From: Calocera cornea HHB12733
Lineage: Eukaryota > Basidiomycota > Dacrymycetes > Dacrymycetales > Dacrymycetaceae
Direction of reading: 5' to 3'
DNA length: 64,000 bases
NCBI GenBank assembly: GCA_001632435.1
Contig: KV423956.1
Location: 60,865 to 124,864 of the forward strand
The first letter of the stretch is position 1; every line of letters starts with the position of its first letter. The position numbers and the translations under genes are program-made. Shown here one piece after another: positions 1 to 64,000 of the stretch. The notes under the pieces were generated by a model. That model did not search any database and was not told where the DNA came from. It saw only the letters and a list, made by a program, of their open reading frames with translations.

Positions 1-1290
1 CTGCCCCCGCTTACCTCGTACACACGCACCCGCACGCCCGGCCCGCCGCCCACCCTCCCGCCAGAGCTGCTCGACCACATCCTCACCCACGTCTCGGACC
101 GCACCACCCTCCGCCGCCTCTGCCTCGCCGACCGCACCCTCCGCGACCTCGCACAGCGCTACCTCTACCGCTCCCTCTACTTCGGCCCGCCCAGGAGGAC
201 GGCACAGATATGCCGGTCCATCCTGCGCACCCCGGCCCTCGCAACACACGTCCAGTCCATCGAGTTCGCGCTGTACCACGACCTCCCCAGCATGGCCTCC
301 GACAACGCCTTCCGCACAGTCCTCTACCCGGGGTATATGCGCCTCGTCTTCCGCGCCTTCCGCGGCATGCGCCGGCTCAAGCTCCTCCGCTTCTGCGGCC
401 AGGACGGCCAGCTCCGCATCTTCGCCAACCTCGACCAGTGCCCCTTCGAGCTCGAGACACTCCTCCTCCTCACCGTCGGGCCCTGTGACCCAGGCTTCCT
501 CCTGCACCAGCCGCGCGTCGCCCAGCTCAAGATCGCAGCGCTCATGTCGGGCGACAGCGTGCTGCACGCGCCGGGGCTCGACTCGCACGAGGTCTTCCCT
601 GCCCTGCGCGAGCTCACAACCTCCTGGGCAGTCGCGCTCAAACTTGTCCCCCATCGGCCCGTGGAGAAACTCGCCGTGATCGACTTCGTCACCAACGCTG
701 CTCTGCGCCAAGGGCTGCCGCTCATCGCCCAATCTTCCGCAACCGCCTCCCTCCGCTACCTCGAGATCACCGTGCTCGAGGTCTGCCTCGAGCTCCTGGG
801 GCTCCTCGCCCACTCCCTGCCCGGCATCACCACGCTAGTCATCCGCGAGCGGCGGAGCGGCACGGTCGGGCTCTCCATCGAAGCCGCGCACAACCCATCG
901 ATGGTCTTCCCGCGCTTCCGCCGGCTGCAAACGCTCAAGCTGTTCAAGCTCCTCCTCCCCGAGAAGCTCTCCTTCCCCGACAGAGGGTGGAACGCGATGG
1001 TGCACCGCATGGGCCAGGCGAGCCCGACCCTACGCTTCGTCGCCCTGGGCGTGGTGAGCGCGGGCGACGGCCAGGAACCGTACGGCACGCTGTACTACGA
1101 GAGGCGGAGGCTCAAGCTTCCCGGGAGCGTGCTGCAGTGGGGGAACGGGGCTGGCTTACCGGGCGGGGCCGGGGTGGCGGGCGCGGGCGCGGGCGGCAGT
1201 GCCCATGGCAAGGAGAAGGAGAGGGAGCGGGAGAGGGAGAGGGACGTGCCGGACATATGGGACATCAAAGTGAGGCCTGAGTACGCCTAG
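1..1290 (+). CDS. F-box / leucine-rich-repeat-like protein, 5' end outside window
   Basis: One reading frame is open from base 1 to a TAG at 1288-1290. Near its visible N-terminus it reads LPPELLDHILTHVSDRTTL followed by CLADRTLRDLAQRYLYRSLY, the classic basidiomycete F-box core. A long region with regularly spaced leucines and valines follows, as in the degenerate LRR-like C-terminus of fungal F-box proteins. F-box proteins bind Skp1 and present substrates to the SCF ubiquitin ligase; the substrate cannot be told. The C-terminal ~50 residues change to a Gly-rich and then a Lys/Arg/Glu-rich low-complexity tail (about 1140-1250) before ending DIWDIKVRPEYA. The start codon lies upstream of the window; the first internal Met, at 292, lies inside the conserved part and is not the start. 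Codon use is very GC-rich. Confidence 0.8.
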   Translation: MPPLTSYTRTRTPGPPPTLPPELLDHILTHVSDRTTLRRLCLADRTLRDLAQRYLYRSLYFGPPRRTAQICRSILRTPALATHVQSIEFALYHDLPSMASDNAFRTVLYPGYMRLVFRAFRGMRRLKLLRFCGQDGQLRIFANLDQCPFELETLLLLTVGPCDPGFLLHQPRVAQLKIAALMSGDSVLHAPGLDSHEVFPALRELTTSWAVALKLVPHRPVEKLAVIDFVTNAALRQGLPLIAQSSATASLRYLEITVLEVCLELLGLLAHSLPGITTLVIRERRSGTVGLSIEAAHNPSMVFPRFRRLQTLKLFKLLLPEKLSFPDRGWNAMVHRMGQASPTLRFVALGVVSAGDGQEPYGTLYYERRRLKLPGSVLQWGNGAGLPGGAGVAGAGAGGSAHGKEKERERERERDVPDIWDIKVRPEYA

Positions 1291-2753
1291 CGCTCGATAC
1301 ACGCGGGTTGACATGTTCTTGTCTTGTCCCGGCAGAATCTGTACGTACTGTACTACGGGCCTTCGCCCTCCCGCGCGTGCCCGCACCCGCTGGCCCTGCC
1401 GAGAACGCGTTGAGCTGACTTATGACTGCTGAGTAGGCCTGCGAAGAGGAGCGTGCCGCTGCGCGCGCGAGGCTGACGGGACCCGAGGGTACGGCGTATG
1501 ACATACGGCGCCCGCCTCTCAGGCGTGCAGGGGTCGGCTCATCGGCTGCGCCCGGGCGCTACCGCGCGCCGGACATGCGCATTAACGACATTGCTCTTTG
1601 GCGCTGGCGCTGTCCCGATCGTCCGCGCACGCTCCCGCTCTCCGCAGTTGGCGGGGTCCACGGCCAGGGAACGCCTTGGCCCGTGGCAGAGGCTGGTCGA
1701 CGGCAGTCGTGCGGCGGCCTGTATCACCCCAGCGCGGGTGCTGCAGGACGCGTCTGGCGGCTTTGATATGCGGCTCGAATTCGAAGGGGGCGGGAGGGGG
1801 CGCCTCGCGCTGCACTATGCGGCTCGCGACTGCGTAACAACGAGGTTCGATACGTGGATGCACGTCTTCGTCTTGGTTGGGCTAGACTTGTGGTGCCGCC
1901 TCCAAGCCCGCCCCAAAGCTCGCCTCCGAGCCCGCCTCCAAGCCCGCCTCCGAGCCCGCCTCGCCTTCAAGGCCAAGCAGGGTCCTCGAACGACCTCGCC
2001 GCTTTGCCGTGTTGAGGCAACAGTGGCCTTGCCTCCGTCCAGTTTGGTTGTCGCATCAAGGGCACTTGCTGGCTCAACGTTGGATTGTTCCAGCATCGTT
2101 TCCCCAAGACATGTATCACTCATCAGTAGAGTTTGTTCATATCGGGTTTCATCTCTTGTATACTGTACTGTAGCCGCGAGCCGGTTGTGCCGCTGTATCG
2201 CCATTATTTATTAGACGCAACGCTGCTTCATTCGGTGCTTTGATGCCGCGGAGCTTGGAGTGTCCCGGAGCGCGAAGGAACGCGTCACCGTCGTTGTTCA
2301 CCAACATCGCCATCCACGCTCGACGCGCCTTGCTTCGGTGAACCCCACAGCTTGGCACGGGGATGGGCCCGCTCCCGTCTGGTGTTGTGCAGCGCGTATG
2401 GATCAACCATACTGGATACAGTTTTGGGAGGATTTCTATTTTTTGGGGGGATTTTCGACTATGTCCGGGTTTTCTACTGTTTTCGGCGCTTTTCTACGTT
2501 GGGGTTTTCTACTTTTTTTGGGATGAAGATAGCGAGACGAGGGTATAGGGAGGCCAGGTTCCTGCCTGAGCGTGATAGAAGCGAGAAAGGAGAGAAAACA
2601 GTTGGCATTCCGCTATGCGGTAGATGCGCAGCAACGAAAGGAGAGAGTAGTAGAACACAGAGAAAGAGAACCAGTCGGCCATGGACACTATGCAGAGATT
2701 GAAAATGAGAGAGAGGAGTGTGCAGCAAGGAGGTAGTGGGGACGCAGCAATGC
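1291..2753. other. Intergenic stretch, no supported gene
   Basis: No frame here looks like a fungal gene. A 238-codon frame at 1498-2214 is GC-rich with no recognisable domain. Around 1905-1970 there is a run of imperfect repeats of a GCCCGCCTCC(A/G)A unit. At about 2411-2522 the composition changes abruptly to a T/G-rich tract with repeated TTTTCTAC-like words. Confidence 0.5.
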
Positions 2754-4067
2754 TTACAAGCAACCTAGCTCCGTCAATGCGGTGTATGCCATTGCAAACA
2801 ATTGACGTCGGGAATTTGCGGGCAACACCGACTTGTGAGTCCCTGTAGAATCCCCATGGAATTGTGCTCTGTCCTGTTCTCGTATATCTTCCATCTGCTG
2901 TTTTGATGGCCATGGAGGGTTTCGCGCCCAGTATGTCATGCGTGCTGCATCTCTCTCCCTGAATAACGCCTCCCTATGGTCCTCCAAGTCTTCCCATGGT
3001 GGGACAATTCGGTGGAGTTCGAGCATGTAGAGGCGGTTGTAGTCAAAGAGGGCAAGCCGAGTGCACTGAAAGGTATAGTGGTACCTGAGTGTTCCCCTCA
3101 GACAACTGGAGACAGTCTGTGTTTCCTGATCCACTCACTTGAGGAGCTGTGACATTGCAGCCGTAATCAGGTTTGAATCTTCAGCCTCCAAGTCCAGCTC
3201 CCAGACGTCATTCGAGAGACCCTTGTCAAAGATGGTTGAATGCGTGATATAAGGTGCTGGCTGTAAAAGAAAGCTGGGTGAGTAGCAGTTTCCCCTAAGG
3301 AAGGGGTGTTTTCATTACCTTGTCTTCCACAATCAGCAGAGCGTATTGACTGGCAGGAGGTTCATCTTCTGGCTCCCGGGTCTCGCGGGCCCATTCCCAG
3401 TCAAAGACCCTCTGATACGTTTCCCCAGGTTGAATTGCAACAAGCACAGGATCCACACGCGCCTCCCCTATAAGGAAGTCAGTACTGCAGGCATTAAGCT
3501 ATGAAGATGAAGGGGGGACTTTCCGCCTCTCGAGTACACTTCTCCATGTACCTCCACCCTCCAAGGATCCTGTGGGAGTCTTAAGCGCAAGAGGTCGTTC
3601 AGAGCTTCTGCAATGGGCTCAAGAATGTTGATTGACCCCTTTCCTCTGGAAGTTTGTCGTCAGCTGATGTGAGGATTGTCCAAATTGAAGTTTACCCACC
3701 CAACGTCCTCTTCCGTAGCTAAGTATGCGCCGCCGTATTGCTTGTCAATATAACGCAAACGCATCAGTGCTGTTTGAGCATCAAGGTGAGCAAGCAAGCT
3801 ATCGCCAGAGCCATCAAAGTTGTTGGTGCGTCGTAGTTCCAGGCAAGCCCTAGTATATGGCTCAGTCGTTCTTGCAATACCAGGATGAAGCTGGTTCTCC
3901 TGGAGTGCATTTGAGGGCCGATTTCCCTTCAAACCTTCAGCAAGAAATTGGGCCAGAGTCAGAGGTACGAAGGCCACGTTAGGCAGGGCGGCGGGATCAT
4001 AGTGAACATTGTTGGTCCCGGGCAGCATTGTGTATGAGAGTCGTGATGGAGCTACTAGCCAGCACAT
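2754..4067 (-). CDS. Unrecognised basidiomycete protein, spliced
   Basis: At least five exons can be joined in frame on the minus strand. The first ends in DVGWVNFNLDNPHIS near 3660. The next carries INILEPIAEALNDLLRLRL. An intron then ends in TACTGACTTCCTTATAG, and the following exon reads ARVDPVLVAIQPGETYQRVF and on to SQYALLIVEDK. A short exon PAPYITHSTIFDKGLSNDVW follows, then the last exon, CLRGTLRYHYTFQCTRLALF to LTELGCL and TAA at 2754. The clean phases and splice signals support a real gene of about 370 residues. The late segment with the WARNPPWP motif is rich in charged and aromatic residues. I recognise no domain. Its position next to kinase-like genes is typical of fast-evolving accessory regions. 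The start is either Met at 4067 or the MLPGTNNVHYDP Met about 39 bases further in; an upstream exon is possible. Confidence 0.6.
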
Positions 4068-4560
4068 GTCTGCTTATATGTTCCAAGAACAACATACCCT
4101 CCAGATCGCTTGACAGGTGTGGGAAAACGTTTGCAACACTTCAATTGTTCAAGGTGACAAAATGCCACCTGCTGGTATAGAGCGGGTGCGGACTTTGCCC
4201 TCAGCTAGACGTCCCAAGTAAGATCCAAGTGGAGCTGCTTCTGTCCACTTTCAGAGTGGTCCACAAACCAAAATAGCCGTGGAAAAAGTGGCAAGGGTAT
4301 TGTCGCTTTTGAGCTGTCTGCGGCGCACCTCATAGCAAGACATTCGATACGCAGGGGTTTAGCCGCAATCCTGAAACGCGGCGAGTCTCAAGCACAGGAT
4401 ATACCTTTGCTGTTTAGATCAGACATGGAGAGCAAGGCAATCCAGTGCTATCACCGCACTGTATAGCCTCTTACCAGGGTTTTGTCCCTAGTTGTAGGTA
4501 CCGTCATAGTCCGGGAGCATTCTCTTCGCGCTGCACCCTCTCTCAGGCGTAGCGTTTGAT
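4068..4560. other. Intergenic spacer
   Basis: Divergent promoter region between the minus-strand unknown gene and the first kinase-like gene. I see no conserved motif beyond short pyrimidine-rich stretches near 4525-4575. Confidence 0.4.
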
Positions 4561-4563
4561 TCC

Positions 4564-5622
4564 TTGCACCCTCCTGCCTCCAACATTCTCATGTCTAGCA
4601 CGACGTCCTACTATGAAGCCTATCTCGAGCAGCTCAGAACCCAAAGAAACAGTGCAGTGTCTCATCCGTTGAAGCCTTCCATTGCACTCACCGGCAAACC
4701 GGCATACAATCTGTTCACCCAGGATGTAATCCCAGATCCGGTGTCCGCGGACAGCAGAAGGACTCTTCGACCAATGTTGCCCTTCGATGCTTCCCAAGGC
4801 CTTTCATTAGTCTTATTGTGTTCCTTGCGAACGGGTGCAGGACAATGGTCGCAAGTCTGGACTGCATCAATGCTGGGGCTAAATGCGCACCAAACAAACC
4901 CTGTCGTCATCAAGCTTTTCCACGAAGGCTTGTTCCCCATTCCCGACTTGCTCGACTTCCGGAGCTATCAGCGGTGGTGTGCAAGTACCCAATCTGCGAA
5001 TGAGGCATGGGCCTTCGCGAAACTCCAGCATCTTCAAGGATCTCTGTTGCCCCATTCGTATGGATTCTACTGGGTACGCTGGCCGTTCACACTGAGCGTG
5101 AGCTATTTCTTATGCACGGGGACCTAGTTTCACCTTCCTTGCGGTCAAACTGTCTGCGGACACGTCATGGAGTACATACAAGGGCATCCTCTGGAACGAG
5201 ACTATCGCAGCATGATCGACGGGTCGTTCTCTTCACATGAAAAGGTTCATCAACGTCAGCGCATGGTATGTCCCAGCCACATGCTGCAGTTGTACCTCAT
5301 TATACATTATTGTGTGCAGCTCGAACGACTGGTGGATGCCGCACAAACCCTGCAGTTGAACGTTTTTGGGCTCGCAACGGCCACATATTCCGTCCGGACC
5401 TGGGGGACGAGCCTCGTGCGAGGCTTATGGAGCTGTCTTCGAGAGGTGGAGGATGGGGAAGTGGTCTACGCCTGGTTAGAAGAGCAAATTCAGGCGGACG
5501 AACTCTGGACGGCACCCTTCCGACGGAAACATACGCTGAAGAATCTGAGAAGCGGTGCAAAGGTGCAGGAGATGGACTACCGACGCAGGTCGGAACAGTT
5601 ACGTATCGAAGGAGCACTGTAA
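4564..5622 (+). pseudogene. Fungal protein kinase-like gene, copy 1, catalytic loop scrambled
   Basis: Exon 1 encodes an N-lobe: LRTGAGQWSQVWTA (glycine-rich-loop position), NPVVIKLFHEGLFP (VIK lysine), and HLQGSLLPHSYGFYW. An intron from about 5073 to 5127 joins to LPCGQTVCGHVMEYIQGHPL (hinge). A second intron at 5264-5319 joins to LERLVDAAQTL. This layout matches the basidiomycete kinase-like family, whose next element should be an H-x-D-L-x-x-x-N catalytic loop. Here that segment is unreadable in frame, although the +1 frame carries HIFRPDLGDEPRARLMELSS, which fits the family. The original frame resumes at VEDGEVVYAWLEEQIQADEL. Two opposing frame changes and loss of the HxD motif are the simplest reading. 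Either it is a pseudogene or a translated protein without catalytic residues. The start may be Met 4564 or 4591 (MSSTTSYYEA). Confidence 0.6.
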
Positions 5623-5825
5623 TGTGACCGTGGGGCGCTTTGACCAATTCATGATGGCACGAGCTTGCATGCCTCAACTGTATCCGGTACAATGTAAAAA
5701 GATTGCACCGACTTCGTGCAGCGTCCCCTTCTTAGACAATCGCGATGTGCTGCGTGCCGCACGCGACCCGATCCCTCACGCGTAACCTCGCTCGTGCATT
5801 GACCTGACAACGACCCTCGGCTGCA

Positions 5826-6759
5826 ATGTGCTCTCCTCCAGTCCTCAGCTACAATGCATATGTGGATATCTGGCACATGAGGAGAATTCCAGCCCTACGG
5901 TCTCCACTGAGGACAGGACATCATCTTCATCCTCTCCAAGCAACGCACGTCAACCTCGTCCAGTTGCGAAGCATACCCACAGCATCTGTTTCTCCTGGCC
6001 CGCTTATGAGACGCTTACCGCCCAATATTTGCGAGATTGGGGCGAGAGGAGTTATCCTTCTGCGTCTGTTACAAGCTGGGCCAGACAAGGGGGCGCAAGT
6101 ATGGCTAGCCACCTTCACTTCCGTCACTTCACCCGCTCAGTCTCAGGCTACCCTCGTCGTCTTGAAGCTCTTTCAAGACAGCTTGTTTCCTTTTATTTAT
6201 CCAGAACAGTTTGGAGAAGGTCGGCACTGGACCAAGACTGGCCTGCGACATTCCGAAGCAATCGCGTACCAGAAGCTGTCCGACTTTCAAGGGAATCTGC
6301 TTCCTCATTCGTATGGATTCTATGATGTGAGTTTTCACCCACAAATGCTATCGTTGGGTTGTTAAGACTACATCATAGTTTCCGCTTCCATGCGGAGAGC
6401 TTGTCTCCGGGCACGTCATGGAGTAGATTGCCGCGAGAAGCTCACACGAGATTGGTCTAGTGTGGCGGAGGGGACGTGGTACAGAAAATTCAGTGCGCCA
6501 GGCTCAGGTATGCCTCAACCCAGAGTTAGTCTGAAAGTGCTAAGCTCTCCAGATGCAACGCTTCATGTGCTCCGTTCATGTGCTGCACCTTCGAGGCATC
6601 GTCCACAAGGACCTGTCACCTTCAAATGTCCTCGTTGTCGTGGGTCGCAGGGGCAAGGGGTGCAAGCTGGGATGCTGGAGCGCAAGGTGGGCAGGTGCAG
6701 GGCAAGGGGCCGATGAGTTGCGGGAAAGATTCGACCAGAAGACCGTGAGATCAGAATAA
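5826..6759 (+). pseudogene. Fungal protein kinase-like gene, copy 2, 5' part (nonsense and frameshift)
   Basis: Tandem paralogue of the preceding gene. Exon 1 gives DKGAQVWLATFTS, LVVLKLFQDSLFPF and FQGNLLPHSYGFYD, matching copy 1. The intron from about 6327 to 6378 joins to FPLPCGELVSGHVME, where copy 1 has MEYIQG. Here the Tyr codon is TAG (6424-6426), and a base is missing a few codons later: the family-like text EKLTRDWSSVAEGTWYRKFS continues in another frame (about 6430-6510). After a probable intron ending near 6552 the catalytic loop is intact: HLRGIVHKDLSPSNVLV (about 6583-6640). Two independent lesions make this a pseudogene. The matching DFG segment lies on the far side of the transposon, at about 14298-14590. 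Confidence 0.65.
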
Positions 6760-6895
6760 ACAATGGTGGGATGCCTTCTGAGAGTTGTAGAGAACGAGTA
6801 TACGATCCTTTTGATATAAGATAGCAAGAGTGTCTGACAAGAATTGGAGGAGTACAGGCAGAGACGAGGTTGGGGAGAGAGTTGACGCGAGGAGG

Positions 6896-6901
6896 CAAAA
6901 C
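6896..6901. repeat. Target-site duplication, left copy (CAAAAC)
   Basis: CAAAAC immediately precedes the left terminal inverted repeat. The same six bases directly follow the right one (14184-14189). It is a perfect 6-bp direct repeat at the exact edges. Confidence 0.88.
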
Positions 6902-6924
6902 TACGGTAGCCATCCGCGGACAGC
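6902..6924 (+). repeat. Left terminal inverted repeat (23 bp)
   Basis: All 23 bases are the exact reverse complement of 14161-14183. The outermost bases are TACGGTAGCC and the innermost CGGACAGC. A degenerate inverted copy of the same sequence (GCTGTCCG...GCTACC) lies just inside at 6953-6972. Confidence 0.95.
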
Positions 6925-7179
6925 TGGAAGGGTCGCCTCATTTGGGGTCCGAGCTGTCCGTCAAGAGCTACCACCCACTGACTATCGTGGACAGCAAGCT
7001 TGTGACAATGTCGGCGATTAGACAAGCGAGATAACAGACTGGCTCCACTTTAAACGGGCTCAAAAATGCAAACCTTATTCCACTGTTTACTGGTCGTGAC
7101 CAGTATCTTGTGTCATATCGGCGAGCAGATGAGATTGGAACGGCAGGCACTGGTCTCTGAGCAAATGAACGGGTGACTC

Positions 7180-7246
7180 GAGTTGGACGTCTATCTAGGC
7201 AACAAGTAGAACGAGCGACAGGAGTTGAGCATCTATCTAGGCGACA
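7180..7246 (+). repeat. Subterminal pair of 25-bp direct repeats in the transposon
   Basis: 7180-7204 and 7222-7246 agree at 21 of 25 positions and share the core TCTATCTAGGC. They lie between the left end and the alpha-kinase stop codon, in non-coding element DNA. They could be subterminal transposase-binding sites. Confidence 0.6.
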
Positions 7247-7254
7247 TGAAACTT

Positions 7255-9942
7255 TCAGTTGACTGGTTGCAGACCAGTCGATGTACCTGCTTTCCGTTCC
7301 TCTAGGCGTGTGCTTCGACGTTCAGGCTGGGGAGGCAAAGTTTTTGCGCGTGCCTTTTTCGGATGAGAACCAGTCACTGGTTGAGCCACTGACAGACCGA
7401 GGATCTTGTCAATTACATCATTGGGCGAAGGGAGAGCTTCTGGTGAGGCACTTCGTTTGTCTATGAAGAGAGGCGCTTCTTTGCTGGTCTCGCAGAGAGA
7501 TTCGAGCTCAAAACCAGTACAGAACTCGTTGCACTGGTGCAGCAAGGGGAACTGCTCAAACGAGCTGCTCAAGTTCCCATCGCCAAAGATAGGACCCAGT
7601 TTCCTACAGACCAGTATTGTCAGCTACATCGGAGAGCGAGAAAGAAAGACAAACGGATGCGTAAGAATCTGGGGATCGCTGAGCATAGTCAGAGAACCTG
7701 ATTGCCTGTCAGTGTTAACCAGTATTCGTTACTGGTTGACTGGCTTACCTTGATAGTCCGAAATGATTGCCAGCCCACCAGTCTTCACATACTGCACATG
7801 TTGGCAGAATGCAAGATAGCGCCCAACAGTCCCAGCCGGACCCTCCGAGACACAGGGCACCGGTGAAGAGTTATTGATGAACTTGATGAACGAGCTGCCC
7901 TTGCTACCCGGTCTGATTTGAACCTTCGGACCCGTAACCAGCTCCTCGATCAAGACAACCAGTCCGCTGCGTTCGTTCCCGCTCTCTTGACCATGCTGGA
8001 AAAGCCCACCAAGGACAAAGCATGTCTCGGGCAGTTCTAGTTTGCTGGCAGCCGATTTCGGGTTTTCTGAGAGAAACTTGGAAGCAAATGACTGGGCGAG
8101 CTCGTGCAGACTGGTTGCCCAGTAAAGCAGATTTGCTTCCTGCTCGAGAAAGCGATTTTCGTCCTCGACACCAAAGCGGAGACGTGGTCCACCTGGGGTC
8201 TCACGGAAATATCGACGCTTTGCAGCTACCGGGGTACGATGGGAGACCAGTATTGGCTGGGTTGGCAAGTCCTTCCAGGCGACAGGGAACTCTGAGAGTG
8301 TCAAGTACGCTGGATGTGCTGTCTTGAACGTGCCTGGCGGTCCAAGCATTTTCTTGGCTTGCTCGTCCATTCGAAGGACAGCATCACAGCCGAGGACCTC
8401 ATAGTTGATCTGGAGCTGTTTGCAGCTGGCGACCAGTCTATGCCATTCGACCTTAGGAATTGGTAAGAATAGGCCATGAGCCGTGAATTGCTTTGCTGCG
8501 AGCAGGTCAGGCATAATTTGAGAGTGCAAAGACGTTCAGGGCATACTGGTCAAATTTTTTGGGGCCTTCTTCTGGTTCGAGGAGAGCAAGGCCATGCAAA
8601 TTGCATCTTGATCAGGGCTTTCGTCCACAGCCTGTGTGGGACGCTGTTTCCTTGGACGAGGAGGAGAGTTGGCATCAACCAGTGCACGCTGGTTGATATA
8701 TCAGTTTTCACTCTAAAATTGCATGCCAAGGACGTACTTTGCCATGAGAACCGGACACTGGTCCTGCTTGTTCAAGGAGAGGATTTCGACCAGTATCTGT
8801 CTTTGCCTGAGCTGTTGGATTCACTGATGCAAGTCGCAGATCCGGTGGAATTCCCTCTGCCTGTTGAGATACAAGTTAGCGACCAGTATTTGCTCCGCTG
8901 TCATGAGACATACTGCCGCATCCATCCACAGACTGACGCTTGGCCAGACCTCTTTCTTGATGACCAGGAAGACGTCAATCTGCTTATTTGGGATCCAGAC
9001 ACGTGTTGTAACACCGTGCTTTATCTGCTCTTTAAAGCACTGGTCGTACATTGGCGGAATCGAAGGGTTTTTCTCCAGATCGGCCAGTCCCGGACCACAC
9101 AGCTCAAAATCAGACAGCTCAAATGGGTACTGGGCTGTATCACGCTGAATCTTGCGATAAAGCTCGGAAAAGATGTATTGATTGAGGTCCGCCGGTAGGA
9201 GAGCAGCTGGAACACCCAGGAGGCGTTCCACAGTGCTCTAAAAACTTCATTAGCGGTGCAAAGTGTTTAAGCAGGTGATAAGATGCACCCCAAGCTGCCG
9301 TGGCTTCCCGCTCCCATCCACAAGATACTGGACGCACATATTCACTCTGACCTGTTCTGCTCGGGGCTGGGAAACTGCCATTTTGACCAGTGCTCGCTGT
9401 TGATGATAAAGCGAGTGATTCGGATTGTACCCAAGCAGTGGAAGTCCAGGATTTGCGCTATGCATGATGATTGGCTTTTGCTCAGTTGTAGGCAGTGCAC
9501 CATAGGGAGTGTGAAATTGCAGGCCGACAGCCTGAACTGGAGATTTACCGCCTGATAGTATTAAGCAACCAGTGAATAGAGCGGAAAAGCAACAGGACTC
9601 ACCTGGATACTGGTTTCGTTGGGCACTACTTGTCTGCTGGCGAATTTCTGCAACTGCATCACGGGCGAAAAAATTCTGAGGTTGGACTTGAGCATGGTGT
9701 TCGGTAATAGCAGGGCGGCGAATTGTTTGCGGCTTGTTCAGATAGTGGTCAAAGCAGGGCAGGCAGACAATTTGAGGGGGCAGCGAATTTCCGTGACTGT
9801 CTCGGGGCTTGATTGTTTGCCAGGGCTGGTCAGGCTTGATTTGAGCAGAACAGCTCAATTGGCTACACCGGCCTCCTTCCCAGGTAGTGACCAGTGGGGA
9901 TATATCATCCATCAGGACAAGTACGATGTAGGTGTTTTGCAA
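7255..9942 (-). CDS. Alpha-type (MHCK/eEF2K-like) protein kinase carried by the transposon
   Basis: A multi-exon minus-strand gene. The N-terminal part (9942 to about 9250) holds paired Cys residues (GGRCSQLSC; VCLPCFDHYL) like a small zinc-binding region. A middle exon (9231 to about 8823) reads STVERLLGVPAALLPADLNQ onward. The kinase domain runs from about 8480 down: RSGLVVLIEELVTG, SFIKFINNSSPVPC, LAFCQHVQYVKTGGLAIISD, YQG, then across an intron DPQILTHP, and after another intron GPIFGDGNLSSSFEQFPLLH and QCNEFC. These match the alpha-kinase family's D-x-Q-G, DPQI and GxGN elements and the zinc-holding H...CNxxC. The family phosphorylates Ser/Thr, often on helical substrates. All core motifs are present, so activity is plausible. 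The stop is at 7255-7257. It starts 170 bp or less from the integrase start, head to head. Exon joins at 8520-8820 are uncertain. Confidence 0.82.
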
Positions 9943-10110
9943 GCAAAGTTGTGTGCACGTAATAGGTAAAAATTTGGTCTGTTGATTCTTGCCTGCTCCA
10001 GTCCAATGCTGTGCATTTTACTGGTCTGCCGACGGACAGGTGGACAGGTGTATTTGTCAGCCATGCAGACCCTGCTCTTACGTGGTGTGTTCAACTCTGC
10101 CCTTCAGACT

Positions 10111-12005
10111 ATGGCAGGTCGACATCCCAACCAGTGGGGGGATGCAGTACCGGACAGCATACTTCGTCCACTGGTTGAGAAGTATTATCAATTTGGGTTT
10201 GGCGACAAAAAAATCCTGGAAGTTATCTGCAAGGATCTGGACTTGGAATCGCATAATTGGACCCTCTCGTGCGTGCCTCCCAACCAGTCTTTACTGGTTA
10301 TATAACTGATTACATTGCAAAGCACAAAGACAATACAGCGTCGTCGAAAGGAATGGGGCCTGCTTTCAGTCAAACAGCAGGCCCACTCGATAGAATCTAT
10401 TGCATCACTGGTGGATCAGATTCGTGTGCACTCAGCAAATCGATTGGGCGCAAAATCGATTCGAGATCATCTGCGGGAGGAGAATATACTGGTCTCCCGG
10501 TATGTGCAAAGCAGCGACCAGTATGACATCAGCTTACTACTGGATGCAGACCGCTCATTCAGAACTATCTTCAAATTGTTGATGCAGCTGGGAACAAGCA
10601 GCGACGTGCAAGAAAATTTAAGCGTGCTGTTCACTGGTCGACTGGTCCCCACGAGCGATGGTCTGCAGACCAACACGATAAATGGCAACGCTTTGGGCTT
10701 TTCCTCCTTGTTGGACTAGACAATTTCTCGAATGCGGTCCTATGGCTGAAGGTCTGGTGGACAAACTCGAATCCAAGACTTATCGCCAGTTTTTACCTTG
10801 AAGCAGCCAGTAGTCTTGGGGGTACGCAATTGCCAGATCACTTTGGAGCAATGCTAACTGGTCTCAGGCATACCCCTCCTTACCCAGAGCGACCCAGGCA
10901 CTGAAAATCACGGCATGGCAAATGCTCAGACACTTCTCCGTCAGTTGCTTGACCCTACACTGGCCGGTACCCTGCAGCACCAGTGGATGCGTGGGCATGC
11001 AAATATCAAGCCCGAAATTTTTTGGTCCAAGCTACGAAGGCAGTGGTCTGAAGGGTGGGAGGCAGTATTCGAGGATGGACTGACAGAGGGCTGGTATGAT
11101 CCAGAGGTGGTTTTAGAGCGGTGCGTCAACCAGTGAATACTGGTCATTCAGGACTGACTCTTGCCTAGTTTGCTGTTTCGTTGGCTTGCTGTACCAATGA
11201 TTCAAGCTGATCTGGATCGCTTTGCACGAATCCACAACACCAGTCGACCCCGTAGTGATCGCCGAAAAGCTATGCCCGCAGAAATTCCGATGGTCCTCCT
11301 CGAATGTCCAAATGACTATGGGCCCTTCCGAGACTACAAAATTACGGTCGCAAGTGAACATTTGAAAATTGCAGCTGAAGCATACGCCCCTCCAGAGCAC
11401 GATGTATTCTTACTGGTCCCTCCGCAGTTTGAGCATGAAGCAACTGATCATTATTTTGGTGTGTAACATCGCATACTGGTCATATTCAAGGCTCTGATTT
11501 TTCATGACCAGCCATTGGTTGTCCCGAGGTCAATCGAAGCTCCTTTTGGGGAATTTACACTGCTATACTTCAGCGACTCGAGGCTCTTCCTCCACATGAG
11601 GCCGATGTGATATCAAAAGAGGCAAATCGACATATGGCACGCGAAGATGTTGTGCAACATGAATTTGTTGCAATCCTCCCAGGCAACGCTGCCCGAGGGC
11701 CAGCAAATGTCGGAATGGGCAATCGGTTGTTTGAGACTGGTCAACCAGTCGAAGAATCGCAGAGTGATGAAGTTTCTGAAGAGGGAGATGAGGCAAACCT
11801 ACCGGAGTTTACAATGACACAGTTTGCACAGTGAGATACTGGTCGTCGCAGATAATCAAATATGTTGTTATTTTATTTACAACCAGTATCTACTTGTGTT
11901 TACTGGTCTAAGAATGGCAGCCATGAGTGTGAGGATGAGGAAGAGGACGAAGATGAGGAAGAGGACGAAGATGAGGAAGAGGATGAAGATGAGGAAGAGG
12001 ACGAA

Positions 12006-12048
<43 letters not shown>

Positions 12049-12086
12049 GCGATAATGATGATGACAAGGAGGACGAAGATGGATGA
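10111..12086 (+). CDS. DDE integrase/transposase of the 7.3-kb transposon
   Basis: About seven exons join without a lesion. The N-terminal part reads DSILRPLVEKYYQFGFGDKK, then across an intron TIQRRRKEWGLLSVKQQAHS, a helix-turn-helix-like region. An intron at about 10499-10550 leads to NYLQIVDAAGNKQRRARKFK. The catalytic core is WSADQHDKWQRFGLF (Asp at 10668-10670), TQSDPGTENHG (Asp at 10891-10893, after a 46-nt intron 10822-10867) and NIKPEIFWS (Glu at 11014-11016). This is a D..D(40)E retrovirus-integrase-type fold, matching a transposase family widespread in Agaricomycetes that I recall being labelled a fungal integrase core domain. The C-terminal half ends in a Glu/Asp-only tail with a GAT-repeat tract (about 11930-12086). 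The start is chosen at 10111 (MAGRHPNQWG); Met 10063 or 9982 in the same frame are alternatives. Confidence 0.85.
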
Positions 12087-12261
12087 TGATGACAATAATT
12101 AGAATACTGGTCGATCATGTTGACTGCGACCACAACCAGTCGCAGAAGCAGAAGCCGAGACAAATACTGGTCGTCGATCGTGTTTCAATTTTACCAGGGC
12201 ACAAACAAATCCATTCATCATTTCACAGCAAGTACAAACAGTAAAACCAGTGAATACTGGT

Positions 12262-13978
12262 CTAGAAAGTAAAGCCCGCAAAGGAATCCCGCCCCCCGGT
12301 CCAAGGGTGGTCGGGCATATCATTGGGCATGGCCTCCTTGAGCAAAGCGCGCAACTTTACTGACTGGTTTGGCGGGACGCGCCTCCAGTCGAAGTCTTGC
12401 GCTTGCATGGCGAACTCGAGTAGGTCGTACGCTTCTTGCGCGGCCGAGGTGAGCTTGTACCACGGAAACTTGAGTTCCGCGTACGAATCTTGCATCCGCT
12501 TGTTTTGAAGAAGCATAACCAGAAGCTGGCCCTTGCGGAGAGTTTCGGTGCGGTTGACGTAGTCGGCATGCGCGGCGGTCGTCATGTAAGTGTAAGCGTC
12601 GTCCATCCGCTTACACTTGTCCAAGTCGTCCGGCCGGGCTGGGGAACCTCCGTCGGGAACACGGCCCTGCATACTGGTTAGCAAGACCAGTAAGTACGAA
12701 AATTGGCATACCAGTTTGCCTAGGAGGCGGTTCGCCTCCTCGTGGAACATCTCGCCGAGGACTTCGCAGTCGTCCAGCAGCTCGCGAATAAAGGGAAGGG
12801 CGAACGGAAGGCCTTCGCCCCGGAAGTAGAGCACAAGGTTGTTGAGCCGGGTTTCCTGTGATTCGCGCGCGTAGTTCAAGTCGCTGATTGTAGGCATCTG
12901 TATGAATAGTTAGCTAATTAGATTCTTACTGGTCGATTAGAAAACTTACCGGATGCGCGGCAGCGTACACCTCCTGCGCACCGGGCCGCACGACAAGCGG
13001 GAGACGACCAGTAAGGAGGCCGTCGAACATCGCCCGATTCATTTGAATCGGGGGCTGGTTGCTGACCAGCTGGTCAATATCCTCCGAGAACTTCTTGTGC
13101 CGCTCCTTCTGGGCTTGATCATCCTCGCGAAACCTCTCGCCAACCAGTAGCTCGTCGCGCAACACCTTGGCTTGCATGAAATTTTGAAACCACGCGGCGT
13201 TGCGCAATTCCGGCGTGATGTGGATGGTCGGGGACGGCGAGCGATCAGAGGATGAGCGAGGGGAGGACGGCGTAGACTGGGAAGAAGGGGGATTGGGGCC
13301 GGGCGTATACTGGTTGACGACCAGTATGTCCTCCTCGGGCGGGTCCTCGGGCTCATTGTTGTCGAGCTCATTTGGAAGGCGCCAGATGCGCTTCATGAAC
13401 TTGGTCCGAACGCGGCGCGCAGGGAGGAACTCGGGCACATGGCCGGCCGGGAAATGAATCGGGCTGACGGGCGCAGCCAGTGGGATCCGGTCTCGGATAC
13501 GCTGATTGAGAAGAAAATCGAGCTCTACGTACGAAGTTAGTATACTGGTCACGCAGATGGAAGTATGGGTGCACCTCGATACTGGCAATCCTTATCCGGA
13601 TGGGAATGGTAGTAGCAACATACTAACCAGTAGGATCAGATACTGGTCGACGTCTGAAAGGGGAAACATACCATAGAGGAGCTGGCCCGGATAGTCGCTA
13701 TTCGCCGGCGTACGCAGCGTTATGCACGCCCGCAGGTGCCAGCAAAGGTTTTGGCGGTGGTCGTCCAAAAAGCCCACGTTGATAACATGCAGATGCGGCC
13801 AGGAAAGACGGTTGCCGATAGGGAGGGGGCCGCCGGGCTTGTCAGGTTCGAGGTCATGCTCGGTACTGCGCACAAGATCCTCGCGACTGGTCATGTACCT
13901 GGACCGGTGGGCGGCCACAGGGAGAGTGGGAGGCCGGCCGGGCAGGGGGAGCATAGCCAGGGGAGTGGAGGAAGCCAT
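12262..13978 (-). CDS. Unknown protein encoded by the transposon
   Basis: Four or more exons join on the minus strand. Exon 1 starts MASSTPLAMLPLPGRPPTLP at 13978 and runs to the PGQLLYG donor near 13668. A later exon carries ELDFLLNQRIRDRIPLAAPV, a Ser/Pro-rich linker, and MNRAMFDGLLTGRLPLVVRP. An intron with the ACCAGT motif leads to MPTISDLNYARESQETRLNN. A further intron at about 12669-12720 leads to the C-terminus ending DSFAGFTF. The product is about 480 residues, helical and charged with a disordered centre, and shows no domain I recognise. It could be an accessory transposition factor, a DNA-binding partner of the hexamer array, or captured cargo. Clean splice phases argue that it is maintained. 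It lies convergent to the integrase, with about 175 bp between the stop codons. Confidence 0.7.
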
Positions 13979-14160
13979 AGAGACCAGTGAGACCAGTAAG
14001 TTGAGACGGGAGGGGCCGACCAGTAAGTTTCAAGGCGAGGGAGACGACCGTCGAGAGCGAAAGACCATTGTCAATGACGATGTGCTGGCACCGTCGTGTC
14101 AACACATGTTTGAGTCCGCACGGAGCCAATCTAATCGCCGAGGGGCAGGACCCCTAACTT

Positions 14161-14183
14161 GCTGTCCGCGGATGGCTACCGTA
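14161..14183 (-). repeat. Right terminal inverted repeat (23 bp)
   Basis: Exact reverse complement of 6902-6924. It reads inward-to-outward GCTGTCCGCGG to CTACCGTA. Confidence 0.95.
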
Positions 14184-14189
14184 CAAAAC
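14184..14189. repeat. Target-site duplication, right copy (CAAAAC)
   Basis: Identical to 6896-6901. Together they define the insertion point. Confidence 0.88.
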
Positions 14190-14297
14190 CCTGGAGATGG
14201 ACGTCGCTATATACCTGCGAGCTGGGACAGACCCTGGCTCGCTGTCTCGCGCGTCGTCCTCACTGTCTCGCCTATGCTCATGACACTCGTCCCCGCA

Positions 14298-14594
14298 GCC
14301 CATCCGGACATGTTCGTCATCCTCGACTTTGGCACGGCAAAATCACTATTCGACGAGGAGGGTTCCGTGATAAGGCTGGGAACAGTCCGCGAGGACGCGA
14401 AAGGGGCTTGGAAGTGCCTCCTGCAGATCGAAGACACAATTTCGGCGCTGTTCTGGCTTCAAAGTGCGGAGACCAGACTGGAGCCATGGGCAGACGTGGT
14501 TCACGATCTCAACATCTTCCAGCTGTATGCGTCTGAAGTGAACACGGAGAATTCGCTGAGGGAAGAGGCGGGGATTGAGGCTCTTCCCTGGTAG
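14298..14594 (+). pseudogene. Kinase-like copy 2, 3' part, split off by the transposon
   Basis: Directly after a good acceptor (ACACTCGTCCCCGCAG) the frame reads HPDMFVILDFGTAKSLFDEE, a canonical DFG activation-segment start. It continues VREDAKGAWKCLLQIEDTIS to a TAG at 14592-14594. No N-lobe or catalytic loop lies on this side. The catalytic loop that should precede it is at 6583-6640, on the other side of the transposon. If the transposon is removed, the two parts are joined by about 380 bp that can be read as an intron. I infer one ancestral gene with the element inserted in an intron or in already decaying DNA. Confidence 0.6.
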
Positions 14595-14931
14595 TAGAAG
14601 AGGACCCGGTGGGCAGAAGACGGGCAGCAGATGCCAGGTGTCAATCACCGGCTTTCGGCCTCAATGTGCATGAATTTGCACCGCGGCGGTGATGAAGAGG
14701 GCACTGTACGGGTAGGGCAGCACGCCTGGGGACAGTACTTGGACGTTGTCGGTGATCGGTCGCAGCGGACGACGCGAAGGTTTTGATAGGTTGATGAGTG
14801 CACTTGCATACTGTACTTCTATCTGCGTACAACGGCTACACACGTCCAAGCGCCCCCGGCCCCCAGCGCCTCTGCCAGAGTGCTTGGTGAACATTACCCC
14901 GAGGCTCGTCCAACGTCGAACGTTGGGGAAC
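14595..14931. other. Intergenic, nothing recognised
   Basis: Spacer between the kinase fragment and the convergent aldehyde dehydrogenase. No supported gene or structured RNA seen. Confidence 0.4.
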
Positions 14932-16819
14932 TCAGGTCGTCTTGATCTTCATATGCACCGACTTTGCCCTCGTGAGCTGGTCGAACCCTACAGCAGCAAT
15001 CAGTCGCGCTGTGCCACATGTACCGGGCCATCCCGAGCCGAGGCGAACGGGATGGAGGAACGGGGGGAGCGGTGCGACGTACCGAACCTGCTCAAGCTGA
15101 CGCCCCTCCCGGAGTCCTTCACCCCCGTCCACGCGAGCGCCGGGTCGAGGTAGTCGCACCGGTTCGCGAACACGGTGCCCGTCTCGAGCTCCTGTACGAA
15201 GTGGTCGAACGCGGCCTGCGAGCTGGGGCGGGACAGGTCGGTCCAGATCGACGCGGTCAGCCCGTACGCCGAGTCGTTCATTAGTTCCAAGGCGGCGGCG
15301 TCCGACGGGACGGGCATGATGCCCACGACGGGGCCGAAGGTCTCTTCGGTCATTAGGTCCATCTCTGGCCGGGAGGGGGACTGTCAGCCGCTGCTGCCCT
15401 GCCGCACGGGCCATAAAGCCGCCCGGCCACCAAGCGGTCGGAAACAGGAAACGTGCAGGGGAAGACTGCGAAAGGGGGAGGGAAGGGGAGACGCACTGTG
15501 GGACACGTTCACAAGCACCTGCGGCGCGACGAACGCCGTGCCCTCCCTTGCGACCTGCGCGTAGGGTTCCTGGGGCACGAGCTGCCTCGCGCCCTGTGCG
15601 ATCGCAGCAGCGACCTGGGCGCGGATACGCGTTGCAGAGGCGACGCTGACGACGGGGCCGAGCGTTGTGCTCGGGTCCAGGGGGTCGCCCAGCTTGTATT
15701 GGGCGGTTAGGGCGACGAATTGTTCTACAAAGGCCGGGTAGAGCGATTCGTGTACGTAGATGCGCTGCGGAGCGGTTGGTCAGCGGGTTGGAGGGAGCTC
15801 CCGCGGGATGCGCGGGTGGAGGTGGGCTGGGGCGCCGGGAGGGAGAGACGCACCTCGATGGCACAGCAGCTCTGGCCCGAGTTGAACATTGCCCCGTCGA
15901 CGAGCTGCTCAACAGCATACGGCAGGTCCGCGTCCGCCCGCACGTACGCCGGGTCCTTCCCGCCCAGCTCGAGCCCGACGCCCTTGACCACGCCCCTGTG
16001 CGCGGCACTCCCCCGCACCGCCGCGAGCTCGACGGCCTTGCCGCCCGCTACGGAGCCTGTGAAGGAGACGAAGTTTACCAGGGGGTGCGCGGCGGTGTGC
16101 GCGACGAGCGCGGGGGGCAGGTGCAGCACTTGCAGGGCCGGGGCGGGCACGCCCGCGCTGTGCAAGGCCGCCGCGAGGCGCTCGGCCGTGAGAGGTGTTT
16201 GCGGGGAGGGCTTGAGCAGCACCGTGTTGCCCGCGAGGAGCGCGGGGAGCACAGAGTTGATCATCACTAGGTACGGGTAGCTTCGCGGCGTATCAGCCTG
16301 ATCTCCCGCATGCGCAAGCAACAGCAGCGCTACTCACTTCCAGGGCGCGACGACCAGGACGACGCCGAGCGGCTCCCTGCGGATGTAGCGGTGGAACCCG
16401 GGCGCGTCGCTCGCCGCGAGGTCCACGTCGGCGAGGGAGGCGGCGGCAATGGAGAGCATGTACGCTGCGCGCTCGAGGGTGCCGCGGACTTCCCCGGCGG
16501 TGTACCTGATCGGGCGGCCCATCTGCTCGGACAGCTCGCGCGCGATGTCCTCCGTTTGTGCCTCGAACGCCGTCTGCCCGGCGGGAAAGGGTCAGTGCTG
16601 CCTGGGCGGAAAGGGGGATGGGAGGGGGAGGGGGAGGCGCACCATGAACCTGCGGCCGACGGCGATGCGCTCCTGGAGGGGCACGTTGCGCCAGGCGGTG
16701 TGGGCGTGGGCGGCGGCGGTGATGGCCGCGTCGAGCTGTGCGAGGGCGGGGTATGTGCGGGTGACGACGGGCGCCTGGCTGTGCGGTGCGAGCGTCGTCT
16801 GTGTCTCGGGGAGGGACAT
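14932..16819 (-). CDS. NAD(P)-dependent aldehyde dehydrogenase
   Basis: Exons on the minus strand join to a full aldehyde dehydrogenase. It starts MSLPETQTTLAPHSQAPVVT at 16819 and continues HTAWRNVPLQERIAVGRRFM and EPLGVVLVVAPWK. Then come MINSVLPALLAGNTVLLKPS (cofactor-binding region), FVSFTGSVAGGKAVEL, LELGGKDPAYV (catalytic Glu) and FNSGQSCCAIE (catalytic Cys). The end is EMDLMTEETFGPVVGIMPVP, LAWTGVKDSGRGVSLSRFG and, after a last intron, FDQLTRAKSVHMKIKTT with TGA at 14932. Length is about 470-480 residues, normal for the superfamily. With no visible targeting peptide it is probably cytosolic, oxidising an aldehyde to the acid. The substrate is not determined; the LDPALAWTGVKDSGRG signature belongs to a fungal group with broad substrates. 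It is divergent from the peptide transporter, 268 bp away. Confidence 0.88.
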
Positions 16820-17087
16820 GCTGGGCCGTGCGGGTTGGTGGTGCTGCTGGTGCGGGTGCGGGCGGGCGAGGGGTTGATAACCGGAACCCTGGTTGCTTAC
16901 CTAATCCACCGAGGGACGCGACCGGCATCGAAGCGGGCAGAACGCGCCTCAAGCCAGCAGGGGACTCGGAGGGGCTGCTACACACTGGACTGTACAGATC
17001 AGATCACGCGACCATGCGCTGCCCTTGGACCTTTGCTGTCTCCTCCTGGAAATAGGCGGCGATCGACGTCACCGGCCAGATAGGAAG
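16820..17087. promoter_or_regulatory. Shared promoter region, aldehyde dehydrogenase / peptide transporter
   Basis: The two genes start 268 bp apart on opposite strands, so their promoters must overlap here. I see no clear TATA box. Co-regulation is an inference from spacing only. Confidence 0.4.
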
Positions 17088-19918
17088 ATGTGGACAAGGC
17101 ACGACCGACCGCTCGACCGTGGCGTTGAGGTCGAGGAGATACCCCTGCTCGGTGGGTTCCCCCTGCCCCCCTCCCCGTACCGCTCCCACGTGCAGTGCCT
17201 GACGACCCCGCAGCGACAGACAAGCTGCACTACCCGCCCAGCTCGGGAGAGCTCAAGCACCCGGGCGCGAGGACGGCCGTCCAGCCAGTGGATGAGGATG
17301 CGGAGGGCGAGGGCGAGGGCGAGGGCGAGGGCGATGGGGAGGGGGACGAGGCCGTCTACCCGACCGAGGAGGAGAAGCACGGGCCGCACAGACTACGCCG
17401 TATAGGCGGGAAGATGTGCGTCCCGTCCCACCCCTGCTGCTGCTCCTTCCCCGCTCGCGGTTGAGCTTGCGATAGAGACGTAGCTGAGCTGACCGTCTGC
17501 CCGGCGCTGGCGCTGCACGCAGATCCTGGCCCGCCTACCTGATAGGCTTCGTGGAGCTCTGCGAGCGCTTCTCGTACAACGGCACCGCCGCTGTGTTCAT
17601 CAACTTCCTGTGCGCCCCGCCCCGTCCATTCGCTTCCCTGGCGAGTGTGGAGAGAAACAGCGGCTGACAGCAGCATAGGCAGAGACCCCTCCCCCCGGGG
17701 AGCGTGACGGGCGTGAACCCCAGCGGCACGCCCGGCGCCCTGGGCCTGGGGACGAACGCGGCCACAGCGATCGTGCGTGCCTCCGCGTCCCCCCAGGACA
17801 GAGCACGCTGACCAGACGATGAATACATGCATAGACGCAGCTCAACACCCTCTGGGTGTACGTCGTCCCCCTGTTCGGGGCGTACGTCGCCGACGCGCGC
17901 CTGGGCCGGTTCAGGACGGTCTGCTATTCCGTCGCGATCGCCATGTGCGTCCCGTCCCCCCTTCCCAATCGGACGGCCGAACTCCGCAGCACTCGTGGGC
18001 CCCCGCTAACCCCCTCCCAATCCAGGGCCGGCCACCTCCTCCTGATCCTCTGCACCTTCCCGAGCATCATCACCCGCCCTCCCCTAGCACTCACAGTCTT
18101 CATCCTCGCCCTGCTCATCATGGGCCTCGGCACGGGCGGGTTCAAGTCGAACATCTCCCCGCTGGTGGCGGAGCAGCAGCGAGGGCCGACTAGGATGACC
18201 GTCGTTTGGGAGGGGGAGGGGGCGGGGGGGAAAGGAGGGAGCGGAGGGAGGGGCGAACGGGTGATATTGGACCCGGCTGTGACGACCGCGAGGATCTACA
18301 TGTACTTTTATCGTGCGTCTCTCCCCCGCTTCTTCCTTGGCTCGCCTCGCCCTGGGGCCATGGAAGCAATACACTAAGAGCTGACACCGTGCTGCGCGCT
18401 GGGGACAGTGATGATCAACATCGGTGCGGGAGCGGGGCAGATCACGATGACGTACTCTGAGAAGTACCTGGGGTTCTGGGCGGCGTTCACCCTGCCGACG
18501 ATCTTGTTTTCCCGTGCGTGCGCCCGTTCTTTCATCGTATCGTGCCGGTTGCGGGGGAAGGGGCTGATTCAGGCGAGTAGTATGCCCGCTCGTGCTCTGG
18601 TACGGGCATGGGATCTATGTCTGTGCCTTTCTTTTCGCTCCTTCTGAAGAAACGAGGTCTGACAGTCCCGGCAGACCAAGTCCCCGCCAGAAGGCTCCGT
18701 CCTCCCCTCGGCGCTGCGCGTCTTCCGCCTCGCCTTCTCCCCGCTCCTCGACGCCCCCTCCCGCGCCCTAACCGCATGGCGCGACCCGCACTTCTGGCAG
18801 CGCGCCAAGCCCTCCTCCTACACCCCCTTGCACGGCGGGCACAGGCCGCGCTGGATGACCTTCGACGACGCGTTCGTCGACGAGGTCCGGCGGGGCGCCC
18901 TCGCCTGCGCGGTGTTTGTGTTCTACCCGTTCTACTGGATCTCATTCAACGTGCGTCCCCTTCTCCCTGCACCGCATCTGGTCGGCTCGGCTGAGCCGCC
19001 GCGCTGCCACGGGATGCTGACCGAGAAACAGCAGATGAACAATAACATGACCAGCCAGGCGGCGACCATGAGCACGTACGGCGTGCCCAACGACGTCATC
19101 AACAATACCAACCCGATCGCCCTGATGGTCCTGATACCCGTGTTCGACGCCTATGTACGTCCACCATCCACCATCCCGTCCTTCTCGTCCCACCTAGTCC
19201 ATCCTGCTCCCGCCCCTGGATCGGACGGCCGATGGGGGAATGTGGAGCGCGCTGACCACCCTCCGGGCAGATCTACCCCGCCCTCCGCCGCCGCGGCTAC
19301 GCCTTCACGCCCCTCAAACGCATCTTCGCCGGCTTCATGGTCGTCTCGAGCGCCATGCTCTGGGCCGGCATCCTCCAGTGGTACGTGTACGCCACCTCGC
19401 CCTGCGGGTACGGGGCGAACGACCCGGCGTGCGCGCCTTCGCCGATCAACGTGTGGTGGCAGACGGGCGCTTATGTGCTCATGTACGCTACTCCTCTTGC
19501 GTTCATTTGCTGTGCATCGAGGTTGATGGATACACAGTGCGGTGTCGGAGATCTTTGCTTCGATCACTGGGCTCGAGTACGCGTTCACAAAGGCACCGAC
19601 GAGCATGAGGTCCGTCGTCATGGCGCTCTTCCTGTCCACTTCAGCGGCCGCCTCCCTCCTCGGAGAGCTGCTCAACCCCCTTGCGGGCGATCCGTTGCTT
19701 ATCTGTACGTCTTGACATTCCGGACGTGAAGACGCGCTGATCATGGGAATGACAGGGAACTACGTCGTCTGCGGCACACTCTCCTTCGTCGCGGGCATCG
19801 TCTTCTGGATTTCGTTCCGGAAACTGGACGCAGACGAGGACAAGCTGAACGAGATGGGGCATCATGCACATAAAAGTGAGGAGATACTAGAGGACGAGGT
19901 GGACGAGAGCGACGTATA
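17088..19918 (+). CDS. PTR2: Proton-coupled oligopeptide transporter, POT/PTR2 family
   Basis: About ten exons join in frame. Exon 1 starts with the ATG at 17088 (MWTRHDRPLDRGVEVEEIPL); its donor fits the acceptor at 17194 in phase. The N-terminus is acidic (a GAGGGC-repeat coding for EGEGEG) and then reads WPAYLIGFVELCERFSYNGT, the family's E-x-x-E-R-F proton-coupling helix 1. Later come YVVPLFGAYVADARLGRFRT (second signature), FILALLIMGLGTGGFKSNIS, ITMTYSEKYLGFWAAFTLP, FVFYPFYWISFN, NPIALMVLIPVFDAY and, near the end, MALFLSTSAAASLLGELLNP. The C-terminus is EDEVDESDV. It imports di/tripeptides across the plasma membrane. A 50-70 nt intron separates most transmembrane pairs; the join around 18560-18690 is the least certain. 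Confidence 0.88.
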
Positions 19919-20240
19919 GACGCATAGACTTGGTGTGCGGGGGATCGTCGATCCTCCATGTATATGTACTGCCTGGTTCTTAGATTTAGACGCCGACAGA
20001 CTGTATTTGATATTGACCTATATCCTGCATCTGATTATATTCGTTGTCAATAGCATCCAGCCTTCCGGATACAACATTGCTGGCAAACGCGTGGTGACAC
20101 ATCGGATAGGGGCGAACATTACACACATATTTTTGCGCACCTAGTTTGAGAAGATACAGTCTAGACACACGATGGAGAAAAACAGCCACAGAGCAGCATA
20201 CATGTCAGATCAGGCAGTCGAGGCTTCAAGCATTAGTCCA
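19919..20240. other. Convergent 3' spacer
   Basis: AT-richer stretch between the stop codons of the transporter and the zinc-cluster gene. Probably both 3' untranslated regions. No gene seen. Confidence 0.4.
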
Positions 20241-21186
20241 TCACTTTTCCTTCTTCTTCTGCCCGTTCTCCATCCTGAACTGCACCGGCTTCGTGGGAGA
20301 GGGCGGCTGGGACGCCGACGTCCGGGGGGAGGTGGAGATCTGGCTGGTGATGGTGCTGATAGGCGCCAAGGGCGAGTTCGGGCCCGTCGAGGCCCCCCCA
20401 CTAGCCATCTGCTTGCTCTTCCTCCCCGGTCCGCGGCGGTTGGGCGGCCCAGGCTGGTAGAAGCAGTCGCGCTCGCGCAGGGAACAGTTGCCGCACTGCG
20501 GACGGTTGCCATCACAGCGGAGCTTCCTCTCTGCGAGACAGGCCCGTGAACATCAGCATATATGCCCACATGTAGATGAGTCAGGAGGACGCACCACGAC
20601 AGAACCTGCAGGCGACATCGATCTTCTTCTTGGCAATCTTGCCTTCCTCTCCCTCAGTGCTCATCCCCTCGGTCATCCTCCTGCGCTTGGGGACTGGCTC
20701 TCCAGGTCTCCTCAAGTGATCGTACTGCGTCTCTTGCCCAGGTAAAGGAGGAGGCATCATCCATCTTCCCTCGAAGGGAGGCGGCGGGCCCCAGCTCGGA
20801 TGCCAGTACATGGGCATGGGCGGCGCCTGCGGGTTGCCGGGGTGGTGCTGCACCGCTCCGGGAGGAGGAGGGTACCCATACATCATGGGCGGAGGGAAGG
20901 ACCCGTCCGGGTTGGGTGGTGGCGGAGGCATGTGGGGATCGAACGGCGGGTAGCCGGGGGGGACGAGGAACGGGTGTGCGCCTGGGTACGGTGGGTAGGG
21001 GTATGGTGGAGGTGGGGGCAGCGCGCGCTGTGCCTGCTGGTGCTGTTGTGGAGGTGATACGGTGGTCGTCGAGGCAGCTTTGCGGGTTGGAGAGGCGGGA
21101 GGAGGAGAGGCGGGAGGCTGCGAGGCCGTCGGGGACTCTGCAGTGCCCGCAGTCTCGTGGTCGTCTCCTTCGGGCGTCGGGGCCAT
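20241..21186 (-). CDS. Zn2Cys6 zinc-cluster transcription factor, proline-rich N-terminus
   Basis: Two exons. Exon 1 (21186 to about 20595) starts MAPTPEGDDHETAG and is dominated by Pro/Tyr/Gly stretches. It ends KKKIDVACRFCR. The intron of about 60 nt (donor GTGCGTCC) leads to RKLRCDGNRPQCGNCSLRER and DCFY. The six cysteines have spacing C-x2-C-x6-C-x6-C-x2-C-x6-C, exactly the Gal4-type binuclear cluster. The tail RRGPGRKSKQ is basic, followed by Ser/Thr/Pro and KKKEK. The cluster sits late in a protein of about 295 residues with no fungal-specific TF middle region, an arrangement common in basidiomycetes. It should bind DNA in the nucleus; its targets are unknown. Confidence 0.88.
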
Positions 21187-22077
21187 TGTTCGCGGCGATA
21201 GAGACGAGCTTATATAGGTCGGAGTGGAGGGTGCAAACCTTACGACAGGGCGGCGCTACGCAATTGAATTGGAGAATGTGACAACCGCGTGCTGCGTGTG
21301 GTCGGGGTAGGTTGTGTGGTCACGGCGCCGTCCGAGATCCGATGATGACGCAGCAACGCGTCCGGAGTCGATGATGGGCCTCCAAGTACGGGTGCAGAGT
21401 CACAAACACAAAGACAAGATCAGAGTTGCAGATTTTTGATGGGGATAGTTCAGGTTGCCAACAGGTAAACAACGCGCATTGGAAGAAAATGCGTCGGCCA
21501 CGTGTACCCCAAAGGCACAGCTTCTGGGGCATCACGCGCCTTCGCGTGATTTAGCCCAACCTGCCCTTATCGGCCATGAGAAAGGGGGGTACATCGATGT
21601 CCGTCGAAGGTACCTATCGTCTGCGCTTGTCACGCTTGGCACTTTATCGAGCCCATCCGGGCCGGCACAGGAGACGAGCAGCGGTACAGAACACGCGTTG
21701 CACGGTGATTCTTCGGGGTGGGGACTGACAGGGAGGAAGACACTAGAATCATGACTGAATAGAGCCAGGCCACAAGCATTGTTGCCGCGAGAAGGGAACA
21801 TTGTAAGCTTCAAACGCGTAGAACTCGAACAAGTCGACAACGACAACAATGCCGTGGAAGTAAAAGGAAGAAAAACATATGGAAGAAAATAAAGCGCCCG
21901 CTTATACTTCCGATTGTATATCCGGGTATAAAGGTCAGGTAAAGGAATCGTGGGCTGGGTATCCGGATTATAGAGACAGTTATTACGAGTGGCTACATGG
22001 GTGTCGTGTGTATGAAGGATATGTGAATGCGGGAACAACGCCATCACGAGCTTCGCGGATGTGTCGCGATATAAAGG
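21187..22077. other. Intergenic spacer
   Basis: Upstream of the zinc-cluster gene and downstream of the LCHN-like gene. Less GC-rich from about 21770 to 22060. No coding frame with recognisable domains and no tRNA-like structure found by eye. Confidence 0.4.
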
Positions 22078-24004
22078 TCACCAGCCGAGGAGTCCCAAGC
22101 TGAGGTCCCACCATCCCCTGCGCACGGCAACCCTGACGCCCAGGCGCTCGAGTGCAAGCCATTCCACGAACTTTGCGTCGCTGAGGCTGAGCGGTCCCAG
22201 TCTCAGTGAAAAGAGATCACGCGGAGTGAGGGTTACAGATTTCGGGGCGGGACGGCGGCGTTTCGGATTGGGGCTCGATGGCTGGCGTGACGCGGACGGG
22301 CGGGACGTGCTTCCTGATGCCGTAGTCGGGGAGGTAGTAGGGGGATTGATGAGCTCGGAAAGTGACGATAACAGCGAGACTGTGTTGTTGTGGAACTGTG
22401 CGAGGAGAAGAAGTGCTGAAGTGGCATTGTCGAGCGCGGGGTGATTCTCTGCTTCCGCTCCGGCATCGGCATCCGGCCCCTCCGCTGCCGAGAGCTGTTC
22501 TCCAGTTGGATTTCCGCTTGCCCGTCGGAGGATCTCGATCGCCTTCCTTCGCGGCGGGATGGACATCTCGCCGGCGGGCATGGAGCGCGTGGAGCCTCCG
22601 GATTCTCTACGGTGATGGCCACCTGCGCTGAACGAGGCGTGCCGCTTCGCCTGCTGGGTGTGGATACGCCGGAGGTCGTCGTCGTCTCCTTCCAGTCTGA
22701 CGTCTCCCGCGCCTGGCGCACGCCAGTTTCCAGCGATCATCCCGGCACACATCGTGCACACGTCCTCGTACATCCTCCAGGGATCTTGCCAGCCCTTGTT
22801 GGCAGCGGTGAGCCCCGCCGGGTCGGGAGGGAAATAGCGGTCGAGCGTGGACCAGAAGGGCAGGTCGGACCATGTGAAGCGGGCCGGGCGCAGGACATGC
22901 GTGTCTTTCGGCTTGGTGGGGTGCTGGATGCGAGTGGAGACGAAGAATGTCGGTCGAGGCGGGAGAGAGGTAGGCTCAGAGGAGGTGGACGGCGCGGATG
23001 CAAAGCGCGGCACGGTGGACATATCCACGATCAGGTCATACAGCTGCGGCCGCTCCAGGAAGATCGCATCCGTCGTGCAAGCGATCCACCCCTTCCCCTT
23101 CTCCCCTTCTGCCTTCAAGCGATCGATGTCGATCAGCCCCACAAGCCCAAGCACAGGCACCTTTCCGCCCCTCCCTTTGCTAAGCTCGAACGTGCCGATG
23201 TCCGCCATTGCCTGTATGCAGAAGGCGAGCATGCACGCGGGCTCGACGGCGGGATGGGTGTAGATGAGGATGCGTCGGCGGGCTAGCGCATACTTGTAGA
23301 GGAGGAGCGAGGTGGGGCCGAGATGCCGCAGGAGGCCAGGCAGGTGCGCATAGGGGTTGGAGCGCTGTGGACACGTTAGCCGCATAGATCGCTCTGCCAT
23401 ACGCCGCGTGCGTACCCCTCCTAGCCGGATCTCGTCCTCCAGATCTTCCTCATCGACCTCAGTACCGGGCACCATCTGGTATGTGCTAAAGTAGTCCGAG
23501 AGCGACTTCGTGTTGATGCCGTCCTGCTGGAGGTCCACCAGCTTTCGCAAGCTCTCGACATGCAGCCACGGCCGGGGTCGCGTACTCTCCTCTGCACTGC
23601 TATCAGACCAAGCCAGCATTGGTAGCGCATATACGTACCTAGAAGCACCCCCAACGCGCCTAGCTTGAACCCCCGCTGACCGGCTTCGTCCGTCTTCACT
23701 CTGCGAAAGACGCACACGCCCTCCCGCGAGCCCTTGGTAAAGTAGATCACATCCTCGTCAACTACGTGCAGTCCACTTGGAAGGGTGGAAAACTCGACGC
23801 CATCTAGTGATATATCTATATGAAGCAATGTCAGTAAATAGCAACGCAGCGCAGTCGCTGTTGAGGCGCACCATCTGATGCCGTAACGCTCCAGTCCACC
23901 ACGTTGCCTTTCGTAGGATGAAAGCTTGTCTTGAACACCGCGCACAGATCTCTATCCGGCGAGCGCACATCTCTACTCGAGCTTTCCTCGAGGTCGGGCG
24001 CCAT
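22078..24004 (-). CDS. LCHN/DENND11-like protein (DUF4484 family)
   Basis: Exon 1 starts MAPDLEESSSRDVRSPDRDL at 24004, then LCAVFKTSFHPTKGNVVDWS. Exon 2 continues ISLDGVEFSTLPSGLHVVDE and DVIYFTKGSREGVCVFRRVK. Next come RPWLHVESLRKLVDLQQDGI, then NPYAHLPGLLRHLGPTSLLL, LARRRILIYTHPAVEPACML and VPVLGLVGLIDIDRL. The ribbon 'F-S-x-LPSGLH...D-x-x-YF' and the later 'RRRIL' and 'GLIDIDRL' elements match the LCHN proteins, a DENN-related family thought to act in membrane traffic. Length is about 600 residues. The C-terminal third has a Ser/Pro/Arg-rich insert (about 22350-22640) before the conserved end LFSLRLGPLSLSDAKFVEWL. Four short introns in the first part keep frame. Confidence 0.75.
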
Positions 24005-24646
24005 ACTACGAGAAAGTGGCTCGAGAGCGGAAGGCTTGAAGGAAGGCAAGGGCGAAATGAGGGCCGACGGCGCGTGGAGGAAGGGACTCCCTCGAGGTCG
24101 CGTTCTTGGCGGACGCGGATGTGCAGTGGCTCCTTTGGACAAAGCCACGTCAGTGGCAGACGATCCTGGCCGCCTTTGTTCGTGATTTTTTTCTTTCTGG
24201 AAATGGCGGCACTACAAATCAGAAACCCCGCAGCAATGGCGAACTCTACAGCTTGACGAATGATCTAGGTTATGAGTCGGAGCGACGCTGCGGATCAGGT
24301 CTGCTCCCGCTAATGACCTTGCTGTACGGATCAGCGGTGGGGCTACTCCTCGAACTTCGGACGGATGTTACCTGCTCGAGTATTCTCGAAGACTATATAT
24401 AGTCTAGTGGTGCATGACTGGTATCTCTTTGCATTTACAGCCTCATGGAGTGCTCGCCCGATCCCTTATTGCTCAGGCCATCATGCTGCTTACGGATCCG
24501 GCATGGACTAGAGATCGCCCCGCGAACTGGGTGAGACAGGGAGCTAACTCGGGATGTCTTATATCGGCATCAATACTATGCAAACCGCCCCGTCTTCCCT
24601 TCACGACTCTCCTCATCTCAATGCCTGACAACCACCACGCACACAC
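24005..24646. other. Divergent promoter region
   Basis: Lies between the LCHN-like gene (minus) and the membrane-protein gene (plus). No gene supported. Pyrimidine-rich tracts appear near 24590-24640, close to the downstream start. Confidence 0.35.
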
Positions 24647-26862
24647 ATGCACATCCCCAACAACAGCCGCCGCCCGCCTCCAGCCCAGGTCCGCCATGCC
24701 CACAGCAGCACGTCCGCAACAGTCGAGGATGGCCCAGCACGCCCAGCACGCCCCTCATCCCTTCTCATCCGTGCGTCCTCTATCGTGCGATCGTATATCC
24801 GCATGACAGCCCGACTCGTCCTCGCAGCACTCGCACTAGGCGCAGCACTCGTTCTTGCCTTCACTGGGCTCGTTGCGCTCGTAGTTTTCCAGTGCCGGGC
24901 AAGGAAGAAGAAGGCGAGGAGACGTAACCGTGCGCAGAGCGGGGAGAGCTTCGCCTGCGCCGGAGAAACACAAGCTCGGCCTCGGCCTTTGGCTTGGATC
25001 AACCAGTCTCGAGGCACTGCGAACAGCTCCGACTCAGTGGAGCACAAACCACTTTCGCCCGAGTTCACGACGCCTCCACCCGCATATACCGATACAGTCC
25101 CGGTAGTGCTCACCACGGCCATGTCCTTGACCTTGCCTCGGGCACTGATGGACGACCTTGCACTTCGTCCGCGTGCCCTAACTTTGCCGGGTGCATCTCA
25201 GGCCACTGCTCCTCCAGTGCTTCCCGCCGTGGCGCCGTCGAAATCCTTCCTGGAGCTTCTGAGCGCGGCTGGCCTCCGCAACAGCATACAAGATGTAGAA
25301 CGTAAGTGGTTGTCAACTGGTTCATGCCTGCAAGAGCTCATATGCGTACGAAAGAAGCGCATATATCCGGCATCGATGACGATGACAAGGGGTTGAGATA
25401 TGCCAACTACGCTGACAGTGGAACTGCTGAGCTGGAGGTCGTTTCCTCCTATGCTAGCGAGTTCGGTGACGATGGTACAGCTTCCCGGTCTTGTCTCTCC
25501 GGGAACCTGACGTTGATCCCTATCTTAGACAACCAAACCCAATACGAAGACTACGGATGGGCGTTCGCTCAGTCGCGTTCATCTCGGACCAATGTGCGCG
25601 ACAGCTATCAGAGCTCCGAGCTCGCGTACTTGCAGGACATTTCCGAAGTTCCTGACAGCCGCCCTGGTTCTGTGTATGCCTCCAACCGCTACTCTCGATA
25701 CACCCAAGTGCGCTCCAACACCAAGGAGAGCGCGGGCAGTGTCGAGTCCGACCTTCTCACTCGCCTGACGCCCGAGCCTCTCACGCCACTCACTGCCGAA
25801 CCTGGCGGGATGCGCTCAAACTGGTCGTTCCCCGGTCAAGACGCACGCGATATGCCCTCCCTGCAGCAGCGGTACCTTGCTTCTCTGGAAGAGGATCAGC
25901 CGATCAAGCTCGAGCTCCCTCAGCGCCCTGTTCGAGAACGCTCGACTACCCTTCCTCCCCAAGGCACAATCCTGCATCATCTTGTCAATCCCATGTACAA
26001 CCCCGCTGCAGCGCGCAGCGCAAAGGGACACAAGCGGTCCAGGTCGTCGGGCTCACTCAGCTCAGCCTCCAGTGGGCCACCGCTCGCGATGGGCCTGGGC
26101 ATGGTTGGGCTCGGCCTTACGCTTGGTGCTACATTACAGAGTGGCACGGGCCTGCGGCGGCTTTCATTGGTGCCCGAAGAGGAGAACACGTCCAGCGGCT
26201 CCTTGCAGGTGCCGGAGTCGATCTACATCCCAACCGCTACTCGTACGCGCAGGAACACGCATCGCCGCTCGCAGAGCACGCCAGTGACTCGGCCGCTCCT
26301 GTCGCTCATCGCGTCGAACCCGACTCTTCCGCATCATCGACGCACGCCCTCGCCCACGTTCTCGGAAACCCCAACTTTCTCCACCGGTCGCAGCAGCTCG
26401 CCCCAGTTCTTCTCTCCTCTGCTCAGCACGCCATCCACCGTAGGCCCAGAAACGCCAGTCTTCTCCTTCCCGCCTGAATCCACGCATACACGCGCGCGTT
26501 CAGAAACGCTCTCATCTGTCGATACAGACCTGACCATCAAGATCTACTACTCTGCCAAGGGACACGTCGACCCCTCGCGTAACTCGTACTTCGACACCAG
26601 CGCAGAGACGGTCAAGTTCCGCCTTCCCCGAACGGCGGTGTTCGGCGAGCTGTGCATCAAGGCCTGGGAGAAGCTCGGCGTGGCTGTCAAACTGCTGATG
26701 TATGATGAGACTGAGGTTGACGAGGAGGGCATGATGAATGTTGACGCATGTGCTCAGGGTAAGGAGGTCGGTGCGGAGGAGTGGAGGGACGTCTGCGAGC
26801 GGGCTCAGAACAGGGTGTACTTCTGGGCGCAGGAAGCCGGTATCAGCATCAACACGCCATGA
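24647..26862 (+). CDS. Single-pass membrane protein with Ser-rich cytoplasmic region, unknown
   Basis: Two exons. Near the start MTARLVLAALALGAALVLAF continues TGLVALVVFQCRARKKKARR, one hydrophobic helix followed by a basic stop-transfer stretch. A long Ser/Thr/Pro-rich middle follows. The exon change is at about 25297-25354 (donor GTAAGT, ending ...VE; next exon AHISGIDDDDKGL). The conserved-looking C-terminus LTIKIYYSAKGHVDPSRNSY, FRLPRTAVFGELCIKAWEKL and LLMYDETEVDEEGMMNVDAC has the look of a small ubiquitin-fold/PB1-like domain, but I cannot name it. Total about 720 residues. The start is either Met 24647 or Met 24803 directly before the helix. It may be a plasma-membrane or vesicle protein. 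Confidence 0.65.
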
Positions 26863-26978
26863 GTGTAATAGTCTCTCAGTTCTGTACCATTTATCATTGC
26901 CGTTGTTACATCGCGTTCCACTGTATCCTCTACATTGCACACCAGTTATTATCACATTTCCAGCCTCCAGTCCCACCT

Positions 26979-28510
26979 TTACAGCGTCGTCTTTGCCATT
27001 GCGGTTTCCAAGTCCACGGGATCTGCTACGGATGTCGAGATGGAGACTCCCACCACTTTCCCATGTGGATCAAAGTCGTCGATCCCGGGCCACCTCTCTA
27101 CGCCCAGAGCTCGTTCTATTCTTGCAAGTCCGATCACCAAGTAGTCCTTCCTCGTCGCGAATGTGATCCTGAACCAGCCCGGTACCGGGTAGTTGAACGC
27201 GCTGGAGCTTCCCAGGAAGACCTTATTCGCAAGCAATTGTTCGAACAGGGCGAGATCCTTCCCCCTTCCCCCATCCTCCTCAATGGAGGGCAGCTTGTTC
27301 CCCCTCAAGTCCTTGTTGTTGAAAAACCTCCTAAAGTCCGCCAGCAGGAAGTGCCCCGCGTTCGAGGGGATGTACGTGATATCGTGGAACTTGAGCCACG
27401 ACGTCGTGTAGTGGTACGCCTCCTGCAGCCGGCGCACGTTCTCTTTCTGGAACTTGGCGAAGTATGCTTCGTCCTCGAGGATCGAAGACCAAGCGACCGC
27501 GGACGGCGAGGCGACCTTCATAAACAGGCCGGTGGACTTGACGGCTGCAAGCAGGGACGCGTTGTGCTGCGATATGAGGGCGGCCGCGCGCATGCCGTTG
27601 CAGCAGAAGTCTTTCGACATACCGTACAGCACGTGCACGCGGGCGGGGTCGCATCGCGCTTCCTTCAGGAAGTCGATCGAGAACACGCTGACGAACGGCT
27701 CGGGGTCCTGGTTGTCTGCAGTGGAGAAGACCGAGTAGGCATACACTTCGTCGGAGATCAGATGCAGGTTGTGTCGCTGGCAGAAAGACGCGTAGGCGAG
27801 GATTGTCGAGCGCGGATAGCACGCCCCGAGTGGGTTGTGCGGGTTGCAGAGGATCACCGCGCGCACTTTCGTTCCTTCGGCCTCTGCCTGCTGCAGGGCG
27901 GACTCGAATTTGTCGAGAGAAGCAGGCCCGAACCGGTCTTCCGGGTCGACAAACACAGGGATGGGCACAACCCCGCAACGCGCGTTCAGGTCGCTGGTGA
28001 ATCCTGCATAGTACGGCGCAGCAATCAGTACCCCCGTGCCCGCATCGGCGATATGAAACGCGAGCATGTCGATGACCGCGCTGACGCCCGCGCCGAAGAC
28101 GATGTCTTCCGGTTTGATAGGCGTGAGGGGGCTGAACGCCCCTCCCGGTCGGTTGAGAAACCCCGCGAGCGCCTTCCCCAGGCGGACGGAGCCACTCAGG
28201 TCCGTACCGTACGTAAAGTCCACGTCGGTCAGAGCGAGTTGCTTATTGTAGTACGCCGCCTGCTCCTCATGCATGAGCGTGTTCTCGGCCAGGCCCAGAG
28301 AGAGCCAACCGTCCGGGTTCGTCTCCGGGTGGTAGCCGTCGTTGAATATGTGGTGCGAGAGCTGGACGAACTCGGAGATGCCCGCAAGCGCTTCGAGCCC
28401 GCGGGAGGACAGTTCCGGGGCTGCACACCAATCAACATGGGTTGCTTCACAAATGAGAGAGAGAAACAGAGGAAATTACCGGCGAGTTTACCCTCTGGCT
28501 CGTCTGCCAT
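26979..28510 (-). CDS. PLP-dependent aminotransferase class I/II, ACC-synthase-like
   Basis: A short exon 1 (MADEPEGKLA, ATG at 28508-28510) is joined by an intron of about 85 nt to PELSSRGLEALAGISEFVQL, then LAENTLMHEEQAAYYNKQL. Further on are DIVFGAGVSAVIDMLAFHIA, LIAAPYYAGFTSDL, CNPHNPLGACYPRS (substrate/PLP NP motif), HLISDEVYAYSVF (Asp and Tyr of the cofactor pocket), LYGMSKDFCCNGMRAAAL (Schiff-base Lys and Arg) and GWFRITFATRKD. This order and the 'SKDF..NG-R' block are those of fungal 1-aminocyclopropane-1-carboxylate-synthase-like enzymes, which use S-adenosylmethionine or act as general aminotransferases. Which applies here cannot be read from sequence. Length is about 490 residues, as usual. 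The stop is at 26979. It is convergent with the membrane-protein gene, with about 115 bp between stops. Confidence 0.85.
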
Positions 28511-28721
28511 GTTGACGCGATATGGTCGTGCGGACACGAGGGCGCCTCACTGACTCAGGGCTCACCGGCTACTTCGGTACGTCATTCTTCCACTGCTTAG
28601 CTAAGCATCGATGTTGATCAGCCTCGGAGCCCAGCCAGTCATCTCCTTTACATTCCAACATTATATCGTTAGATTCATTCAAGCCGTCCAATACTGCAGC
28701 CACTATGCAGGATATTCTGCA

Positions 28722-30130
28722 TTAGCCCGGCCTCGCCCAATTGCTCGCCGGCCCCGTCCTCAGCCCACCGGCCGCCCTCGCCCGATCCATAATTCCGTCC
28801 GCCGTCCCCCTCCTGCTCAAGTCAATCTCCTCCTCTTCCTCCTCTCCCTCGTCCTCGTCCGCATACTCATCATCGTCCACATCCCCGTCATCAACCGGTG
28901 TCGTGTCCTCCTCTTCTGCCCACCTCATCCCTGTTCCCCTCGCTCCCGCTCCAGCACGCTCGTTGAGCGACAGGTCAGCCATGAACTTGCCCATGTTGCC
29001 TTCCTGCCGATCAAGCTCTTTGGCTGCTTTTTCAGACTGAAGACGAGTGAGCTCAGGCAGGTAATCCTTCATGTATTCTTCTCGCGCTACCGAGACGGCC
29101 GTGAAGAAGTCGTCTATCCCGTCCCCGGTGAGGGAGGACACACCGACCGCCTGCATCGTTTGTCAGTACATGGAGAACGGCAAGAAACAGCCCACGCACA
29201 TTCAGATGCTTGTAAAACTCATCCAGCACCAAGCTCATCGAGTTCATCAAGCTGTTCATATACGTCGCCTCGCCCCTCCCGCCGCGGTCCTCGAACTCCC
29301 CGCCCCCCTCCTCCTCCTGCGCCCCGCCGCTCGCGAGCGCCGCCTGGTAGCTCTCGAAATCGCGCATCCACTCGATCGCGAAGTCGTGGCTCCGTACGTC
29401 CGTCTTGTTAAAGACGAGCAGGAAGGGGAGACGCGTTTTGTACAGGATCGAGCACGCGTAGAGCATGTTGGACATGAACGTTGCAGGGGCTGTCGTCCGG
29501 GGAGTGTCGATTATGTACGCTACGACCGTTGGGAAGGAGGCGGCCACCGCATCTGTTATTATCGCACCGGACGCAGACCAGGTGAAGATCTCAATTTGTC
29601 CCGGAGTATCGAGAACAATATAGCTGTTTCCCGCATCAGCGCCCTCCCCTTCGACTTCGCCGGCAGAGAGTGACTCACTCGACCTCCTCCGCCCTCCTCT
29701 CCATCAGCCCGAGCACCTGGTCAAACTTGGTCGTAAACAGGTTGAGCGCCGTCAAGATCCCCCCATTCGGGCCGAGATTGTACTGCCGCATGACCTCCTT
29801 GTAGTCCACCGTGTCACGGATATCCACGTTCGCCTCGTACGGCATGTGCGCTACGGCGGGGTCCAGGTTGACGATGTACGGCGCGCGGCGAGGGAGCTCG
29901 GGTCCTTTGCCTTTCTGTTCTGATGCAGCTGGCAGGTCTCCAGTTGTAGGGCCACTTGATGGAGGGGAGGTGGAAGAGGAGGGCATGACACCGGGCGTGT
30001 GTAAGTACGAATTCAGCCGCTGCACGAACGTCGTCTTCCCAGACCCCGCCATGCCGATTGTGATGATGACAGTGGGCTTTTTCGCGGCTTCGGCGGCCGC
30101 TGCGGAGGTGGACGGTGTTGGGTCGGCCAT
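28722..30130 (-). CDS. GPN1: GPN-loop GTPase 1 (Npa3/XAB1 homologue)
   Basis: Starts [20 protein letters not shown] at 30130, then [20 protein letters not shown] (P-loop), [40 protein letters not shown] and [16 protein letters not shown] (the family-defining Gly-Pro-Asn loop). After an intron come [20 protein letters not shown] (switch II), and later LLVFNKTDV (NKxD). Exons end in [20 protein letters not shown] and a Glu/Asp-rich tail to NWARPG. GPN1 works with GPN3 in the cytoplasm to assemble and import RNA polymerase II. Length is about 400 residues as expected. There is a Ser/Pro/Thr insert between P-loop and G2 (about 29930-30000). It is divergent from the prefoldin gene. Confidence 0.93.
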
Positions 30131-30437
30131 GTTCAGAGCGCTCGGCAGTAGTCCTACTGAGAGAAGAAAATGCGAGGGAACGAAGAGATGGTGAAAGGAG
30201 AGCAGAGGTGCGGAAGAGAGCGCCGGTGGCAGGCAGCCAAACGACGGCAGCCCTGAGAGCGAAATTATCCTTACGTAACCGCCTTCGACGCGTGAAATCC
30301 ACGCCACAGGCGAATGAAATCCGTGCACACCTTCCACCCACCTCGAAGCACACGACCTGCGCATCCTCTTACATTCTTGCACTTTACGATACCCTGTCAC
30401 GCATTCGTTATCTCGATTCCACTTGAGAGGGCGCAAT
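30131..30437. promoter_or_regulatory. Shared promoter region, GPN1 / prefoldin 5
   Basis: 307 bp between two divergent start codons of two chaperone/assembly genes. No TATA-like element stands out. Confidence 0.4.
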
Positions 30438-31103
30438 ATGTCACAACAGCCGGCACAGACGATCTCCGTGACGGACCTCGACCTCCCCCAGCTGCAGGAC
30501 GTGAAGCGACAACTGGACGAGGTACGGCCCTCCCTTCTGCCCCATTCCCACTGTTCTAACATCCACCTAGGAGCTTACCCACCTTACCAACTCGTTTGCT
30601 CAACTCAAACAAGCACACTCAAAGTTCAAGACCTGCCTGGACTGCGTGAAGGAGGTCCGACCCGGGAACGCCCGTACGTCCTCTTCCTGCGCACTTTTGG
30701 CATGATGCTCATGGGATGTGGTGCGAAGGAAAAACTATCTTAGTGCCGCTGTCGAGCTCGCTTTACGTGAATGGGAAGCTGAGCAATCCTGAGAAAGTGC
30801 TGATTGATGTGGGCACTGGGTATTATGTGTCTAAGGTACGCTGCACTCCTCGCCTACGCACCCATTACCATTCCCCGCCTTGTATCTTTCAAGGTTACCC
30901 TCCTGTCACAAGAAATCACGCTAATCACCCAGCAGACACGAGACCAAGCCTCCGTGCACTATCAGCAAAAGATCGAGTTCGTCGAGAACAACCTCAAGAC
31001 GGTCCAAGCCGCGGTCGAGAAGAAGCAGGAGAACCTGAACATGGTCATCCAGGTCATCCAGATGCGCGTCGGGCAGGCCGCGCAGGCGCCGAAGGAGCGG
31101 TGA
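30438..31103 (+). CDS. GIM5: Prefoldin subunit 5 (Gim5)
   Basis: Exon 1 [20 protein letters not shown] and DVKRQLDE is followed by an intron to [20 protein letters not shown]. Another leads to [17 protein letters not shown] and [14 protein letters not shown]. The last exon is [20 protein letters not shown], ending [14 protein letters not shown]. Two helical coiled-coil arms flank the beta-hairpin 'VPLTxSLYVxGx[10 protein letters not shown]', diagnostic for the alpha-type prefoldin subunit 5. It acts in the hexameric cytosolic chaperone that hands actin and tubulin to CCT. Length is about 155 residues, normal. Intron at about 30836-30935. Confidence 0.92.
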
Positions 31104-31268
31104 GGTACTTCTGGTTCGGGTTGCTGGGCTGCGGGGCTGCAGAGATGGGAGGTTGCGGCGGGAGAGGGGAGGTGTAGGATATGAATGCCGTAATGAGATG
31201 CTTCATCCAACCATGCTCCGCTTGCGCCCACGTAGCCGCACTATGACCTGATGAGTACGGAAACGCAG

Positions 31269-32145
31269 CTATACAACACGCAGCGCACCTTCCTCCAACC
31301 TCTTATAGATCGGGGGCCAAGCCTTCCCCATACCCTTGCTATACGCCTCCAGCACCCCGCCAAACAAGCTCTCGCTATCCGGGTGCGTGCTCGCAAACGC
31401 CCGCTCAAGTACATACAGGTCCACCGCCTTGTCCTCCACGAGCAGTGACGTGCTTGACAGCCCAAAGTCGATCAGCACTATCTCGGATGTTTGCGAGGGG
31501 GAGGGGAGACGGCGCAGCATCATGTTGGACGTTGTGAGGTCGCCGTGGATGATGTCGGCGCGGTGCATCTTGGAGATTTCGAGCCCGATGAGGCGCATGA
31601 TCTCGTCTGCTCTCAATCAGTGCATCCCTCCTTGCTGCTTGCAGTGACGACGTACCTTGCGTGATCCCAAAGCTCTGCAGCAGCCGCTCTCCCTCCCTCA
31701 CCAGCTCCTCCACATCCGCCTCCTCATCCTCATCCTCATCCTCCGCCTCCGCGCCCCCACCAAGCACTTTTCTCACGCTGGCGCCCTCGATCCACTCGAC
31801 CCCTAGCACGCCGACCGCCGCATCCACCAGCCTGACCCCCGGCACACGCACGCCCGCGCGCTGGCACCGCACCAGCGCCCGTGCCTCCATCTGCACGCGT
31901 GTGCGGGTGATCTGGGCGTCCAGAGTCGGGTGGCGGTATGATTTGGTAAAACGGTGCTTGAGCAGGATCGGCTCGGGGAAGGGCGGAGAGAGGTAGACTT
32001 TCTGTGAGCGGGTGTCAGGACTCATGTATGCAAGGGAAGGGGGAGACAAGCCTACCGCTTCGGCTCCCTGCTGGATGAGCTGTGAGCACTCAATGAGCTT
32101 CAGCGTTGGAGATAGCCCTTTACTGGGCCGACCGTTGGCAGACAT
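31269..32145 (-). CDS. BUD32: KEOPS/EKC complex atypical kinase Bud32
   Basis: Starts MSANGRPSKGLSPTLKLIEC at 32145. It continues QLIQQGAEAV and, after an intron, KVYLSPPFPEPILLKHRFTK, SYRHPTLDAQITRTRVQMEA, RALVRCQRAGVRVPGVRLVD and LGVEWIEGASVRKVLGG. An acidic insert (EDEDEDEEADVEE) follows. The last exon has ISKMHRADIIHGDLTTSNMM (catalytic loop) and VLIDFGLSSTSLLVEDKAVD (DFG), ending KRLEEGALRVV. The HGDLTTSN and DFGLS motifs and small size (about 265 residues) are those of Bud32/PRPK, the ATPase of KEOPS that supports tRNA t6A37 formation. The usual basic C-terminal tail (RLRGRKR) is replaced by RLEEGALRVV, which is slightly odd. Confidence 0.92.
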
Positions 32146-32500
32146 GGCGGCTATATGCAGGTATTATTCCAGACGATTACCTACGAGTCACGGTCCAGCG
32201 CCTCGAGCCATCTTGGTGGTAGTGGCTGTGCTCATTACCAAACAACCATGCTTCCTGACCGATCATTATTGGTCGTGTGCACAATAAATAGTCTTCTCTG
32301 TCCCATCTATTGTCATACTGACACGCCGATCCCTCTCAGAAGCGTTGTTGAGAAAATCCCCGGGATCTACAAATACAGCATACATGTTGAGTGTTGTACA
32401 CCAACGCGTTCCTCCCCCTCTATAGCTCGAACTCAAAGAAGCAAAACACGCAAGCCTAATCAGTCAGTCATCTGGGGTCGTTATCGTCGGTAGCACGTCA

Positions 32501-34477
32501 CTACGTGCTTCCCGAAGGTCCGGGCGCCGGGTCCCTCGGCCGCCGCTTCGGCCCGAACTCGGGGAAGAACCTGACGATCTTCTCCTCTACCTCGCCCCAG
32601 GGCCAGCGGTTCGCGCACCGCTCCAGCGCCTGCGGGTGCATCCCCTGTAAGAGCAGGTTCCGCCTCTCCTCCGAATTTCTCGCAAAGACGAACCCAAGCA
32701 CACCCAGCAGCTCCGTGGCGAGGTACACGTCTCTCTCCGGGCCGGTCCCCGGGAGCGGCCGTGCCAACACCCCGCGATCGCGGAAATACTGCATCTCCGT
32801 CCTTTCCCAGAGCGTCTGCCAGCGCCTCAGCACCCCAACATGATTCCGTATCGTGCTCCGCGCGACGTTGTTGCTCTTCGGGAAACTGCCGAACCAGCGG
32901 GCCACATCGTCCGCTGTTATGCGGCCGTCCCAAGGCGCTTGGGGGGACGGAGGCCCGGGCAGCGATTCGGGCGGGACGACGTACGCCTGTGTCTCGCGCA
33001 TGGTGGGCATGTCCAGCGCGCTGCAGACATGCATGAACGCCGAGGTGTGCGTTTGGAACCACCAGGGGCCGTTCAGCGAGGGGACGTAGTCCCCCCGTCT
33101 TTCCAGAGCGGCTGCCACATCTGGGAAGCGGCTCGCCAGGTAGGAGGCGATGTAAGGGAAAGCGATGTCGTCCGCTGTCGACCGGTGTGCATATGCACGC
33201 GATGGCCCCGCTGTTGACCCCGCAGGACTGAGACGGGACGAGGCGCGCTTCACGGTCCCATAGGCGGTCGAAGGGGAGAGAGACGCGCTCTGCGGGGAAG
33301 GCGAGGTCGTGTCGGACGACCGATTCGGCGACGGGTTGTCCTCTGGCGATTCGCCTTGCGAGAGGACGTACGGATTCTCGCCTGTCGCTGGAAATCGCAG
33401 CCCTTGTTGGGTAGAAGTTGGAGGCAGCGCGCCCGGATTCCGGTACGCATTACCCGGGAGGCTCGTCGGCCGGTAGAGAGGGCTCGCTTCTGCCTCTTGC
33501 TTAATCGCGCCCTGTCCTACGGATTGTCTGTACCCAACCGGAGTGAGCGGGTAAGCGGGTGTCTGAGGTTGATATGTATAAGGAGGATACGAGCTGGGGT
33601 AGGTTGGGGCTGCTTGCGCGGGCTGATGCGACGTCAGCCGCTGCCGGACGGAGGGCCGCGGTGCCGGGTTGCCGCTTGGGCCTGCGGGATTCGGCTCTGG
33701 GTGGACGGCGTACCGTCTTTCGATCGGGGCGAGGTAGAGCACGTGTGCGCGGCGGGCGTCGAACGGCAATCGGCCTGCAGGCATATTCCGCGCCAGCTCC
33801 TCGAGGAAGGATTTTGTGCGCGCGTCTTCTAAGTCCAGCGTAGGCACCGTCGCGGTTGTGTAAGCAGTCCCGTCGATCAGCCCTGCCAGGGGGCCGAGCG
33901 GCGTCCAGGCGCTTTCGGACTCGCGCTGCAGGCTGGGAACGCGCGCGGTGGAGAGGACGTGGTGCCCGTACCGGGGTGCGGAGAACTGCTCGAGCTGGTG
34001 CGGGCGCTCCCCTGGGCGGGCTAGAAAGGCACGGGGGATTAGGGAAACGGCGGGAGGGTAGAGGGGGAGAGAATGTGCGGGTAGGGAGGAAAGGAGATGC
34101 AGGACGCCTCTTGCAGGCCGCCCTGGGCTGCCTTGCGAGTCAAATACAACCAAGAGGATAGCTAGTGTGGCCGACGGGGGTGCTTGAGGGAAATGAGCAC
34201 AATGGGAACTAGTTCGTGAGAGTTGCGTACCGAGTTGGCCCGTAGACGGACCCGCGCCCGCCGAAGAGGACTGCTCGCTCATTCTCCTCCTGGAGGTTGC
34301 AACAAGAGGGGCAGCAAGCGGCCTTGGGGGGTTTGTGGGTGGATGATGTACATTTTTCTCTCGCGCCCTCGGGTCGGGGGAGGGCGCATCACCGCTTTTG
34401 TAGGAGTCACCGGACGGAGCCTCCTCGCGAGGGGCAGGAAAGTTGGTCGAGCATGCCATGAGGAGCACGAAGCCCAA
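32501..34477 (-). CDS. Unrecognised, largely disordered protein
   Basis: One open frame of 658 codons. Start options are Met 34477 or MSEQSSSAGAGPSTG at 34282; the latter fits better because the stretch before it reads like leader sequence. An intron within the frame, with donor after GPSTGQL at about 34230 and acceptor near 34165, is possible. The first recognisable part (LLVVFDSQGSPGRPARGVLH) looks folded. A Pro/Ser/Gln-rich centre follows. The C-terminal 200 residues (ADDIAFPYIASYLASRFPDV, DGRITADDVARWFGSFPKSN, NVARSTIRNHVGVLRRWQTL, LGFVFARNSEERRNLLLQGM) look folded and helical. I do not recognise the family; it may be specific to basidiomycetes. The stop is about 355 bp from the Bud32 start, both on the minus strand. 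Confidence 0.6.
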   Translation of the reverse strand: MGFVLLMACSTNFPAPREEAPSGDSYKSGDAPSPDPRAREKNVHHPPTNPPRPLAAPLVATSRRRMSEQSSSAGAGPSTGQLGTQLSRTSSHCAHFPQAPPSATLAILLVVFDSQGSPGRPARGVLHLLSSLPAHSLPLYPPAVSLIPRAFLARPGERPHQLEQFSAPRYGHHVLSTARVPSLQRESESAWTPLGPLAGLIDGTAYTTATVPTLDLEDARTKSFLEELARNMPAGRLPFDARRAHVLYLAPIERRYAVHPEPNPAGPSGNPAPRPSVRQRLTSHQPAQAAPTYPSSYPPYTYQPQTPAYPLTPVGYRQSVGQGAIKQEAEASPLYRPTSLPGNAYRNPGALPPTSTQQGLRFPATGENPYVLSQGESPEDNPSPNRSSDTTSPSPQSASLSPSTAYGTVKRASSRLSPAGSTAGPSRAYAHRSTADDIAFPYIASYLASRFPDVAAALERRGDYVPSLNGPWWFQTHTSAFMHVCSALDMPTMRETQAYVVPPESLPGPPSPQAPWDGRITADDVARWFGSFPKSNNVARSTIRNHVGVLRRWQTLWERTEMQYFRDRGVLARPLPGTGPERDVYLATELLGVLGFVFARNSEERRNLLLQGMHPQALERCANRWPWGEVEEKIVRFFPEFGPKRRPRDPAPGPSGST

Positions 34478-34499
34478 GTGGAAGCGGGGGTACGTTGAA

Positions 34500-36400
34500 T
34501 ACGGATCAGTGACTCGACACCAGGGACGGAAGAGGGCTTATTATGTATGCGGCTCGCCCAGGGACGCGTAGTCCCTGTGACGACGCGTCAATCATGTCGG
34601 GACGCGCAGCTCGAGATGAGATGGCATGAGTCACTGTGGGACGCGGGTTGGAGCAGAGGTGAGACTACGCAGCGAGCGGCGCGGGATCAGTCAGATGCGG
34701 ACGGCCGACGAGACATCAGCGCAGCGAGCAGTGACTATGGTTCTTTATGGCATTGCAGGCTGGCCGGGGCGGTACACGCTCGGGGCAAGGTGCCCTGTTC
34801 GTCCGGCGCAGGTCGAGTGGGAGCCTGAGGGATGTACGTGGACCATTGTGGCCCCGTCCCAGCGCTGACTGTGCCGTAGCAGTAGGCGCCCGCGCTCCAA
34901 TTGCGCAAGCCCGGCACCGCGTCCGGAGGAGTCACGCAACGTCAACCAATGGACACCACGCGGTCCCTCATTCGGCCGAGCAAAGAGGCTTCTTCTTTTC
35001 ATCGGCGCACCGCCACACGTCTTTTCTTTTAACACCCTCGGCCAGGGAGTCACGATCTGTCCGCTATAAAGCACACCTCGGGTTACGAGCACTGCAAGAA
35101 ACCCCAACCCTGTCTTCTATACCATGGCTCACCTGACTCGCCACTGTTACGAGAGTTGGAGGTTTTTGCTTACCGAGAGGAATAAGTCCGAGCATCTCGC
35201 AATCCGCACAGCGACTGTCGCAAAGGAGGTTCATCGTGGGTGCAAACAATTTGCACATGCATCGAAGCGGAAAGATTGAGCTGGCTGGCGTGCATCTCAG
35301 AAGCCACGAATGCTAGTCACTATACGACGTAGCTCGGTGCTGGCAGTCGGCGTGAATTCGCAAGCTCTTCTATCAACAACTCGCGAGCATGCGACATGGA
35401 CAATGGTCGCTCTTATCAATGATCCACGTATCACCGCGATCCTTCGACCCCGGCTCTCTGTCCAACACTCCCTTCCTTCTGATGCATACATACATCCGAA
35501 AACCGACGCTACGTTGCACCTCGAGGGGTCCGACGTATGTAGTATGTACTTCCCGAAGTCTGTAGCCAACACCGTGCGAGCATACGACCGCACGATGTCA
35601 TCTGCTATCATTGATGGATGCTCCCATGCGATCCACGTATCACCCCAGCACCTCTGCCCCTCGACTCCCGCTCTCCCTCCAACGCTCAATCCACTGCATT
35701 CCGACCCCGACCCGGCGGGGGGTTGTCAATCGCCTTCTTCTCTTCTCTCGTCAGCCAGTGCACGCACACGTCTGAATTCTGATGATCGCACGCAAGGACC
35801 GCGATGCAGATTTCCGCCTAACTTACAAGACAAGTGCAAGCTGTATCATACTGTATCATAAATCTGCCCGCGGGTGTTGTGTGCACATGCCCACTGCTGG
35901 TAGATTGTTGGACGGAGGAGCGCCGGAGCGGGACTCGCAGGACTGAGAACTGAGAACTGAGGTGATACAGCAAGTGTTGTACGTGGCCAGTGCAAGTAGC
36001 TTGTGCACAGGATGCTGAACAAGCAGCAGCATCCTCCACACCGCGGCCTGGCCGGCCGGCAGCAGGCAGCAGCACAAAAAGAGGGGAACATAAAACCCTC
36101 GAAACCCGCAAAATTCATTCTACCGTACCGTACACCTCTCGTGCATGTAACACAAGGTCAATTAAAGTAGACGAGCAACAAAACACAAGTACATAAGTAC
36201 ACAAGTTGCCACTGTTGGGCTTTTTTTCGGCTCGTGGCCCCGTTTCGGGGGCACGGGTGGGGTGGGGTTGGGGTGGGGTGGGGCTGGGGTGGGTTCCCTC
36301 GCGGCGTTGCGCGCGGTTGCCACGTGCGTGCCGGGGACGATCATGGGTGGTGGTGTGCTAGCCGGCGTGTTTTGAAGAATGGACTTGAGCACTCGGGCGC
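34500..36400. other. Long intergenic region with degenerate repeats
   Basis: About 1.9 kb without a supported gene. Frames up to about 180 codons exist but lack domains and splice logic. A degenerate duplication is visible: 35420-35465 and 35628-35685 both begin GATCCACGTATCACC and continue with similar pyrimidine-rich text. GAGAACTGA is repeated in tandem near 35945. At about 36240-36295 a G-rich strand has many GGGG runs (GGGGTGGGGTTGGGGTGGGG-like), able to form a G-quadruplex, beside the phosphatase 3' end. Confidence 0.45.
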
Positions 36401-38685
36401 TCATACGCCAAGCGCCGCCGCGTCCGCCGCGCCGAACTCCTCCACGATGGCGAGGACGACGGAGATGTCTGCAGACCACAAGCGCCCAGTCAGCCCAACA
36501 TTCCGCAATCGTTGAGAAGGGAGACAAAGGAGGGAGAAAGGAGACTCGTTGAGAAGGGAGTCAAAGAACAGAGAAAGGAGAGAGAGCGCGAAAAAGGAAG
36601 TAGCAAACGAACGAACGAACGAACGAACTGACCATCGTTCTTGCCCCCCGTCCACATCTTGCCCGCCTCCCGCGCGCGGAGCTCGAACGGCGTGCCCCTG
36701 CCCTCCCTGTCGTCCCTGTCGTCCCGTCTGCGCTGGCCCGTCTCCCTCTCCCTCTCCCTGCTCCGGTAGTCAGGCAGCTGGGACGACGAGGAGCCATCAG
36801 CCGGCCCCGGCGCCGACCCCGGCCCAGGCTCGCGCACCAGCTTCTCCCGCTGCCCCTCGCCCGTCCCCTCCGCCCGCACAACGACCGCTTCAGCCCTGGC
36901 CCTGGCCCGCAGCTCAGCGTCGTCGTCCCTTGCGCTGCCCGAGGCGGGGCGTGGGCGTGCTGAGCTGTAGCTGCTGGGGGGTTGTGCTGCTGCGGAGGAG
37001 GAGGAGGAGGAGGAGGAGGATGCGGCCGGCGATCCCGGGCCCGAGCCCGAGCCTGTCCGCCTCGCAAGTGCAGTAGCCTTCGCCCTCTCGACCAGCCGAT
37101 CACACACCTCCTGCACGCTCCTCCCGCTCCCGCTGCCGCTCCCGGCGCGACCCTCCTCCCACCCGCCCGCGGCCTGCGCGGCCACACCCGCGACGGTCGC
37201 CGGGCCGAGGCGGAGGCGGGCGAGCTCCTCGAGGATCTCGTCCTCCCACAGGTTGTCCGTCACCCCGTCCGAGCTGAGCAGGATGATGTCGCGCGGCTTG
37301 ACCTGCAGTGCGTAGGTCAGGATCTCGGGCTTGGCAGGCTGAGGCTGAGGCTGAGGGTGCGGGTGCGGCGCGGGGCTCGAGTCCGCGTTGGGGGAGTGGC
37401 GCGAGCGGTGATGGTGGTTCGGACTCGGATTCGGCGGCGAGCCCGGCACAGGCGTCGACACCTGGGCGGGGTGGTTGAACGACTTCTGCATCGCCGGGGT
37501 GCGGAAGACGACTTTGAGCTTGCTTGCTCGCGCTGCCTGGATGGACTTCTGGGGCGGCGCCGCGGGGGAGCTCGCCTCTGCCCTTGCGGGTGGAGGGTCC
37601 CCTGCAGCTGCAGCTGCTGCGGCAGAAGAGGCGGGGGCTGAGCCTGAAGCTGCGTCTGCGTCTGCGTCTGCGTCTGCGGCTGAGGCGGAGGTCGAGGCTG
37701 CTGCTGCTGATACAGTAGGCGAAAGCGGGAGCGGCTCGCTCCTGACACACCAGAGCTCGCAGTCGCCGACATGTGCGACCCTGAGCAGGCCCTCCTCGGG
37801 GTAGAGCCGGGCGAGGGTGCAGGTGGCGCTGCCGTGCAGGCCTTCGAGGGCAAAGGCGGAGAGGGTTAGCGCGCTCGCGTGGAGGAGCGCGGGGTGCGGG
37901 TCGAGCGGGGTGCGGCCGTCTGGCGGTGTGGTGGGAGTGGGTGGGGCGGGTGGAAGCGGGGAGGGGGAGGGGGAGAGGAAGCTGCTCGGCGAGCCTGGGG
38001 CGGAGGGGGAGGGGGACATGAGCGACGATGCGTGTGTGATGAGGGAGAGGGCGAAGAGGCCCGGGTTGCACCTTGGCCCCTTGAGGCCGCCCACGCCGTC
38101 CGATACGCCCATCGAGTCCTTGAGCGTACGGGCTCAGCACCCAGACGCACTGGATTGGAAGGAAAGAGGGCTCACGGGCAAGACAAAGTAGCAGTCCTCG
38201 CCGACCTGGACGACGCCGCCCCCGCGGGTGACGCAGGCGCCGCCATGCTTGGGCAGGCCGCTGGCGCCGGCCCTGAACGCCCACTTTGCGCGGTGCTGTT
38301 CGCGGTCCTCGCTGTGGTGTGCGTCTGCGGCGGCGGACCAGAGGAGGGCCGTGCGGTGTTCCCTCTGTGGGTGGGGCGGGGCTGGGGGTGGTGGGGAGGG
38401 AGTGGCGGGGAAGAGGGTTGTTGTGCTCTTCTTCGGTGGGCGGTGGGCTGGCTGTGGCGGGGGGTGCTGTGTGTTTGGGGCGGTGTTGGGGGCGAGGGCG
38501 AGCAATGCCGGGTATGGTGCGGGCGGGTACTGGAGTGCGTTTGGGGTGGGGGCCGGGGGGAGCGGGTGGGACAGCTGGGAGGCGGCGAGCGTCTGGAGGG
38601 TGCGGGACAGCCGCCGTTTGTGCGCGGCTGACAGCTGCAGCTGGGCGGCGCTGAGCAGCCCGGGTCGCTTGGGGAGGGCCGACAT
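36401..38685 (-). CDS. PP2C-family protein phosphatase with very long low-complexity inserts
   Basis: Starts MSALPKRPGLLSAAQLQLSA at 38685. The first exon ends HGGACVTRGGGVVQVGEDCY and FVLP. After an intron (about 38111-38175) the frame reads MGVSDGVGGLKGPRCNPGLF (metal-binding D-G-V-G-G). Further on are STCTLARLYPEEGLLRVAHV-like GSATCTLARLYPEE, VAHVGDCELWCVRSE, LQVKPRDIILLSSDGVTDNL (DG metal site) and, after the last intron, GGKNDDISVVLAIVEEFG (ND metal site). These are the PTC7/TFG-type PP2C signatures. Between the cores are Pro/Ser-rich, Ser/Ala/Asp-repeat and Gly-Ser-rich segments, giving about 740 residues against roughly 300-400 for typical PTC7. The last intron (about 36476-36630) contains a (CGAA)n run. 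Probably Mn/Mg-dependent; location uncertain. Confidence 0.85.
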
Positions 38686-39196
38686 GGCGGGGGCGGCACA
38701 CGTGGGGTGGGGCCGTCAGCGGGAGAGCAAGAGCAAGAGGAAGAGCAAGAGCAAGAGGAAGAGCAAGAGGAGGGGCAGCCACCTTACCTACCCGCCCAGG
38801 ACACACTAGCACTGGAGTCGCCGGCAGACCGTCACCGTCAGAGTCCACGCACGCCGCAAGCAAGCAAGCAACTGGCCGCCCGCGCCACCCGCCACCCGCG
38901 GACCCTCGGGTCACCCGGGTCACCCCCTCCGCGTTCCTCCGACCCCAGCCCAGGCGAGGCGGGATGACGCAGCCCCGCTGACCCCTCGTGCGCACGTGAA
39001 TATGCGGGTGCCCCGCAGTGGCGCGCCTAGCGAGCCGGTCACGTGACGCTGCTCCGGGGCGGCTTCCGCTCCCTTTCCCGCGTTCGGCAACCCGATCGTC
39101 GCACTAGTCACTACTCCTAGCGACGATAGATCGCACTGATTGTTCAACTGTTCAACTGGGCTGCTCAGGACTCTGGACGGCGCTGTAAGCCGGCAA

Positions 39197-39212
39197 CCCC
39201 CCCCCCCCCCCC
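39197..39212 (+). repeat. Homopolymer of 16 C
   Basis: Uninterrupted C run at the centre of an AT-poor spacer. Length is liable to sequencing error. Confidence 0.8.
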
Positions 39213-39674
39213 GGCCCGCCACTCATCCGACGGTCCAGCGCACGGCCGCGGACGGATCTAGATACTAGTACTGTATGTAGCGCCCGCCCCTCCCCTCCCG
39301 GACCTCCTGCCCGATCACCAGCAATATTGCTACGTACAACGGCCAGGGGGCCCAGGAGGCAGGAGGTGCGGATGCCTGTCGCGCTCCGGCGCCAGCGCTC
39401 CGGAGCCGCGAGGCTTCGGCTCTGTGCCGCCTGCCGTGAACAGCCCTCTGCTATGGTGCGGTAGCATCTCCTCCCTCCTTCCTCCTCTCTCCTTCCTCCT
39501 CTCAACGTTCTCCATTCTCCTTTCTCACATGTCCATTCCGGCGCCTCCATCCCGGTTCTCCTCGGGAAACCGTACCGTATCTACATGCGACGAGCTATGT
39601 TCGTCCGGGACGTGGCCGGACCCCGGCTCCAATCATCAGCACCCGGCACCCGGCGCGCGCATAGTGTCCCCCCT

Positions 39675-39726
39675 CCTCCCTTCCTTCCTTCCTCCCTTCC
39701 TTCCTTCCTTCCTTCCTCCCTTCCGG
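39675..39726 (+). repeat. CTTC/CTTCC microsatellite
   Basis: Nearly pure TTCC units with occasional extra C in the phospholipase 3' flank. Confidence 0.85.
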
Positions 39727-39957
39727 CCTTCCGCTTCAACCCCTTCGGATCCCCACACGTCCTGGCGGCCCGAGCAGCGCACCCCTCCCTTCTCTCGGGC
39801 CGACAGCCCACCACCCTCCTCCCAGCCCACCGCCGGCCACGAGCCATGAACCAAGCGCCTATTGCGTCGCCATATCCACCCGGACGAGCACCGCCCCCTG
39901 CGTCGGCGCGCCGCGCATATCGAGCAGCCTGAGGAGCCTCCACCCTGCGCGTACAAG

Positions 39958-41976
39958 TTAGCATCGTGCCCATGGCCGGTCAACATCGGTTCTATAGGCT
40001 GGAAGGGGGGAGGAGAAAGGAAATAAACAGGTGGTACGGATAGGGGGAGAGGGAAGACGGGCCGGGCCGGGCGGGGCCGGGGACATACCCTGCTGCAGCC
40101 TGTCGACGTGCGCTGCGAACACAGCCAGGTCCTGCTCGCCGTCCCATTTCCTGTGCACGAGGAGCAGCCTGGCTCTCATCAGTCACACTAGTCATCCCAT
40201 CGCGTCCCTTCTCCCGTGCGATACAGTGCGAGAAAGCGCACCGGAACTGCACGAGCTCCTCGTCCGCGTAGGCCCACTCGAGCCGCTCGCCGGCCCACAC
40301 CGCGCCTACCCCCATGTCCGAGCCGGCGGCAGAGGCGGGCACCTCCTTGGTGCGCTTGAGCAGGTCGCCCGAGGAGTGCAGGATCTCAGCTTTGATCCCG
40401 AGCTGGAAGGGCGCGCCGTCTTCCAGCCCTGCAGGCACGGGTACTGGGAAGCGGGACCTCGTCAGCCCTTCGTCGGAAGAGTGAAGCGGTCGAGCAGCTT
40501 ACACCCCGAGCCAGCAACAACCTGCAGCGAGAGATACACCGTCCCCTTGCGTGCCTCGGCGCCGCCCGCGCCGCCCGCTTCCGACCGCAGGCTGGGCGGC
40601 TTGAGGATCCACCCGCGCGTGCCGGAGTAGAAGCCTTCGTTCACCTGCATGCCCTTGTCGAACGTCTGCCAGTTCAGCGCCGGCATGTGCGCGCCGGCGC
40701 GCCAGAATCGGGACGGTACTGGGGTGTGGAATTAATCATTAGCACGAACGGGTGGTGACCGACAGGGATTACCCAAGTTCTCCGAGTCGATCCTGCGCAT
40801 GTGAGAGTGGGGTCTTACGGGATGAGGAGGAAGGCTCACCGCAAGCCCTCGGGGAAGACGCGCATCAGGTGCTTTCCATTGTTCGCCACGAGCGCTGCTA
40901 ACGACGTGGGGATCAGCTCCCCGGCACCAGACTCGGAGATGTTGAACAAGTAGTCGAGTGGTTCATCGAGTTCTACCGCGCGATCAGCTTCTGCCTCATT
41001 CGGCTCGGGGCCGCGGGAAGTACGCACTCTTGGTCAGGAAGTCCTTCTGCGGTTTGATGCTCTTCGCATACACTCCGAGCGAAGCCAGTTCAGGGAGGAC
41101 CTTTGGGTCTAACACGGGGTCGACCTCCTTCACCATCTTCTTGACTTGTTCGTGCATCTCGCCGAAGATGCTGTGGGGCTTCGGTTCCTCGCCTTCCACG
41201 ACTGTGGGATACCATTCGACCTACTCTCCAATGAGCTTCAAGACGTCGATCACAGGACCAGCGTACCTCAAGAAGGATCTTCCCCCTCAGATCCCTCGGT
41301 GTGACCTGCCCAACCCCCTGCAGCGCCTGCGAAACGAGCTTATCGCCCCACACCTCCTCAAACAACCTCACCATCTCCATCTGGCCGGCGTGCCCCGTAT
41401 GGTTCTCCAGCGCAACCCACACAGGCCACCCCTCCGGGTCTGCATCGACTGCCGCGCCGATCGCTTCGACTACCTCGCGGAAGGGGATCGGCTTGACGAG
41501 CGTGTGGCCGTGCACGACTATCACTTCTACGCCGGAGGAGGTGGACGAGTCCCACGCGTCGATCTCGATGCAGCGAGCGTGGCGGGAGAGGACGTGCGTG
41601 TATGAGTCGGCTGAGGACTTCCCGTAGAGTTGGTTGTGCAGCAGGTAGGTGTTGTGCGATGTGCTGTCGCGGATCTCGTAAGAGGTACGGAGGATAGGAA
41701 TTCAGACGGCCGCACGAGATGAAGTAGTCCGTGATAGGATGCGAGTCGTCCTCCTCGGGCAACGTCAAAACAGACTTGGATAAAGCTTCCTGAGCCTGTT
41801 CATTATAGATAATACTTGATCAGCGCAGATCGTGGCCGAAGCACGCGGTGCAGTACTTCAGGATTCTCTTCCAGGAAGGTCCGGATATAGTCACTCAGTT
41901 GCACATCATCGCCAGGAGGAGAAGTCCAGAGCGCTCCAGAGCCAAGCACCTCATTCTGTAGTCCAGCGGAAGACAT
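39958..41976 (-). CDS. PLC1: Phosphoinositide-specific phospholipase C, compact form without EF-hand or PH domain
   Basis: Starts MSSAGLQNEVLGSGALWTSP at 41976. Exons continue SKSVLTLPEEDDSHPITDYF and IS, then after an intron STSHNTYLLHNQLYGKSSAD (first catalytic His). Next are SYTHVLSRHARCIEIDAWDS, VIVVHGHTL (second His), FREVVEAIGAAVDADPEGWP and VGQVTPRDLRGKILLE: the X domain. The Y domain reads LAALVANNGKHLMRVFPEGL, ALNWQTFDKGMQVNEGFYSG and TRGWILKPPSLR. A C2-like end follows: GTVYLSLQVVAGSGC, LGIKAEILHSSGDLLKRTKE, DLAVFAAHVDRLQQ, YRTDVDRPWARC, TAA at 39958. It cleaves PIP2 to IP3 and diacylglycerol. Only about 80 residues precede the X domain, so the EF-hand and PH modules of most delta-type enzymes are missing. 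Confidence 0.88.
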
Positions 41977-43831
41977 ACAAGTTTGTGTATCGAAGTAGAT
42001 CTGAAGACGGCAAGATAGTACGATCAACAGCGGCGGAGCGGACTGGTCGCAAGACCCTTTGAACGCGGGGATCAGGGATCAAAACGTCAGTGCACGTGCT
42101 AATCTATTTTCAGCTCAGAGCGCTGCACTCCACGGACTCCGGGCCGGGCATATCTGGAAACCACGTAAATTGCACTTGATACGGAAGGTAGGTTGCAGAA
42201 GACTATATGGCATTATGGAAATAGCAGTTCTAACCATGTGTAATACAACTGCACGATGTTTCCCTTTCTTGATCTCTTTCGTCACTTCTACGGCACTGCA
42301 GAACCTGCGTCCACTTCCGTTGAATCTTAACATTGCAACATGTCTCAACTCTTCGTCCAATCTGGCCGAGTATTCTTCCCGTCGTGAAGGTTAGTTACCG
42401 ACGCTTCGAGTGGACTGACTGCAGAGGTGGTCAGTTTTGATCATGCCAATAAATGCATTGGAAGAAGTGACATACAAGGGACAGAATCTTGCCGCTGTCA
42501 GTAGCCCAAATCGTCTATCGCATGTTGAGTGTAGATACGCAGCAGTGTGATGCAGAAGCAGGAGAATAGGACATGATTTCGTTGCTAAAGATACTGCCAG
42601 GAATTGATTCACCTGATAGTAGTTGTCAATGAGCCCGTTCGTACAATATGAATTGCACAGCCCGGGCTCAGACCAGCTAATACCTGAGGTGGATCGATGT
42701 GTGGAGTATTCCAGCAAAGGGCATAGTCCCAGAAGCAAAACACTGCTAGAAACAGACAAGATGGCAAGGACAAGCACACAGAGACAAGGCGGCTACTACA
42801 TGGCAAAACTTGTGACCCTCGCACATGGATTCATCTTGTGGAGGCTAGCGGAGAGCCTACATGTGGTTCTTCCAGCTTACACTCAGTGGATCAGCAGCTG
42901 TTGCGCAACCCCTGTCACAAGTGCAGCCAAAGCTGACCGTAGAAGCCAATTTCAGGACCAGAATGTATAGAGTTCAGCAGTAGAAGCACTGTCTCAATCT
43001 GTAGCTGGATGTTACAACATGAGTGGTAGCACCCCAAGAGTAGAATACTCTTGGGGTGCTAGCTGGCACAGAAGGACATATGAGACATCATAACATAGAC
43101 TGAAGCACATATGCGTACCACTCAATGATGATTAAGGCTGCTCGGTACATAAAGGAGCAGCAGACGATATCAGCAGGTGTAGAGTCAAGGTCGCTGAGTA
43201 GCACGTGGCGCCAATAGGGACAGTCCAGACCACGCAGCCCAACACGCACTCGAGGATTAGACAAGTGAAAGGGCATAACAAGGCAGTCCAGATTAGAGAC
43301 AGACGCGTCGGCCGTTAGAGGATGGCACGAACGTGCGAGCCAGGCATAGGAGGCTGAAATTGGGGAGAGTCGTCGAAAGCTCCTTGGTGACAAGGGGATC
43401 CAGAGGCAAGGGGCGTCTTTTATGAGTCTAAGTGACCTCGGGGATCCGCGGCAACAACGGCGTGCACAACATGAGGCTGAGTCAAACTTACTCATGGGAA
43501 CCCTGGTCGATATGCGCAGAGGCAGCGTAATCGCGGCGGGCGCCCCGCCATCAGTCGGATCTAAGGCTGGCCGCGCCGCCGGGACAGTGATGGCGTGCCG
43601 TCGAGGTCAGTGCGGTAGCGCATCCGCAAGTTCAACTTCATGGTACAGCCTTCGGCGGCACCGGTGGTGGGAAAACACGATGCAAATCTATGAAAATTAG
43701 AGTTTGCGCAGGTATGTCTCCGCGCCAAGGGAGATGATCGAGATTAAATGAATTGCAACAATAAGAGACATAGGAAATAAGACAAAGCGAATCAGAAGAA
43801 AGAGGAGGATAGGCGCATGCCCTGTCAGACA
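41977..43831. other. Long spacer with a perfect hairpin, no supported gene
   Basis: About 1.85 kb, less GC-rich than neighbours. Frames up to 135 codons (such as 43088-43495 minus) show no domain. A perfect inverted repeat lies at 43027-43061 (separate entry). It may contain decayed transposon material. Confidence 0.45.
43027..43061. repeat. Perfect 16-bp inverted repeat, 3-nt loop
   Basis: Arms TAGCACCCCAAGAGTA (43027-43042) and its exact reverse complement (43046-43061) are separated by GAA. It would form a stable hairpin in single-stranded DNA or RNA. No downstream poly-T and no adjacent gene explain it. Confidence 0.85.
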
Positions 43832-45288
43832 TCACGCCGACAAATTTCCACCCGCTGCACGCTCGACCTCTTTTAGTATCCTTTCCATCTCCTTGCGCTC
43901 CTTCTCCTTTTTCGCCTGCTTCTCGCGCCGCCTCTCCGCTACCTCGTCGTTCTTGCCCCTCCCACGTCCTTTGCGGGCTGGTTGCTCCTCTTCTTCCTCC
44001 TCGCTATCTTCTATCTCCTGCACCTCCTCCCTCCGCTTCAGATACACATCAGCTATGAACCCCGCCGTGCGCTTCTCCCCAACTTCGGCTTCTGCTCGCG
44101 GGCCCCAGCGCCACTCGTACGAAATGTCACCCTCCTCCACATCGTCCGACCCGCGTGCTCGACGGCCACGTCCGGCGGCTTGCGTGGCAGGTGCCTGTGT
44201 GCCCAGTCCAGGGAGATGGGTGCGAATGCGGTCGAGATAACCGAGTTTGGTGAGACTGCTGAGGAACGCGTCGAGGGTGATGTTCTTGTTCGAGGCGGTC
44301 ACAATGGGGATCGTGGAATGTACACCCAGCTTCTTCAAGTACGATCGTAGCTGAGCTTTTCAACGCACAATTAGAAGGCTTCAATGACGGACGACAAGAA
44401 ACACTTACGATCGGGCATTGATCTTCCGTTCACAAGCACCAAGCTGAGGATGACGAACATCAGACCTTGCAAGCCTACGTCGTCCGCGCTTTGCCAGGCT
44501 AATGCGGTCCCAGGCGCGTGCTCAGGTCGGAGCGGATCGTCCGATAGTAGTGCCCAGTCGTCCTCCTCCGCTTCAGCAACTAGAGGATCACGTTCGGCGG
44601 CAGCGCGTATAATGGGTTCTGGAAGGCAGTTGCGGAGGATCCATGACCGCGGACCGGCGGCTGTGACTGGTAGACGAGTGGTCAGCTTAGTCCCGAACAA
44701 CTGACAGGATCGACTCACTTTTCTTCTTCACTACACCCGTGTCTTCGCCATCTGCCACTTCTTCTAGCACTAAGCGATCCCGATGTCCAGCTGTTTGTAG
44801 GGGCACGAGCTCCATCCCGAAGGTATCCTTCAGTATCTTCTCAGCTCCTGCGAAGACAGTCCGAAATGATCGAGTATTATTGACCAGCACTAGCCAGAGT
44901 GTTAGTACATCACTTGCAGATATCTATAAGCATCACAGACCTTTCTTGTTGATATCGTCTCGACGCAGGGGAGTGTGCTTGTACTCAGTGAACAAGGCGA
45001 GTCGTACAAGGTCGGCGATCATCTTGTCCTCTGCCTGCGACGATAATCAGATCGCATTGCTCAACAATGTCTGACCTAACATACCGATACTCCCTCACCC
45101 TGTCCCTCTTCTCCGTCCTCATCGTCCTCTTCTGGGTCCTGCTGCTCCTGCTCGTCCTCCGGCTCTTCTGTAGCCTCCCGTGCGCGCCTCCTCCCTCCAT
45201 ACCCTTTCTGAGTAGCAGCCTGTGTCCGACGACCGTTCGCCTGCGACTGTGATGCTTGACCGAATCGCTGGGATGCCCGAGGCGCCAT
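43832..45288 (-). CDS. NSE3: Smc5/6 complex MAGE-domain subunit Nse3
   Basis: Starts MAPRASQRFGQASQSQANGR at 45288. A Glu/Asp-rich linker follows, then after an intron DKMIADLVRLALFTEYKHTP, LRRDDINKKVLVNNTRSFRT and FAGAEKILKDTFGMELVPLQ. Next are SWILRNCLPEPIIRAAAERD, LQGLMFVILSLVLVNGRSMP, ELRSYLKKLGVHSTIPIVTA, NITLDAFLSSLTKLGYLDRI and RTHLPGL. The tail is Lys/Glu-rich, ending VERAAGGNLSA. The two winged-helix halves with 'R..I..KV' and 'LGLMFVILSLVLVNG' are the MAGE homology domain. Nse3 bridges Smc5/6 and the Nse1 RING protein in DNA repair. Length is about 430 residues. The C-terminal 90 residues are a charged extension. Confidence 0.88.
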
Positions 45289-45563
45289 CCTGAGCAGCAA
45301 ATATAGAAGGCAAGAGAGAAGCGGGGAGTAACCTCGCTGTATGCGGAACGCGTCGCGTCAGGGACGCGCTCTTGATGGTGGCCCGGAGGCACTTCGGAGG
45401 CACGCTTCCGAGATGTGTACCGATCCCTGGGGGCGGCTGCTCTGTCACACTTTGGAGGGCGCATCAACAGCGACGACAGGCAGACGCAGCTCTGCTATAC
45501 CCATTTCGTGGTCAGCGCGATCCGCTCGTTTTGGAAGCCGTTGTGTTCTCCGAGTCTGTCGCT

Positions 45564-45795
45564 ATGTCCTCATCTCCCACTCCTACGTCGACCGATCCGG
45601 CCGCCTCGACGAAGGCCTCCTCCAATGCTCTTATGCAGTCGTTCAAGTGTAAGAACCTATGTCCATGCCACGATTACGATGCTGATGGATCTAACAGCGA
45701 AGGTCGTTCTGACCGCTACAATTGGAGGGGTCCTCGTCCTCGCGGTCGCAATATTTTTGGCGGCGTTCAAGGCCTGTTCTCTCTCCTTCCCTTGA
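45564..45795 (+). CDS. Small single-pass membrane protein
   Basis: Exon 1 starts MSSSPTPTSTDPAASTKASS at 45564 and ends MQSFK. The intron (about 45652-45701, GTAAGAAC to TAACAG) joins to SKVVLTATIGGVLVLAVAIF and LAAFKACSLSFP, TGA at 45793-45795. That gives about 60 residues with a Ser/Thr-rich luminal or cytosolic head and one strongly hydrophobic helix. A longer product is possible if a further intron links to the open stretch ISRGIRSYRESKRRRRLAVK ending at 46023. It is divergent from Nse3, about 275 bp apart. I do not recognise the family. Confidence 0.5.
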
Positions 45796-46387
45796 AAGCC
45801 CTCCTAACCGGGCATGCAGATCTCCCGTGGGATCCGTTCATACCGAGAATCGAAGAGACGAAGACGGCTTGCCGTGAAGGTCGGGACCGGGAGGAAGGGT
45901 AGGAATGCATATGAGATCTTCGAATGGGAAGGGGTGCCGGTGCGCGTGACTCTCCTGCCCGTCCGGCTGTTCTTGACATCAGATCATAGGCTTGAAGGCA
46001 CCGCTGAACGTCACCAAGGATGAGTGACAAGACAGCTCAAGAATATGGGCCAGCTACAACACGGCACACCCCACATCGATGGGCAAACATGCAGGTATGC
46101 TCATCGTTCGAGATGCACAATTGCCCAACTGGCGAGTTCGCCTCCTACACATCTCTGGACGCTTGTCGGTCACAGCAGATGTAGCGCTGCCCTACAATGG
46201 CATGCCATCAAGTCATCCGACGTACGCAATGTTTCTTCGGGCCCACTGCACGACGTATCCCGCGGCCCGTCACAGAAACATGCATCGCCGCTCCGAGACT
46301 TGTAGATAATATTGTACATTGCTGGCTACATGCTTGTTGTACATTGTCGACCGAGGCTCGATAAACAATCGGAGCAGGTCGAAACCG

Positions 46388-47866
46388 CTAGTCATCATCA
46401 TCGTCATCATCAAGTCCGCCACCTGCTCGCCCAAAGGTCGCCAGATGTTCATTCGGATCGGTGGATGTGAATGATCTCCAGACCCGGTTCGACAGCTTTG
46501 GACCCAGCCGCAGATTTCGCCTGTTTATGCCGTCTTTTCGCTTGGTGATCTACACATGAATGAGGTTTATTGTCCATTGGGAACCTTGGGGTAGCCCTCA
46601 CCAGAATGTCTTGTAATAGCCGCTCCCCTTGCCAGTTCGCTCCCTCATACGCCGACATGAGGGAGCGAAAGGTAGGATACCGTTGCATGATACCATCGGC
46701 TGCCGACTCAGTCATTCGGTGTACCTGCAGCAACATCCTGTACCAGGTGTCGTGTGCATTGGCACCAGTGTCGATCTTCGTTTCGCCAATATTGGGCAGA
46801 TGCGACTTCTCCAGCAACCTATGCAGAGGATCAGTCTGAAACAAGGGTACAGTTAGGTATGCGTACCTGTGCGGCTTGAATCCCAAGTCGGCCGTTATAT
46901 CGTATAGACAAGTCGCTGCATCATCTGGCCCATCGACGCGAACAATATTGAGTCGATGTTGCATCATCAACATCGTGAGCTGTTCTTCGATGGCCTTCGA
47001 GCGGCTCCCACCATCGATCATCGCAAGCAGCAATCCCTGTGGTCCGATTTCCTGTCGCAACCGCTGTACGGTCTCCTCAAATCTCCCATTCTTCAGACTA
47101 ATGGTGAGATGTTCTTTCTGCAGATACAACAGTCGAGCGTTCTCCATCATGCTTTGTGGTTGGTCAAGAGGTATGAACTGACGCGTTCCTTCGTCATATC
47201 GAGCCGTTACTCGCCGTCTCCAGCAGAGGACATTCGGAGGGTCGAGCTCGTCCACGACGCGTATGGGCCAGTCTCTGGCCCCAGGCTGACCTGATTTCTC
47301 GACGATCAGGGATCGCAAACGATGGACGATGGGCTGAAATTGGGGCGACTCGTCCAGCGCGTAGCAAATCTCGATGAACATGTCAGGGAGTGTGTCCTTC
47401 TTGCTTGATACGAGCTTGTTGATAGTCTTGAGGGCTTTGGACTGAGCTTTCTCCTTCGCCTTGGCAGCCTTTGCTGCTTCTCGCTCGGCCTGTTCAGGTC
47501 TGAGCAGAGACTCGGGGGCGGCTCGAATGCACGGCGCACCTTCAGTCGTTTCCGGTCTGCTTTCTTTCTCTCAGCCTCCAATTTCTTATCCATAGCTTTC
47601 TGTGCACGATCCATCTTCAAAGCAATCAGAAAACACAGAAGGCGTTACAAATTGTTCAGACACACGTTTGAAGCACTTGTCGGCCGCTCCGTCTCATCCT
47701 CTACCGTACTACGCTTCCTCTTCCGAGAGCCAGTGCTGGACGCCTGGCTCGCCAAAGCTGACCATGCTTGCATTTCCCGATCTAAGCTTTCAAGCAGAGA
47801 GCCCTGGGAAAGCTGAGAGGCTGGTGGACAGTCTTCATCGTCGTCACTTATTGTTATGATTTCCAT
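46388..47866 (-). CDS. EME1: Eme1-like partner subunit of the Mus81 structure-specific nuclease, copy A
   Basis: Starts MEIITISDDDEDCPPASQLS at 47866 (acidic SUMO-like/SIM-type ITISDDDE). A coiled basic region follows (AERKKADRKRLKVR; EREAAKAAKAKEKA), then ALKTINKLVSSKKDTLPDMF. Next are WPIRVVDELDPPNVLCWRRR, GLLLAMIDGGSRSKAIEEQL, LNIVRVDGPDDAATCLYDIT and ADLGFKPHRY. Later exons carry TGANAHDTWYRMLLQVHRMT, ESAADGIMQRYPTFRSLMSA and ERLLQDIL. After a last intron comes GINRRNLRLGPKLSNRVWRS, ending in a run of Asp. The G-x-x-A-x-DTW-x-x-ML helix-hairpin block and 'LGPKLSxRVWR' end are those of Eme1/Mms4, the non-catalytic ERCC4-family partner. I chose the last-exon frame because it restores this conserved end. 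TAG at 46388. Confidence 0.82.
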
Positions 47867-48044
47867 TCGGGTATTGGGTCAAGGTGTGGGTAAAGAAACA
47901 GTCACGTTCTTGGGCGGGCGCGTCGTCCCTGGCGTCGCGCACGATCCGAGACGCGTCGCCCACGCGCCTGCTAGCAGTGACTAGAACAGAACCGCAGAGG
48001 ATATAAGTTATCGAATATCTAACGGAAGACCTAAAATATAGAGC

Positions 48045-49748
48045 CTATTGGCCATCAAGAAACTCCTTATCCCCTGGCCTAGCTTCCACCAGGTATTCAT
48101 CACTATTTGTTGAAGTAAACGATCTCCAAATACGGGACGATAGTTGTGGGCCAAGACGCTGTCTCTGTCTCTGCACGCCATTTATCCCCGTCGTGATCTG
48201 TGCATACACGTCATTTCAGGCTATTGAGAGGGTATGTGTGTTTGCTCACTAGGATATCTTCCAGCAAGTGTTCTCCTTTCCAGCCGATACTCTCGTATGC
48301 GAACATGAGAGAATACAACGTCGGATATTGTTGCATGATGCCTTGCGCTGCTGATTCGGTCATCCGATGGACTTGCAGGAGTATCTTGAAGTAAGTGTCG
48401 TGCGCGTTGGATCCTGAACTGAGCTTCGTGTCGCCGATATTGGGAAGGTGAGCTTTAGCTAGCTGCCTTGCAATCAACTCAGTACCGGACAGAATGATGC
48501 GTACATGCGCGTACCTATGGGGCTTGAACGAGAAATTGGCAGTCAAATTATAGAGCCGCGTCGCAGCATCCTGAGGTCCGTCAACACGAATCACGTTAAG
48601 GTGATACTCCATCATCATCATCGTCAGCCTCGCCTCTACATCCCGAGAGCAGTTACCAGGACCGATCATGGCAAAGAGGAGCGCTTTCTCTCCAAGCTTG
48701 TCTCGCAGTCGTCGTACAGTTTTCTCGAATGTCCCTTGCTTCAAGCCATCGTAGAGCTGGTCCATCCGCATGTATAGTAGTCGAGCATTCTCCAGCCGGC
48801 TTTCTGATTTGTCCAGCGGCACAAATTGATGGGCACGCTCGTCGTACCTCGTTGTGATTCGTCGCCTCCAGCGGATACTGTTTGGAGGATCGAGCTTGTT
48901 GACAATACGTATTGGCCAGCCCTCTTCTCCGGGGCGAGGTGACTTCTGAATGATAGTCGATCGTAGGTGTGCAGCAATTGGACTGAACTCCGACGAGTTC
49001 ACTAAAGCACTGCACATCTCCACAACTATGTCAGGCAACGTATCGTCCTTGCGGGTCACGAGCTTGTTGAGTGACTTCAGAGCTTTGAGTCTTGCTTTCT
49101 GTTCTTTCTTCGATATTTTCTTCTCGACCTAGTCGTACGTGAGATGAAACCTCTCCATTACTTAGGCGATGCTGACCTTCGACGTATCGTCCTTCCCAGG
49201 TTGGACCTCTCTTACCACCGTCTCCTCCAGCGCTTTCCGAACAGAAGCGCCTTCCTGATCACCGTCCGCCGCGCCAACCGCCTTCTCCCCTCTCCGACCA
49301 GATGCATCGTCGTGTGCACATCCTGCCACACCCGCCTCTTTCCCTTTCGAAGCTTTCAGGACCGATCCACTCCTGTGATTATCTCCCGACTCTCCCACCG
49401 CCTTTCCCTTGGAACCGTTCCGCCCAGATTCGCCCTCCTGAGACGGTACAGGTTTGCCTGATGCTTTCTCCTTCGAAGGTGTCTGATGTCATTCAGACTC
49501 ATGCGAACTCTGTCCTGCTGTTCTGCAGATGCAATTCAGCATACCTTTAAGCTACTTGGAAATCGATAAACCGTCTTGACGCCCCTCCCGTTTTTCGCCT
49601 TGATGGAGTCCAAGGTCGAGGTAGGCCCCGGGTGTGCCACCAGATCACACAGCAAGCCTCGAGTCAGGATCGCCATGTAGGACCCATTGGACAGCTGTGA
49701 AATTGGTATGAATTCATCTTCGTCGTTACCTACGGTAAAGACATCCAT
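48045..49748 (-). CDS. Eme1-like Mus81 partner, tandem copy B
   Basis: Paralogue of the preceding gene, same strand, about 180 bp upstream. Starts MDVFTVGNDEDEFIPISQLS at 49748. A Ser/Gly/Glu-rich linker (about 49160-49480) precedes KKISKKEQKARLKALKSLNK and LVTRKDDTLPDIVVEMCSAL. Then follow WPIRIVNKLDPPNSIRWRRR, LLFAMIGPGNCSRDVEARLT, LNVIRVDGPQDAATRLYNLT and ANFSFKPHRY. The hairpin block is GSNAHDTYFKILLQVHRMTE and SAAQGIMQQYPTLYSLMFAY. After the last intron it reads ITTGINGVQRQRQRLGPQLS and SRIWRSF, TAG at 48045. Both copies keep all folds and splice sites. Copy B has lost the acidic SIM-like ITISDDDE start (FTVGNDEDE) and the Asp-rich tail. The two may have divided functions or formed alternative Mus81 heterodimers. 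Confidence 0.8.
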
Positions 49749-49939
49749 CGTGCTAGCAGTAATCCAGATAAGTAAACTTCAGATGAGGGGACGGTGCCGA
49801 GGCAAAAAGCAGGTCGCAGCGGCGGACTAAGGGTCGCGAAGTCGCGGCAACTGGACTTCGCGTCTTCATCGCGTCTCTCTCTCCGTCCATCACGTCGAGC
49901 CCCTCCTCGAGAGTCGTCCTACCTGAGCTTGCATCGAAC

Positions 49940-52312
49940 ATGGCTGGTTATGAACCGCTATCGAACATTACAAACACCCCTTCCAAACAACTCAGAGCGA
50001 AGCGTGATAGCCCCCCTACCGTAAAGCTGGAAGACTGGCTGCACATTAGTCCGACGTCGACATCGCCGCCTGACCGCCGACCCGCGTCGAGAAGTCAGTC
50101 TCGGAGCTCGGTCGCATCCCATAGCCGCACTCCGCAACATGCCCACTCCTTTCCGTCCCTCTCGCCTCCTACGGATTTGCTTGCGAATCCCTTCATTGAT
50201 ACTGATCATGTCACTGAGGAGTGGCAGAGCATTGCCTCTGCGTATGGGCTTGACTCGCTTCCGCGTCGTCACTACTCGACGCCATCATCTTTCCCCACTT
50301 CCGACCTGGTTGACCACACCCTCACCTCTGACGCTGTGTCTCTCTTCAGTACTCCTCCGAAACTGTTTCAGTATGATGATGTACATGCGTAAGAAATGGG
50401 TTAAGAGCGGCTCTTACTTTCTTCACAGGCCTTTTCCTCCTACTCTGCCCCGCACACAGTACAAGATAGCCCTGACTCGCCTCCATCTCAACAGCTGGAA
50501 GGTTGTGCAGACCTATTCTACGAACCACCAGATTTCTCCTTCTCCTGCTTCAACTCTCCTTCTCACACATCTAGCTCGAAGCCACCTTCTCCAGTACCCG
50601 ATCGACCGCGTCGAATCCTCCACAGTCCCAACCCGTTCCTCGGCAACTTCGAAATGCGTTCCGTCTCGCCGGTCATACCCGAGGTGCTTCCTGCTATGGC
50701 ATTTTCAAAGCCTTCCATCCAAGTCCACCCTGCAAATGTGCTCGTACCCGAAGAGGATCCACACTCTGGCCCACCACCCCGCGGCTCCGGACATTCTCGA
50801 TCAAGCTCTTCTTCCAGCTACAAGTCAATGATCTCGCTCACTGCGGAAGGCTACCTGGCTGTTCTGCCATCGTCTCTCAAAAGACACGAACGCGTCAACA
50901 CTCCTGTGTCAGCACTCCGAAGCACTGCTGATTGGGAGAAGGAGGGTCTTGATCACGTACCACCATCTCCTGCTCCCTCATCGGCGTTGACGTCTCTGTC
51001 GTCCAACGATGACTCTCCTGAAAGTCAGTCGTCATCGACAAACAAGCGGTCTCTGATGGTGGAAGATCCAACCCCGATCCCTCGCAAGCGTTTCAGACTT
51101 TCCATATCTGCCCCTACTCCTGTTCCCTCGGCGTCCACTGCAAGGCCACGTCGTAAGCGTGTCTCGTCCACCAGCACTGCAGCAGCCTCTACCTCTACAC
51201 GAGCTGCACGAGCATTGACATCAAGCACTCTGACCTCCCTCACCTCGTCTCAGCAGTCGATCCCAGCAGACAACAGCTCCAGCACCATAAAGACAGCCAG
51301 TAGTAGCGCAGGTTCAGACGATCCACAGCCTACCACCGTTTCACCTGGAGAATCGGTTGCCGACACGTCTTCGCCTGCAACATCCACTCGCGATTCTGCC
51401 GTCTTCGACGAAAATGCCGCATATATGAGGCGAATTTTCCCGGAAGGGTTCCCAATCGTAGAAGACTTTGCCATCTTCTACAGGCGCTGGCCGTTATCCT
51501 CCTACTTTGCCGCTCAGGACGACGTGGGGCACCGTGCCCTGCGGCAAGTGTGAGTACTTTCATCATGAGATCTTCCTTCCTCGAAACTTACACCCCCTTG
51601 CAGTGGCATGGGCGTCAGGCACCCCCAGGCTGGTTGGACCTACAATGAACCTCGTTCTGCATACGACCTGTATACTCCTAGACTGGTCAAGGGTATGGGT
51701 AAAGACAAAATGGCGATGTGTCCGATCTGCATCGAGCCCTATAGCCGTGGTGGTGAGGGCAAGAAAGTCGCCTATAAAACCAAGGTCTCTGCATATAGTG
51801 AGTCAGTTTCATGCCTCTCATTGAGTTACCGCTGACAACATTCCAGAGTACGTCCATATTCTCTCTACAGCCGACTGCCAGTTACTGACCATGCGCATAT
51901 AGCTACCACATGCAGCATCATCATGGTAAACTTCCTTGCCCACTTCGTGGCGTTCGCTAACCCAAGGCACAGGAATATCTGCTCGGACAGGAAGGCCGTT
52001 CTATCCACCAATCGCCTTCCGAACTTCCGAGCGCAGCATCAATACGAAGAACATGAAAGAGTCGATGCGCGAAGGTCGCTGCCATCGATGCAATAAGTGG
52101 ATCCCCCTGGATGGGGTCAGATCAGGAGATGTAAAGGTGAGTGTCAGGCCCCTACCTTACGTCGATGTAGGCTTACATGGCCTTAGGTCAAGGAAATATT
52201 CTGGTGGAAGCACGCAACCAAGTGTCATGGCGATGAAGATCCAGTGCCGGACACTCATCCTCATTTCGAAGACGCTCTGTTCCGTGCATATATATCGCTG
52301 TCAGTACAGTGA
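49940..52312 (+). CDS. Rua1-like zinc-finger transcription regulator
   Basis: Starts MAGYEPLSNITNTPSKQLRA at 49940. A long Ser/Pro/Thr-rich region follows over at least two exons (VLPAMAFSKPSIQVHPANVL, SSTNKRSLMVEDPTPIPRKR). The conserved C-terminus begins DFAIFYRRWPLSSYFAAQDD, then GMGVRHPQAGWTYNEPRSAY, DLYTPRLVKGMGKDKMAMCP and ICIEPY, then YHMQHHHGISARTGRPFYPP and GRCHRCNKWIPLDGV. After an intron it ends KEIFWWKHATKCHGDEDP, TGA at 52310. The CPIC..YH.H..HG, CHxCxKW and WWKHA..CH blocks match the Rua1 C-terminal zinc-finger region, named from the Ustilago regulator of ustilagic-acid genes. It is likely a nuclear DNA-binding regulator. Targets are unknown, and no glycolipid cluster lies in this window. 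Length is about 640 residues. Confidence 0.78.
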
Positions 52313-52580
52313 GGTGACGGGCATGGATTTGTATGGACCGTAATCGGATAAGGGCAATACTGTATCACTATGCTGTACTAAAGGCATGGCAAGGACTGCG
52401 ATATCGTATAGACCAGAGTCCGCATTATGTACAGAACGGGTTATGAATAACTTACATGGAACTACATTATCGCCAACAGACTAGAGCACGCCCAAGACTG
52501 AACCCTAGCCTAGTCACTTTCTACTGTATTGCTAAGCGCCGCCGCGTAACGGCACGGCGGCGCATCCATCCTCAACAACC

Positions 52581-55409
52581 ATGCCCAAGAAGAAAGTGAA
52601 TGTCGCATCAAAAGCGGCCAAGAAAGCCAAGGCAGAAAAGAAATTAGCGAAGAAAGAAGAGAAAGTTACCAAGAAGGGAGGAAAGGATGAAGTGGACGAC
52701 CAGGATTTGGAGACCATTCTGGAGCAGGTGAGGCGCCTCTGCCAACAATTATGATCATGCACGCCATTGACGCGTCCCATCATCTCTAGATGCAGAAGGA
52801 GTGGGAGGAGGTGTGTATCGTGCGAAGTCGAAGCATGGCAGGAACTGACCGCCTGCCAGAAACATCATGTAACTGAGGAGACGGTCGAAGGTCCTCCCAG
52901 CCGACGCGCGAACGCGACGTTCACGCCGGATCCGAATGGCAATTACCTCTGGAGCATCGGTATGATACGGGATTCAGTGTCTGTATGCGGGCTGAAGGGT
53001 AGTTGTCAGTGTAGGAGGGGAGTATTTCAGCGATGATGGGAAAGCGGTACGCCCTGTCTCAGCATCCAACAGGCATTATGCTCAACCACATTCAGCATTT
53101 CTACAATGATGTATACCGCTACACACCTGAGAAGGTGTGCACGAGCATCATCGCAATATGGGGCCCGTCATTCATTACGATTATAGGATGAATGGCGTCG
53201 TTATACGTCGCCGACATGTCCAGGTCCTCGATCTGCGCATGCTGTTGTCGGCATGCCGCAAGGAGGCGGAAAGCTTTTCCTCTTCGGTGCGCCCAATATT
53301 ATTCAACCAGACCTATGAGCATCCTCTGACTCCATTGCAGGTGGAGAATTCTCATCTTTAAACCAAACGACCTTCCATCACTACCGTGACCTGTGGGTAT
53401 TCGACATCCCCACCAGCTCCTGGGAGAGAATCGATACCAAGCTACGACCCACCGCTCGATCAGGTCACAGGTGCGTGACCATTAATTACACTCCTGAAAG
53501 CATGCAAGCTTACTCTCTTGGATGTAGAATGGCCGCTTGGAAGCATCTCATCGTACTATTTGGAGGGTTCTATGATCCGGGTATCCGAAGTGCGTGATCT
53601 CGTAATAGCCGTCTAGTGATCTATTCTAATTCTATCACAGCCAACTACCTCAATGACCTGTGGCTCTTTGATACTCAGACGTACAAGTGGGAGCATATTG
53701 ACTTCAAGGATGCGGATCGGAAACCGTCGTACGCAATGTCTGCCGCTCCCCACATCCGAGGCTAAGCCTCTGTTTCCAGGCCCCGAAGCGGGTTCTCATT
53801 TCTGCCGATTCCGGAGGGTGTGATTCTTCATGGTGAATTGACTGAAGGAGGCCGTTCGCAAGATATTCATTCTCAACTTTAGGGGGGTACTGCAAGGAGT
53901 ATGTGAAAGGCAAGCGGACACAAGGCATTGCCTTAGAAGACACCTGGTTCCTCCGGTTCGTCGGTGTTCTGCGAATCCCATACCCTGCGATCTGATTGCT
54001 CTGAAGTATGGACGCGGATCCTAAGCTAATAAAGTGGGAACGACGCAAGAAGGCGGGATATCCACCATCGGTCCGCTCAGGATGTACAATGGCGTACTGG
54101 GCGAATCGAAGCATGGGTATTCTGTTCGGCGGCGTCTTCGACAATGACAGGGACGAAGAAACGTTGGAGAGCACCTTCTATAATGATATGTAAGTGGCAC
54201 ATACCTCCGTTACAAGCCATCCTGAATACCGGCAGGTATGGATACCAGACCGCCGGTAATGGGAGATGGGTGTCACTGATGCTCAAGCGACCCAAAAAGA
54301 AGGCCGGAGCAAAGAAGAAGAAGAAGGTTCAGCCCATCGCGCAGTCTCTACCAGACGAACGCAACGACACCAGTGAAGAAGATGAGACCGATGAAGACGC
54401 CATGCAGGTAGAAGTATGTAGCGTCGTCTGCCGTCCTCTGTTACTCCAAATGATAACATTGTGACAGGATGACTCGTCGAGACCGCCCAAGGCAATAGAG
54501 GTGCCCCAGCCTTTCAAGCCACCAGCAGTTGACTACGTGCAAGATGATGATGAGCCTTACGATCCAGAGGATTCCCGCCCGTTGCCAAGATATAATGCAA
54601 TGCTTGCTGTACTACGAAACACTCTTTACATGTAAGTACCGGGCTTGGCTTCTACGCTGAATGTTGTGTTGACATTGCGTCAGCTACGGTGGAATCTATG
54701 AGTCAGGGGCGCGAGAATACACCCTCGACGATTTCTACGCGCTACAATTGGACAAGATGGATCGATATTTCTGCTTACGGGCCAACACGGTCGTATTCGG
54801 GAATGAAGAGAGCAGTGACGACAGTGACAGTGATGATAGCGAAGCTGACAGCCTGGAAATCAACAAACCCGAACGGGACGAGGAGGATGCAGAACCTGAC
54901 CAGGATGAAGCACAGCCTGAAGACACGCCGATGGATAAGGAGCCAGAGAGCGAGCCCACAGCCGATCCTGACCTACGTGCGAAGGCGAATGAATTCATGG
55001 GAGTTGCGAGAGACGCGACGCGATCTCCAGAGGAGGTGATCAGTACGCCATTGCCGGGTGAAACGCTTGCTATCTTCTATGACAGATCTCGTACGTCGGG
55101 TTAGCTCTGTTGCGTCTACGTATCTCACGAAGTTGTTAGGCACGTACTGGGCGCAGAAAGCGGTGGACATCACACACAATCGCGGCAAGCAACTGCGAAG
55201 GGATGGATTTGAGCTGGCTCAGGAGAAATACGGTATGTAGCGCCCGTCGCCATCTTGCATCGTGCTGACCCAATGTAGCATCCTACAAACCCTTGCTACA
55301 AGAAGTGGAAAAGATCCTGGCTGAAGCAGGCTTGGACGAGGAAGAGATTAAGCGGAGCGCGGCAGGTGGAGCGAGCGGCGCATCCGGGCAGAGTAGGAAC
55401 AGGAGATAA
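52581..55409 (+). CDS. KEL3: Kelch-repeat protein, Kel3/KLHDC4-like
   Basis: Starts MPKKKVNVASKAAKKAKAEK at 52581. Many short exons follow (ILEQ, MQKEWEE, PPSRRANATFTPDPNGNYLW). The kelch blades are FYNDVYRYTPEK; RRYTSPTCPGPRSAHAVV; GGGKLFLFGGEFSSLNQTTF; YRDLWVFDIPTSSWERIDTK; RSGHRMAAWKHLIVLFGGFY; NYLNDLWLFDTQTYKWEHID; PEGVILHGGYCKEYVKGKRT; GCTMAYWANRSMGILFGGVF; NTLYIYGGIYESGAREYTLD. An acidic insert (SSDDSDSDDSEADS) precedes DITHNRGKQLRRDGFELAQE and EVEKILAEAGL. The order matches Kel3/KLHDC4, a six-bladed propeller with a DUF4110 C-terminal tail. Its cellular role is poorly known. Exon edges at 53080-53360 fit GT..AG rules. Confidence 0.88.
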
Positions 55410-55484
55410 TGCGATGACATTACACGTGCATGATGCAGAATGAACTGAGCTAAGTGCGAACAAAAGAGACGGATAACACAATAA

Positions 55485-56818
55485 TCAACGACGAGCCTTG
55501 CTGCGTTTAGGCGGCGGTGGCTTGGCGCCCTCCTCCTCCCCATCGCTTTCGCTCTCATCCTCCGACTGCTCTGCTTCTTCGATCTCTTCTTCCCAATCCT
55601 CCTCATTCTCCTCCTCGTCAGCCCCATCGATGTCTGCATCACCTTCTTCAGCCTCGGCAGCATCTTCGGCGTCATCCCCATCTGCGTCCTCGCCAGTCTC
55701 CTTCTTCCGGGCAACATTGCGCTCCTGCTCCTCCCTCCTCTGTTTGCGAATCTTCTCACGCTCCTTGATCTCAGCATCCTGTGCCTTCCGCTCTGCAGGC
55801 GTTTTGTGTACTGCAGGCATCATCAGCACCGATTCATGATGGCGCAGGACATATACGCACCGAACTCATGGAAGATCACCCCTCCCTCTTTGCCCGGTAC
55901 GCCCTCAGTGATCTTAACCAGCTTGAGCTCCATCCTCGGCCCCACCTCTTCGAGCTTGACCGCCCTCTTCCTGTCACCCTGTAAGCTCCCTTCTCCCTTC
56001 ACGCTTCCCTCGCCCTTCATCGACTGCGGAAACTCGATCTCCTCCCCCTCACTACCTGCACTACTGGCGCTCTCGTACCCCTCCTCCCCGAGCAGCCAGT
56101 CCGCCACGTCCTTGACGTTCCCGAGATCCAGCCCCGGCCTGAGCACCTTCCTGACTCTCCGGCTGACACCATACGAGCGCACGGAGATGAGGTAGTGCCT
56201 CAGCTGGATCGTGTTCGTCTCCGCATTGTACGTAATGAGCACGACCCTCCGCGCCGCGGACGGCTTGAGCGTCAGAGGAGACAGTGGAGGGAACAAGCTC
56301 TGCAGCAGCTTGGCGACGAGCGAGTGCGGCGGCTGTACCGGGAACGCAGAGAGCACCATCAGCGGTGCCGTGCGGTACTCGATGCCCTCGCCGTGCGGCT
56401 TGCGCTTACTCATCCGGATGTCGGACATGGTCGAGTACCGCTCGATGCGGAATGTGGCGGTCGGGCCGGCGGGCGTGCGCACGATGCGGAGGTAGGGGGA
56501 CTTTTCGGTGAGCGTGAAGAGGAGGATGTGCGAGACTTTCAGTGCGGGAGCCAGGACGAGGTAGTCTTTTAGTTTGTTGCGGGTTCGTTCCTGCAGTACC
56601 TTTTAGTGAAGCTGCTGACATCTGCCTGTGCTTGTACGCACTCGTAACCGCGAAGCGGTATTGGGCTCCATGACCTTCCTCATATCCCTCACGAGGCTGC
56701 TGAGAGCGCTCCCGACTTGCCCATGCTTGATGATGAACGATTTTGGTGTCGAGCTATCTCCCTCGGTATCAGCAGCAGCTCCCTTGTTATGTGTGCGGTT
56801 CTTGCGTCGGCGAGCCAT
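55485..56818 (-). CDS. SSF1: Ribosome biogenesis Brix protein Ssf1/2 (Peter Pan)
   Basis: Starts MARRRKNRTHNKGAAADTEG at 56818. It reads KSFIIKHGQVGSALSSLVRD and MRKVMEPNTASRLRVRT, then after an intron NKLKDYLVLAPALKVSHILL and SPYLRIVRTPAGPTATFRIE, RYSTMSDIRMSKRKPHGEGI. Next are RVVLITYNAETNTIQLRHYL and ISVRSYGVSRRVRKVLRPGL, LVKITEGVPGKEGGVIFHEF. The last exon is VHKTPAERKAQDAEIKEREK and an acidic stretch ending KRSKARR. The VMEPxTASRL and FRIExYS...D signatures and C-terminal VHK-T are those of Ssf1/2, which binds pre-60S particles in the nucleolus at 27S pre-rRNA processing. Length about 420 residues, as expected. Confidence 0.93.
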
Positions 56819-57116
56819 AATGGATGGTACAGGCTGGTTGTAAGGGTACGGGCGAGGACAAGCAAAACAGCGAGGTCAGGGACCTGCAAAATTATGCATC
56901 GCCACACGGTTAGCGCCCATATGGGCGTGCGTGAACCCTGCCCGGAACGCCGACCGGAATGACCTCATCTGGCCTCGCCTGCCCCCGATAAGGCAGAACC
57001 AACCACTCGAAATCCGAAATGGTCGAGCGAGGCTCAGCACTGCGGGCTGGAAAGCACCCTCTCTTTCTCGGGCGGCCACAATGCTCATCCCCACGTCTCT
57101 TTCTAGATCGGCCACG

Positions 57117-58728
57117 ATGCTCATCCTCACCTCGAAAGTGTTCGACCCGGAGTTTACTGAGCCCGGGGCGTGCTTCCTGAAGGACCAGACGATCGTGGTG
57201 GACAAGGGCAGCGGTCTCGTCGCTTATGTGCGGAGTACCACGAATGATGATCTTGCGCTCTTGGCAAATCACGGGGAGGAAGAGGTGCTGGACCTTCGTG
57301 GGTTGACGGTGCTGCCGGGGTTCATTGACGCACATGTTCACTGTACGCCTTGCGCTTTCCAGCTTCAGTTGCAAATGTCTAACCGCGTCCGCAGTCTTCC
57401 TCCATCCCATGCACACCATCACATGGAATGACCAAGTCACCAAGCAGTCGGTGCCCGAGCGAGTCGTCCGCGCCGTCACGCACGCAAAGGCGACCATACT
57501 GGCCGGATTCACCACTGTCAGGTGTGCATCGTACTGTCCGGGCCTGGAAGTACACTGATGATCTGAGCAGAGATCTGGGAACTGAAGGCGCCGAGGACGC
57601 TGATCTTGCCGTTCGCAAAACAATTGCGCTCGGTCTGATCCCCGGGCCGAGGTACTTCTGCGTTACGCGGGCGATCGTCTCTACCGGCTCATACGGTGCG
57701 TGCTGATCGATCATATCAAGCGACCGTAGTTCACGCAAGGCCATCGTAGGTCCTAGATCTGAGCGCAATCCCAGCAAGAACGATGTTGATGGTGCTACCG
57801 GGGCGGACGCTGCTGACGGGCCGGATGAGTGTCGGAAAGCTGTCAGGCGACAGATTGGTGCAGGGGCGGATTGGATCAAGGTGCGAGCCGCTGGTTCAGT
57901 CTCACCCAGCCCGAGCTGACGCAACGCAGATTTACGCAGGTTCGTCATGTTATCCACCTTCAACTGATCTGTGCTGACTGCGGGAGTCAAGACAACACCT
58001 TCCGTTTCCACCTCGGACCCGTCGACCCCGTGAAGGGTGAAATGAACCTGCCCCTCTTCGCGGAGGATGAGGTATCCATGATGATCCAGACGGCGCACTC
58101 CCTAGGCGTCAAGATCACCGCGCACGCGTCGATGGCCCAGTCTATTAAGATGACCTCCCGCCTCGGGATTGACAGCGTCGAACACGGGCCGGAGGTGGAC
58201 CAAGCAGGGCTGGAGGCGATGGCCGCGGCCGGGGTGACCTGGGTACCTACTCTCTCAGCCTTCTACCTCACCTCACCGGCTAGGTGGCCGAAGCTCCAGG
58301 CTGCGTTTACCGCGGGGTTGAAGATCCCGGGGCTGAAAATCGCCGCTGGAGGAGATACGGGCGTGATGGCCCATGGGGAGAACGCGCTGGAGCTGCAGCT
58401 CATGTACGAGAACGGGATGCCCTGGCGGGATGTGCTCCGCGCTGCGACACTCGTCTCTGGCGAGCTGGTCGTGGGGATTGAGTATTCCGGCGCTGCCAAA
58501 GCCGAGAAGCTGAAGGAGCTGGTGGGCATCGCCAGGAGCGGGAAGGGCAAGAAGCTCGGGGACAATGCCCTGCCGCTCGGGCTGCTCAAGCCGGGGTATG
58601 CGGCGGATATTATTGCGCTGCAGGGGGATCTGGAGGGTGACTTTGTCAAGGCTATTCAGCCCGAGTCGGTGCGGTTTGTGATGAAGGGCGGGAAGGTGTT
58701 CAAGGAGGATGGCGAGGCTAAGTGTTAG
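57117..58728 (+). CDS. Metal-dependent amidohydrolase (Xaa-Pro dipeptidase/imidazolonepropionase-like)
   Basis: Starts MLILTSKVFDPEFTEPGACF at 57117; in-frame Met at 57081 is an alternative. Then LDLRGLTVLPGFIDAHVH (first metal motif HxH), and across an intron PMHTITWNDQVTKQSVPERV, ATILAGFTTV, RDLGTEGAEDADLAVRKTIA, PGPRYFCVTRAIVSTGSYG. A middle stretch with a short exon GADWIKIYA and DCGSQDNTFRFHLGPVDPVK follows, then VKITAHASMAQSIKMTSRLG and IDSVEHGPEVDQAGLEAMAA (third and fourth His) and LKIAAGGDTGVMAHGENALE (Asp). It ends PLGLLKPGYAADIIALQGDL and VMKGGKVFKEDGEAKC, TAG at 58726-58728. All metal ligands are in place. The family hydrolyses prolyl dipeptides or other amides; the substrate cannot be assigned. 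About 440 residues. Confidence 0.85.
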
Positions 58729-59121
58729 TGGAGTGGGTTTGTAGCATGCGGTTGATGGGAAACACCAAAATAGATAGCATTTGAAGAAGAAGAAGCACTG
58801 TGTGCTTCCCATACGGTATCCCAGGTGGACGTGAGAGAACGATGTCATGTTCCCACCGAGCTTCCGGTTTAGGATGATTCCGGTCAAAAGTTGTTTCCCC
58901 GCAGCTGCCATAAGGAGCATGGGAAGCTCAGAAGCCCTTCTCCCCACATCTTTCTCTCATTCATCGTCGGACCGACACAGAGCTCACGTTGGCACTCTGG
59001 CGCTCCGCGTGACCAGCCTGGACAGCACGACATTCAGATCGTCCGGTTTCGCCTGCTTCTGGAGATTGGTATGATGGTATAAAGCGGGGTGAGGTGCGGA
59101 CGAAGAGATGCTGGCATATGC
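58729..59121. other. Spacer between amidohydrolase and carboxylesterase
   Basis: 3' flank of one gene and promoter of the next on the same strand. No gene seen. Confidence 0.4.
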
Positions 59122-61503
59122 ATGGTGATGATGATCATGATGGTGCATCTTGCCGGTTGGGCGGTCGTCCTCGCAGGGTTGGTGCGCGCGGCGCCTTCGC
59201 CTGCCTTGCTGGGCAGCGACTTGACACTCCTGTTCCAGAATGACCTCAACTGTGAGCACTGTAGTCAGTTTGCATGACCGAAGCTGACAGTCAGACCAGG
59301 GACAGAGTTCTCCCAGCACCAATCGGCCATCCTACTCTCAACGGCAGTCAACAGCAGCGCGGCCGCCTCGGCCTGCTCATCGCTCAACGAGCAGCTCCTC
59401 TCGCCCAGCGCGCCGAACTTCAGCACCGACCTAACGCACCAGCTCGCCTACCTCTCCTACACAGGCCAGCACCCCTTCTTGCAGCGGTACTGGGTCGCGC
59501 CTGCCTCTAGCGGGCAGTGTCAGGCCGTCGGCCCGTTCGGGACGCTCCTCGCTGCTGACTGTACTGAGCGGCTGCCGGCGCTGTGTGCGCAGAGCGCAGG
59601 ATGGGTGGCTACCGGGAATGGGTCGGTCCCGGGTGAGTGGGAGATCAATCCGCCGCTGGATAGCAAGTACGAGGTGGGCGTGCAGAGCGGGAACTTGAGC
59701 TTTACAGGGTACGTCTAATGGATTTCTAACCGTACCCAGCTGGGACTGACCAGAGCACAGTACTCGTGACCAGCTGTCATTCCGCTTCCTCGGCGTACCA
59801 TACGCCAACCCTCCAGTGCGATTCGAGTACTCGACGGTCTACACCGGCCCGAGCGCGATCAACGCGACCTCCTACCAATCGCAATGCACGCAAGTGGGTG
59901 GCATGGGCAACGGGAGCGAGAACTGTCTCTTCCTCAACATCTGGACGCCCTACTTGCCCGCTTCTTCCCAGCCGGCGACGAGCACGCTCAAACCCGTTTT
60001 AGTCTGGATTCATGGCGGCGCTTTCCTCAACGGCATGTCTTCTGATCCCACATTTGACGGCGGTGCGCTCGCCTCCCGCGGCGACGTCGTGGTCATCACG
60101 ATCAATTACCGACTGTCGACACTCGGGTTCTTCTCCCTACCAGATGGGAAGACGAACGGTTCGTACGGCATTTCTGACGCGGTGACGGCGCTCCAGTGGG
60201 TGCAGCAGTATATCTCGGCATTTGGAGGCGACCCGGCTCGAGTCACGATCAGCGGACAGAGTGCGGGCGCAGCAAGCGTACGGTTGCTGCTCGGTAGTCC
60301 GCCTGCAATCGGTCTCTTCGCAGGGGCAATCTTGCAGAGTGATCCTGTTGGTACGGGACAATCTGCGCCGTGGACGTACTACAGCACTATAGAGCAAGAA
60401 TTCAACACGTCGACGAAGGGGATCCTGGAGCTCACAGGGTGCAATGCCACGAGCGACGTGACGCAGCAGCTGAGCTGCGTCAAGGCGTACGACCCGCTCC
60501 AGCTCGTTGGCCTCAGCACGGTTGCCAAGTGCGTGCTCACTTTTGTTCTTGGCCAACATCTTGGCACTGACAAACAGACAGCGCGCCCGTTGTGGACGGT
60601 ACCTATGTTACGACGACAGAGCTGCCGCTGACTGGTACGGGCCCGCTGGCGAACGTGAACGTCATGATCGGAAACATGAGGGATGATGGGGCTGCGCTCA
60701 TTGCGTATCCCTCGGAGGGAGAGAGCCTGCTGGATAGCGCCATATCGGCCACGGGGTACGCGGCTTGGTGGAAGATTATCCGGCTGGTCGCTGACAGCTG
60801 GTTAGGTACACCAACTTTTCGGTGCAGAGCATCCTCTCCACCGGCCTGTTCCCCGTGCCGAGAGGTAGTAACAGCACGCTCGACGTCTTCAACGCCACCG
60901 CACGCATGGCGACCGACACGACGTTCCGATGCCTTTCGGAGGCGACAGCCACGTCGGCTCTGAACCACAGCCTGTTCAAGAGCCTGTGGTACTATCAATT
61001 TGAGCGGAGCTATCAACTGAATTGGTGGAGCCCCAACTTTCCTGTTTGCACTCCGCCGGTCACCGCACAGTTCCCGTTTGGCGATCCGAGTCAGGAGTAT
61101 TTTCAGTGAGTTGTTGTCCCATAATACGAGTCTACGACTGCGCTTATTGGATACTTAACGACTGCACAGTTGCCATTCGGGCGACCTTTACCTCGTATTC
61201 GGCTCGCTGAACCGCGCTGCTCTTCCCTACCGAGACTCTAACGACCTGCCCTTCGCGCAAGCCGTACTCGACCGCTGGTCCTCTTTCATCCGAACCTACA
61301 ATCCCAATCCGAACCCTGCATACTTGACGGTGCGCGGGTACACCAACACGTACAACAAGCTCGTGCAGGAGGGGACGTGGAAGCCTGTGGGCGCTGCGGA
61401 GGGGAAGGAGATTAGGGTGCTGAGTGTGCCGGAGGGGACAAAGCCGTGGCAGGAGGTGCAGCAGTGCCAGGCGATGAACTTGGGCTTGTCTACTTTTGGA
61501 TAG
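59122..61503 (+). CDS. Secreted type-B carboxylesterase/lipase
   Basis: Starts MVMMIMMVHLAGWAVVLAGL at 59122. The signal peptide ends about RAAPSPA. Exon 2 continues TEFSQHQSAILLSTAVNSSA, QHPFLQRYWVAPASSGQCQA and WEINPPLDSKYEVGVQSGNL. Then come TRDQLSFRFLGVPYANPPVR, ENCLFLNIWTPYLP (the type-B EDCL-like signature), LVWIHGGAFLNGMSSDP (oxyanion hole) and FGGDPARVTISGQSAGAASV (nucleophile Ser). Later exons are VVDGTYVTTTELPL, YTNFSVQSILSTGLFPVPRG and CHSGDLYLVFGSLNRAALPY (catalytic His), ending CQAMNLGLSTFG. Eight or more Asn-x-Ser/Thr sites suggest secretion with glycosylation. Compared with classical family members it has an N-terminal extension of about 130 residues with several Cys. The substrate is unknown; broad esterase activity is likely. 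Confidence 0.85.
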
Positions 61504-61837
61504 ACTTCTCTGAGAAAATGAATGATAATTCTCGTGTTTGGAAGTTGGAAAGACAACTTCGACCCCACAAAAACTCCCGCAGGTGTCATTCAGAAGGTGT
61601 AAAGGACTGAACGGCGAAACTTGCAAAGGACAAACATGGCAGTAGCTACGTTTGGCAGCGACTGTCGCCCGCAGGGTGGTTGTTCCGAAGCCGGCCCCGT
61701 CCCCTCGGAGGTACGCGTCAAAAGGCTCCGTGCTTCTTTCTTAGTGGCGGTGCAATAGCTTGCGCGTTCCCCGTTTGTGTGCGCCTCCTCGCACGGGCTC
61801 ACCGCACTTACGTCCTCTTTTCCAGACCACCGCAAAA
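61504..61837. promoter_or_regulatory. Spacer and promoter of the proteasome gene
   Basis: 334 bp between two plus-strand genes. It includes GGTGGTTG near 61676, loosely like the GGTGGCAAA proteasome box, but I would not call a site. Confidence 0.3.
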
Positions 61838-62949
61838 ATGGATCATTTCCCTCTCTCTTGGGGTCGCCCCGTAAGCTGAAGGAGCTGAGCTGAAGGAGAT
61901 GTACTGACAATTGCTCAGCGCAATGAGGCCGTTGACCTGTACTCGACTTATCCTATTCACGAGCGCCAGAGGCACGGGCAGCAGCATGACGCGTTCGCAG
62001 AGGGAGTGCAGCGCACCCAGTACGTGCCCTTACTACCTGTTCTCCTTTTAGCGCCGCTCACAATGGATCCAGACAGCCATTAGTAACCGGTACCTCCGTT
62101 CTGGCCCTCAAGTACAAGGACGGCATCATGATGGCTGCCGATTGCCTTGGTACGCCGGTTCATTCACGATCAGCGCATACATGCTGATGACAGCCGTATG
62201 CAGCTTCGTATGGCTCCCTTGCGCGGTTCAAGGATATCACCCGTCTGCATGCTGTTGGACAGTACACGCTCATCGGCGCTGGTGGGGACATGTCCGACTT
62301 CCAGTACCTGCAGCATCTGCTGAATGACCTCATGTGCGTATTGTTCCCTCCCCCCCTTCCCCAGCGAAGGCGTTGGCTGACATTGTCGAAGGATCGACGA
62401 ATACACCTCTGACGACGGGCACAAGCTCGGTCCGGACGAGATCTACCACTACCTCTCCCAGGTCATGTACGCGCGGCGGACCAAGATGAACCCTCTGTGG
62501 AATACGATGCTCGTGGGCGGGTTCAAGGATGGGCAGTCGTACGTGCCATCTATCCTCGCATAATTATTGCGCTAACATCCCTTCAGGTTCATGGGTTACG
62601 TGGATCTGCTCGGGACAACCTACACCGCCTCGACGCTCGCCTCAGGGTACGGTGCATACATCGCCCAGCCGCTGCTGCGGAAGGCCGTGGAGGGCCGCGA
62701 GACCACCCTCACGGAGGAGCAGGCACGGGCGATCATCCAGGAGTGCATGAAGGTGCTGTTCTACCGTGATGCGCGGTCGCTGAACAAGGTACGCGAATAC
62801 TCTCTTGCCTATTTCATGCCGCGACTCATGCGCAATAGTACCAAATCGCGACCGTGACAGAACGCGGCGTTGAGATTGGTGATGCCATCTCTTCCGACAC
62901 GGAGTGGGCCTTCGCGGAGAAGATTGCCGGCTACGGGGGGCAGCCATAG
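61838..62949 (+). CDS. PRE4: 20S proteasome beta7 subunit (Pre4/PSMB4)
   Basis: Exon 1 is MDHFPLSWGRP (ATG at 61838), with an intron to RNEAVDLYSTYPIHERQRHG. Exons continue QPLVTGTSVLALKYKDGIMM and AADCL, then ASYGSLARFKDITRLHAVGQ, YTLIGAGGDMSDFQYLQHLL, IDEYTSDDGHKLGPDEIYHY, YARRTKMNPLWNTMLVGGFK. Then FMGYVDLLGTTYTASTLASG, YGAYIAQPLLRKAVEGRETT, KVLFYRDARSLNK and YQIATVTERGVEIGDAISSD, ending AGYGGQP. The RRxKMNPLWNTM and YGAYxAQPLLR motifs are specific to beta7. The subunit is processed but not proteolytically active and helps close the 20S rings. Length about 260 residues, as usual; seven short exons. Confidence 0.94.
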
Positions 62950-63123
62950 TGATGATGATGATGCTGGTGCCATTGCATGATATGATTAAGTGAGGTGGAG
63001 ATTGTGTAGACAGAATATACAATGTGCTACCGAGATGCAACGCGCGTACACGTGATGCCCAATGCCAAACATGAGGAAGATGAATAACCACCACAAACAT
63101 TTACAACGCTGGAGAGTCTACGA

Positions 63124-64000
63124 TCATCCAGTTGCTGCCTTCTTAGCCGCCGGAGGAACAGACACCGTCGCTGCCCCTTGGCCCGGTTTGTTGCTCGGCT
63201 TGGTCGGCTTGTCTTGGTGAGGCGGCTTGCTCTTCGCGAAACGCTTCTGCGAATCCTCTCTTGACGACTCTTGCTGGTCGGCCCTCTTCACATATGACTT
63301 CTTCTCGTACGGCTTCTTTTCATACGGCTTCATCACATACTGCTTCTTCACGTACGGACCACGCTCCTGCGAACCTGGGTCTGACGGCTCTTCCCGGTTG
63401 GCCTTCTTGATATATGGTTTTTTGATATGCGGTCGCTTCACGTACGGCTTCGGCTGCCCCTGCTCCGATGATTCGTCAGTCTCCTCCTCGACGGCCTCGG
63501 CATCTTCCTCAGACATCTCGACCTCCGCGTCTTTCTCTTGCCCAGCGTCGGACGTCGGGATCTTGCCAGTCTTATGGAGAGCGTCCTCGTCCTCCTCCGT
63601 CAACGGCGCCTCCTCCTCACTCTCCTCCTGATATCGCTGCAGGGTCGCTTCGGTGATCTCAGCCTTGGCAAGTGCCGCCTTGCGCTCCTCGGTCTCTTCG
63701 ATGGGAATGCCGTACTCGTCCATCAGACCGATCGTGCAGATGTTGCTCCCTTCCATCCCCTTCCAGATCCGGATCTGCTCCTCAACGCGCGGCTGCCATT
63801 CTCCAAAAAGAACGGGGATCTTGCCCTGGTACTCCCACTGCAGGCCCTCGCCGTTGATCGTGCGGCCCAGGTCTTTCGGTGTCAACCGGAGGCCAACGAA
63901 TCCACCGCGATGACCTTGCAAACGGAGGGAAGTGTCCATGCAGAGGCCGCGCATGCGAGTGAGCCTCATCTCCCGCATGCGAGAGGCGAAGGACGAGGCG
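63124..64000 (-). CDS. Unrecognised lysine/tyrosine-repeat protein, 5' end outside window
   Basis: The frame is open from the window edge (ASSFASRMREMRLTRMRGLC) to TGA at 63124. Residues 1-100 look folded: TSLRLQGHRGGFVGLRLTPK, DLGRTINGEGLQWEYQGKIP, VLFGEWQPRVEEQIRIWKGM, ICTIGLMDEYGIPIEETEER. An acidic linker follows. The C-terminal half holds about nine copies of a KKPY-like unit (PYVKRPHIKKPYIKK, PYVKKQYVMKPYEK, KPYEKKSYVKR). The Met at 63978 could be the start, but the frame stays open upstream to the edge. I do not recognise the family. The basic repeat suggests nucleic-acid or ribosome contact. Confidence 0.55.
   Translation of the reverse strand, partial: ASSFASRMREMRLTRMRGLCMDTSLRLQGHRGGFVGLRLTPKDLGRTINGEGLQWEYQGKIPVLFGEWQPRVEEQIRIWKGMEGSNICTIGLMDEYGIPIEETEERKAALAKAEITEATLQRYQEESEEEAPLTEEDEDALHKTGKIPTSDAGQEKDAEVEMSEEDAEAVEEETDESSEQGQPKPYVKRPHIKKPYIKKANREEPSDPGSQERGPYVKKQYVMKPYEKKPYEKKSYVKRADQQESSREDSQKRFAKSKPPHQDKPTKPSNKPGQGAATVSVPPAAKKAATG

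What the first reader, a model, noticed from the sequence alone, without database searches (positions are those of the whole stretch)
7089..14024. About 70 copies of ACTGGT/ACCAGT spread through the whole element
The hexamer occurs roughly every 100 bp throughout exons, introns and spacers, about 20 times above chance, but not near the ends and not enriched outside the element. Many copies are inverted pairs, including two identical 16-mers ACCAGTGAATACTGGT. Such saturation, even in coding sequence, suggests selection for a motif: recognition by an element protein, a self-identity tag, a chromatin or silencing signal, or a replication or packaging feature. Subterminal motif clusters are known in some transposons; a whole-element array is unusual.
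Basis: seen in the sequence. Interest (0 to 1): 0.93.

Follow-up and report, generated by a model that had tools for sequence, protein, structure and literature searches.

The report
Transposons saturated with private address motifs
A 7.3-kb jumping gene in the jelly fungus Calocera cornea carries one six-letter DNA word 70 times, even inside its genes, while four related elements in the same genome are filled with other words, which likely lets a protein made by each element find only its own kind and would shield it from host silencing.

Summary
Confirmed and extended. ACTGGT/ACCAGT occurs 70 times in one 7,282-bp element (3.4 expected) and 14 times in the other 56.7 kb of the window. The element is an IS3EU DNA transposon of Calocera cornea: 23-bp perfect terminal repeats TACGG..CCGTA, 6-bp duplication CAAAAC, integrase-type transposase, an alpha-kinase-like gene in opposite orientation, and a fast-evolving third gene.

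Of 15 elements of this family examined in the genome (window's included), five are saturated, in different dialects: TACTGGTCG here, TG[TC]TGGTCGT (C5), TCCTGGTC (C13 and C155, sisters in the tree), GCCGGC (C142). C26 is borderline; nine show no convincing word. The word lies on both strands, is densest in introns (20-28/kb), exceeds synonymous-shuffle expectation in coding sequence, spares the outer ~160 bp, and arises by substitution. All five saturated elements carry the third gene beside the transposase.

Best reading: an element-encoded protein, likely the third gene's product, binds its own dialect along the whole element, as Arabidopsis VANC does, and would counter silencing. Binding and function are untested. 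A Harbinger-type element and a Helitron here also carry dense words; five of six other Helitrons do not.

The parts
6902..14183 (.). IS3EU DNA transposon, 7,282 bp
   Evidence: inverted repeats, gene content, duplication read from the sequence
6896..6901 (.). left copy of the 6-bp target-site duplication CAAAAC
   Evidence: sequence
14184..14189 (.). right copy of the 6-bp target-site duplication CAAAAC
   Evidence: sequence
6902..6924 (+). left terminal inverted repeat TACGGTAGCCATCCGCGGACAGC
   Evidence: 23 of 23 complementary
14161..14183 (-). right terminal inverted repeat
7089..14024 (.). array of 70 copies of ACTGGT/ACCAGT (extended ATACTGGTCG), 35 per strand
10063..11834 (+). transposase, six exons: 10063-10268, 10323-10499, 10550-10821, 10868-11120, 11169-11458, 11512-11834; Pfam rva_4 integrase core
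   Evidence: open after splicing; PF24764, E 2.8e-9
7255..9912 (-). alpha-kinase-like gene, only partly modelled (homology-supported exons 9912-9603, 9551-9289, 9237-8914, 8484-7749; further exons to about 7420)
   Evidence: Pfam Alpha_kinase 19.3 bits, below the 21.3 cut-off; homology to elements C5 and C142
12262..13978 (-). third gene, four exons (13978-13672, 13524-12950, 12897-12712, 12666-12262), 490 aa; candidate reader of the motif
   Evidence: open after splicing; NCBI CALCODRAFT_540535; relatives beside the transposase in all five saturated elements

Best explanation
The hexamer array is the private word of one IS3EU transposon, with different words in related elements, and is likely an array of binding sites for an element-encoded protein that would coat the element end to end and protect it from host silencing. 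Shown here: the element, the saturation, the dialects, the excess over synonymous shuffles in coding sequence, the higher density in introns, the free ends, and the presence of a fast-evolving third gene in all five saturated elements. A protein bound about every 100 bp would keep chromatin open or DNA unmethylated along the whole element; as word and protein drift together, each protein would serve only its own family and not wake competing elements.
For: Five of 15 family elements are saturated, with words exclusive to element or sister pair: C43 70 ACTGGT and 2 CCTGGT, C13 36 CCTGGT and 1 ACTGGT; C142 56 GCCGGC against 6.3 expected. C13 and C155 share a word and are sisters in the transposase tree, support 0.987, although only 67% identical in DNA over the aligned stretch. 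Both strands are used equally in C43, which argues for DNA and not RNA. Introns hold 17 copies in 693 bp. Spacing in the three whole elements is more even than random (CV p 0.039, 0.0002, 0.027). The third gene lies beside the transposase in 5 of 5 saturated elements and is the most divergent of the three proteins: C43 to C5 33% against 69% for the transposase core and 41-49% for kinase pieces. The host has DNA-methylase matches above cut-off.
Against: No binding or chromatin data. The third protein has no recognised domain in the held Pfam or PDB match below E 0.3, and its structure model failed (pLDDT 33). Third-gene relatives also occur away from any transposase of this family that one search found (for example C41:164-166k, C72:134k, C219:33k), and C295, which has no convincing word, has one about 7 kb from its transposase. 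The association rests on one clade of one genome. C26 has a weak third-gene hit (E 0.05) and only a borderline word. A Harbinger-type element and a Helitron carry dense words although no third gene was found near them. Evenness of spacing is not seen in the two partial elements.
Confidence: 0.5

Rival explanations
1. The words are binding sites used in transposition itself: a transposase or accessory protein pairs, loops or compacts the element so that its ends meet, as TNPA does through subterminal repeats of En/Spm (recalled).
For: Element-specific words; inverted close pairs suit a dimer; the transposase, too, differs between elements.
Against: The outer 150-190 bp are free of the word and the interior, coding exons included, is covered evenly, which end pairing does not need; nine family members with related transposases lack a convincing word.
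Confidence: 0.17
2. The words are a repression or immunity tag: the element's own protein, or a host factor, recognises dense copies to silence the family or to prevent insertion into itself.
For: The tag is private and covers the whole element.
Against: Selection would have to keep hundreds of bases for a trait that lowers copy number; no homology of the third protein to any repressor was found.
Confidence: 0.13
3. Molecular drive: copies richer in the word are preferentially transmitted, as with DNA uptake sequences of Neisseria and Haemophilus, which also lie on both strands, in genes, in species dialects (recalled); the word would be read during horizontal transfer or replication.
For: Dense words with dialects; positions turn over while density stays (6 of 9 element pairs share no more sites than chance).
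Against: No transfer or replication machinery was seen in the element; the uptake parallel is bacterial; no relative of the transposase turned up in viral contigs, a narrow test.
Confidence: 0.1
4. Artefact of composition, codon usage or insertion of tiny repeats.
For: Two loci outside this family show raised hexamers: L057 (ATGTAC 11 against 0.6 in 3 kb, not understood) and the gypsy-type L063 (weak).
Against: Resampling and synonymous shuffles do not reach it for the transposase; at 8 of 11 transposase-exon sites the relatives covering the site align without gaps, so copies were not inserted; 21 window chunks reach at most z 7.1 and 27 other loci at most 10.5, against 13.4-24.2 in C43, C5, C13 and C155.
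Confidence: 0.03

Closest known systems
VANDAL transposons with VANC anti-silencing proteins, Arabidopsis (PMC5735166; passages and Discussion seen)
   Same: One short word per family, different between related families (YAGTATTAY for VANC21, AGTTGTCC/AC for VANC6); effect over whole elements; element-encoded protein with variable regions.
   Different: VANC words form tandem repeats in non-coding parts and are absent from the tested coding probes; here they are dispersed over the whole element, coding exons included. Superfamily, host kingdom and accessory protein differ; no binding shown here.
IS3EU transposons of fungi (PMC12730594, PMC10045372; passages seen)
   Same: 6-bp duplications, TAYGG..CCRTA ends, integrase-like transposase and alpha-kinase gene in opposite orientations.
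   Different: Those described in PMC12730594 carry a TET/JBP gene between the two; here there is none and a different third gene lies beyond the transposase. No private words are mentioned in the passages seen.
Subterminal repeats of En/Spm bound by TNPA (recalled, not checked)
   Same: Short repeated words read by an element protein.
   Different: Confined to the ends; here the ends are free and the interior is filled.
DNA uptake sequences of Neisseria and Haemophilus (recalled, not checked)
   Same: Dense words on both strands, in genes, with dialects between relatives.
   Different: Whole bacterial genomes at roughly one per kb, for DNA uptake; here single transposons at 5-12 per kb.

Membership tests
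IS3EU superfamily | 6-bp target-site duplication | tested here: met
   CAAAAC on both sides; also CAATCC for C5 and CGTTGG for C142
IS3EU superfamily | TA..TA termini, in fungi TAYGG..CCRTA | tested here: met
   TACGG..CCGTA; definition from passages
IS3EU superfamily | integrase-like DDE transposase | tested here: met
   Pfam rva_4 integrase core, E 2.8e-9, above cut-off; no tree with Repbase IS3EU proteins was made
IS3EU superfamily | alpha-kinase gene opposite to the transposase (as in TET-bearing fungal families) | tested here: met
   opposite strand; Alpha_kinase E 0.0013, 19.3 bits against a cut-off of 21.3, so below the curated threshold
VANDAL/VANC system | MuDR-type VANDAL transposase | tested here: not met
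   the transposase matches rva_4 only
VANDAL/VANC system | family-specific short word enriched in the element | tested here: met
[quoted passage not shown]
   dispersed, close pairs no more frequent than random; also in exons
VANDAL/VANC system | VANC-type protein | tested here: inconclusive
   no Pfam family found for the third protein; not compared with a VANC sequence
VANDAL/VANC system | element protein binds the word and removes methylation from the element | not testable with these tools
   needs binding and bisulfite data

The most novel reading that the evidence does not exclude
Fungal transposons write a private address into their whole sequence, introns and codons included, about every 100 bp; related elements differ by a single letter of the address (TACTGGTC against TCCTGGTC), and a co-evolving element protein reads it so that each family lifts silencing from itself alone. 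Other superfamilies in the same genome (a Harbinger-type element, a Helitron) have evolved or borrowed the same strategy.
Probability: 0.38. Interest if true: 0.93.

Novelty: new variant of a known kind. Interest (0 to 1): 0.87.

Why it matters
How a transposon escapes silencing without waking its rivals is known, to my knowledge, from essentially one plant system. Here a single 32-Mb fungal genome offers at least four natural word dialects, two of them one base apart, with word-free members of the same family as built-in controls. If a reader protein is confirmed, the set makes the co-evolution of DNA-binding specificity with kilobases of target directly testable, shows selection on DNA words strong enough to shape codons and introns, and may yield new sequence-specific chromatin tools. 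Even with another mechanism, whole-element saturation in dialects needs an explanation.

Tried and rejected
Composition or chance: rejected. RNA or splicing signal: unlikely, because the word is equally frequent on both strands. Insertion of tiny repeats: rejected for 8 of 11 transposase-exon sites, where relatives that cover the site align without gaps. A general property of transposons in this genome: rejected; nine of 15 family elements have no convincing word and five of six newly fetched Helitron coding stretches have none, the sixth (C140) having a moderate GCGCAA excess, 12 against 2.9. Weak candidates in word-free elements (C82 CAGCTGG 9 against 0.7; C275 and C295 TCCAGGA 6 and 5 against 0.45) do not clear the 7-mer controls, which reach z 9.8 in the window and 12.4 elsewhere. 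Structure of the third protein: the two-sequence AlphaFold model is unusable (pLDDT 33), so no fold search was run. Relatives of the third protein outside C. cornea: none in two searches, which need shared 5-residue words. Relatives of the transposase in viral contigs: none. An EM motif finder ran away for most elements and was replaced by k-mer counts. Shared sites between elements: 3 of 9 pairs exceed chance (C13-C155 p 0.0035, C43-C5 p 0.013, C155-C26 p 0.025), 6 do not. Earlier reports of whole-transposon words: searches, result lists and passages of three papers only; nothing beyond VANDAL seen.

Rows dropped: low-complexity k-mers (two letters or simple repeats) were left out of the best-word scans, which also hid GCCGGC, so C142 was tested apart. 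L051, L052 and L058, which lie in family elements, were left out of the 27 comparison loci; one search left out L054, L060, L063, L069 and L073 as well. The comparison loci were fetched because each holds one ATACTGGTCG, so they are not a random sample. Of about 22 well-matched family loci, 15 were read; the other seven were not.
Full report
WHAT IS THERE. The hexamer ACTGGT/ACCAGT occurs 70 times between 7089 and 14024, 35 times on each strand, where a first-order model expects 3.4. The rest of the window has 14 copies in 56.7 kb. The consensus extends to about ATACTGGTCG. In the 32.1-Mb genome that 10-mer occurs 66 times, 8 of them here; the reversed-pattern control gives 62.

THE ELEMENT. 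The array lies inside a DNA transposon at 6902-14183 with 23-bp perfect inverted repeats and CAAAAC on each side. It encodes a six-exon transposase (10063-11834, open after splicing; Pfam rva_4), an alpha-kinase-like gene on the other strand (first modelled exon from 9912; 19.3 bits, below Pfam's cut-off of 21.3; only partly modelled) and a four-exon third gene (13978 down to 12262). The third protein is NCBI's CALCODRAFT_540535 of Calocera cornea HHB12733, on a contig of 208,050 bases, the length of contig C43 here. [quoted passage not shown] PMC10045372, passages).

RELATIVES CARRY OTHER WORDS. A search with the transposase found about 22 well-matched loci in the genome; 15, the window's included, were read. 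Five are saturated. C43 (the window): ACTGGT, 70 against 3.4. C5, a 7,529-bp element with a CAATCC duplication: CGACCA, 55 copies; 56 against 4.5 expected in the surrounding 8.6 kb. C13: CCTGGT, 36 against 2.2 in 3.0 kb. C155: CCTGGT, 20 against 1.8 in 2.5 kb. C142, 12,254 bp with a CGTTGG duplication: GCCGGC, 56 against 6.3. C26 is borderline (best word z 7.8; GCTAGT 9 and GCTGGT 10 in 2.5 kb). C275, C295, C82, C18, C10, C127, C65, C260 and C48 show no convincing word in 2.5 kb around the transposase.

CONTROLS. The best-hexamer z is at most 7.1 in 21 window chunks and at most 10.5 in 27 other loci, against 19.8-24.2 (C43), 15.2-17.4 (C5), 21.8 (C13) and 13.4 (C155) in stretches of similar size. 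For GCCGGC, the five chunks of C142 give z 5.8-13.0 while the 21 window chunks reach 2.7 and the 27 loci 1.3; over 12.25 kb C142 has z 19.8 and four host stretches of that length at most 9.4. Five of the 27 loci exceed z 9: L073, L057, L054, L063 and L060; four are transposons, discussed below, and L057 is unexplained.

DIALECTS. The words are largely exclusive: C43 has 2 CCTGGT, C13 has 1 ACTGGT; C155 has 5 ACTGGT and C5 has 14, so exclusivity is not absolute. Lined up they read TACTGGTCG (C43), TCCTGGTC (C13, C155) and TG[TC]TGGTCGT (C5), so C43 and C13/C155 differ at one base. C13 and C155 are sisters in the transposase tree (0.987).

WHERE THE WORDS SIT. Transposase, third-gene and modelled kinase exons hold 7.2, 4.8 and 5.5 per kb; their introns 27.9, 24.6 and 20.2 (17 copies in 693 bp of 12 introns); the remaining DNA 13.3. 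Against 2,000 synonymous-codon shuffles the transposase has 11 copies (mean 1.8, maximum 7), the third gene 6 (mean 0.9, maximum 6), and the four kinase exons 2, 1, 1 and 5 (means 0.45, 0.38, 0.65, 0.62; maxima 3, 1, 2, 4). The excess is thus clear for the transposase and one kinase exon, likely for the third gene, and not shown for three kinase exons. The outer 187 and 164 bp are free. Of C43's bases 98.8% lie within 150 bp of a copy; gaps are more even than random in C43, C5 and C142 (CV p 0.039, 0.0002, 0.027), not in the partial C13 and C155. Close neighbours are inverted in 35 of 44 cases.

HOW THEY EVOLVE. At 8 of 11 transposase-exon sites the relatives that cover the site align without gaps, so copies there arose by substitution. 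Sites at matching places: C13-C155 6 shared against 0.84 expected (p 0.0035), C43-C5 4 against 0.91 (p 0.013), C155-C26 3 against 0.68 (p 0.025); six other pairs are at chance. Density is kept while positions turn over. At one intron site (10283) four elements each have a variant of their own: C43 ACCAGT, C5 GACCAAC, C155 GACCAGG, C26 ACTAGC; this is one chosen example, not a test.

THE CANDIDATE READER. Relatives of the third gene lie beside the transposase in all five saturated elements. In C26 a weak hit (E 0.05) lies at the expected place and strand, and a stronger third-gene copy lies 8-10 kb away; 451 bases of the latter hold 5 GCTRGT. For the nine elements without a word, neither search listed a third-gene hit within 6 kb of the transposase; C295 has one about 7 kb away. 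The third protein diverges fastest: C43-C5 33%, against 69% for the transposase core and 41-49% for kinase pieces. Against this: no known domain, no significant PDB match, a failed model, third-gene copies without a detected transposase of this family nearby, and a correlation that rests largely on one clade.

MECHANISM. Arabidopsis VANC21 binds YAGTATTAY and VANC6 targets carry AGTTGTCC/AC; both strip methylation from whole elements of their own spectrum (PMC5735166, passages and Discussion). The fungal pattern fits that logic: one word per family, end-to-end coverage, a fast accessory gene, and a host with DNA-methylase matches (two TET/JBP hits below cut-off). It differs in superfamily, in dispersion instead of tandem repeats, and in entering exons. 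I call it VANC-like in working, not a VANC system. Roles in transposition, self-repression or molecular drive remain open; confidence in the anti-silencing reading is 0.5.

BEYOND THE FAMILY. Two near-identical Harbinger-type copies (C8, C16; DDE_Tnp_4) have 11 and 12 GCTGGTC against 0.6-0.7 expected in 3 kb; both were fetched because they hold one ATACTGGTCG. A genome scan for inverted pairs of T[ACG]CTGGT gave 61 sites (control 54); among the 50 listed, places with three or more within 10 kb are C8, C13, C16, C43 and a regularly spaced trio on C52. The longest open frame of a Helitron-type element (C36) has 15 TGCGCA in 3,006 bp against 3.0 by synonymous shuffle (0 of 2000), while five of six other Helitrons lack a comparable word. 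Of eight short elements with related ends, three (L030, L032, L034) have 11-13 ATTCCG against 0.7-0.9 and five do not.

Noticed in passing
L054 and L060 (C8:259332-262341, C16:89216-92225): Near-identical Harbinger-type elements (DDE_Tnp_4) with 11-12 copies of GCTGGTC per 3 kb against 0.6-0.7 expected.
   Followed up: partly
L073 (C36:186509-189518): Helitron-type 1,002-codon open frame with 15 palindromic TGCGCA, 3.0 by synonymous shuffle; C140 has a milder GCGCAA excess, five other Helitrons nothing comparable.
   Followed up: partly
L030, L032, L034, L043, L044: Short elements or stretches with related terminal repeats, rich in ATTCCG/GGAATAG; five others with the same ends (L029, L031, L033, L035, L036) lack it.
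   Followed up: partly
L057 (C10:118935-121944): ATGTAC 11 times against 0.6 expected in a stretch that looks like host genes; unexplained.
   Followed up: no
C13:29410-29911: A second, weak third-gene match (E 0.001-0.08) near the far end of the C13 element.
   Followed up: no
C26:239-241k, C41:164-166k, C72:134k, C219:33k, C19, C81, C279: Third-gene relatives with no transposase of this family listed nearby.
   Followed up: no
L058:1-400 (C13 third gene): The acidic linker of the C13 third protein has repeated DQEE and DLV pieces encoded over copies of the word, as if the word shapes the protein.
   Followed up: no
11937-12090: GAT/GAA-rich simple tract encoding an acidic run just after the transposase stop.
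   Followed up: no
C177:23357-28991 and C104:36870-37217: DNA-methylase matches; on C177 probably two genes in a row.
   Followed up: no
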